Below the pieces are notes generated by a model. The model did not search any database, was not told where the DNA came from, and saw nothing but the letters and a program-made list of their open reading frames with translations. 32,038 nucleotides of DNA from Nanobdellota archaeon. GTDB lineage: Archaea > Nanobdellota > Nanobdellia > Pacearchaeales > GW2011-AR1. Both the position numbers and the translations under genes were made by a program. The stretch covers positions 1 to 32,038 of the forward strand of contig JAUSKH010000027.1 of the NCBI GenBank assembly GCA_030647095.1. The letters run 5' to 3'. Shown in pieces: positions 1 through 32,038 of this stretch (positions are counted from its first letter, which is position 1; the number at the start of each line of letters is the position of its first letter).

Positions 1-1
1 C

Positions 2-850
2 TGGATTGGAATTATTTCTGGGCTAATTGTAATTGGTATGGATTTGATTTTTTTCTTAAAAAATGATCATTTGCTTTATTTTCTTCTTGGAATCGCATTT
101 AGTGTTATTGCGTTGCCTTTTGTAATCGGACTTACATTAGAGAATAAAAAGGAGCAACAAATTAATGAGATGTTTCTAGAATTCACAAGAAGTTTGGCAG
201 AAAGCGTTGCAAGCGGAACACCTGTGAGTAGAAGCATAATTAATATGAGGAAGAAGAATTATGGAGTTTTGACACCACATATAGAAAAATTAGCAAATCA
301 AATTGAGTTGGGAATACCTGTTGATATTGCTTTTCAAACATTTACAAGAGATGTCAATAGTAGAGTTATAAAAAGAGCAGTAGCATTGATAAGAGAGGCT
401 GAAAGGGCTGGTGGAGATATAGATTATATCCTTGATTCCACTGCAAAATCTATATCTGAAGTCGAAAAATTAAAGAAAGAAAGAAAGGCGGCGATTTATA
501 ACTTGGTGGTGCAGGGGTATATTATATTTTTTATTTTTATAGGTATTATCCTTGTTCTGCAATATAAAATTCTTCCTTTAACAACAGATATTGGAGGTTT
601 TCAAAGTTTGACTAAAGGGAGTGTTTCTTCTTTGGAGCAAAATACGCCTCAATCGCTAGAAATGCAAAGTATTGCTATAACTCAGTTTACTAGGCCTTTT
701 CTTTATCTTCTTTTAGCTCAGGGATTTTTTGCTGGATTGATTATAGGAAAACTTACAGAAGGGTCTATTAAAGCAGGGGTAAAGCATTCCTTTATACTTA
801 TGATAACTGCATTTTTAGTGTCTACGGGTTCTTCCTTATTTCTTGGTTAA
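2..850 (+). CDS. Archaellum/pilus-type T2SSF (TadC/ArlJ-like) membrane protein, 5' partial
   Basis: The reading frame is open to the left edge of the window, so the true start is probably outside it; an internal ATG lies at 38. The visible protein has hydrophobic segments near the start, a soluble helical part (about residues 35-150 from the internal Met) with the charged pattern of a T2SSF domain (RAVALIREAERAGGDID, then SISEVEKLKKERKAA), and three further membrane helices. This is the layout of the integral membrane platform of archaeal type IV pili or the archaellum. In that family it works with a secretion ATPase, which is not in this window. Pilin-like genes lie 0.9-2.1 kb downstream, which supports a surface-filament role. 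It converges on the methyltransferase gene, and the two overlap by 15 bases. Confidence 0.75.
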   Translation, partial: WIGIISGLIVIGMDLIFFLKNDHLLYFLLGIAFSVIALPFVIGLTLENKKEQQINEMFLEFTRSLAESVASGTPVSRSIINMRKKNYGVLTPHIEKLANQIELGIPVDIAFQTFTRDVNSRVIKRAVALIREAERAGGDIDYILDSTAKSISEVEKLKKERKAAIYNLVVQGYIIFFIFIGIILVLQYKILPLTTDIGGFQSLTKGSVSSLEQNTPQSLEMQSIAITQFTRPFLYLLLAQGFFAGLIIGKLTEGSIKAGVKHSFILMITAFLVSTGSSLFLG

Positions 851-1693
851 TTCTAACTTTCTTATCAAATAGAATATTTCATTATCTGAATTGAAGACTT
901 CATAAGGATAGTTAATTCTGCTAAGAATTCTTTCAAACCATATGCGACTAGGATGATTCATCGGTTTTCCAGAAAGCTTTCTTGTAGAAAAACTTACTAT
1001 TATATATTTAGAAGGAAGTTTAAGTAATAATTTCTCAGCTGTTTTATGTTTATTTTTTAAAGCTACATCTAAAACCTTTAGTAATAGAGACAAATCTATT
1101 GAGGGTAGAGAAATGTTACTCTTTCTTAAATCGTAGACAAATGTTTTACCTTTAATGTTATTTTTCTTAAAGAATGTTGAAATAATATTCAATTCGTCTT
1201 CTTTTATATCTGAAGCAAAATATTTTATTTTAGGATTAGCCAAAGCTAAAGGATTCAAACCGCAGCCAATATCTAAAATAGATTTAACAGAAAGGTCTTC
1301 TATTCTTCTTTTTAATACAGGATAGAAAGATATTCTTTCCGCTGTTGAGGAATGAGTTTGTAATAATTTTTCTATGTTTCCTTCATTTAATAGTTTAGAT
1401 CTGTCTTTTACACTCTTTTGATACTGCCCAGTATAATAACGTAAAGAAGCCCTAATCTCTTTGCTAATTATTTTAATATCTGATATTGTTAATCTATCTA
1501 ATGAAATTTTATGTTTTCTTAAATATTTTTCCAGTTCTTCATCTATTAAAGAATTTGAGATTCCACTAAACTCTTTTTTTTCTTTTATTTTCTTAGTAAT
1601 TAAGGATAGAGTAATAAGATTTCCTTTTTCCATATCTAGAAAAGCTATAAGAAGTTTAAAAAAGTGTGTTTTTGTGCCATCAAAATATTTCAT
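836..1693 (-). CDS. FmrO/Rmt-like 16S rRNA (guanine-N7) methyltransferase homologue
   Basis: A 285-residue protein with a helical N-terminal part and a Rossmann-type SAM-dependent methyltransferase domain. Visible motifs fit the ArmA/RmtB/FmrO family: HSSTAER at 114-120 just before the catalytic domain, the SAM-binding loop DIGCGLNPLA at 141-150, the acidic motif ASDI at 160-163, LLLKVLD near 203-209, and VSFSTRKLSGK at 233-243, where characterised members have VSFPT(K/R)SLGG. Characterised bacterial members methylate N7 of G1405 in the 16S rRNA decoding site and give aminoglycoside resistance. The archaeal role and target base are not known from this sequence. It is divergent from the pilin-like gene at 1784. 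A hairpin element lies only 12 bases upstream of its start codon. Confidence 0.72.
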   Translation of the reverse strand: MKYFDGTKTHFFKLLIAFLDMEKGNLITLSLITKKIKEKKEFSGISNSLIDEELEKYLRKHKISLDRLTISDIKIISKEIRASLRYYTGQYQKSVKDRSKLLNEGNIEKLLQTHSSTAERISFYPVLKRRIEDLSVKSILDIGCGLNPLALANPKIKYFASDIKEDELNIISTFFKKNNIKGKTFVYDLRKSNISLPSIDLSLLLKVLDVALKNKHKTAEKLLLKLPSKYIIVSFSTRKLSGKPMNHPSRIWFERILSRINYPYEVFNSDNEIFYLIRKLELTKK

Positions 1694-1705
1694 GTTTTGA
1701 GGTGA

Positions 1706-1749
1706 TCAAGAACCGAGCACGCCATGAACTTTATTCAAAGGGTTCTTGA
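1706..1749. repeat. Palindromic element E1 (single hairpin)
   Basis: TCAAGAACC at 1706-1714 pairs perfectly with GGTTCTTGA at 1741-1749. The 26-base loop closely resembles that of the hairpin at 24646-24689: both fit AGCAYGCCWTGWACTTTA. It is followed by CA, as are the right ends of the other elements in this window. It lies between the divergent methyltransferase and pilin-like genes. A terminator is less likely because there is no T-run and because of the match to copies elsewhere. Confidence 0.7.
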
Positions 1750-1754
1750 CAACG

Positions 1755-1762
1755 TATATAAA
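1755..1762 (+). promoter_or_regulatory. TATA box (TATATAAA), possibly bidirectional
   Basis: Centred at 1758.5, 26 bases before the ATG at 1784, which fits a leaderless transcript. The complement reads TTTATATA and could also serve the methyltransferase gene. In that direction the predicted start (about 1732) falls inside element E1, giving a leader of about 39 bases. Confidence 0.6.
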
Positions 1763-1783
1763 GCAGTATAACTATTGGGCAAT

Positions 1784-2521
1784 ATGAAAAAGAAAGGTGC
1801 AACTCATATTGAAATTATTTTATCATTTATTCTTTTTGCGTCTGCAGTTGGCTTTGCATTATATTTTCTAAATCCTGTTGATCATACACGTTTGGTGGAT
1901 TCTTCTTTAGGTTATGCGTCCAGAGAAATTTTAGATAATACAAGTATTAGTGTTGATAGCTTATCTGTTCTAATAAAGAATACGCCTCCTGAGCGCATTT
2001 TATCTTCAGCTCAGGGAAATATAATTGCTGTAAATATTAGTGGAATTCCGTTATCTAAAAATGTTCGGGTGGAAGAGTTAGATGGAACTGTTCTGCCTTC
2101 TGAAAGGTCTGGTGAAATAGTATATATCAAAAATTCTGCAGGTTGGCCTGCCAAAGAATTTGTATACATCAGATTCAGCGAAGATTTTGATTCGGCAGTG
2201 AGTGTTTCACCGCATCCTTTTGATAATTCAACATTCTATGAAATTTCTTCTTCTGAAAATATAAATGCTATTTCAGAGAAAAAAATGTTATATCTTAATA
2301 CAACTTATTTTGAGAATTATCAAGACTTAAAGGAAAAAAGATTCAATCTTCCTAACAGGGTAAATTTTGGTTTTTCTCTCAAATTTGATGATAATAAAAA
2401 TATTATAGCAGAAAAGAATATTCCTAATGGTTTGGAGGTTTTCTCTGATAACAAAAGGACAGATGTTCTTAGAAAAAACGGTGCTTTAGATTTTGGAGAT
2501 TTTAATATAAAAATATGGTAA
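1784..2521 (+). CDS. Pilin-like secreted/membrane protein
   Basis: I chose the ATG at 1784 rather than the in-frame TTG at 1775 because a TATA box is centred 26 bases upstream. The product (245 residues) begins with KKKGATHIEIILSF and continues in one hydrophobic helix. That is the short basic leader plus hydrophobic stretch of type IV pilin-like proteins, with G/A before the possible prepilin-peptidase site. The rest is a soluble, probably extracellular beta-rich domain with no motif I recognise. Its stop overlaps the start of the next pilin-like gene by seven bases, so the two are probably co-transcribed. It could belong to the same filament system as the T2SSF protein. Subunit identity is unknown. 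Confidence 0.65.
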   Translation: MKKKGATHIEIILSFILFASAVGFALYFLNPVDHTRLVDSSLGYASREILDNTSISVDSLSVLIKNTPPERILSSAQGNIIAVNISGIPLSKNVRVEELDGTVLPSERSGEIVYIKNSAGWPAKEFVYIRFSEDFDSAVSVSPHPFDNSTFYEISSSENINAISEKKMLYLNTTYFENYQDLKEKRFNLPNRVNFGFSLKFDDNKNIIAEKNIPNGLEVFSDNKRTDVLRKNGALDFGDFNIKIW

Positions 2522-2955
2522 ATAATAAAAAAGGATTTCTAAAAATTGTTGAAGCAACTATTGCTATTTTGATAATAATCGGCGTGTTACTTGTAGTAGT
2601 TTCTAATAGACAACAAAAGAAAAGCCAAGACTTAACAGATAATTTATTTCCTATCTTAGAAGAAATGGCTAGAAACCAGTCCTTGAGAGCCGAAGTCTTT
2701 CAGTACAATACTTCAAATGGATACACGGAAGCAAAGAATAGTCTCGTTCTAAGAAATATTGATGCTTTTGTGGGAACAAGAATTAAAAACAAGGCTTATA
2801 ACCATACTGTAAGAATTTGTAATCTTGTAAATTGCCCTCTGCAGCCTTATCCCAATGATGCTAAAGGAGATATTTTTGCTGCTGAAAGAGTTATTAGTAC
2901 AAACCTAGATGAAACTAATTTTAGTCCTAGGAAAGTTAAGATTTTCTTATGGTAA
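2515..2955 (+). CDS. Pilin-like small membrane-anchored protein
   Basis: A 146-residue protein with a short basic leader (MVNNKKGFLKIVEATIAIL) followed by a strongly hydrophobic helix to about residue 29, then a hydrophilic domain. The KKG-F junction followed by a glutamate six residues on resembles a class III (prepilin) signal. Two cysteines (RICNLVNCP) near residues 102-107 could form a disulfide. The ATG overlaps the stop of the preceding pilin-like gene, indicating translational coupling. Function beyond a likely minor pilin or surface protein cannot be assigned. Confidence 0.6.
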   Translation: MVNNKKGFLKIVEATIAILIIIGVLLVVVSNRQQKKSQDLTDNLFPILEEMARNQSLRAEVFQYNTSNGYTEAKNSLVLRNIDAFVGTRIKNKAYNHTVRICNLVNCPLQPYPNDAKGDIFAAERVISTNLDETNFSPRKVKIFLW

Positions 2956-2998
2956 ATATAATAGAAATACTTAAAAATGGGGGGTTGTTAGGTTATAA

Positions 2999-3460
2999 AT
3001 GGTAGAAGAGGTTAATAAGAAAAATCTTCCTAAATGGGTCTATGTCGTTCTGGGTCTGTTGTTATTAGGAGACTTACTATATATTCTTATACATTATTTA
3101 ATAATAAAGTTCTCTTTAGGATATAAAATTATTATTTACCGGTCTGATATATTTGGTTTGATGCTGGGGATTTCTCATATTTTGATTTTATTATTAGGAG
3201 TAATTTGTCTTCTGTTTAGTTTTGGTATTCTGCAAAGAAATAAAAAGAGCGACTGGGCTGTTATCCTGAGCTTTATTATTTTAATATTCGATATAATTTA
3301 TTTTATTATGCTTTGGTTTGTTGGTTCAGCAGGTTTCACGTTTTTAGGAATAAGTGGTTACTTGTTATGGATACCTGTTACAATTGTTGTGCTTCTTATT
3401 GCGCTTATATTATTAATAATTGGGATTATTAAATCTAAAAGAAAATTGGGGGTTGAATGA
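2999..3460 (+). CDS. Four-helix integral membrane protein, unknown function
   Basis: A 153-residue protein that is mostly hydrophobic, with about four predicted membrane helices (near residues 13-36, 50-75, 85-105 and 120-146) and short charged loops; both ends are probably cytoplasmic. A TTAAAA-type box about 26 bases upstream supports the ATG at 2999 and a leaderless start. The stop overlaps the start of the next gene in an ATGA arrangement, so it is co-translated with the Cys-rich surface protein. No family motif is recognised. Confidence 0.6.
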   Translation: MVEEVNKKNLPKWVYVVLGLLLLGDLLYILIHYLIIKFSLGYKIIIYRSDIFGLMLGISHILILLLGVICLLFSFGILQRNKKSDWAVILSFIILIFDIIYFIMLWFVGSAGFTFLGISGYLLWIPVTIVVLLIALILLIIGIIKSKRKLGVE

Positions 3461-5682
3461 ATATTAAAATAAATATAATCTTCTTTATTAGTATTTTTGT
3501 AGGAGTTATTATTTTAATGAGTTCTGGTGCCTTTGCTTATTATGACGAGTGGAATGAATGCCCGACCTGCCATCAATTAGATGGGCGTTGGATTTGTGTT
3601 TTAAACCATAATGATTTATATCCTCATGGAATAGACTGTATTACCTTGTGGGCGTATCATTTGGATATTTTTGGTGGTTGGTGGGAGGAATTTTATTGTG
3701 ATGAGAGTCCTGCAGATAAGCATGATGGTTGGTTGTGGGGAGCATGGTGTAGAATAGCAGACTATCGCTGTTCTACTGTGGGGGCTACTCAATGTGTTCC
3801 TTCTGCAGGCTCTCTGGCATATCAAACGTGCTTGAATGTTGGTGGTGTTGTAGATGGTGTTTTCGACTGGAGTACTGTTAATTTTTGTGGTTCTGGGCAG
3901 ACCTGTTCTAATGGTGCTTGTGAAAACATAAACACATGCACCAACGAGTGTAGTTCTGGACAGATTAAATGCAATAGTGAAACTACTCATCAAGACTGTT
4001 TCTACAATAGTGCTACTGGTTGTTATTCCTGGAGAGATTTAGGGAGTTGTGCTAATGGATGCGACTATGGAACAGGTACTTGTCGTCCTGAATGCGGAGG
4101 CATAGGGGGGTGTCCAAATAGATGTAATGGAAATTTAATAGAAACAAATGGAGTGTGTATTGCCACTAATACATGTCAATATACTAGTCCTGCACAATCA
4201 TGTACTTATCAGTGTAATCCTTCTACTGTATCGTGTTGTGGAGCTGCTGGGCAAGCGTGTTGTAGTGGAAATAGTTGTACTTCTGGTTATACTTGTGATG
4301 GGGTAACGTGTCAAATCAGTGGGGGGGGATGTATCCCAGATTGTGCTGGAAAGTCTTGTGGTGGTGATGGTTGTGGAGGGAGTTGTGGGAGTTGTGGAGG
4401 TTCCTATTGTTCTAATACTGTCGTGATTACACCTTATTGTACAGGTACTTCGTGTTCTACAACTCAAAGTGACTGCGGGGCTGTGGGATGTTCTGGTGGT
4501 GCATGTAACCCTTGTGGTAGTGTAGGAAAAATATGCTGTTCTGGGGATACTTGTCCTATAAGTGGGATATGCCAGGGGGGAAGTTGTGTTACGCCTCCTG
4601 CATTTGATTTTAGTCTTGCCAATACAGGAAATGTTACAGTTGTTTCTGGTAGCTCTGTTTTATCAAATATAACTGCAACATTTGTATCTGGAACTGCATC
4701 TGCTATTAGTTTTTCTGCATCTGGTTTGCCTTCTGGTGCAAATCCTATATTCACGCCGACATCGTGTACTCCGAGTCCAGTATCTTGTAATACGACCCTT
4801 AATATCTCAACAATTTTGTCAACTAATTCTGGTGATTATAATCTTATAATAAGTGGTATTGGTGGGGGAACTACTCGAACAACTAAGTTTAATTTGACTA
4901 TACCTTGTGGAGTGGCAGATGGAAGTTCTTGTTGTGCTGGAGATATTTGTTTATCTAATGATTTAGCATGTAATACTGATATTAATGAGTGTGAGAGTTG
5001 TGGTGGTGTTGGTGAAATTTGCTGTAGTGTGGGTAATCAGTGCGATTCTGGACTTGAGTGTAATATTGTGGATAATTCTTGCACAGTAATCCCTCCCTCG
5101 TTGTGCAAGACGACATATAAGGATAGTGCTATAACAGTTAAACAAATTCAGTCTTGTATGAATTATAATAATGTTAGCGATTATGAATCTGGTAGAAATA
5201 GTTCTCAGGAATGTAACAATGATTGTGTTAAACCTACATCAGTAGGAGGAGGACGTACTCTTGATGCGGCTTATTCTACTTGCAGCTGGCAAACAGAGAC
5301 AAATAAGTGTTTAATTATTAAAAACATTGTTGTTGCGGGAAGTATTACTTCTTGTGTATTTAATTATGAACAGGTTATAAACTGTTCGGATGATCAAGAT
5401 TATACTATTGTGAATTATACTGTTGCTCCGCTAAACTGGATTGGCGATCCTGATAATTCTTCTAATGTTTGCAGAGACCAAACAGAATGTGGAAAAGGAA
5501 GATGTGCGAAGCAAGTTTTATGTCCTAAACCTGTAAAGTTGCCATTTTTCACATGGATTAATTTAGTTTCAGCAATCATAATTATTGCAGTTATTTATAT
5601 TGTATTTTCTAGTAATAGAGAAAAGAAAAAGAGATATAGAGAAAAGAAAAAGAGATATAGAGAAGGTAGACGTAAGAATTAA
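3457..5682 (+). CDS. Large Cys-rich membrane-anchored surface protein
   Basis: A 741-residue protein with an N-terminal signal peptide (hydrophobic to about residue 27, ending GAFA-YYDEW), a long extracellular part and a C-terminal membrane helix (about 696-718) with a strongly basic tail, so it is anchored with the tail inside. The ectodomain is rich in cysteine. Short modules of the form CGxxGxxCCxGxxC occur at least four times, and a glycine/cysteine module contains CAGKSCGGDGCGGSCGSC. A beta-rich Ig-like stretch at about 384-481 (FDFSLANTGNVTVVSG onward) separates two Cys-rich halves. Disulfide-bonded modules and many N-x-S/T sites fit an exposed, possibly adhesive protein. The partner is unknown. 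It starts inside the stop of the preceding membrane protein. Confidence 0.65.
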   Translation: MNIKINIIFFISIFVGVIILMSSGAFAYYDEWNECPTCHQLDGRWICVLNHNDLYPHGIDCITLWAYHLDIFGGWWEEFYCDESPADKHDGWLWGAWCRIADYRCSTVGATQCVPSAGSLAYQTCLNVGGVVDGVFDWSTVNFCGSGQTCSNGACENINTCTNECSSGQIKCNSETTHQDCFYNSATGCYSWRDLGSCANGCDYGTGTCRPECGGIGGCPNRCNGNLIETNGVCIATNTCQYTSPAQSCTYQCNPSTVSCCGAAGQACCSGNSCTSGYTCDGVTCQISGGGCIPDCAGKSCGGDGCGGSCGSCGGSYCSNTVVITPYCTGTSCSTTQSDCGAVGCSGGACNPCGSVGKICCSGDTCPISGICQGGSCVTPPAFDFSLANTGNVTVVSGSSVLSNITATFVSGTASAISFSASGLPSGANPIFTPTSCTPSPVSCNTTLNISTILSTNSGDYNLIISGIGGGTTRTTKFNLTIPCGVADGSSCCAGDICLSNDLACNTDINECESCGGVGEICCSVGNQCDSGLECNIVDNSCTVIPPSLCKTTYKDSAITVKQIQSCMNYNNVSDYESGRNSSQECNNDCVKPTSVGGGRTLDAAYSTCSWQTETNKCLIIKNIVVAGSITSCVFNYEQVINCSDDQDYTIVNYTVAPLNWIGDPDNSSNVCRDQTECGKGRCAKQVLCPKPVKLPFFTWINLVSAIIIIAVIYIVFSSNREKKKRYREKKKRYREGRRKN
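5617..5658 (+). repeat. Tandem 21-bp direct repeat in coding sequence
   Basis: Two perfect 21-base copies (5617-5637 and 5638-5658) encode the heptad REKKKRY twice in the cytoplasmic tail of the Cys-rich surface protein. This looks like a recent in-frame slippage duplication. Confidence 0.85.
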
Positions 5683-5706
5683 AAATGATGCGTTATTATA
5701 ACTAAT

Positions 5707-8466
5707 ATGAATAAAATAATAGGTGGTGTATTTGTTTTCCTTATTATTTTTCTAGTTTTTTTATCTGCAATAGTAAATGCATCTATTTCAATAGATAAGA
5801 ATTCTTCTAATATCCAGCAAAATTACGTTGGGGGAGATTTAATTAAAGGGAATGTGAATATAAGTTTCTCTCAGCAGACTAATGGTGTTTTTTCAAATAA
5901 TTTGGGAGAGCAAAGAATGACTCTGCTTGATTTGTTAAGCAATTCTAGTTATAAGACTATAATAAATTATCAGTGTAATCCTTCTAATTGTAAGGATGGT
6001 TATACTGCTACAGGGAATGCGGAGGATAGCTGGACATCTTCATTAAATGGAAAAGAAGTGTATGGGTTTCTTTTGAATGGTAATAATATACAAGTTAAAA
6101 ATTTTAAAATAAATATTAGTGGTGTTCCACAAAGTAGTTGTACAAATCAAATTTATATAGACCTTCTTAATGATAATTCTATTGACTTCTTTAATACGAA
6201 TTATATTAGTGATGGTTGTGGAAAGAAAGAAGGTTGCTTTATAGATTCTGGTGGAACTGAAAATGTTATAATTAGTGCTGATAAAAATTACTGTGAAAAA
6301 ATTTCAGGATTGCCCCCTGCTCCTGCTTACAGATTAAGCGCCAAAGTAAAGAAAACGGGAAGCGTGACTGCTGAAATTGATTTAAGAATTTATAATTTTA
6401 CTAACAGTTCAAATAAACAAACTTTCCCGAAGAGCTGTTCAATAGAAAATGCTGGAGATGGAGAAATTAATTGTACAATTCCTTATAGTTCTCAGAAAAT
6501 TTTTGATGCTCTTGTTTGTATTAAATTAAAATCTAATATTGATAACGCTGAGTATCAAATAAGAGGAGAGAGTAGTGGTGATTCTTGTGGAGGGCAGGGT
6601 GTACCAGAAAATGGAATTAACATTGGATCATCAGATTATGAATTGTTTATAGAGCCTCTTAAATTTGCACCTGTAAGTAAGATTGAATTCAGTGAAGCAA
6701 CATACAAGAATTTACATGACCAAAGTAGTGCTCTAACAAAAATTAATGATTATTTGGCTTCTACATACAAGTCTAATTGTACTTCTGGGTGCGTTATTCC
6801 TATTGGATTAAGCGGAATAAAACAAGATATAACTCTTGATGCGGCAAATTTGGTTTATGATAAAGGTAATCTTGTTTCAACTTCTAGTATATACCGGGTT
6901 GCAAAGAGTCCTTTTGCGATTGATTCTGGTTATTTAATGTTAAATCTGGAAAAAATGAATATTGTCGTACCAGAAGAAGATGGAATTAAAGATTTTAATT
7001 TATTCTTTGATGGAGAAAGAATATTCAATGGGTCTATAAGCATTAAGGTTGGATTTTATTTTAATGTGAATCCTTTATATGTTCCAATTGGTCAAAAATT
7101 AAGATTCTCTGCTTCTACTATACATAATATAACCTCATCTTCATGGAATTTTGGAGATGGAACTGCTCCTGTTAATTCTCTTGGTAAAGAAGTGGATCAT
7201 GCTTACTTAAATCCTGGGCTGTACACTCTTGAAGTGACTCTTTTAAATTCTAAAGGTGAAACTTCAACAAAGAAGTTTACCGTAATGACTGGGAATGCTA
7301 AGAGCTCTGCTAACTTAACATTAAGAAAATATGAAACAATGATTGCTCAGATAAGGAAGGATATAAACAATTTTTCTACACCTATTAAAAATGAACTGGA
7401 GAAAGACTTAAAAATCAATGATCTTGAAGATGCAGTAAAAAAGATAAGAACTGAGTTTGATACTCCTTCTATTAATAATTCTGATGCTAAATATGCTTCA
7501 ATAATACAATCTTTACTTGCTTTAAATTTGCCATTGGGAGTTCCTTCTAACATAAGTAGAACAGAATACGGCGAGTTGCCGCTTATTGCTGCATCATCTT
7601 CAATAGATACTAAATATATAGAGGGAATATCTGATAAAACTGTTTCTGATAAAAATAAATTAAGAAATGGTATACTGGCTTGGATGAATGAAAATTACCA
7701 AGGAGATATTAAGTTTGAGACTATATCGGCTGTATCAGAAAATGGAAAAAAAGATCTTATAAGGGTGTATAATGTTTTTGTTACGCCAAAAAAACAGAAT
7801 GATTATGATACATATCTTATAATAGGTTATCCATTTGACTCTCTTAAATTTATTCAAAGTGGTGATGAGAAAATATTAGATCAGGGAAGTGGTGCATATA
7901 TTCCGTTAAGTGGAGAAGCTTCTAAAAGTGTTTCTTTCTTTATTATTTCTAGTAATGGTGTCTTACCTAGAGCAGAGAGTTTAGGAATCTATGTTTCTCC
8001 TGATACGAGTCATGTATTTACAGAAAAGCCGATGTGTGGAGAAGGAGGATTTATTTGTGATGAAGGAGGGTTTAAGTGGGGTCTTTTCTTGATTCTTATT
8101 GGTGTATTAATTATTGTTTTATTAGTTGTTTATATTATTCTGCAAGAGTGGTATAAGAAAAAATATGAAAAACATTTATTCAAGAATCCTGATGATTTAT
8201 ACAATATTATAAACTTTATTTATAATTCTCGCCTTAATGAATCTAAAGATGAAGATATAAAGAAAAAACTCGCTGAAAGAAAATGGAGCAAGGAGCAAAT
8301 ACAATATGCATTTAGCAAAATTGATGGAAGGAGAACAGGAATGTGGGAGATACCACTATTTAAGGCTAAAGAAAATAGAAAAGTTCAGGAAGAACTTGTA
8401 AAAAAGAACGCTGGAAAACCGATAGATCGAAGATTTCTTTCACAAGGAAGCAAGGAGGGCTTTTAA
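5707..8466 (+). CDS. PKD-domain surface protein with membrane anchor and cytoplasmic helical tail
   Basis: A 919-residue protein with an N-terminal signal peptide (hydrophobic to about residue 27), a long N-glycosylation-rich ectodomain with paired cysteines, and a PKD-type domain at about 451-523 (SSWNFGDGTAPV and DHAYLNPGLYTLEV). A mixed helical/beta region follows, then a single membrane helix at about 790-815. After the helix come about 100 cytoplasmic residues, including NPDDLYNIINFIYNSRL and AERKWSKEQIQYAFSKIDG, which look like a small three-helix (UBA-like) domain. This architecture suggests an extracellular binding module linked across the membrane to an internal interaction domain. 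Ligand and partner are unknown. An AATTAAAA-like box about 26 bases upstream supports the ATG used. Confidence 0.65.
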   Translation: MNKIIGGVFVFLIIFLVFLSAIVNASISIDKNSSNIQQNYVGGDLIKGNVNISFSQQTNGVFSNNLGEQRMTLLDLLSNSSYKTIINYQCNPSNCKDGYTATGNAEDSWTSSLNGKEVYGFLLNGNNIQVKNFKINISGVPQSSCTNQIYIDLLNDNSIDFFNTNYISDGCGKKEGCFIDSGGTENVIISADKNYCEKISGLPPAPAYRLSAKVKKTGSVTAEIDLRIYNFTNSSNKQTFPKSCSIENAGDGEINCTIPYSSQKIFDALVCIKLKSNIDNAEYQIRGESSGDSCGGQGVPENGINIGSSDYELFIEPLKFAPVSKIEFSEATYKNLHDQSSALTKINDYLASTYKSNCTSGCVIPIGLSGIKQDITLDAANLVYDKGNLVSTSSIYRVAKSPFAIDSGYLMLNLEKMNIVVPEEDGIKDFNLFFDGERIFNGSISIKVGFYFNVNPLYVPIGQKLRFSASTIHNITSSSWNFGDGTAPVNSLGKEVDHAYLNPGLYTLEVTLLNSKGETSTKKFTVMTGNAKSSANLTLRKYETMIAQIRKDINNFSTPIKNELEKDLKINDLEDAVKKIRTEFDTPSINNSDAKYASIIQSLLALNLPLGVPSNISRTEYGELPLIAASSSIDTKYIEGISDKTVSDKNKLRNGILAWMNENYQGDIKFETISAVSENGKKDLIRVYNVFVTPKKQNDYDTYLIIGYPFDSLKFIQSGDEKILDQGSGAYIPLSGEASKSVSFFIISSNGVLPRAESLGIYVSPDTSHVFTEKPMCGEGGFICDEGGFKWGLFLILIGVLIIVLLVVYIILQEWYKKKYEKHLFKNPDDLYNIINFIYNSRLNESKDEDIKKKLAERKWSKEQIQYAFSKIDGRRTGMWEIPLFKAKENRKVQEELVKKNAGKPIDRRFLSQGSKEGF

Positions 8467-8482
8467 AAGGGGAAACGCAAGA

Positions 8483-8490
8483 TTTATTAA
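8483..8490 (+). promoter_or_regulatory. TATA box for the GTPase gene
   Basis: TTTATTAA centred 27 bases before the ATG at 8514, consistent with a leaderless transcript. There is no ribosome binding site in the interval. Confidence 0.6.
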
Positions 8491-8513
8491 AAGAATAAAT
8501 TTCTAACTACTGC

Positions 8514-9152
8514 ATGATAAAAATACTTAGACAGTTTTCGACAAGAATTCTCAATGGCTTGTTTAGAAGAAGAACTAACTTAAGAATAGGGTTTTATGGT
8601 CCTCCAAATTCAGGGAAAACTAGTCTTGCAAATAGTATTTGCAAAGATTGGACTGGAGAAGAGATTGGGAGTGTAAGTAATATTCCTCATGAAACAAGAC
8701 AAATACAGATGAAAGAGCAAGTAAAAATAAAATATAAAGGAAAAACACTTACATTTAAGTTGGTTGATACTCCTGGGATTGCCACTAAGATTGATTATGA
8801 AGATTTCTTGAAGCACGGATTATCCAAAGCAGAATCAAAGAAACGTGCGAAGGAAGCAACACAAGGAATTATTGAGGCGATTAAATGGCTTGATGACATG
8901 GATGCAGTAGTAGTTGTATTGGATGCTACTCAAAACCCATATTCTCAAGTCAATATCACTATAATCGGTAATCTTGTAGCAAGAAAGATACCTGTATTAA
9001 TTGTAGCCAACAAAATTGACCTAAGAAAGGCAGATATCAAAAAAACGGAGGCCGCCTTTCCTGAATATGAGGTTGTAGGTATATCAGCAAAGGAGGGTAC
9101 AAATATGGATGAGTTCTATGAATCTTTATTCAACTTATCCAAGAAGGTTTAA
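8514..9152 (+). CDS. Small Era-like GTPase, ArvA-like
   Basis: A 212-residue P-loop GTPase with all core motifs: G1 GPPNSGKTS at 29-37, G3 DTPG at 85-88, G4 NKID at 166-169 and G5 SAKEG at 191-195. A basic, partly hydrophobic N-terminal helix (residues 1-22) could contact membrane. There is no KH domain, so it is not Era itself. It is followed after one base by a DUF2073 gene and, beyond a toxin-antitoxin pair, by a rubredoxin-like zinc-ribbon gene. This trio is conserved in archaea. In haloarchaea the GTPase has been linked to extracellular vesicle formation (Arv naming). That role here is inferred from family and context only. Confidence 0.75.
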   Translation: MIKILRQFSTRILNGLFRRRTNLRIGFYGPPNSGKTSLANSICKDWTGEEIGSVSNIPHETRQIQMKEQVKIKYKGKTLTFKLVDTPGIATKIDYEDFLKHGLSKAESKKRAKEATQGIIEAIKWLDDMDAVVVVLDATQNPYSQVNITIIGNLVARKIPVLIVANKIDLRKADIKKTEAAFPEYEVVGISAKEGTNMDEFYESLFNLSKKV

Positions 9153-9153
9153 A

Positions 9154-9552
9154 ATGAAGAAAAAAAGCGCAACAAAATTAAAGGGTTTTAGTTTGCATGT
9201 GATCCCTTATTCTGAAGTGCAGAATCTTTCTATAGCTGAGCGCGTTAAGAAAATCCTTACTCTTGTACTTGGAAATAAAATAGTGATACTTCATGGAAGG
9301 CTGAGACCAGAAGAAGAAGCTAGACTGATTGAAGATACAATGGCTTTGGTTGATCATGTGGATAATTTCAAAGGTATTGAATTAGCTGTTATAGAACCAG
9401 ATATAAAAAATGAGGGTGTTTTTGTGAAGATGAAGTATGGTCTTGCAAAAAAGCTCGTAGGAGATAATCACGCTCTTACAATAATAGGACCTGCTTCAAT
9501 TATTAAAGAGATTAAAAGAGATCCAAAGAAATTAGAACTTTTTATTGAATAG
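9154..9552 (+). CDS. DUF2073 family protein (OapB/ArvB-like)
   Basis: A 132-residue soluble protein starting at the ATG two bases after the GTPase stop; the frame is open further upstream but that part overlaps the GTPase gene. The sequence runs FSLHVIPYSEVQNL, LGNKIVILHGRLRPEEEARL, and a C-terminal alpha/beta part with ALTIIGPASIIKEIKRDP, which I recognise as the archaeal DUF2073 type. It has no catalytic motif. Tight coupling to the GTPase gene suggests a functional complex or regulator. Identification rests on pattern and context, without a profile search. Confidence 0.68.
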   Translation: MKKKSATKLKGFSLHVIPYSEVQNLSIAERVKKILTLVLGNKIVILHGRLRPEEEARLIEDTMALVDHVDNFKGIELAVIEPDIKNEGVFVKMKYGLAKKLVGDNHALTIIGPASIIKEIKRDPKKLELFIE

Positions 9553-9578
9553 TCAGTTGCTGATTTTATAACTATTTT

Positions 9579-9971
9579 TTAAAGAATAATCTTTTTTAAT
9601 TCTTCTATTTTCTCAAAATCTTTGTCTTTAGTCACAAGAAGAAGATTATTATCAATTACAATCGAGGCAGATAGTAAGTCTGCTAGTGAGAGAGATATTC
9701 CCTTTTTATCATATTTAATTTTCAAGTCAGAAAGAATTTCTGCAGATGAGTCTGTTGTATGCAGAACGTTAAATCTTTTTAAGAACGTTAAATTATTTTG
9801 AAAAGATTTACTTTTCCTGATTTTTAATCCCACTAAATACTCAAAAAAAGAGACAAAGGTTAGTTGTGGAGAAGATGAATAAGACTTGTATAGCTCTTCA
9901 AGTTTATTCATTGTTGCTTTGTCTCCTCTTTCAATAGCTATTAATATAGAAGTATCAAAAACCAGACTCAT
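9579..9971 (-). CDS. PIN-domain ribonuclease toxin (VapC-like)
   Basis: A 130-residue PIN domain. The acidic metal-binding residues are visible: D6 in LVFDTSIL, E44 in SFFEYLVGL, D98 in LSLADLLSASI and D116/D118 in TKDKDFEKI. VapC toxins cleave specific RNAs, commonly tRNA or rRNA, in a magnesium-dependent way. The ATG overlaps the end of the antitoxin gene by 17 bases, typical of a VapBC operon. It is oriented against the GTPase/DUF2073/zinc-ribbon genes that flank it and breaks up that cluster. RNA target unknown. Confidence 0.85.
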   Translation of the reverse strand: MSLVFDTSILIAIERGDKATMNKLEELYKSYSSSPQLTFVSFFEYLVGLKIRKSKSFQNNLTFLKRFNVLHTTDSSAEILSDLKIKYDKKGISLSLADLLSASIVIDNNLLLVTKDKDFEKIEELKKIIL

Positions 9972-10209
9972 CTCTAAACCCTCTTTCTTTTCTTATCCTT
10001 TTGGTAATATTTTCGATATCGCCTGCTTCTTCGTCTGTTAATGACTTTTTCCTAGATAATATCTCCTTCCAAAAATCTTTTGAATTTTTTTCAAATTCAT
10101 TGACCATTATCTTCAGTAAAATAGACATCTTCATATTGTTCTTTACGGCTAAAGTCTTAAATTCTTTCCAAGTTTCTTCATCTACACCCTTAATACATTT
10201 TGTTTCCAT
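9955..10209 (-). CDS. VapB-like antitoxin (probable ribbon-helix-helix)
   Basis: An 84-residue protein. Residues 1-40 (METKCIKGVDEETWKEFKT and onward) look like a ribbon-helix-helix DNA-binding unit with a short strand and two helices. The charged C-terminal half (SRKKSLTDEEAGDIENITKR) is the usual toxin-wrapping part. It precedes and overlaps vapC. The ATG lies 26 bases from the centre of a TTTATATA box, and an exact inverted repeat lies between box and start, where a repressor would act. Assignment depends mainly on context with the PIN toxin. Confidence 0.78.
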   Translation of the reverse strand: METKCIKGVDEETWKEFKTLAVKNNMKMSILLKIMVNEFEKNSKDFWKEILSRKKSLTDEEAGDIENITKRIRKERGFRDESGF

Positions 10210-10211
10210 TA

Positions 10212-10228
10212 AGTATAACAGTTATACT
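10212..10228. promoter_or_regulatory. Inverted-repeat operator of the vapBC pair
   Basis: AGTATAAC at 10212-10219 and GTTATACT at 10221-10228 form a perfect 8-bp inverted repeat around one base. It lies directly upstream of the antitoxin ATG and just inside the TATA box (10231-10238, TTTATATA on the minus strand). Binding there would block initiation, which fits toxin-antitoxin autoregulation. Binding by this antitoxin is inferred. Confidence 0.7.
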
Positions 10229-10323
10229 AGTATATAAATATTGCTATTTTTAACTGAAAATTGTTGATAGATTGCAGGCGTATTAGATAATATCGTTTAA
10301 CCGAATAGCCATAAATCTAAATA

Positions 10324-10330
10324 TTTATTA
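10324..10330 (+). promoter_or_regulatory. TATA box for the zinc-ribbon gene
   Basis: TTTATTA centred 26 bases before the ATG at 10353; fits leaderless initiation and gives this gene its own promoter, separate from the GTPase gene. Confidence 0.55.
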
Positions 10331-10352
10331 ATGGTAGTTTCATACGAAGAAT

Positions 10353-10736
10353 ATGGCATATAAATGCGTACATTGTTCAACACTCTACACAGATACTGCC
10401 CCGGAAGTTCTTTCTGGATGCGGACGCTGTAAAGGTAAATTTTTCTTTTATATAAAAGAAGAAAAATTAAAACAGATGGAATCACAACAAGGATTCGGTC
10501 TAGAGTTAAGCGATAATGAAAAGAAACAAATTGAGAAAGATGTAAGAGAAATTGCAGGGGTAGAGGATGAAGAAACCCCTGTTTTCCTAGATTTTGAAAG
10601 TGTTAAAGTTATAAAATCTGGCAAATATCTGATTGATCTTTCTAAACTATTCTCAGATGAAAAACCTAAAGTTTATCAGCTTGAGGATGGAAAATATATC
10701 ATTGATCTTTCTTCTCCTATAAGCGAAAAGGAATAA
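10353..10736 (+). CDS. Rubredoxin-like zinc-ribbon protein (OapC/ArvC-like)
   Basis: A 127-residue protein. Its N-terminus carries a four-cysteine zinc ribbon: CVHC at 5-8 and CGRC at 23-26, followed by KGKFFFYI. The rest is acidic with two similar beta units (VKVIKSGKYLIDLSKLF and VYQLEDGKYIIDLSSPI), suggesting a small internal repeat. This matches the archaeal zinc-ribbon family that accompanies the small GTPase and DUF2073 proteins. In this window it is split from them by an inverted toxin-antitoxin pair. Function is inferred from association only. Confidence 0.7.
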   Translation: MAYKCVHCSTLYTDTAPEVLSGCGRCKGKFFFYIKEEKLKQMESQQGFGLELSDNEKKQIEKDVREIAGVEDEETPVFLDFESVKVIKSGKYLIDLSKLFSDEKPKVYQLEDGKYIIDLSSPISEKE

Positions 10737-10747
10737 TATGCTACTAA

Positions 10748-10753
10748 TTTAAA
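10748..10753 (+). promoter_or_regulatory. TATA-like box that favours the ATG at 10777
   Basis: TTTAAA centred at 10750.5 lies 26 bases before the ATG at 10777 but only 11 before the ATG at 10762. With the window-wide spacing rule this supports the downstream start for the CCA enzyme. Confidence 0.5.
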
Positions 10754-10776
10754 AGTACTTAATGCTTATAGAAAAG

Positions 10777-12186
10777 ATGAATATAAAGAGATTTCCTAAA
10801 CCTTCGCTATCCCCACAGCAAGCTGATGGGGTATTCCGCTCGGTTTCAAGACGGAAATCTCTTATCGCCAAATCGGACGACGCAGCAGAGCTGCGGGGTA
10901 TTAAACCCAATTTGGCAATAAAAAGAGTTCTGAAAGATATTGAGCTTGAACCTGATAAAGAAGTTTATTTGAGAATCAGCAGAGAATCAAAGATTTTTGT
11001 TGACAATTTAAAGAATGTTGTAAAAAAGAATAAGGTAAAAGCTGATGTCTTTATTGGGGGCAGTTATGCCAAAGGCACTATGCCTAAAAAAAGTTGTTAT
11101 GATATAGATGTATTCGTGAGATTTGATAAAAAAAATAAGGATATTTCTAAAGAGCTTGAAAAGATTATGAAAGAAGTTTGTAGAAAGATTAAACTGTCTT
11201 TGCAAAAAGTTCATGGAAGTAGAGATTATTTCAAAGTAAAGTGCGGACAAGATCTTGTTTTTGAAGCTATTCCTGTATTAAAAATTTCTAAAATAAAAGA
11301 AGCAGAAAATGTGACCGATTTAAGTTATTTTCATGTTAGTTATATAAAAAAACATCTTAAGAAGAATAAACTAAAAGAAGTCTTGTTGACCAAAAGATTT
11401 TGTGAAGCACAAAGAGTTTATGGAGCTGAATCTTATATCCAGGGATTTTCTGGATACGGACTAGAATGTTTAATGATTGCTTATGGAAGTTTTGAAAAAT
11501 TCTTAAAAGAGATGATAAAAACAAAGGAGAAGATAATATTAGATTCTGCAAAGCATTACAAGAAAAAAGAAGATATAAAAATCGCTCTTAATGAGAGTAA
11601 AATTCAGAGTCCTGTTGTTCTTGTAGACCCCACATGGAAAGAAAGGAATGTTCTGGCTGCACTTAGTGAAGACTCTTTTAAGAGATTTAGGGAAGCTGCA
11701 AAAAGGTTTGTAGCTAGGCCATCCAAAGAGTTCTTTGAGGTTAAGGATATTGAAATTGGAAAATTAGATAGTGTTGCAAAAAAAGTAGGTGGTGAATTTG
11801 TTTGTGTGTCTATTGAAACAGACAAACAAGAAGGAGATATAGCTGGAACAAAGATGAAGAAATTCTCTAACTTTTTAAGTGAACAATTAAAGAGATATTT
11901 TGAAGTTATCAAGAGCGATTTTAATTATGGGGGGGGCAAAATAGCAAATGCTTATTTTGTTGTTAAATCAAAGAAGGAAATTGAAATTAGGGGTCCACCA
12001 TTAAAAATGAAAAAACACGTTGCAAGGTTTAGGGCAGGGCATAAAAACGCTTTTGAGAAAGAAGGAAGACTATATGCTAAGATTAAGGTTGACTTTAGTG
12101 CTAAAGAATTTTTAGAAGATTTGAAGAGAAATTATGGTTTAGCTATTAGGGGCATGGGTATTGAAAATCTTAATATTTTAAATTAG
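10777..12186 (+). CDS. cca: Class I CCA-adding enzyme (tRNA nucleotidyltransferase) with in-frame hairpin-element insertion
   Basis: Adds CCA to tRNA 3' ends. The frame also allows a start at 10762. I prefer 10777 (469 residues) from TATA spacing. The nucleotidyltransferase core is clear: GGSYAKGT at 94-101 and the metal-binding pair D109-x-D111 in CYDIDVFVRF, with FEAIPVL further on. The archaeal tail domains follow. The tRNA-Thr gene in this window encodes no CCA, so the enzyme is needed. Odd: residues 6-50 (FPKPSLSPQQ... to ...PNLAIKR) come from a GC-rich double palindrome unlike the rest of the gene. Without it the N-terminus would read MNIKRVLKDIELEP, the usual kind of family start. Whether the extra 45 residues are translated and tolerated is unknown. 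Confidence 0.88.
   Translation: MNIKRFPKPSLSPQQADGVFRSVSRRKSLIAKSDDAAELRGIKPNLAIKRVLKDIELEPDKEVYLRISRESKIFVDNLKNVVKKNKVKADVFIGGSYAKGTMPKKSCYDIDVFVRFDKKNKDISKELEKIMKEVCRKIKLSLQKVHGSRDYFKVKCGQDLVFEAIPVLKISKIKEAENVTDLSYFHVSYIKKHLKKNKLKEVLLTKRFCEAQRVYGAESYIQGFSGYGLECLMIAYGSFEKFLKEMIKTKEKIILDSAKHYKKKEDIKIALNESKIQSPVVLVDPTWKERNVLAALSEDSFKRFREAAKRFVARPSKEFFEVKDIEIGKLDSVAKKVGGEFVCVSIETDKQEGDIAGTKMKKFSNFLSEQLKRYFEVIKSDFNYGGGKIANAYFVVKSKKEIEIRGPPLKMKKHVARFRAGHKNAFEKEGRLYAKIKVDFSAKEFLEDLKRNYGLAIRGMGIENLNILN
10786..10916. repeat. GC-rich double palindromic element inside cca
   Basis: Two nested stem-loops. First: 10786-10796 pairs with 10853-10863 (11 bp, AAGAGATTTCC/GGAAATCTCTT), enclosing CCCCA (10811-10815)/TGGGG (10827-10831). 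Second: GCCAAAT (10867-10873)/ATTTGGC (10910-10916), enclosing GCAGC (10882-10886)/GCTGC (10890-10894). Both inner hairpins are followed by GGGGTATT. A 9-base near-repeat, ATAAARAGA, flanks the block (10783-10791 and 10918-10926), 135 bases apart, so the reading frame is kept. Base composition is much richer in GC than the surrounding gene. Confidence 0.78.
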
Positions 12187-12201
12187 GATTATCTGATTAT
12201 G

Positions 12202-12390
12202 TCAAGATTGCTGATGCAGAAAACCATGCACTTTAGTGTATGGATGAATGCAATCTTGAGCACAAGAGAATTGTTTATGATTCTTTACAATTCTCTGTGC
12301 AGAAAATTCCAAAATCAAGAGGAATTTTCATGCATCCAAAAGTCCTGAACAAACCTCGGCTTTAAAGCCGAGGTACACGCAAGGACTTTT
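12202..12390. repeat. Array of four stem-loops (palindromic element A)
   Basis: This array fills most of the gap between cca and cspA. Hairpins: 12202-12211/12250-12259 (10 bp, with inner CCATGCAC-TTTA-GTGTATGG at 12224-12243); 12265-12274/12287-12296 (10 bp, extended by GCAC/GTGC); 12302-12310/12321-12329 (9 bp); 12338-12346/12382-12390 (9 bp, AAAAGTCCT/AGGACTTTT) enclosing a perfect 22-base palindrome at 12353-12374. Read on the minus strand, it begins ATCAAAAAGTCC and ends CTTGACAT, the same ends as the element at 24772-24839, so it is an inverted, longer relative. It could also act as a terminator between the convergent genes. Confidence 0.75.
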
Positions 12391-12425
12391 TGATATTATC
12401 TTGATATCTAGAATTTCTTTAAGAA

Positions 12426-12617
12426 CTAATCTTTAGAAACTTTAGAAGCTTTGGGACCTTTATCTCCTTGCTCTATCTCGAATGTGACTGAATCGCCCTC
12501 ACGAATGGATACTCCATCATTAAGCCCAGTGTTATGGACGAAATATTCCTTTCCGTCTTCTGCGGATATAAATCCAAATCCTTTCACTTGATTGAAAAAT
12601 TTTACTTTACCTTTCAT
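12426..12617 (-). CDS. cspA: Cold-shock domain protein (CspA family)
   Basis: A 63-residue single cold-shock domain that binds single-stranded RNA or DNA and acts as an RNA chaperone. RNP1 is KGFGFI at 12-17 and RNP2 is YFVHNT at 25-30; the five-strand OB-fold pattern is complete (VTFEIEQGDKGPKASKVSKD at the end). Unlike most genes here it has a strong ribosome binding site and a leader. Cold-shock proteins are mainly bacterial and patchy in archaea, so an old transfer is possible. It stands alone, convergent with cca across the hairpin array. Confidence 0.93.
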   Translation of the reverse strand: MKGKVKFFNQVKGFGFISAEDGKEYFVHNTGLNDGVSIREGDSVTFEIEQGDKGPKASKVSKD

Positions 12618-12624
12618 TTGTATA

Positions 12625-12630
12625 CCTCCT
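12625..12630 (-). promoter_or_regulatory. Strong Shine-Dalgarno site of cspA
   Basis: AGGAGG on the minus strand, seven bases before the ATG. This is the clearest ribosome binding site in the window and contrasts with the leaderless style of its neighbours. Confidence 0.8.
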
Positions 12631-12723
12631 GAATTTTAAGCATATTACTTTCATTGTGGTGTATTAATTTTTATAATAAATGTGGCTATTTAAACCTTTA
12701 AGGGTTAAAGTTAGAACCGTTAG

Positions 12724-12882
12724 TTAATCCTCACTCAAATCTTCAAACTTAACTTTCCATTGTTCGTCCCACATCTTTTTCCTTTTCGCGCTACAGTCTT
12801 TGCAATATTTTCTTGGATATCTTGCTAATGTGTCAAAATCAAACTCTTTCTTGCATTCCAAACATTCTTTTTTCTTTATCAT
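12724..12882 (-). CDS. Small zinc-binding protein, 52 residues
   Basis: Begins MIKKKECLECKKEFDFDT, then has RYPRKYCKDCSAKRKKMW and an acidic end (KFEDLSED). Two CxxC pairs (C7/C10 and C28/C31) make a compact zinc ribbon, and the linker is basic, suggesting nucleic-acid or ribosome binding. A TTTATAA box on the minus strand near 12910 lies about 26-28 bases upstream, consistent with leaderless initiation. It is a plausible real gene by codon pattern and promoter but too small to assign a function. Confidence 0.65.
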   Translation of the reverse strand: MIKKKECLECKKEFDFDTLARYPRKYCKDCSAKRKKMWDEQWKVKFEDLSED

Positions 12883-13009
12883 CTTTATTATTTTATATAT
12901 TTGTCGTTATAAACTTTTAGTTTAGTGTATATCGTGTGAGTTAATCTTTGGTGTGGATGCTCTGACCAATCTTTAACTTAAGAGAATTAGACAGATATAA
13001 CTTATAAAA

Positions 13010-13807
13010 TTACTTACCGTTAGCTAACTTAGCTGCCTTAAAAGGGTTTTCTAGTAAGTCGTGTAGAGATTCTGCGAAGAATGGTGAATGAAGCCATACC
13101 CCCACTTCTTCTTCGGAGTTTTCTCCTGTTATCATGAAAAGAACTTCTCTTTTGTCAGAGACATAAACTCTAGCAGGACTATCATGCATTCTTGGTTTTA
13201 CATTACAGCGAGCAGTTATTCTCTTAGCTCTTTCTACATCGCCAGCAAGGGTTAATTTGACTTTAACATTATTTTTTAATGCTTGCTGTATTGCAGGAAG
13301 TAAAACACGGCCTTTATCTTCAAAATCGGCAACAGTTGTAGCAATAAGAACTTCTTTCTTTGCTCCTTGTATAAGTTCTCTTAATCTTGAAACAATGTTT
13401 GCTCTGCCTCTTAATGAGCCTGTTATGTCATGAGATTTTATTGGAGAAATACCTGTGTTATGAAGTTTTTCAAGTTCTTCATATTCTGTAGTATCTTTTA
13501 GTGTTGCAAGAGACTTAAGTTTTTCCTGAGCGTCCTGCATTGTTTTTGATTTCATTTTTTCCAATACTTCAACTGGCTTTACAGCTATGTACTGAACAGG
13601 CTTGCCAATTTTTACAATTGCAAAACCGCGTTTTTCAAGAGATTCTAAAACGTCGTATGTTCTTGACCTAGGAACACCAGATATGGAAGCTATTTCACCT
13701 GCAGAAGCTATACCTTTTGAAAGCAAAGCTATCCATACTTTAGTTTCATAAATGTTTAAATCAAAGTAGTCTTTGATCTGCCTTACTAGTTCTGGCTTTA
13801 TTATCAT
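13010..13807 (-). CDS. TrmB-family transcriptional regulator
   Basis: A 265-residue protein. The N-terminal winged helix-turn-helix (about 15-80) contains IYETKVWIALLSKG, AGEIASISGVPRSRTYDVLE and LEKRGFAIVKIGKPVQY, typical of TrmB. A short coiled linker follows, then a C-terminal domain with GRANIVSRLRELIQGAKKEV and EVLFMITGENSEEEVGVW, similar to the ligand-sensing domain of TrmB-like proteins. Members repress or activate sugar and metabolic genes in response to small ligands. No metabolic operon is adjacent, so the target is unknown. TTTAAA at 13831-13836 is centred 26 bases upstream. The inverted repeat AGAGG/CCTCT at 13808-13829, between box and start, could be an autoregulatory site. Confidence 0.82.
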   Translation of the reverse strand: MIIKPELVRQIKDYFDLNIYETKVWIALLSKGIASAGEIASISGVPRSRTYDVLESLEKRGFAIVKIGKPVQYIAVKPVEVLEKMKSKTMQDAQEKLKSLATLKDTTEYEELEKLHNTGISPIKSHDITGSLRGRANIVSRLRELIQGAKKEVLIATTVADFEDKGRVLLPAIQQALKNNVKVKLTLAGDVERAKRITARCNVKPRMHDSPARVYVSDKREVLFMITGENSEEEVGVWLHSPFFAESLHDLLENPFKAAKLANGK

Positions 13808-13918
13808 AGAGGGACAACAAAAGACCTCTATTTAAACTTTTCGTTATGTATCTATTAAATAGTTACAACAGACTTATAACGTATCCTCGGTGAACATTTT
13901 ATCAGAAATTGACTGAAT

Positions 13919-14845
13919 TTAAATCAAATAAGCAATAGCTAAACCGATAAAACAGCCTGCGCTAATGAAAGGCATTGCAGGATAGAATTTGCCTTTCTTT
14001 GAGTAATGGAATAGAAGGGCAAGGGCTGCTGTTGCACATAATGAAATTATTAATGCTTGTACTAAACCCATTGCCATTAGAACTACGCCTGCGCAGATTA
14101 TTGGAAAGACTACGTCGCCGCCTCCAAGAATGGCTACATTAACTTTTACTTTTTTGTTTAGATTTTTGCTTTTGCTTGCTTTTGCTTGCGCAATAAGTTG
14201 TTTTTCTTTCTTTCCTATGTATGGAATGAAAAAGCCTGTGAATAATCTTAACTTTTGAATTTGGTATTTGGCCATTTTCTGCATAAAGCCTGCGTGCCAG
14301 ACAGCGTAGATATCGTAAACAGAGATTATAACTAACAAAACAATTATTGACCATATATTCAACAGCGGAACGAAAATCGCTGCAATACCTGGGTAGATAA
14401 GAACTTCAGTAATGTTATGTGCTACGATATTTCGCTGAAATATTTTTACAAAAGATAAAGGAAGGGCAATGATAATTGCTATAATTGAAGAATATGGGAG
14501 TGAGTGAAGTACTGCATTAAATGTTATTCCGAGAGCGAGAGCTACTACAATGAAGAACCAAATTCTAAAAAGCCATTCTGCATGATATTTCATTAGAATA
14601 AGCATCAAGGAAACTGCTATAATAATTGCAAAAATTATTGAGAGAAGGGTACTTTGAGGAGTCACATCTGCTGGAGGATCCATCCCATAAGGAAGATTAT
14701 AATGAGTAACGTTTACTATATCTCCTTGAGTATTGTTTTCTTGAGATACTATTGGTTTGTATTGATGAACTACATATAAGCCTATTAGTTGTGCAACTAG
14801 GAACATTCCTAACAATAGTAAGGTTATTTTTACAGAATGCTTCAT
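13919..14845 (-). CDS. Presenilin/signal-peptide-peptidase-like intramembrane aspartyl protease
   Basis: A 308-residue protein with about nine membrane helices. The catalytic signatures are present: YD at Y177-D178 in SVYDIYAVW, GGGD at 241-244 (D244, the GxGD motif) and PAMPF at 289-293, equivalent to the PAL motif. Archaeal homologues (peptidase family A22) cleave membrane-spanning segments such as remnant signal peptides. The hydrophilic loop between the catalytic helices (about 192-236) is short and lysine-rich. A TTTAAA box centred at 14871.5 is 26 bases upstream, so this gene has its own leaderless promoter although it follows the FttA gene in the same direction. Confidence 0.88.
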   Translation of the reverse strand: MKHSVKITLLLLGMFLVAQLIGLYVVHQYKPIVSQENNTQGDIVNVTHYNLPYGMDPPADVTPQSTLLSIIFAIIIAVSLMLILMKYHAEWLFRIWFFIVVALALGITFNAVLHSLPYSSIIAIIIALPLSFVKIFQRNIVAHNITEVLIYPGIAAIFVPLLNIWSIIVLLVIISVYDIYAVWHAGFMQKMAKYQIQKLRLFTGFFIPYIGKKEKQLIAQAKASKSKNLNKKVKVNVAILGGGDVVFPIICAGVVLMAMGLVQALIISLCATAALALLFHYSKKGKFYPAMPFISAGCFIGLAIAYLI

Positions 14846-14887
14846 AGTGTTAAATGTTAAATAGGGTTTTTAAATTGTAGGATTAGT

Positions 14888-16783
14888 TTATTTCAATCTA
14901 ATTGTTTCTAAATTCCTTGGTGCAGAGGTTTCTACATGAGTTGCTCGGTATAGCGAAGAAGCAAAATCAAGACATTTTGAGAGTTCTCCATGATTTAGAA
15001 TTATTTTCTTGGGCTTGGGATTCATTCGGCTTACATATTGCATTAATTCATTTCTACCAGAATGAGCAGATAAACCATATAGAGTTTCCACGCGTAGATT
15101 TACTGTAACTTTATCATTTCCATAATCTTTTCCTAAACTAACCTCTTTAGCTCCTTCTTGGATTGTTCTTCCTAATGAGCCGATTGACTGATAGCTTCCA
15201 AAAACCATAAGATTTTTAGGACTATCTGCAAGATGCCTGAAATATTCTACAGAAGCTCCGCCAACTAACATGCCAGATGTTGCAATGATTATACAAGGAC
15301 CTCCTTCTATAACCTGCTTACGCTCTATCGGACTTCCAACCCTCTTAAAAATTTCTGATAAGAAAGGATTATTATCTTGAAATATCTGGGATCTAACATT
15401 TGCGCTAAGAAAATCAGGGTAGGCTGTATGAATTGCATTAATATCCCAAATCATGCCGTCAATATAAACAGGTATTTGCGGAAGTTCTCCTGTTCGGATT
15501 GCTTCTTCAACCCTTAACATTGTTTCTTGCGAGTGTCCTAGACCAAGTTCAGGCAAAAGTATTTTCCCTTTGTTTGCGATAACTTCTTTAGCCATTTCAA
15601 TGAATCTTGCTTCTGTTTCTCTTCTTGGAGGAAGAATATCATCTTTACCTCCGTAAGTCGACTCTATTTGAAGAGCTTCAATTCTCGGGAATCTATTTAC
15701 TGCAGGATCTAAAAGGCGTGTTTTTGCGTATTTAGTGTCTGCACTATAAACAAAATTATGTAAACCATTTCCTACATTAATGTGTACTTGCGCAGATCCT
15801 AAAACGTGACCTGCATTATAGAAAGTTATTCTGACGTCAGGAGTTATGTCTGTAACTTCTCCGTAATCTAAACAGATGGAATGTCTAACCATTTCTTTAA
15901 TATCTTCTGCTTTATAAAGAGGGAATTCTGCTTTTTTGTATGCTACACCAATTAGGTCAAGCTGAAGTAGTGCTGCGATGTCTCTAGTAGGGGGAGTTAG
16001 ATATGTTGGGCCTTTGTATCCCATTTTGTATAAATAAGGAATAAGGCCAGAATGATCTAAGTGGGCGTGCGAAAGAATAATTGCATCTATTGAGTTTAGA
16101 TCGCCGATTTCTGCTACATCTAAATAGGGAAATCGTTCTGGACCCTCTGATATTGCTGGATTTATGCCACAATCAAGAAGAATTTTTGAATTTGGAGTGT
16201 GTAATAAAAGACAAGAACGTCCGACTTGCCTACCGCTTCCTAAAAATGTAAGTCTAACCCAGATATCTTTTTTTTCTGGACTCCATTCCTTGTAAATCTT
16301 TTTACCTATATCGTTTAGAAATTTTCTACGATAGTTATTGTTTGCGTATAATACTGAGCGTATCTTCTCAGTGATTTTCGAAGGTATGGCTGGACTTCTT
16401 TGTACTGTTGGTAGCCAGCAAGTAGATTTTTTAATATCGTTCAAAATAGATCCTTGTTTTCCTATTACTAATCCTGGTCTTTTTGCTTCTATGATAACTA
16501 TACTTCTTTGCACATCGAAAAGTATATTTACTATTTCTGCTTCAGCTGGAACAAGTGCTCTAATTGTTTTTTCTGTTTCTTCTTGGGATGCTAAAATCTT
16601 CTGGTCTGCCCGTAATTCAACTCTTTTTTTTATTCTATTAACAGCTTTCTTTATGCTTTCTTCTCCTGTTTTGAAAAATTCTTTTTTCTCTGTGTATAGA
16701 ACTATGTTTGCGCCTTCGAAGCTCGCATCGCTTACTACTCCTGATGGTAATTCTTCTTTGATTGTCTTTAAAATGTCTGCCAT
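14888..16783 (-). CDS. fttA: aCPSF1/FttA: KH-domain beta-CASP ribonuclease, transcription termination factor
   Basis: A 631-residue protein close to the family's usual length. Order: N-terminal KH-type domains (GLVIGKQGS at 104-112), metallo-beta-lactamase core with the zinc signature HAHLDH at 239-244, further metal motifs (AGHVLGSAQV), beta-CASP insert, and LSAHSG near the C-terminus. FttA is an endo/5'-3' exoribonuclease that cleaves nascent RNA at U-rich sites and releases archaeal RNA polymerase. It follows psmB after 19 bases on the same strand, so the two probably share a transcript. Confidence 0.95.
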   Translation of the reverse strand: MADILKTIKEELPSGVVSDASFEGANIVLYTEKKEFFKTGEESIKKAVNRIKKRVELRADQKILASQEETEKTIRALVPAEAEIVNILFDVQRSIVIIEAKRPGLVIGKQGSILNDIKKSTCWLPTVQRSPAIPSKITEKIRSVLYANNNYRRKFLNDIGKKIYKEWSPEKKDIWVRLTFLGSGRQVGRSCLLLHTPNSKILLDCGINPAISEGPERFPYLDVAEIGDLNSIDAIILSHAHLDHSGLIPYLYKMGYKGPTYLTPPTRDIAALLQLDLIGVAYKKAEFPLYKAEDIKEMVRHSICLDYGEVTDITPDVRITFYNAGHVLGSAQVHINVGNGLHNFVYSADTKYAKTRLLDPAVNRFPRIEALQIESTYGGKDDILPPRRETEARFIEMAKEVIANKGKILLPELGLGHSQETMLRVEEAIRTGELPQIPVYIDGMIWDINAIHTAYPDFLSANVRSQIFQDNNPFLSEIFKRVGSPIERKQVIEGGPCIIIATSGMLVGGASVEYFRHLADSPKNLMVFGSYQSIGSLGRTIQEGAKEVSLGKDYGNDKVTVNLRVETLYGLSAHSGRNELMQYVSRMNPKPKKIILNHGELSKCLDFASSLYRATHVETSAPRNLETIRLK

Positions 16784-16802
16784 ATTAATTTAGAGTCAGT
16801 TT

Positions 16803-17459
16803 TTACTTATACTGAGGGATTATTTGTTCAGAAACAACATGCTTAATTCCGTCTTTAGTTACAGAAAAGACGTCTATGCCATTACCTGAACCAGGATCTC
16901 TTTCAATCGCTGCTTTGATACACTCTTTAACAAGCTCCACACCATCTTTGATAGGTAAATCCTTCTTATATTGCCTCTCTAATAGTCCTAAAATGAAAGG
17001 CATTCCTGATGAAAAATTTGCGTCATATTCCTTTACTTTGTATACTCCTCCTGCAGGCTCTACAGTATAAAGCTCAGTAGTGCCATCTTCATTGAACCCA
17101 GCAACGAGAAGACCTACAACAGATGGAATCATTGAAGGCGTGCGAATATTTCTATATAATATATTGCCAATAAGGCTTGCTGACTCTTTCACAGAAGGTC
17201 TAATTTTTGTTTTTAACTCTTTTAATCTTAATTCTGCAGCAATAACTTTTTCTGAAATATCAATATCGGCAGCAACGCCTGTACCAGCAACTATTAAATA
17301 TTCATTAATTTGTACTACTTTTTGTTCGTTTTTACCCATGATAAGCTGGCCGCCTGCTGTTACTCTTCTATCTCCAGCCATAGCAATACCATCTTTACAT
17401 ACTAATCCTACTATGCTTGTACCAGACTTCATTATGTTCCTAGAAATTTCTTCATTCAT
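16803..17459 (-). CDS. psmB: Proteasome beta subunit
   Basis: A 218-residue proenzyme. A 13-residue propeptide ends ...MKSG and the catalytic threonine would be T14 (TSIVGLVCKDG). Family active-site residues can be placed: D30 (GDRRVTAG, position 17 of the mature chain), K47 (KNEQKVVQI, equivalent to K33), the SGMP segment, and RDPGSGNGID for the D166/S169 pair. It forms the inner rings of the 20S proteasome with an alpha subunit not in this window. The TATA box (17502-17509, minus strand) is about 46 bases upstream, giving a leader of about 21 bases that contains GGTG. Confidence 0.95.
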   Translation of the reverse strand: MNEEISRNIMKSGTSIVGLVCKDGIAMAGDRRVTAGGQLIMGKNEQKVVQINEYLIVAGTGVAADIDISEKVIAAELRLKELKTKIRPSVKESASLIGNILYRNIRTPSMIPSVVGLLVAGFNEDGTTELYTVEPAGGVYKVKEYDANFSSGMPFILGLLERQYKKDLPIKDGVELVKECIKAAIERDPGSGNGIDVFSVTKDGIKHVVSEQIIPQYK

Positions 17460-17553
17460 TTTAAGAAGAGTTACACCTTACTAAAAAACAAGTATGAAAG
17501 GGTATATAAATCTTTTTGAGATATATTATTATTGTGGGTTTTTTAGTTTAAAG

Positions 17554-19626
17554 TTAGACTATCGGTGCGGAAGCAATCAACTCCACGTTGGAAGTATCAC
17601 CATCTTTAGTTACTCTTAAAACGTTTTCTACGAAACCTTCTATTTTAGATTCGTGGCTAACAATAATTAATTGGGAGGCATTCAACTGTTCTAAAATGTC
17701 CCGTATCTTTTGTATTTGTGATTCTGAAAAACCTTCTGTTGGCTCGTCTAATATGACTATTCCGCGGGTTTGTATTTTACTTAAAACAGAATTTATTGTT
17801 TGATTAAGGGCTAGACGGTAGGCAAGAGCGACTGCTGTTCTTTCGCCACCAGATAAAAATTCGTATTCCATTTCTGCTCCTTCTCTTATTATTATTGGTG
17901 TGAAGTTTTCATCTATATTGGAGTCGAGTGTGTTTTCAGGAATCAACATTAAAAACCATTCTCTGAAAACCCTTGAAAATTCGTTTCTTAATCTTAAAAG
18001 CACGTTTCTCTCTATAAATTCTATGAGGTTTGCAAATTGTGAAGAAAGCCAGTCTATCGTATCTGTTATTTTGTATAGCCTTTGCTTTAATACCTCCCTT
18101 TTTAGGATAGATTCTTTTAATAGTTCTATTTCTTTTTGAGTCATCTGTCCTTCTTTTTTTAATTCTGCTAAAGAGATTTCTGTGTTTTTTTCATCCATAA
18201 ATGCTTGCTTGAGTTCTAGCTGTTTTTTCTTGAACTGGTTATCAAAAGCAGAGTAACGCAAGATACTCTCCTTTAATCCATTTAAATGGTGAGATAATAA
18301 ACTTAAGTCGTTTTCAAGGCTTTGTTTTTGTTTTTCAAGTTCTGTTATCTTTTGTTTTGTTTTAGTAAGATACTCTTCCTTCGATTTTATTATTTCCATT
18401 TGTGTTTTCTTATTTTCCAGTTCTTTTAGTTCTTTTTTTATTTTTTCTAATTGGATTATAAATTCTTTATTTTCTTCTTTTATGTTTTCTAATTGCTTTA
18501 CAACTTCTGATATTTTAGATTCGGCTTCATTTAGGATATTATGTTTATGTACTTCAGATACTGTTTGTAAACATGTGGGACAGATTTTTATGTTAAATAC
18601 ACTCTCCTTTTTATGTGTCGAATCTTCTTTTTCTTGCTCAAGAATTCTTATTTTACCTAAAGTTTCTAAATAGTTTGTGCTAGTCTTTTCTAGGATATCT
18701 CTTTTTAGGGATATTTCCTTGATAATGGAAGTGTATAACACTTCGTTGTAAATTTCGCCTTTTTCTAGAAAATTTCTGTTAAGCTCGTTTATGTCCCTGG
18801 TTATGAGCGCGAAAGTCTCTCTTTTTGTTCCTAGTAGGATTTTTGTTTTTTCTGCTTCCCCTTCAAAAGTACGTTTTTCCTCTATTCTTTTTTCTATGAT
18901 ACTTAATTCTGACTCACATTGTTTCCTGTTCTTTATTTTTTCATTTAGTTCTACTTCCTTATCGTGTGCTTTTAGATTAATTAGGTTTAATTGAGAACTT
19001 CTATTACTCAAATTATCTTTTTCTTGCTCTAATAGTTTTATTTCTGCCTGTAATATTTTTGAATCATTTTTTAGTGCGGTAATTAATTGCGATAGATTTT
19101 CTTGAATGGTTTTATATTTATCAACTCCGAATATGTGGCGTAGGATATTCATTCGCGTTTCTATATCTTCAAGAATTATCTGTTTCATTTGTTCTTGAGG
19201 AGTGTAAACTGTATACCTATATAGTGTGTTATTTTTCTTAACGAATTCTAAAGGATAGCCTATAAGAGAGACAACCTTTGACTTTATTTCTGTAACTGAT
19301 GACTCTATTCTTTCCCCTTCAATAGATATTGCTGCAAATTCGTTGCTGACTCCTTTTGCAGATCTTTTTAACTTTCTTTCTATTATAATTTCTTTTCCAT
19401 TTATTTCTAAATCTAAAACTACTTCTCCTACTTTTGCATTGCTTCTCAGCAAAGAAGAACCTTTTTGTCCGGGTTGTAATCCGAATAAAGCGTATTCTAA
19501 AGCTAGAAGAATGGTGGTTTTTCCTGATCCTACATCTCCTGAAAGCAAAATAGACCCTTCTGGAAATTCGATTTCTTGACTTTTGTACGAACGAATGTTC
19601 TTAAGTTTTATACTTTTAAATTTCAT
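17554..19626 (-). CDS. rad50: Rad50 ABC-type ATPase of the Mre11-Rad50 complex
   Basis: I start it at the ATG at 19626 (690 residues), not at 19686, because MKFKSIKLKNIRSYKSQ is the normal Rad50 beginning and the longer form would lie deep inside mre11. Walker A is GDVGSGKT at 30-37. Long coiled-coil arms flank a zinc hook, CPTC, at about 349-352. The signature LSGGERTAVA and Walker B VILDEPTEG lie near the C-terminus. Rad50 tethers and unwinds DNA ends with Mre11 at double-strand breaks. It is shorter than many archaeal homologues because the coiled coil is short. The start overlaps the mre11 stop by 11 bases. Confidence 0.95.
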   Translation of the reverse strand: MKFKSIKLKNIRSYKSQEIEFPEGSILLSGDVGSGKTTILLALEYALFGLQPGQKGSSLLRSNAKVGEVVLDLEINGKEIIIERKLKRSAKGVSNEFAAISIEGERIESSVTEIKSKVVSLIGYPLEFVKKNNTLYRYTVYTPQEQMKQIILEDIETRMNILRHIFGVDKYKTIQENLSQLITALKNDSKILQAEIKLLEQEKDNLSNRSSQLNLINLKAHDKEVELNEKIKNRKQCESELSIIEKRIEEKRTFEGEAEKTKILLGTKRETFALITRDINELNRNFLEKGEIYNEVLYTSIIKEISLKRDILEKTSTNYLETLGKIRILEQEKEDSTHKKESVFNIKICPTCLQTVSEVHKHNILNEAESKISEVVKQLENIKEENKEFIIQLEKIKKELKELENKKTQMEIIKSKEEYLTKTKQKITELEKQKQSLENDLSLLSHHLNGLKESILRYSAFDNQFKKKQLELKQAFMDEKNTEISLAELKKEGQMTQKEIELLKESILKREVLKQRLYKITDTIDWLSSQFANLIEFIERNVLLRLRNEFSRVFREWFLMLIPENTLDSNIDENFTPIIIREGAEMEYEFLSGGERTAVALAYRLALNQTINSVLSKIQTRGIVILDEPTEGFSESQIQKIRDILEQLNASQLIIVSHESKIEGFVENVLRVTKDGDTSNVELIASAPIV

Positions 19627-20770
19627 TTTGCAATATTTTCCTAGATTCTGAAAGTAGCCTATCTCCAAATGCAGAAGACGTTTCATCTTCTAATTTTTCT
19701 ATTGTGAGAGTCCTCATTAAATCTGGAACAAAGGAGTTAAACCTGCTTAGATGTGTTTCTTCAAATCTTTTAACGATTTGTGCTTCTAATTGCTCTGAAT
19801 CGAAAATATCTAATTTTATATCTGGTTCTGGCAAATGAAGCTTAGAAGTGCTCTTTAAGAAGGTGTATGCTCCTTTTTCTTTTGTATAAGATTCTATTTG
19901 CTGAAAGTCTATATCAGATGTTTTTCCTTTTTCTAAAATTCCGCAAATCCTTACTATTATTATTTTATCTTTTAATTCTTTTTTTGAGAGTATATCCAAA
20001 ATCTTTTCAGTTGCTGTTAAAGAATTTGTAATTTCTAAGGTTATAGGGATTACTTCTTTTAGTTTAATCTCTTCCCTTGTAATTCTTCCATTGTCAAAAA
20101 TATAAAAAGATCCTCCTTGTAATTCTTCCAGTTCTGAAAGATTGTTAGGGAATGTTGGACCTGAATAAACCTTTGTATCTCTATGATAATTAATATGGAG
20201 ATGTGAAAGTGCAAGATAGTCTACTTTTGGAAGATATTTTTCGTTAACAGATTTTATAGGAGAGTTATTAACTGCATCTTTTATTGTAGTATGAAGCATT
20301 AGTATATTAAATAACCCTGGAGCATATTGTAATTTTATGCGTTCTATCTCGTCAACTTCTAAACCGGACTTCTTGCCAGGATAACCAAATAAAGCTATAT
20401 TCTTATAGATTGTAGGTTCTAAAATTATGGAGTCATTGCGAATTTCATAATTGGCAACGTTCTTGCAGAAACCTGCTTTTTCTAATACATCTAAAAAAGT
20501 CTTTCCTGAAACAGAATAGTCGTGACTTCCGGCAATTAAGAAAACAGGTATATTTGCTTCTTTAACCTTTCTTAACTCTTCAAAAGCTTTCTTTAGCGTG
20601 TCGATGGGTGGATAGGCTGCATCAAATAAGTCTCCCGAAATTAGAATAAAATCTACTCTTTCTTTGATAGAATACTGAAGTGCAAATTGAAAACTCTTAA
20701 AATTTAGTTCTTTTAGCTCTGGTTGTCTCCAGCTTCCTAAATGACAGTCTCCCATATGTGCGAACTTCAT
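19616..20770 (-). CDS. mre11: Mre11 DNA double-strand-break repair nuclease
   Basis: A 384-residue calcineurin-like phosphoesterase that acts as exo- and endonuclease on DNA ends with Rad50. Metal-binding motifs: D8 and H10 (MGDCHLG), D47 (ISGDLFD), the GxHD motif at 81-84, HTT near 186 and HLHINY. Odd: the third motif reads GSHD instead of the common GNHD, so the metal-bridging asparagine position is serine. A C-terminal capping region continues to the Rad50-binding end. A TTTATAAA box at 20794-20801 (minus strand) is centred about 27 bases upstream; the gene leads the mre11-rad50 operon. Confidence 0.95.
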   Translation of the reverse strand: MKFAHMGDCHLGSWRQPELKELNFKSFQFALQYSIKERVDFILISGDLFDAAYPPIDTLKKAFEELRKVKEANIPVFLIAGSHDYSVSGKTFLDVLEKAGFCKNVANYEIRNDSIILEPTIYKNIALFGYPGKKSGLEVDEIERIKLQYAPGLFNILMLHTTIKDAVNNSPIKSVNEKYLPKVDYLALSHLHINYHRDTKVYSGPTFPNNLSELEELQGGSFYIFDNGRITREEIKLKEVIPITLEITNSLTATEKILDILSKKELKDKIIIVRICGILEKGKTSDIDFQQIESYTKEKGAYTFLKSTSKLHLPEPDIKLDIFDSEQLEAQIVKRFEETHLSRFNSFVPDLMRTLTIEKLEDETSSAFGDRLLSESRKILQNEI

Positions 20771-20836
20771 AACTTAAGGGCAGTAAGAGGTTATTTATAA
20801 ATTTCTATTGTTGAAATACGGCGGTAAGTTGTATTG

Positions 20837-21358
20837 TTAAGCCCAATGTTTAGGAGGATAAGCTGCACGGGGAAAGTCTTTATTGCTCAATAATTCTTGT
20901 GGAGAATACCAACTTAAATTTCCTTTTCCCCTTTCTTCATACAAAACACAGCCATTAGCACTATTTCCATTAACTGCAATCAATCCTTTTGGTAAAACTT
21001 CAAGAAGTAAAGCCAATCCAGAAAATTGTGAAAAAGGCAAGTTTAGGTTGTCTTCTACAGAAATCAGGGCATGCTGAACTTTTTTTCTATCTTCGTCTAT
21101 AATTAATGCTCCCTGTATAGCAAATGTCGCTATAATCTTTTTCCAATCTGGAGAGTCACTTGTCTGGAGGTCATTGTATACTTTTTTAATTTTTTCTAAT
21201 GTTCTCTCCCAGGGTTCCCCTTTACCCAAGATTCCTCCAGCACCAAAAGCATGGTGGATATATTCTACAAAAGTACTACCGTTATCAATACTTATTTTTC
21301 TGGGTTCTCTGTGTTGTCTAATTCTATGTGGATAATAATATACATCAGTCATTGACAT
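20837..21358 (-). CDS. Conserved-looking protein of unknown function
   Basis: A 173-residue soluble protein. It has no signal peptide or membrane helix. Visible stretches: YYYPHRIRQHREPRKISID, then FVEYIHHAFGAGGILGKG, an alpha/beta middle (ATFAIQGALIIDEDRKKV) and LALLLEVLPKGLIAVNG before YEERGKGNLSWYSPQELL. I recognise no family. A TTTATTA box on the minus strand (21381-21387) is centred 26 bases before the ATG at 21358. That supports a real, independently transcribed gene; a second Met two codons later is an alternative. It lies downstream of two pilin-like genes on the same strand but has its own promoter. Confidence 0.5.
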   Translation of the reverse strand: MSMTDVYYYPHRIRQHREPRKISIDNGSTFVEYIHHAFGAGGILGKGEPWERTLEKIKKVYNDLQTSDSPDWKKIIATFAIQGALIIDEDRKKVQHALISVEDNLNLPFSQFSGLALLLEVLPKGLIAVNGNSANGCVLYEERGKGNLSWYSPQELLSNKDFPRAAYPPKHWA

Positions 21359-21437
21359 AAATAAAATGATTGCTTAATATTAATAAAGATTATTATACTG
21401 GCTGATTTTTTGAAATGTAATTATGAATTAAAAAATT

Positions 21438-21947
21438 TTAAAGGGGTAGAATACCTGTGCAAGTAACTGGTTGAGTTATCACACTTTCCTCGCAAAGAAC
21501 GATTTTTTGTTTCACTAATATTGCTGGTTGTATTTCAATGATATATGATGTTGATGCTGGCGATTTAGTTAGAATTGAGGAGATATTGTAAGAAGCAGAT
21601 ATGCTTTCCCCAGGAGGTAAGGATTTGAATAAGAAAGGGTTATTTTCATTGACTTGTTCTCTAATTTCGTTTCCTTCTTTTCCAAATCTTACGTATAAAG
21701 TGGATACGTTGAATAAACCTTTATTAGATATTTGTACTAGGAGTTTTCCCGTTGTTAAATTGCAAATTGAGTCTTCTAAAACAAGATTTATTTCGCTTGA
21801 ACAAACAGGTTTGCTGAAGGGGGGAATCCATCCTGAAAGAAAACTGTAGACTAAAGTTCCCAAAGCAATACCTATTACAATTAGTAAAACGTAAGAAACT
21901 ACTAAGCTATCTGCTTTTTTTTCTAAATTAATTTTTGAATTGTTCAT
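21438..21947 (-). CDS. Archaeal pilin-like membrane-anchored protein
   Basis: A 169-residue protein with a short polar leader (MNNSKINLEKKADSLVVS), one membrane helix (about 15-40) containing VLLIVIGIALGTLVYSFLSG, and an extracellular beta domain with four cysteines and several N-x-S/T sites. The domain contains LLVQISNKGLFNVSTLYVRF, typical of Ig-like archaeal pilin or surface domains with an SNKG-type turn. The ATG follows directly on the stop of the upstream gene, so the two are translated together. The polar leader before the helix suggests prepilin-peptidase processing. Not assigned to a named family. Confidence 0.6.
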   Translation of the reverse strand: MNNSKINLEKKADSLVVSYVLLIVIGIALGTLVYSFLSGWIPPFSKPVCSSEINLVLEDSICNLTTGKLLVQISNKGLFNVSTLYVRFGKEGNEIREQVNENNPFLFKSLPPGESISASYNISSILTKSPASTSYIIEIQPAILVKQKIVLCEESVITQPVTCTGILPL

Positions 21948-22511
21948 TTAAGGTGTACCTAGGGTTTTTTGATTTGATCCTGAAACAGAAATGAATTGCT
22001 CTCCTTCATTTTCTTTTTTAAGAACTATAAAAAAGTTCTGTCCAGGTTTCAAATTAAAATCATACTGAATGCTGGACGTAAGATTTATCTTCACATTTGT
22101 TGATGAAAGGAAGAGGGCGCCGCTGTTTTTTTCTATTCTTTCAGAAATTCCTACTCTGGATACTGTTCCACCTGATGAAATTCCTATATCTCCTGTCTGA
22201 GTGTTGTTGTATAAAATAAAATTAGCTGCTGTTGAATTTCCATAAATAATAAGTAAATCTTTTGAAGGTGAAACTAAGGCGTAATAATCTGTAAGGTTCT
22301 CTATGATTTTGTTTGTTTCTGCTTGTGAGCGAGAAGTAAAAACCCCATTATTAAGAACTTGTGCTCCTTCATAATTTATTTCATCAGATAAATCATAAAC
22401 GGCTGAATCTTCCTTTGTAGAACGGGCCATGTTGTATACTGTAGCTACACTTGCAATAATACCCACTATTACCAGTGCCGCGATTAAATAAAATTGTCCC
22501 CTCTTATGCAT
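21948..22511 (-). CDS. Pilin-like membrane-anchored surface protein
   Basis: A 187-residue protein beginning MHKRGQFYLIAALVIVGII. A KRGQFYLIAA-type leader with a following hydrophobic helix is frequent in DPANN surface proteins. The exterior domain is beta-rich with LLIIYGNSTAANFILYNNT and several glycosylation sites. A TATAAATA box on the minus strand (22533-22540) is centred about 26 bases upstream, so this is the first gene of a two-gene operon with the pilin-like gene at 21438-21947. It may contribute a minor pilin or adhesin. No specific function can be stated. Confidence 0.6.
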   Translation of the reverse strand: MHKRGQFYLIAALVIVGIIASVATVYNMARSTKEDSAVYDLSDEINYEGAQVLNNGVFTSRSQAETNKIIENLTDYYALVSPSKDLLIIYGNSTAANFILYNNTQTGDIGISSGGTVSRVGISERIEKNSGALFLSSTNVKINLTSSIQYDFNLKPGQNFFIVLKKENEGEQFISVSGSNQKTLGTP

Positions 22512-22578
22512 TATGAAATGAAAGAACGTTGTTATTTATATGTTGCGAAAATTGGAGAAACTAGAATAACCAAAAATC

Positions 22579-22586
22579 TTTTATAC
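22579..22586 (+). promoter_or_regulatory. TATA box of the flavoprotein gene
   Basis: TTTTATAC centred about 25 bases before the ATG at 22607. It shows that the promoter and start codon of the otherwise broken gene are still recognisable. Confidence 0.5.
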
Positions 22587-22606
22587 TCTTCTTTTTTGGG
22601 GATTAT

Positions 22607-23724
22607 ATGACTAACGTTTCAAACTGTCGGTGGCTTTAAAAAAGAGTATTTAGCAAGAGCTATAACAGATAAGGAAGATTCTATTGATTATCCTGTTGCG
22701 ATTATTGGTACAGGTATTGCCGGTGCTTCACTTAGCTATCACCTTGCTAAATTTGGAATTTCCCATGTTCTCTGCACAAGTCAGAAAAATATTTTTTCAA
22801 ATACTAGCTCATTAAGTTACGCACATTCTAGAGTTCCAGAAAAGAAAGATTTAGAGAAAATTATTGAGCTAAGTGTGAATAAACATGGGGAAAATGAAAA
22901 AAGGGCAAGATTTGTTTATGAGAATTCTTATGATGTTGTTAATTTGTTTGATGAATTAGGAATAGACTATGAAGGGAGGGGCTTTTGGGTTTATCCCTAT
23001 TGAAAGAACTACTGGAGGTTACGCTCTTCTAAAGAAATTGCTTGCCTCGAATAACCAAATTTTGACTAAAACTTCTCTAATTGATTTCCAAAAGGTTAAT
23101 GATCGATTTTTAATTTCGCTTCAAGGAGAAAAAGAACATGTGCTAAGTGTCAAGAAACTTGTTTTAGCTACTGGAGGGTATGGAGGTAAATTCGAGTGCA
23201 CTGACAATTTTAGATATTCTTCTTATGTTATACAAGACTTGGTTATAAAGAATGGAGGAAATGTGAAGAATAAGGATTCCATATTTATACATCCTTTTGG
23301 ATATAATAAAGGTAAAAAAATACTAATCGGTATAGAATCTATGGCTGGAGAATTTTTAGATTCTAAAGATGAATTCTTATTTGAAGAAAGATTAAGGAAG
23401 ATGATAAAGGAAAATAATTATCACGAGTCATTTTCTGAAATTTTAGAAAGGGTCAATCGAATAACTAGTAAGGGTGAAAAAATATATTTTGTAGATTCTA
23501 AAAGAAAACTAGAAATAAAACCTACAGTTCATTACACTGGTGGAGGAATAGATGCGGATGAATTTGGAAGAGTGTATGGGATAGAGGGATTATTCGCTAT
23601 TGGGGAATGTCGTGCTGATGGCTCAAGAAATGGAGGGAGACTACCCGGATATGCATTTACTTCGGCTATAGTTGATGGGAAGAATATTGCTTCAATACTG
23701 GCTAGAGAATTGTATTCTGCCTAA
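22607..23724 (+). pseudogene. L-aspartate oxidase/fumarate-reductase-type flavoprotein, two frameshifts
   Basis: The protein is spread over three frames. The ATG at 22607 opens MTNV and then hits a stop. From about 22620 the next frame reads QTVGGFKKEYLARAI and the FAD-binding motif VAIIGTGIAGASLSYHLAKFG (22692 onward), ending at a stop near 22999. From about 22985 the third frame gives GFIPIERTTGGYALLKKL to the end, with HYTGGGIDADEFGRVYG and GLFAIGECRADGSRNGGRL. Removing one T near 22619 and one near 22983-22986 joins everything into one chain of about 370 residues. The family uses FAD to oxidise or reduce dicarboxylates or L-aspartate; NadB is the best guess from the C-terminal motifs. Either a decaying gene or two base-calling errors in T-runs. 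Confidence 0.72.
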
Positions 23725-23751
23725 ATTCAAAAACAAAAAGCTTATAAATTG

Positions 23752-23770
23752 GTATATACTATGTATATAC
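23752..23770. promoter_or_regulatory. Palindromic operator upstream of the AbrB-MNT-HEPN gene
   Basis: Two copies of the self-complementary octamer GTATATAC (23752-23759 and 23763-23770) separated by TAT form a perfect 19-base palindrome. It ends at the base before the ATG at 23771 and lies just downstream of a TTATAAAT box (23742-23749). The position suits repression by the AbrB-like domain of the gene's own product. Confidence 0.7.
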
Positions 23771-24565
23771 ATGGTAGTGGGGGAACAAATAATTAGGTAC
23801 GCTAAGGTATTTGGGAATGGGGCGCATGTTTTTGTTCCAAAAGAATGGGTTGGAGAGCAGATAACTTTAGTAAGACCAAAAAAGAGAAGTTTGAGAGAAA
23901 GAATACTAGACACTTTAGAGCCTTACCTTGAATCGATTACAGGAGTTTACTTATATGGTTCTTATGCAAGATCTGAACAAGAAGAAGATTCGGATGTAGA
24001 TTTGCTTATAATAACTAATAAAAAAGTAAAAATTAGAGAAAAAGGATTTGAAATTCTGTCGCTAGATAAAAAAGAAATAGAAAAAGCCATTAAGTTAGAA
24101 CCATTATTAATGTATTCTATATTTTCAGATTGTAAGTCTATAATTAACTCTGGACTCATTGAGGAATTAAAGTCCCTATACACTCCTAAATTGGCTGATT
24201 TTAGTGATTTCCTTGCAGATTGCGAAAGACTAGTTAAGATAAATGGAGAGTTTATAGAATCTGAAAAAGAGAAATATTTTTCTGGTGATGCAGTCATCTA
24301 TTCATTAGTATTAAGGATGAGGGGTTTGTTTATTTTAAAATCGTTACTTGAAAGCAAGATTTATACTCATAAATCTTTCAAACATTGGATTTCCAAGAAT
24401 TTACCTGAAATTGATTTTAATTCTTTATATTTGGCTTACAAACTATCCAAAAACGAAAAGAAAATAAATTTTAAAATAAAGGTTGAAGATATTAAACAAT
24501 TATTAGAGTTCTTAAAGAAGGAGATAAATTTTATGAAATATGACAAAAAGAGAAAAAAGGCTTGA
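23771..24565 (+). CDS. Single-chain AbrB-like + MNT nucleotidyltransferase + probable HEPN protein
   Basis: I start it at 23771 (264 residues); upstream in-frame codons overlap the flavoprotein, and a TATA box is centred 26 bases before this ATG. Residues 5-36 (IIRYAKVFGNGAHVFVPKEW) resemble an AbrB/DUF2080-type DNA-binding domain. Residues 55-130 are an MNT-type minimal nucleotidyltransferase with GS at 63-64 (YGSYARSEQEEDSDVDLLI) and the metal pair D75-x-D77. The C-terminal 130 residues are helical and HEPN-like (FLADCERLVKINGEFIESEK, SLVLRMRGLFILKSLLESK). In known pairs the MNT protein AMPylates and silences a HEPN ribonuclease toxin. Here both parts appear joined in one chain. The HEPN call is the least certain. 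Confidence 0.7.
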   Translation: MVVGEQIIRYAKVFGNGAHVFVPKEWVGEQITLVRPKKRSLRERILDTLEPYLESITGVYLYGSYARSEQEEDSDVDLLIITNKKVKIREKGFEILSLDKKEIEKAIKLEPLLMYSIFSDCKSIINSGLIEELKSLYTPKLADFSDFLADCERLVKINGEFIESEKEKYFSGDAVIYSLVLRMRGLFILKSLLESKIYTHKSFKHWISKNLPEIDFNSLYLAYKLSKNEKKINFKIKVEDIKQLLEFLKKEINFMKYDKKRKKA

Positions 24566-24588
24566 AAAAGGAATTGAATCTTTAGACA

Positions 24589-24689
24589 TCAAGATGCATT
24601 GTGAACCCTCCGCACTTAGGTGCGGAGAGAGCATCTTGAATGTGCTCAAGAACTCAAGCATGCCTTGTACTTTAGCGTAGAGTTCTTGA
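24589..24689. repeat. Palindromic element E2/E3 (two hairpins)
   Basis: E2: TCAAGATGC (24589-24597) pairs with GCATCTTGA (24631-24639), with an inner GC-rich hairpin CTCCGCAC (24608-24615)/GTGCGGAG (24620-24627) and loop TTAG. A six-base linker, ATGTGC, leads to E3: TCAAGAACTC (24646-24655) pairs with GAGTTCTTGA (24680-24689). GACA occurs on both sides of the block (24585-24588 and 24688-24691), so the exact boundary is ambiguous by a few bases. The arms are different sequences yet perfectly complementary. Confidence 0.8.
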
Positions 24690-24771
24690 CAAAATCAAAG
24701 AAAAATTCATTTAGAAAAGAAGAAGGCTACTGAAGAAATAGGTGAAGAAGAATTGGTTAGGTATTATGATC

Positions 24772-24839
24772 AAAAAGTCCTTGTATAATCTTTGGACTTT
24801 TGGATGCTCAAGATACGCAGATTCATCAAGTATCTTGAC
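24772..24839. repeat. Palindromic element E4/E5 (two hairpins)
   Basis: E4: AAAAGTCC (24773-24780) pairs with GGACTTTT (24794-24801). The linker GGATGC leads to E5: TCAAGATAC (24808-24816) pairs with GTATCTTGA (24830-24838), followed by CATAA. The left end ATCAAAAAGTCCTTG and right end CTTGACAT are the same as those of the four-hairpin array at 12202-12390 read on its minus strand. Confidence 0.8.
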
Positions 24840-24890
24840 ATAAAGAAATTGAAAAGTTTGAAAGGGAGAAAGCAAAGAAAAAAGATAAAC

Positions 24891-25136
24891 TTAATTAGAA
24901 GAAACGCCTATTTCTAACGGTAGTTCTTTGTTAAAAGAAGCTAAAACTGTTTTCAGAAGTTGGGTCTTTTTTTTAAAGCCTAAAATTCCGATGCTTTTTA
25001 CTTCGCCTGTCTTTATATCTTTTCTTACAAAAACACCCTCTTGAACTTCACTAGCTATGCATTTGGATGGTTCTCCAAATAATACTTCTAAAAAATCAGA
25101 TTCTTTCTCATATTGTATTTCGCATGTTTCTTCCAT
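24891..25136 (-). CDS. DUF2283-like protein, probable antitoxin
   Basis: An 81-residue protein with IQYEKESDFLEVLFGEPSKC, then VFVRKDIKTGEVKSIGILGF: the small beta-rich DUF2283 pattern, in which an early Y-x-x-x-x-D-x-L-x-V strand pair is followed by a conserved glycine turn. It starts one base after the stop of the upstream nuclease-like gene, so the two are a coupled pair. DUF2283 genes are often found next to small toxins; an antitoxin role here is inferred from pairing and size. It converges on the interrupted small gene, overlapping its last bases. Confidence 0.65.
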   Translation of the reverse strand: MEETCEIQYEKESDFLEVLFGEPSKCIASEVQEGVFVRKDIKTGEVKSIGILGFKKKTQLLKTVLASFNKELPLEIGVSSN

Positions 25137-25137
25137 T

Positions 25138-25431
25138 TTATTCTATTTTATCCATGAAATAGGATGTTACTATAAAGCCATCTCCGTTTAAATACTTAAC
25201 GAGGACCATCAGAAAGTTCTCTGGATAAGATCTATTTTTGTAATGTTTGTAATATTTATAGACACTTTCATCATAATTATGATATATAATCTTAGTTGGT
25301 TTCTCTAGTGCTTCTTTTATTAACTCTTCATTCTCAACTTCTGGATGTTTCTTCCTGATTTTTGACCATTGTTCTTTAGTTAATCTAATCTTTCTGCCAG
25401 ACTTATCAATTACTTCAAAAATTATATTCAT
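25138..25431 (-). CDS. Barnase/EndoU/ColicinE5-RelE-like (BECR) nuclease, probable toxin
   Basis: The frame also allows a start at 25449. I prefer the ATG at 25431 (97 residues, MNIIFEVIDKSGRKIRLT) because a TTTAAA box (25455-25460, minus strand) is centred 26 bases upstream of it. The pattern IRLTKEQWSKIRKKHPEV, then EALEKPTKIIYHNYD, a YYKHYKNR segment and MVLVKYLNGDGFIVTSYF resembles the small BECR-fold RNases of toxin modules, with the HPE and the late V-x-T-x-Y/F strand. Coupled with the DUF2283 gene. The RNA target is unknown and the family call is by pattern only. Confidence 0.65.
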   Translation of the reverse strand: MNIIFEVIDKSGRKIRLTKEQWSKIRKKHPEVENEELIKEALEKPTKIIYHNYDESVYKYYKHYKNRSYPENFLMVLVKYLNGDGFIVTSYFMDKIE

Positions 25432-25504
25432 TAGTGAAATAGTATTCATGATATTTTAAATATTGCTTTTATGCTGGCTAGAGAATTTTCAATTAATAAA
25501 TCAG

Positions 25505-25766
25505 TAGTGCAGACGGGAAGATTGCTCAGTTTTAGTTTATGAGCTACCTCTCGCCTTTCTCGGTTTTGCTTCCCTACTAGCACCTTCGTCCTACTTAGGG
25601 CTGCTCCGATCAAGGTCTGACCCGTTTCATAGGAGTGTGGTCGAGCAGGACAAAACGTCAACGTTGGGTGAAAGACCCATAAACCTCTGCCTCACGCACT
25701 CCTTTCAGTCCGCCATAAAGCCCATTTGCGAATGGCGCAGGGCTAGCGCGCCGACTTGTCTGCACT
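25505..25766 (-). ncRNA. SRP RNA (7S RNA)
   Basis: This is a GC-rich island in an AT-rich genome. The two ends pair: AGTGCAGAC (minus strand, from 25766) with GTCTGCACT ending at 25506. The SRP54-binding helix 8 is recognisable on the minus strand, around 25612-25590, as GTCAGACC...GGAGCAGCCC; compare GTCAGGTCCGG...GCAGC in known SRP RNAs. A TTTATAAA box (25788-25795) is centred 26 bases upstream of the predicted 5' end. SRP RNA with SRP54 and SRP19 targets membrane and secreted proteins, of which this window has many. At about 262 bases it is shorter than typical archaeal 7S RNA (about 300). Confidence 0.85.
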
Positions 25767-25787
25767 ATAAAATTAAGCTTTGAGTGT

Positions 25788-25795
25788 TTTATAAA
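25788..25795 (-). promoter_or_regulatory. TATA box of the SRP RNA gene
   Basis: TTTATAAA centred at 25791.5, placing initiation at 25765-25766, exactly where the terminal helix of the RNA begins. Confidence 0.65.
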
Positions 25796-25911
25796 GTATT
25801 CGTTTTGTAAATATGGTGCCTGGCTGCTGTTCCTTTATAATGTGCTTACTTACTCGGCAAGCGAATTTAAGTTTTTCTAGTTAGATTTAGAAAAATTTAT
25901 AAACTAACTTT

Positions 25912-25938
25912 AAGTTATTATATCATAACTATAGGTTA
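25912..25938. promoter_or_regulatory. Alternating GTTAT/ATAAC half-sites upstream of the wHTH-MNT gene
   Basis: The region reads GTTAT, six bases, ATAAC, five bases, GTTAT, ending about four bases before the ATG at 25942. A TTTATAAA box is at 25896-25903. Overlapping inverted repeats between promoter and start fit autoregulation by the winged-helix domain encoded immediately downstream. The remainder of the gap (25796-25895) shows nothing further that I can name. Confidence 0.5.
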
Positions 25939-25941
25939 TAT

Positions 25942-26532
25942 ATGATAGAACTAACAATAAATGAACAGGAAGCGCTACTGATATTGTATAAAGACTTTAT
26001 TAATTTTTATAATGCGAATTCTTTAAGTAAACTGCTTAAAATAACGCAAGTTGGTACAATGAAGATATTAAAAAGATTGGAAATGAAAAGAATTATTAAA
26101 AGCAAGAAAATAGGGAAATCGATAGTTTACAAAGTAAATTTAGAAAGAGATTTTACACAAAGGCTCTTGGCCTTTGCCTTATCTAATGAATCACAAAAAC
26201 ATGAAAGATGGAAAGATGAATTTAAATCCTTAAATAAAAAGAAGAGAGTTATATTGTTTTATGGTTCTGCGAGCAGAAACTATGCTCAAGCTAGAGATAT
26301 TGATATACTGGTTTTGCTTGAGAAACAAGAGGTGAGTGAAGTAAATCGAGAACTTAAGAAAATCCAAGAAACACTGCCAAAAAAGATTCATGCAATTAAG
26401 GTAACAAAAACTGATGTAATAAAGAATCTAAAGAGTAACGATAAAGCAATGGTGGAGATAATTAAAACTTCAATTGTTTTGTATGGGTATGATGAATATA
26501 TGGAGATTATAAATGGATTCGCAAGCTTCTAA
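25942..26532 (+). CDS. Winged-helix + MNT nucleotidyltransferase protein (antitoxin)
   Basis: A 196-residue protein. Residues 1-70 form a winged helix-turn-helix (SLSKLLKITQVGTMKILKRL with a basic wing KSKKIGKSIVYKV). Residues 95-190 form a minimal nucleotidyltransferase with GS at 108-109 (FYGSASRNYAQARDIDILVL) and the metal-binding D119-x-D121. The following gene, overlapping by 20 bases, encodes a HEPN-like protein. In characterised MNT-HEPN pairs the MNT protein transfers AMP to tyrosines of the HEPN RNase and neutralises it. The fused DNA-binding domain would let the antitoxin repress its own promoter, where repeated half-sites are seen. Confidence 0.83.
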   Translation: MIELTINEQEALLILYKDFINFYNANSLSKLLKITQVGTMKILKRLEMKRIIKSKKIGKSIVYKVNLERDFTQRLLAFALSNESQKHERWKDEFKSLNKKKRVILFYGSASRNYAQARDIDILVLLEKQEVSEVNRELKKIQETLPKKIHAIKVTKTDVIKNLKSNDKAMVEIIKTSIVLYGYDEYMEIINGFASF

Positions 26533-27052
26533 ACATAGAACATGGTGTGAGAGGAAAGCAGAGAAAGAGATAGAAGAGTGTAAAAAACAAAATAAAAAGC
26601 CAAGACATAGAGGTCTAAGAAAGATAACTCCTGATAGACTGCTTGCTCTCGATCATATTGAGAAAGCGAAACATAATCTTGGGGTTCTTAAACTTCTTAG
26701 GAAGAATGGTTTCTCAGATTGGTCTATAACTGCAGGATTCTATTCTTTATATCATTGTTTTCTTGCTATAGCGGTATATTTTGGCTATGAATCAAAAAAT
26801 CAGACTTGTACTATTTCCCTAATAGAATCGCTACAAGAAGATGGAAAAATATCTTTGAGGAAAGAAATTGTCGATTTCATGAAATACGAAGAAGAACAAA
26901 ACAGTCATGAGGATAGCATTCTTGAGCTAAGAGAAGAATATAGTTACGGTATTGACCTTGAGGTTAAGAATGAAGAGCAGCTTGATAAGATAGAATCGTT
27001 ATGTATTGAATTAATTGATAAGACTAGAGAGACTATATATCGGGACCTTTGA
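26513..27052 (+). CDS. HEPN-domain protein, probable RNase toxin
   Basis: A 179-residue all-helical protein. After a basic N-terminal extension (residues 1-40), LLALDHIEKAKHNLGVLKLL and WSITAGFYSLYHCFLAIAVY match the two core helices of UPF0332/HEPN proteins. The C-terminal catalytic region reads LELREEYSYGID (R140). The usual R-x4-6-H histidine is not present; instead R140 is followed by YSYG, and tyrosines here are candidate AMPylation sites. It is translationally coupled to the wHTH-MNT gene. Loss of the histidine might mean altered or no RNase activity. The gene is followed by a run of nine C at 27068-27076. Confidence 0.75.
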   Translation: MDSQASKHRTWCERKAEKEIEECKKQNKKPRHRGLRKITPDRLLALDHIEKAKHNLGVLKLLRKNGFSDWSITAGFYSLYHCFLAIAVYFGYESKNQTCTISLIESLQEDGKISLRKEIVDFMKYEEEQNSHEDSILELREEYSYGIDLEVKNEEQLDKIESLCIELIDKTRETIYRDL

Positions 27053-27100
27053 CTAAATCCTATTTTGCCCCCCCCAGTTAAAACTTTTTTATGAGAAACA

Positions 27101-27108
27101 TTTATAAA
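27101..27108 (+). promoter_or_regulatory. TATA box of the dockerin-like surface protein
   Basis: TTTATAAA centred 28 bases before the ATG at 27133; leaderless arrangement. Confidence 0.6.
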
Positions 27109-27132
27109 TCTCTTATTATTTTATAGTTAAAC

Positions 27133-28434
27133 ATGGTGAACAGAAAGGGGTTGGCTCCGCTTCTTATCGGTATAATTATTTTTATTGTGGCTGTTGGCAC
27201 AGCGACTATGTATTTCTCTGTGAGTTCTCCTAAAGCTAATGCTCAATTCAGTCCTGGAATTAATGATCTTAATTGCGTGAAAGCTGATTTAGTTGGTGGG
27301 TCTGGATTAACTCCAAGTGGAAGTGTTACTAATACTGATGTTCTTTGGGTTAAGTCAAAGATTGGGTGTAATACAACTTCAGATATAGATTGTGCGAGAG
27401 CAGATATTGTTGGAGGCGTAAATGGAACATCTAATGGACAGGTAAGTAATAGTGAAGTATTGTACGTTAAATCAATGATTGGATGTTCTCTACAAGCGCC
27501 AACGTGTTATGACTCTGAAAAAAAGGATTCCCTGTGGAATTGGGGGACTGTATATGGAGTTACTTATAATAATACCACTAATCTTAGTGTTGGTTATAAA
27601 TATACTGATTACTGTGTGAATTCAAATACTGTTATGGAATATGCTTGTAATAGTAGTGGTCAGTCTCTTGCTTCTCAGACAAGTTGTCCTAGTGGATATA
27701 GTTGTAGTAATGGGGCTTGCGTGGTAAACCAAATAACAAATTCTTGTAATGATAGTGATGGTGGTATTTTTCCTTTTATAAATGGTACTGTTAATTTAAC
27801 TGTTGAAAATGCTTCGGGTTATAGTGTTGATTATTGTATTACTTCTACAGATCTGTTTGAGTATTATTGTGATGGCGGTAATAATTTGATGAAAGTGCAG
27901 TTAAATTGCACAATGTTTGGTTCTAATTATAAATGCCAGAATGGGGTTTGTGTAATAAATCAAAATGGTACAGTTAATCAATGTAATGATAGTGATGGCG
28001 GTTTCAAGCCAAATACTTTTGGAAATATAATTGGCTACACTAATAACGTATCTTACTCGTATAGCGATTACTGTATTAATAATTCAACTCTTAATGAAAG
28101 ATATTGCAATGGTGTACAACCAACCAATTCAACATATAACTGTTTAATAAATTCCACTACTGCGTGTCAGAATGGAAAATGTATTTATATTGTTGACATT
28201 ATCGAAGGTCAAAATAAAACAGTTATTGTAGATGGTAAAATTTATAATGTCTCTCTTGGGTTTGTTAGCTCAACAGCAGCTAAGATTATTGTAAATGGAG
28301 AAGTTACAAGCTCGTTACATGAGGGTGAGACCTACAGACTAAGCGAGGGCACTTATATTAGTGTTATAAGAATCAACTTTAACAGTAAGGACACTGGAGT
28401 TAGCGATGTAGAAATAAGCATAAGTAATAGTTAG
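27133..28434 (+). CDS. Surface protein with dockerin-like and Cys-rich repeats
   Basis: A 433-residue protein. N-terminal leader and membrane helix (VNRKGLAPLLIGIIIFIVAV), then two tandem dockerin-like units (about 45-79 and 84-118), each with D-x-x-C-x-x-A-D-(L/I)-V-G-G and ending VKSxIGC, similar to calcium-binding dockerin/EF-hand-like repeats. Next come three Cys-rich modules of about 65 residues, each running from C(N/Y)DS to DYC, EYxC, and CxNGxC(V/I), with CNDSDGG in the second and third. A C-terminal beta region closes the protein. The layout suggests an anchored surface protein that takes part in protein-protein contacts. Partners (a cohesin) are not in this window. Confidence 0.65.
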   Translation: MVNRKGLAPLLIGIIIFIVAVGTATMYFSVSSPKANAQFSPGINDLNCVKADLVGGSGLTPSGSVTNTDVLWVKSKIGCNTTSDIDCARADIVGGVNGTSNGQVSNSEVLYVKSMIGCSLQAPTCYDSEKKDSLWNWGTVYGVTYNNTTNLSVGYKYTDYCVNSNTVMEYACNSSGQSLASQTSCPSGYSCSNGACVVNQITNSCNDSDGGIFPFINGTVNLTVENASGYSVDYCITSTDLFEYYCDGGNNLMKVQLNCTMFGSNYKCQNGVCVINQNGTVNQCNDSDGGFKPNTFGNIIGYTNNVSYSYSDYCINNSTLNERYCNGVQPTNSTYNCLINSTTACQNGKCIYIVDIIEGQNKTVIVDGKIYNVSLGFVSSTAAKIIVNGEVTSSLHEGETYRLSEGTYISVIRINFNSKDTGVSDVEISISNS

Positions 28435-28457
28435 ATTATTAATGATTTTCTAATAGA

Positions 28458-28610
28458 TTAAGGAGAGATTTGATTCTTTATCTTTTGGATATCGCTACTT
28501 ACTCTTTTCTTCTTTTGAGTTTTATTGCCTTTAAAATGGACGAAAAGAAGAACTATAAGCAATAAAGCAAGAGATACTGAATTTGCGAGTAAGATTATTA
28601 GTAAATTCAT
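28458..28610 (-). CDS. Small single-pass membrane protein downstream of argS, 50 residues
   Basis: Begins MNLLIILLANSVSLALLLIV, one membrane helix (about 3-27), then a basic tail with KTQKKKRVSSDIQKIKNQI. The ATG lies two bases after the argS stop on the same strand, so it is probably translated from the argS transcript. No known family; it could be a membrane-recruitment or regulatory peptide. A conserved position next to argS in relatives would support it. Confidence 0.55.
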   Translation of the reverse strand: MNLLIILLANSVSLALLLIVLLFVHFKGNKTQKKKRVSSDIQKIKNQISP

Positions 28611-28612
28611 TA

Positions 28613-30280
28613 TCACATCTTTTCTATTGTTTCTATTCCTAAAAGAGCGAGAGAGTTTTTTAAAACTTGGGATGTTGCGTCTACGAGGTCAAGACGGAAA
28701 GATTCTTGATCGCTTCCTATTACAGGCAGTGAGTGATAGAATTCGTTGAATAATTGCGCAAGAGTGTATGAATAATTAGCAATTATATTAGGAGAGAGGG
28801 ATTCATATGCTTGCTGGACAACAGCTTGGAAAGATTCTAACTTTAATATAAGACTCTTTTCTTTATCTTCTATATTTGACAGAGTATACTTCTTTGGCTG
28901 GTTTTTTGCCTTTCTTAAGATGCTTTTTGCACGGGCGTAGGTGTATAGGATATATGGACCTGTGTTTCCTTCAAAGGCGACAAACCTATCTATGTCAAAA
29001 ATCATGTCACTTGATCTGTGGTTCTTTAAATCTCCGTAGAAAATAGCTGCTAGGGCTATTTTTAGGGCTCGCGAATCTAGCTCTTTTGCAGATAATTTTT
29101 CCCTTTTCTGTATTTCTTTTTTTGCTAGCTCTTTTGTCTCGTTTATTATATCTTCCATGAAAATTGTTTTTCCGTGACGAGTTGCAAATTTTTTGCCGTC
29201 TTTATCTAGATATAACCCGTGATCTACATGGATGCAGTTTTTACCCCACCCATAGCCCATTAATTCTAAAACTTTGAAAAATTGCTTAAAGTGAAGCTTT
29301 TGCTCTTGGCCTACTTCGTAGATTAGCTTATCAAATTTATATCTTTTATAACGGTCTATTGCTGCAGATATATCTCTTGTTGCGTATAAAGTTGCTCCAT
29401 CTGATTTTTTTATTAAGCATACTCCTAAACCGTATTCTTCAAGATTAACAACGAGGGCGCCTTCACTCTCTTTAAGCAGATTTTTTTCTTTTAATTCTTC
29501 TATTGTGGCGCTCATTTTATTTTTATATTCTGACTCTCCAGAATAGACGTCAAAATTTATGTTTAGAATTTTATACAGTTTTTTAAATTCCTTAACGCTT
29601 AACTCTCTAAATTGTTTCCACAAGTGTACTGCCTCTTTATCGCCTTCTTCTAATTTTTTGAACCATTGTCTTCCTTCTTCTTCCATTGATTTGTCTTTGC
29701 TTACTTTAACATAAATTTCATAAAGATGCTTAATAGAGTCCTTTCTTAGCTTATTATAGTTTCCAAATCTTTTGTATCCCACCATTATTTTTCCAAAAGG
29801 GGTTCCCCAATCTCCTAGATAATTTATTTTTATAACCTTAAATCCTAAACTTGAGGATATATTTGCTATTGAATTTCCAATGATTGTTGAACGTAAATGA
29901 CCGATACCAAATGGTTTTGCAATGTTCGGAGAAGACATTTCAATTACAATTTTTTTTCCTTTACCTGTTTTAGACGAACCATATTTGTTTTTTTCCTTTT
30001 TTATTTTGGAGAGGGTTTCCAAAGCAAGAAAGTTTCTATTTACAAAGAAGTTTAGATAAGGTCCTTTTGCTTCTATTTTCTCAAATTTATCGGAAACTAT
30101 CTTTTTTGAGATATCTTTTGCTATTTCTACAGGGTTTTTCTTAAGGATTTTTGCTAATGAAAAACAAGGAAAGGCGTAATCTCCTAGTTCCGGGTTTGGT
30201 GGAACTTCTATTAGTCTTTCTATTTCACTTTTAGAAATAGAAGTAATTTTCGAAAGTTGATTAACAATTAGTTCTTTCAT
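28613..30280 (-). CDS. argS: Arginyl-tRNA synthetase
   Basis: A 555-residue class I synthetase that charges tRNA-Arg. N-terminal additional domain (residues 1-100), class I signature FGIGHLRST at 124-132 (the HIGH motif preceded by PNIAKP), catalytic GDWGTPFGKI, the region GKKFATRHGKT in place of a clean KMSKS, as is common in ArgRS, and a C-terminal helical anticodon-binding DALR-type domain (YTYARAKSILRKA onward). Length is typical. A TTTATTA box (30303-30309, minus strand) is centred 26 bases upstream of the ATG at 30280. Confidence 0.95.
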   Translation of the reverse strand: MKELIVNQLSKITSISKSEIERLIEVPPNPELGDYAFPCFSLAKILKKNPVEIAKDISKKIVSDKFEKIEAKGPYLNFFVNRNFLALETLSKIKKEKNKYGSSKTGKGKKIVIEMSSPNIAKPFGIGHLRSTIIGNSIANISSSLGFKVIKINYLGDWGTPFGKIMVGYKRFGNYNKLRKDSIKHLYEIYVKVSKDKSMEEEGRQWFKKLEEGDKEAVHLWKQFRELSVKEFKKLYKILNINFDVYSGESEYKNKMSATIEELKEKNLLKESEGALVVNLEEYGLGVCLIKKSDGATLYATRDISAAIDRYKRYKFDKLIYEVGQEQKLHFKQFFKVLELMGYGWGKNCIHVDHGLYLDKDGKKFATRHGKTIFMEDIINETKELAKKEIQKREKLSAKELDSRALKIALAAIFYGDLKNHRSSDMIFDIDRFVAFEGNTGPYILYTYARAKSILRKAKNQPKKYTLSNIEDKEKSLILKLESFQAVVQQAYESLSPNIIANYSYTLAQLFNEFYHSLPVIGSDQESFRLDLVDATSQVLKNSLALLGIETIEKM

Positions 30281-30314
30281 AGATATATATTTTAAGAAGA
30301 ATTAATAAACCTTA

Positions 30315-30638
30315 TTAAGCAGTTTGCGCAGCTATTATTGCCTCTATATTGTGGCCGCAGCCCGTACAGAATTTCTCATTTTCATCAATTAATCTTTGGC
30401 ATCCTGGGCAGTTCGTTATAGGAATTGCCATTTTTCCTCCGCATTGCGCGCAGAACTTCTGGTCTTCGGAATTCGCTGGGTGAGTACACTTTACACATTT
30501 TGGAGTTGGTTTTCTACGCTCAATAACTGCTTTATAACCTTTTTTTCCAGATATAATCATCGAGAATGCGTCAGCTATCTGCGAACCGTCTTTTGTATTT
30601 GGATCTTGATACTTTCTTAGGTCTAAACAGCTTCCCAT
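30315..30638 (-). CDS. Double zinc-ribbon protein of unknown function
   Basis: A 107-residue protein. The N-terminal 45 residues (DLRKYQDPNTKDGSQIADAF) have no cysteine ligands. The rest carries four metal knuckles in two ribbons: CVKC, CAQCGG, CPGC and CTGCGH. This is a double-zinc-ribbon module of the kind found in archaeal regulatory and RNA-binding proteins. It lies directly upstream of argS with a 34-base gap that holds the argS promoter. Function unknown. Confidence 0.65.
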   Translation of the reverse strand: MGSCLDLRKYQDPNTKDGSQIADAFSMIISGKKGYKAVIERRKPTPKCVKCTHPANSEDQKFCAQCGGKMAIPITNCPGCQRLIDENEKFCTGCGHNIEAIIAAQTA

Positions 30639-30771
30639 TTTTACTCTTGTTGAAATTAATTTAGTGCCTTCTCTTTTTAAATTTATGTTTACTCAAATAG
30701 GGGTGGCAAAAATCAAAGAATTTATATTTTTTATGGTAATAAATTGGACATATAAATTTTTCTTGTTTTAT

Positions 30772-31089
30772 TTATTTCTTTGTTTTGGAACGACTTATAA
30801 TAGCAAATATAATTACGTTAAGAACAGCCCAAAAAATAATGTCTGCTACTAAAACTAAAAAATTCCAGGAAGGTTCCCAACAAATATATGCTATGCCCTG
30901 CCCACAACCTGCAGGTCTGTAAAAATTTGGGTAAACTGATAATATGTTCGTGGAAATGTAATCTGGACAAATTCTCCAATGACATCTATTAAATAATTCA
31001 TATCTTTTTATGAAAAATACTGCAAAAAAAGTGAGAAGAAGGCTTATTATCTTTCCCTTTGTTAATTTTAGAAATTCTAAATTGCTCAT
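30772..31089 (-). CDS. Small two-helix membrane protein with an extracytoplasmic Cys-rich loop
   Basis: A 105-residue protein. Helix 1 (about 13-28, KIISLLLTFFAVFFI), a loop of about 45 residues with four cysteines (RCHWRICPDYI, GCGQGIAYICWEPSW), and helix 2 (about 76-100) ending in a basic tail. The four cysteines could form two disulfides or bind metal. A TTTATATA box (31111-31118, minus strand) is centred about 26 bases before the ATG. It resembles the small two-helix DPANN membrane proteins of unknown function. Confidence 0.6.
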   Translation of the reverse strand: MSNLEFLKLTKGKIISLLLTFFAVFFIKRYELFNRCHWRICPDYISTNILSVYPNFYRPAGCGQGIAYICWEPSWNFLVLVADIIFWAVLNVIIFAIISRSKTKK

Positions 31090-31152
31090 ATAGATATAAC
31101 GTTAGATGATATATAAAACATTCCGTGATTTCTATCTTATTTGAACTTAAAA

Positions 31153-31223
31153 GCCTCTACCGGGAGTCGAGCCCGGGACCTTTGCATTACGAGTGCAACG
31201 CTCTACCACTGAGCTATAGAGGC
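31153..31223 (-). tRNA. tRNA-Thr (anticodon CGU)
   Basis: A complete 71-base cloverleaf on the minus strand. Acceptor stem GCCTCTA/TAGAGGC, D stem GCTC/GAGC, anticodon stem TTGCA/TGCAA with loop CTCGTAA (anticodon CGT in DNA, reading ACG), and T stem CCGGG/CCCGG with loop CTCGACT. No intron and no encoded CCA. Confidence 0.95.
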
Positions 31224-31361
31224 AAGATTATATTTATGAAAATGGAGTTAAAAAGTGTTGCCTTTGCAAAAAATAAGAAAAGGTACTTACTAACAAAGCC
31301 CCGCGTTTACAGAAAGATTTATAAATACTAAAGGGGTTTATAAGAAATTAAAAGAGAGATG

Positions 31362-32038
31362 ATGGAAAGCAGAAAAACCAATTTATTAGGAATTTTATTT
31401 TCTATTTGTGTAATATTAGTATTGTCTGTAGGCTTGACTATTGCTCTACATTCTATTACTCCTACCTCTGCAAACGTAAATGAAGATGTTTTTAGATTAT
31501 ATAATATAACTGTTAACAATACAGGTGTTCTTACTGCTGATGGTATAACTCAGGTCAATATAACTGTGCCTCCAACCTTCCTTTTCTTGGACGGAAGTAA
31601 CGGAACTAATGCGGGAGCGCCTACATTCACCAATACATCCACAGTATTAAGTTGGAGTAACGCTTCAGGAACTGCTATGGTTGCTAATATTACATTTAAC
31701 TATTTCTTCTTCAATGCGAGTGCCTCAACTCCAGGAACTTTTAATATTACTCTCACAACAAGCAACTCAACTTATACTTCATTTAGTAATATCAGCGTAA
31801 GTGTAAACGACACTACAAGTCCTTCTGCTATAACTTTTGTTTCTCCAAGTGAATCTGCAGGAGCTAATTTATCTAGAAACAAAACAGGATTTAATATTAC
31901 TGCGACTGATAATGGTGTTGTTGATTCTGTTAGGGTTTATTTATACAATGCTACAAGTCTAGTTAATAATACAAATGTTAGCGGTGCGTTTGCATATGTT
32001 AACTTTACAGGATTAGCAGACGGTACATACTCTGTAAA
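31362..32038 (+). CDS. Surface protein with Ig-like domains, 3' partial
   Basis: The frame is open from the ATG at 31362 (another in-frame ATG at 31359) to the right edge, so only the first 225 or so residues are visible. An N-terminal hydrophobic segment (LLGILFSICVILVLSVGLTI) acts as signal or anchor. It is followed by threonine/serine/asparagine-rich beta domains with FRLYNITVNNTGVLTADG, FLFLDGSNGTNAG and DTTSPSAITFVSPSESAG, the last typical of bacterial-type Ig-like repeats in archaeal surface proteins. Many N-x-S/T sites indicate heavy glycosylation. A TTTATAA box (31337-31343) is centred about 22-25 bases before the two ATGs. Confidence 0.65.
   Translation, partial: MESRKTNLLGILFSICVILVLSVGLTIALHSITPTSANVNEDVFRLYNITVNNTGVLTADGITQVNITVPPTFLFLDGSNGTNAGAPTFTNTSTVLSWSNASGTAMVANITFNYFFFNASASTPGTFNITLTTSNSTYTSFSNISVSVNDTTSPSAITFVSPSESAGANLSRNKTGFNITATDNGVVDSVRVYLYNATSLVNNTNVSGAFAYVNFTGLADGTYSV

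What the first reader, a model, noticed from the sequence alone, without database searches (positions are those of the whole stretch)
836..1693. Archaeal homologue of aminoglycoside-resistance 16S rRNA methyltransferases
The HSSTAER, DIGCGLNPLA and VSFSTRKLSGK motifs match the ArmA/RmtB/FmrO family, which methylates G1405 in bacteria. A chromosomal archaeal member without a drug-resistance context points to a housekeeping or antitoxin-like rRNA modification role.
Basis: partly seen in the sequence, partly recalled or inferred. Interest (0 to 1): 0.6.

Follow-up and report, generated by a model that had tools for sequence, protein, structure and literature searches.

The report
Archaeal housekeeping ribosomal RNA methyltransferase
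A small archaeon carries a full-length relative of the bacterial enzymes that give aminoglycoside resistance by methylating the ribosome's decoding centre; about half of the genomes in its phylum have one copy, often in the same operon as ribosome-maturation or ribosome-rescue genes, which points to an ordinary ribosome-modification role rather than drug resistance.

Summary
The 285-codon frame (probably 265 aa, from an internal ATG at 1633) scores above the Pfam FmrO cut-off. A profile of its archaeal relatives finds RmtB, ArmA, RmtC, Sgm and RmtF (E 1e-27 to 1e-29) far ahead of any other methyltransferase. An AlphaFold model (pLDDT 88) matches RmtB over its whole length, N-terminal 30S-binding region included. 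SAM-site residues are conserved.

The family is widespread: 183 of 371 genomes of the phylum have it, nearly always as one copy, in a clade apart from the resistance enzymes. In the window's genus it sits antisense inside a pilus operon, which says little. In other families it directly follows Pelota (21 loci within 30 nt, same strand) or aDim2/Pno1 in a RIO1-aIF1A-aIF2beta operon (13 loci). That supports a housekeeping 30S decoding-centre methylation, most likely m7G1405. "Antitoxin-like" has no support.

Caveats: the target was not measured; three genomes with the gene have A1405; half the phylum lacks it; NCBI's function-level cut-off is not met (105 versus 250 bits). A Nanoarchaeota homologue was noted in 2013, so only breadth and operon links look new.

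The parts
836..1693 (-). Longest ORF of the FmrO/Arm-type 16S rRNA methyltransferase homologue (285 aa)
836..1633 (-). Probable real coding sequence (265 aa, from the internal ATG = Met21)
   Evidence: Relatives align from about residue 21 on; ATG read; inference
1355..1633 (-). N-terminal helical region (residues 21-113), homologous to the 30S-binding domain of RmtB/Sgm
   Evidence: Profile alignment covers RmtB residues 15-251; helices 6-37, 47-60, 70-88 in the model
1334..1354 (-). HSSTAER motif (residues 114-120)
   Evidence: S116, E119, R120 98% conserved in 122 archaeal sequences and present in all bacterial enzymes compared
1244..1273 (-). DIGCGLNPLA SAM-binding motif I (residues 141-150)
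   Evidence: D141 and G145 in 122/122 archaeal sequences, N147 in 120
1076..1078 (-). K206, lysine of the LLLKVLD motif
   Evidence: 121/122 archaeal sequences and all bacterial enzymes compared
965..997 (-). VSFSTRKLSGK motif (residues 233-243)
   Evidence: S234 and F235 96-98% conserved
38..850 (+). Neighbour: type II/IV secretion F-type (TadC/ArlJ-like) pilus gene, overlapping the methyltransferase tail to tail by 15 nt
   Evidence: T2SSF E 4e-16; order conserved in the genus
1775..2955 (+). Neighbours: two small pilin-like genes of the same pilus operon, opposite strand to the methyltransferase
   Evidence: Clusters 3 and 4; no Pfam hit; pilin-like by their short N-terminal hydrophobic segment (inference)

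Best explanation
A chromosomal, vertically inherited SAM-dependent small-subunit rRNA methyltransferase of the FmrO/Arm fold. Its N-terminal helical domain most likely docks on the assembled 30S platform next to the decoding centre, and its Rossmann domain transfers a methyl group to N7 of G1405 in helix 44, as the bacterial enzymes do. In these archaea the mark probably belongs to normal 30S maturation or decoding-centre tuning, not to drug self-protection. Shown: homology over the full length, fold, conserved SAM-site residues, breadth, operon links in related genomes. Inferred: enzyme activity, 30S docking, position 1405, N7 chemistry, physiological role.
For: Profile of the archaeal family hits only G1405 methyltransferases at E 1e-27 to 1e-29, next hit 1e-6. 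Model pLDDT 88.3; top 16 fold matches are all G1405 enzymes, RmtB TM 0.82 over 257 columns at 3.6 A. D141, G145 and E272 are invariant in 122 archaeal sequences, K206 in 121, and they are shared with the bacterial enzymes except RmtC A for G145. 183/371 phylum genomes have it, nearly always single copy. Immediately 3' of Pelota in 21 loci, 25 loci within three genes, nine families. 3' of aDim2 in 14 loci, several with RIO1, aIF1A, NMD3-like and aIF2beta genes. Archaeal sequences form one side of a branch with support 97; context follows the tree in few changes. G1405 is kept in 68 of 70 gene-bearing genomes read.
Against: NCBI's equivalog cut-off for G1405 enzymes is not met (104.9 vs 250 bits). 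Genomes G053, G249 and G034 carry the gene but have A1405 paired with U1496, and presence of the gene is not associated with the base at 1405. Half of the phylum lacks the gene, so the mark is dispensable. D209 and R250, well conserved in archaea, differ from all five characterised bacterial enzymes. In the window itself the neighbours are pilus genes.
Confidence: 0.62

Rival explanations
1. Same fold and same 30S docking site, but a different target base or a different RNA in archaea (another guanine of the decoding centre, or a tRNA such as the archaeal m7G tRNA whose enzyme is unknown).
For: A1405 in three gene-bearing genomes; archaea-specific D209 and R250; archaeal tRNA m7G exists with unknown position (PMC7694415); a divergent subgroup in the same family has a changed motif I.
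Against: N-terminal 30S-binding region and the active-site residues are conserved; operon partners act on the small subunit or the A site.
Confidence: 0.22
2. Self-protection against aminoglycosides made by neighbouring microbes: a resistance gene long resident in archaea.
For: Family membership; A1408 and G1405 are kept in h44 of most relatives, so methylation could block 4,6-substituted aminoglycosides.
Against: Single-copy inheritance in half of a phylum, operons with translation genes, no drug or mobile context, no viral copy found. The resistance enzymes form a separate group in the tree.
Confidence: 0.1
3. It replaces KsgA/Dim1, which is missing from most of these genomes, as the late 30S checkpoint methyltransferase.
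For: Only 79/371 genomes have a full-length KsgA-like gene; the window's genome has none. N. equitans lacks KsgA-dependent dimethylation (PMC7897474) and shares a 16S rRNA methyltransferase homologue with Nst1 (PMC3655853).
Against: No anticorrelation: 44 genomes have both, 154 neither; odds ratio 1.4, p 0.2.
Confidence: 0.04
4. Antitoxin-like or defence-linked methyltransferase.
Against: No toxin neighbour, no PADLOC family hit, conserved pilus or translation neighbours.
Confidence: 0.02

Closest known systems
RmtB / ArmA / RmtC / RmtF / Sgm (Arm family, m7G1405 16S rRNA methyltransferases; Pfam PF07091 FmrO)
   Same: Whole-length homology, N-terminal helical domain plus Rossmann fold, HxSTxER, D-x-G-x-G-x-NP, LLxK, SF.T motifs, terminal glutamate
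   Different: About 20-24% identity in structural alignment; archaeal D209 and R250; chromosomal single copy, no drug context; below NCBI's equivalog cut-off
Nanoarchaeota 16S rRNA methyltransferase homologue (N. equitans and Nst1, PMC3655853)
   Same: An archaeal homologue of the same bacterial enzyme (the paper cites the Sgm structure); listed as a Nanoarchaeota-specific gene
   Different: That report gave one sentence on two genomes, no context or residues; here half of a phylum, two translation-operon contexts and a fold model. I did not have the N. equitans sequence to compare.
KsgA/Dim1 (16S m6,2A1518/1519)
   Same: Housekeeping SAM-dependent methyltransferase of the 30S platform region
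   Different: Different family and target; not exchanged for FmrO

Membership tests
PF07091 FmrO (rRNA methyltransferase family) | Score over Pfam's curated cut-off | tested here: met
   55.1 vs 27 bits
PF07091 FmrO (rRNA methyltransferase family) | Two-part fold: N-terminal helical domain and Rossmann domain, full-length | tested here: met
   RmtB TM 0.82 over 257 columns
Arm family m7G1405 enzymes | Conserved SAM-site/active-site residues (HxSTxER, D-G-G-NP, K of LLxK, S-F, final E) | tested here: met
Arm family m7G1405 enzymes | NCBIfam NF000466 equivalog cut-off | tested here: not met
   104.9 vs 250 bits; so not filed as an Rmt equivalog
Arm family m7G1405 enzymes | G1405 present in the host's 16S rRNA | tested here: inconclusive
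   Own 16S truncated at a contig end; genus relatives G001, G003, G004, G008 have G1405; A1405 in three other gene-bearing genomes
Arm family m7G1405 enzymes | N7 methylation of G1405 | not testable with these tools
   Needs biochemistry
Aminoglycoside-resistance determinant | Found in a drug-producer, resistance or mobile context | tested here: not met
   Context is pilus or translation genes
Aminoglycoside-resistance determinant | Confers resistance | not testable with these tools
   Needs an experiment

The most novel reading that the evidence does not exclude
A constitutive m7G at the decoding centre of 16S rRNA is a normal feature of about half of this archaeal phylum, installed by an Arm-type enzyme linked to 30S maturation (aDim2/RIO1/aIF1A) and ribosome rescue (Pelota). 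The bacterial resistance enzymes would then belong to a family with an old housekeeping branch.
Probability: 0.45. Interest if true: 0.75.

Novelty: new variant of a known kind. Interest (0 to 1): 0.55.

Why it matters
Arm-type enzymes are known as drug-resistance genes, and their origin is an open question. A phylum-wide archaeal branch tied by operon structure to ribosome maturation and rescue suggests a housekeeping use of the same chemistry at the decoding centre, where a methyl group can be costly in E. coli (PMC12406665). It can be tested directly by mapping modifications in 16S rRNA of any cultured member.

Tried and rejected
Replacement of KsgA/Dim1: tested over 371 genomes, no anticorrelation. 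Link between gene presence and C1400U or A1405 in h44: none. Loss of H114 tracking A1405: no. Viral carriage: one scan, no relative. Named relatives: the genome-contig scan gave one archaeon (L052) and one bacterial family member (L053, confirmed as FmrO); L054 looks like a false hit by its sequence. Papers holding both FmrO and archaea: none.

Full report
Observation. The minus-strand frame 836..1693 is open for 285 codons and carries the quoted motifs. No open run over 151 codons appeared in 50 shuffles of the window. Pfam assigns FmrO (PF07091) at 55.1 bits against a cut-off of 27, and the general Rmt model of NCBIfam matches at E 4e-30, but with 104.9 bits against an equivalog cut-off of 250. 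Homologues lack the first 20 residues, so the likely start is the ATG at 1633 (sequence).

Family. A profile of 17 archaeal relatives, searched against all PDB sequences, found RmtB, ArmA, RmtC, Sgm and RmtF at E 2e-27 to 2e-29; the next protein came at 2e-6. The alignment to RmtB runs from residue 15 to 251, N-terminal domain included. A model from 7 sequences (pLDDT 80) and a better one from 17 (pLDDT 88.3, pTM 0.83) both had G1405 methyltransferases as the 16 best fold matches; RmtB gives TM 0.82 (target length) over 257 columns.

Residues. In 122 archaeal sequences D141, G145 and E272 are invariant, K206 is present in 121, and S116, E119, R120, N147 and S234 in about 98%. RmtB, Sgm, RmtF, RmtC, ArmA and a Defluviitaleaceae homologue share them, with few exceptions such as A for G145 in RmtC and T for S234 in Sgm and RmtF. 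D209 (P or T in bacteria) and R250 are typical of the archaeal branch. That these residues serve SAM and substrate binding rests on established knowledge of the fold, not on a test here.

Breadth. All ten genomes of the genus, the window's included, have the gene. In the phylum sample 173 of 371 have it by Pfam and 183 by the archaeal profile, 125 of 243 among the most complete genomes; nearly all have one copy. None of 14 control genomes has it. Organism names are hidden; the archaeal 16S model, archaeal genes such as aCPSF1/FttA and small genomes fit a Nanoarchaeota-type DPANN phylum (inference). A homologue shared by N. equitans and Nst1 was reported in 2013 (PMC3655853), so presence in Nanoarchaeota is not new.

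Context. In the window the gene is antisense between a T2SSF gene and pilin-like genes. The same place is kept in nine genomes of the genus and four of three other genera in the family. This shows vertical inheritance and says nothing of function. Elsewhere the gene follows Pelota on the same strand within 30 nt in 21 loci, mostly overlapping it by 6-24 nt as the frames were called, and lies within three genes of Pelota in 25 loci of nine families; Pelota identity is TIGR00111 at 235.8 bits. In 14 loci (families f22, f54 and one contig binned in f1) it lies 3' of the KH protein aDim2 (TIGR03665), 13 of them within 410 nt, with RIO1, aIF1A, NMD3-like, DUF424 and aIF2beta genes upstream in several. 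Pelota enters the A site and aDim2 binds the 3' region of 16S rRNA (established knowledge), so both contexts point to the same part of the ribosome. The number of independent origins is small (at most about four changes for Pelota, three for aDim2), so the counts are not independent events.

Tree. The archaeal sequences lie on one side of a branch with SH-aLRT 97, the bacterial enzymes on the other, together with two extra copies from family f35. The root is not inferred, so direction of transfer is open.

Target. In gene-bearing genomes G1405 is kept in 68 of 70 readable cases, and A1408 was required by the pattern used, so its constancy is not a result. G053, G249 and G034 have A1405 with U1496 and still carry the gene; bins G034 and G249 have 3-4% contamination, G053 about 1% and is 100% complete. 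Genomes without the gene show A1405 at a similar rate (Fisher p about 0.7), so h44 sequence neither proves nor excludes G1405. The own 16S gene is cut by a contig end.

KsgA. Because N. equitans lacks KsgA-type dimethylation (PMC7897474), I tested whether FmrO replaces KsgA. Full-length KsgA-like genes are in only 79 of 371 genomes, but 44 genomes have both and 154 neither (odds ratio 1.4, p 0.2): not a replacement.

Verdict. A real, well-conserved archaeal branch of the FmrO/Arm methyltransferases, most likely a housekeeping 30S decoding-centre enzyme. G1405-N7 specificity is the best guess and is unproven.

Noticed in passing
Phylum sample; window genome G000: KsgA/Dim1, almost universal elsewhere, is full-length in only 79 of 371 genomes of this phylum and was not found in the window's genome.
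   Followed up: partly
16S h44 of relatives: Decoding-region variants: C1400 to U is common, and A1405-U1496 replaces G1405-C1496 in several genomes, with or without the methyltransferase.
   Followed up: partly
L097, L098, L099, L103, L104: A divergent subgroup in the same taxonomic family has motif I as GxGVNG or GxGING instead of GCGLNP and no motif II aspartate; activity may differ.
   Followed up: no
L106 (G088), L127 (G291): Family f35 genomes carry a second copy that groups with the bacterial enzymes and lacks the HxSTxER motif.
   Followed up: no
L087 (G003 contig C37): A second copy in a genome of the window's genus sits in the aDim2 operon and groups with families f22/f54; probably a misbinned contig.
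   Followed up: no
window 17554-20770 (-): Rad50-like and metallophosphatase (Mre11-like) gene pair next to a proteasome subunit; the Rad50-like protein also scores with LmuB defence ATPase models.
   Followed up: no
window 3457-8466 (+): Two long proteins, one cysteine-rich, one with a PKD domain, downstream of the pilus genes on the same strand.
   Followed up: no
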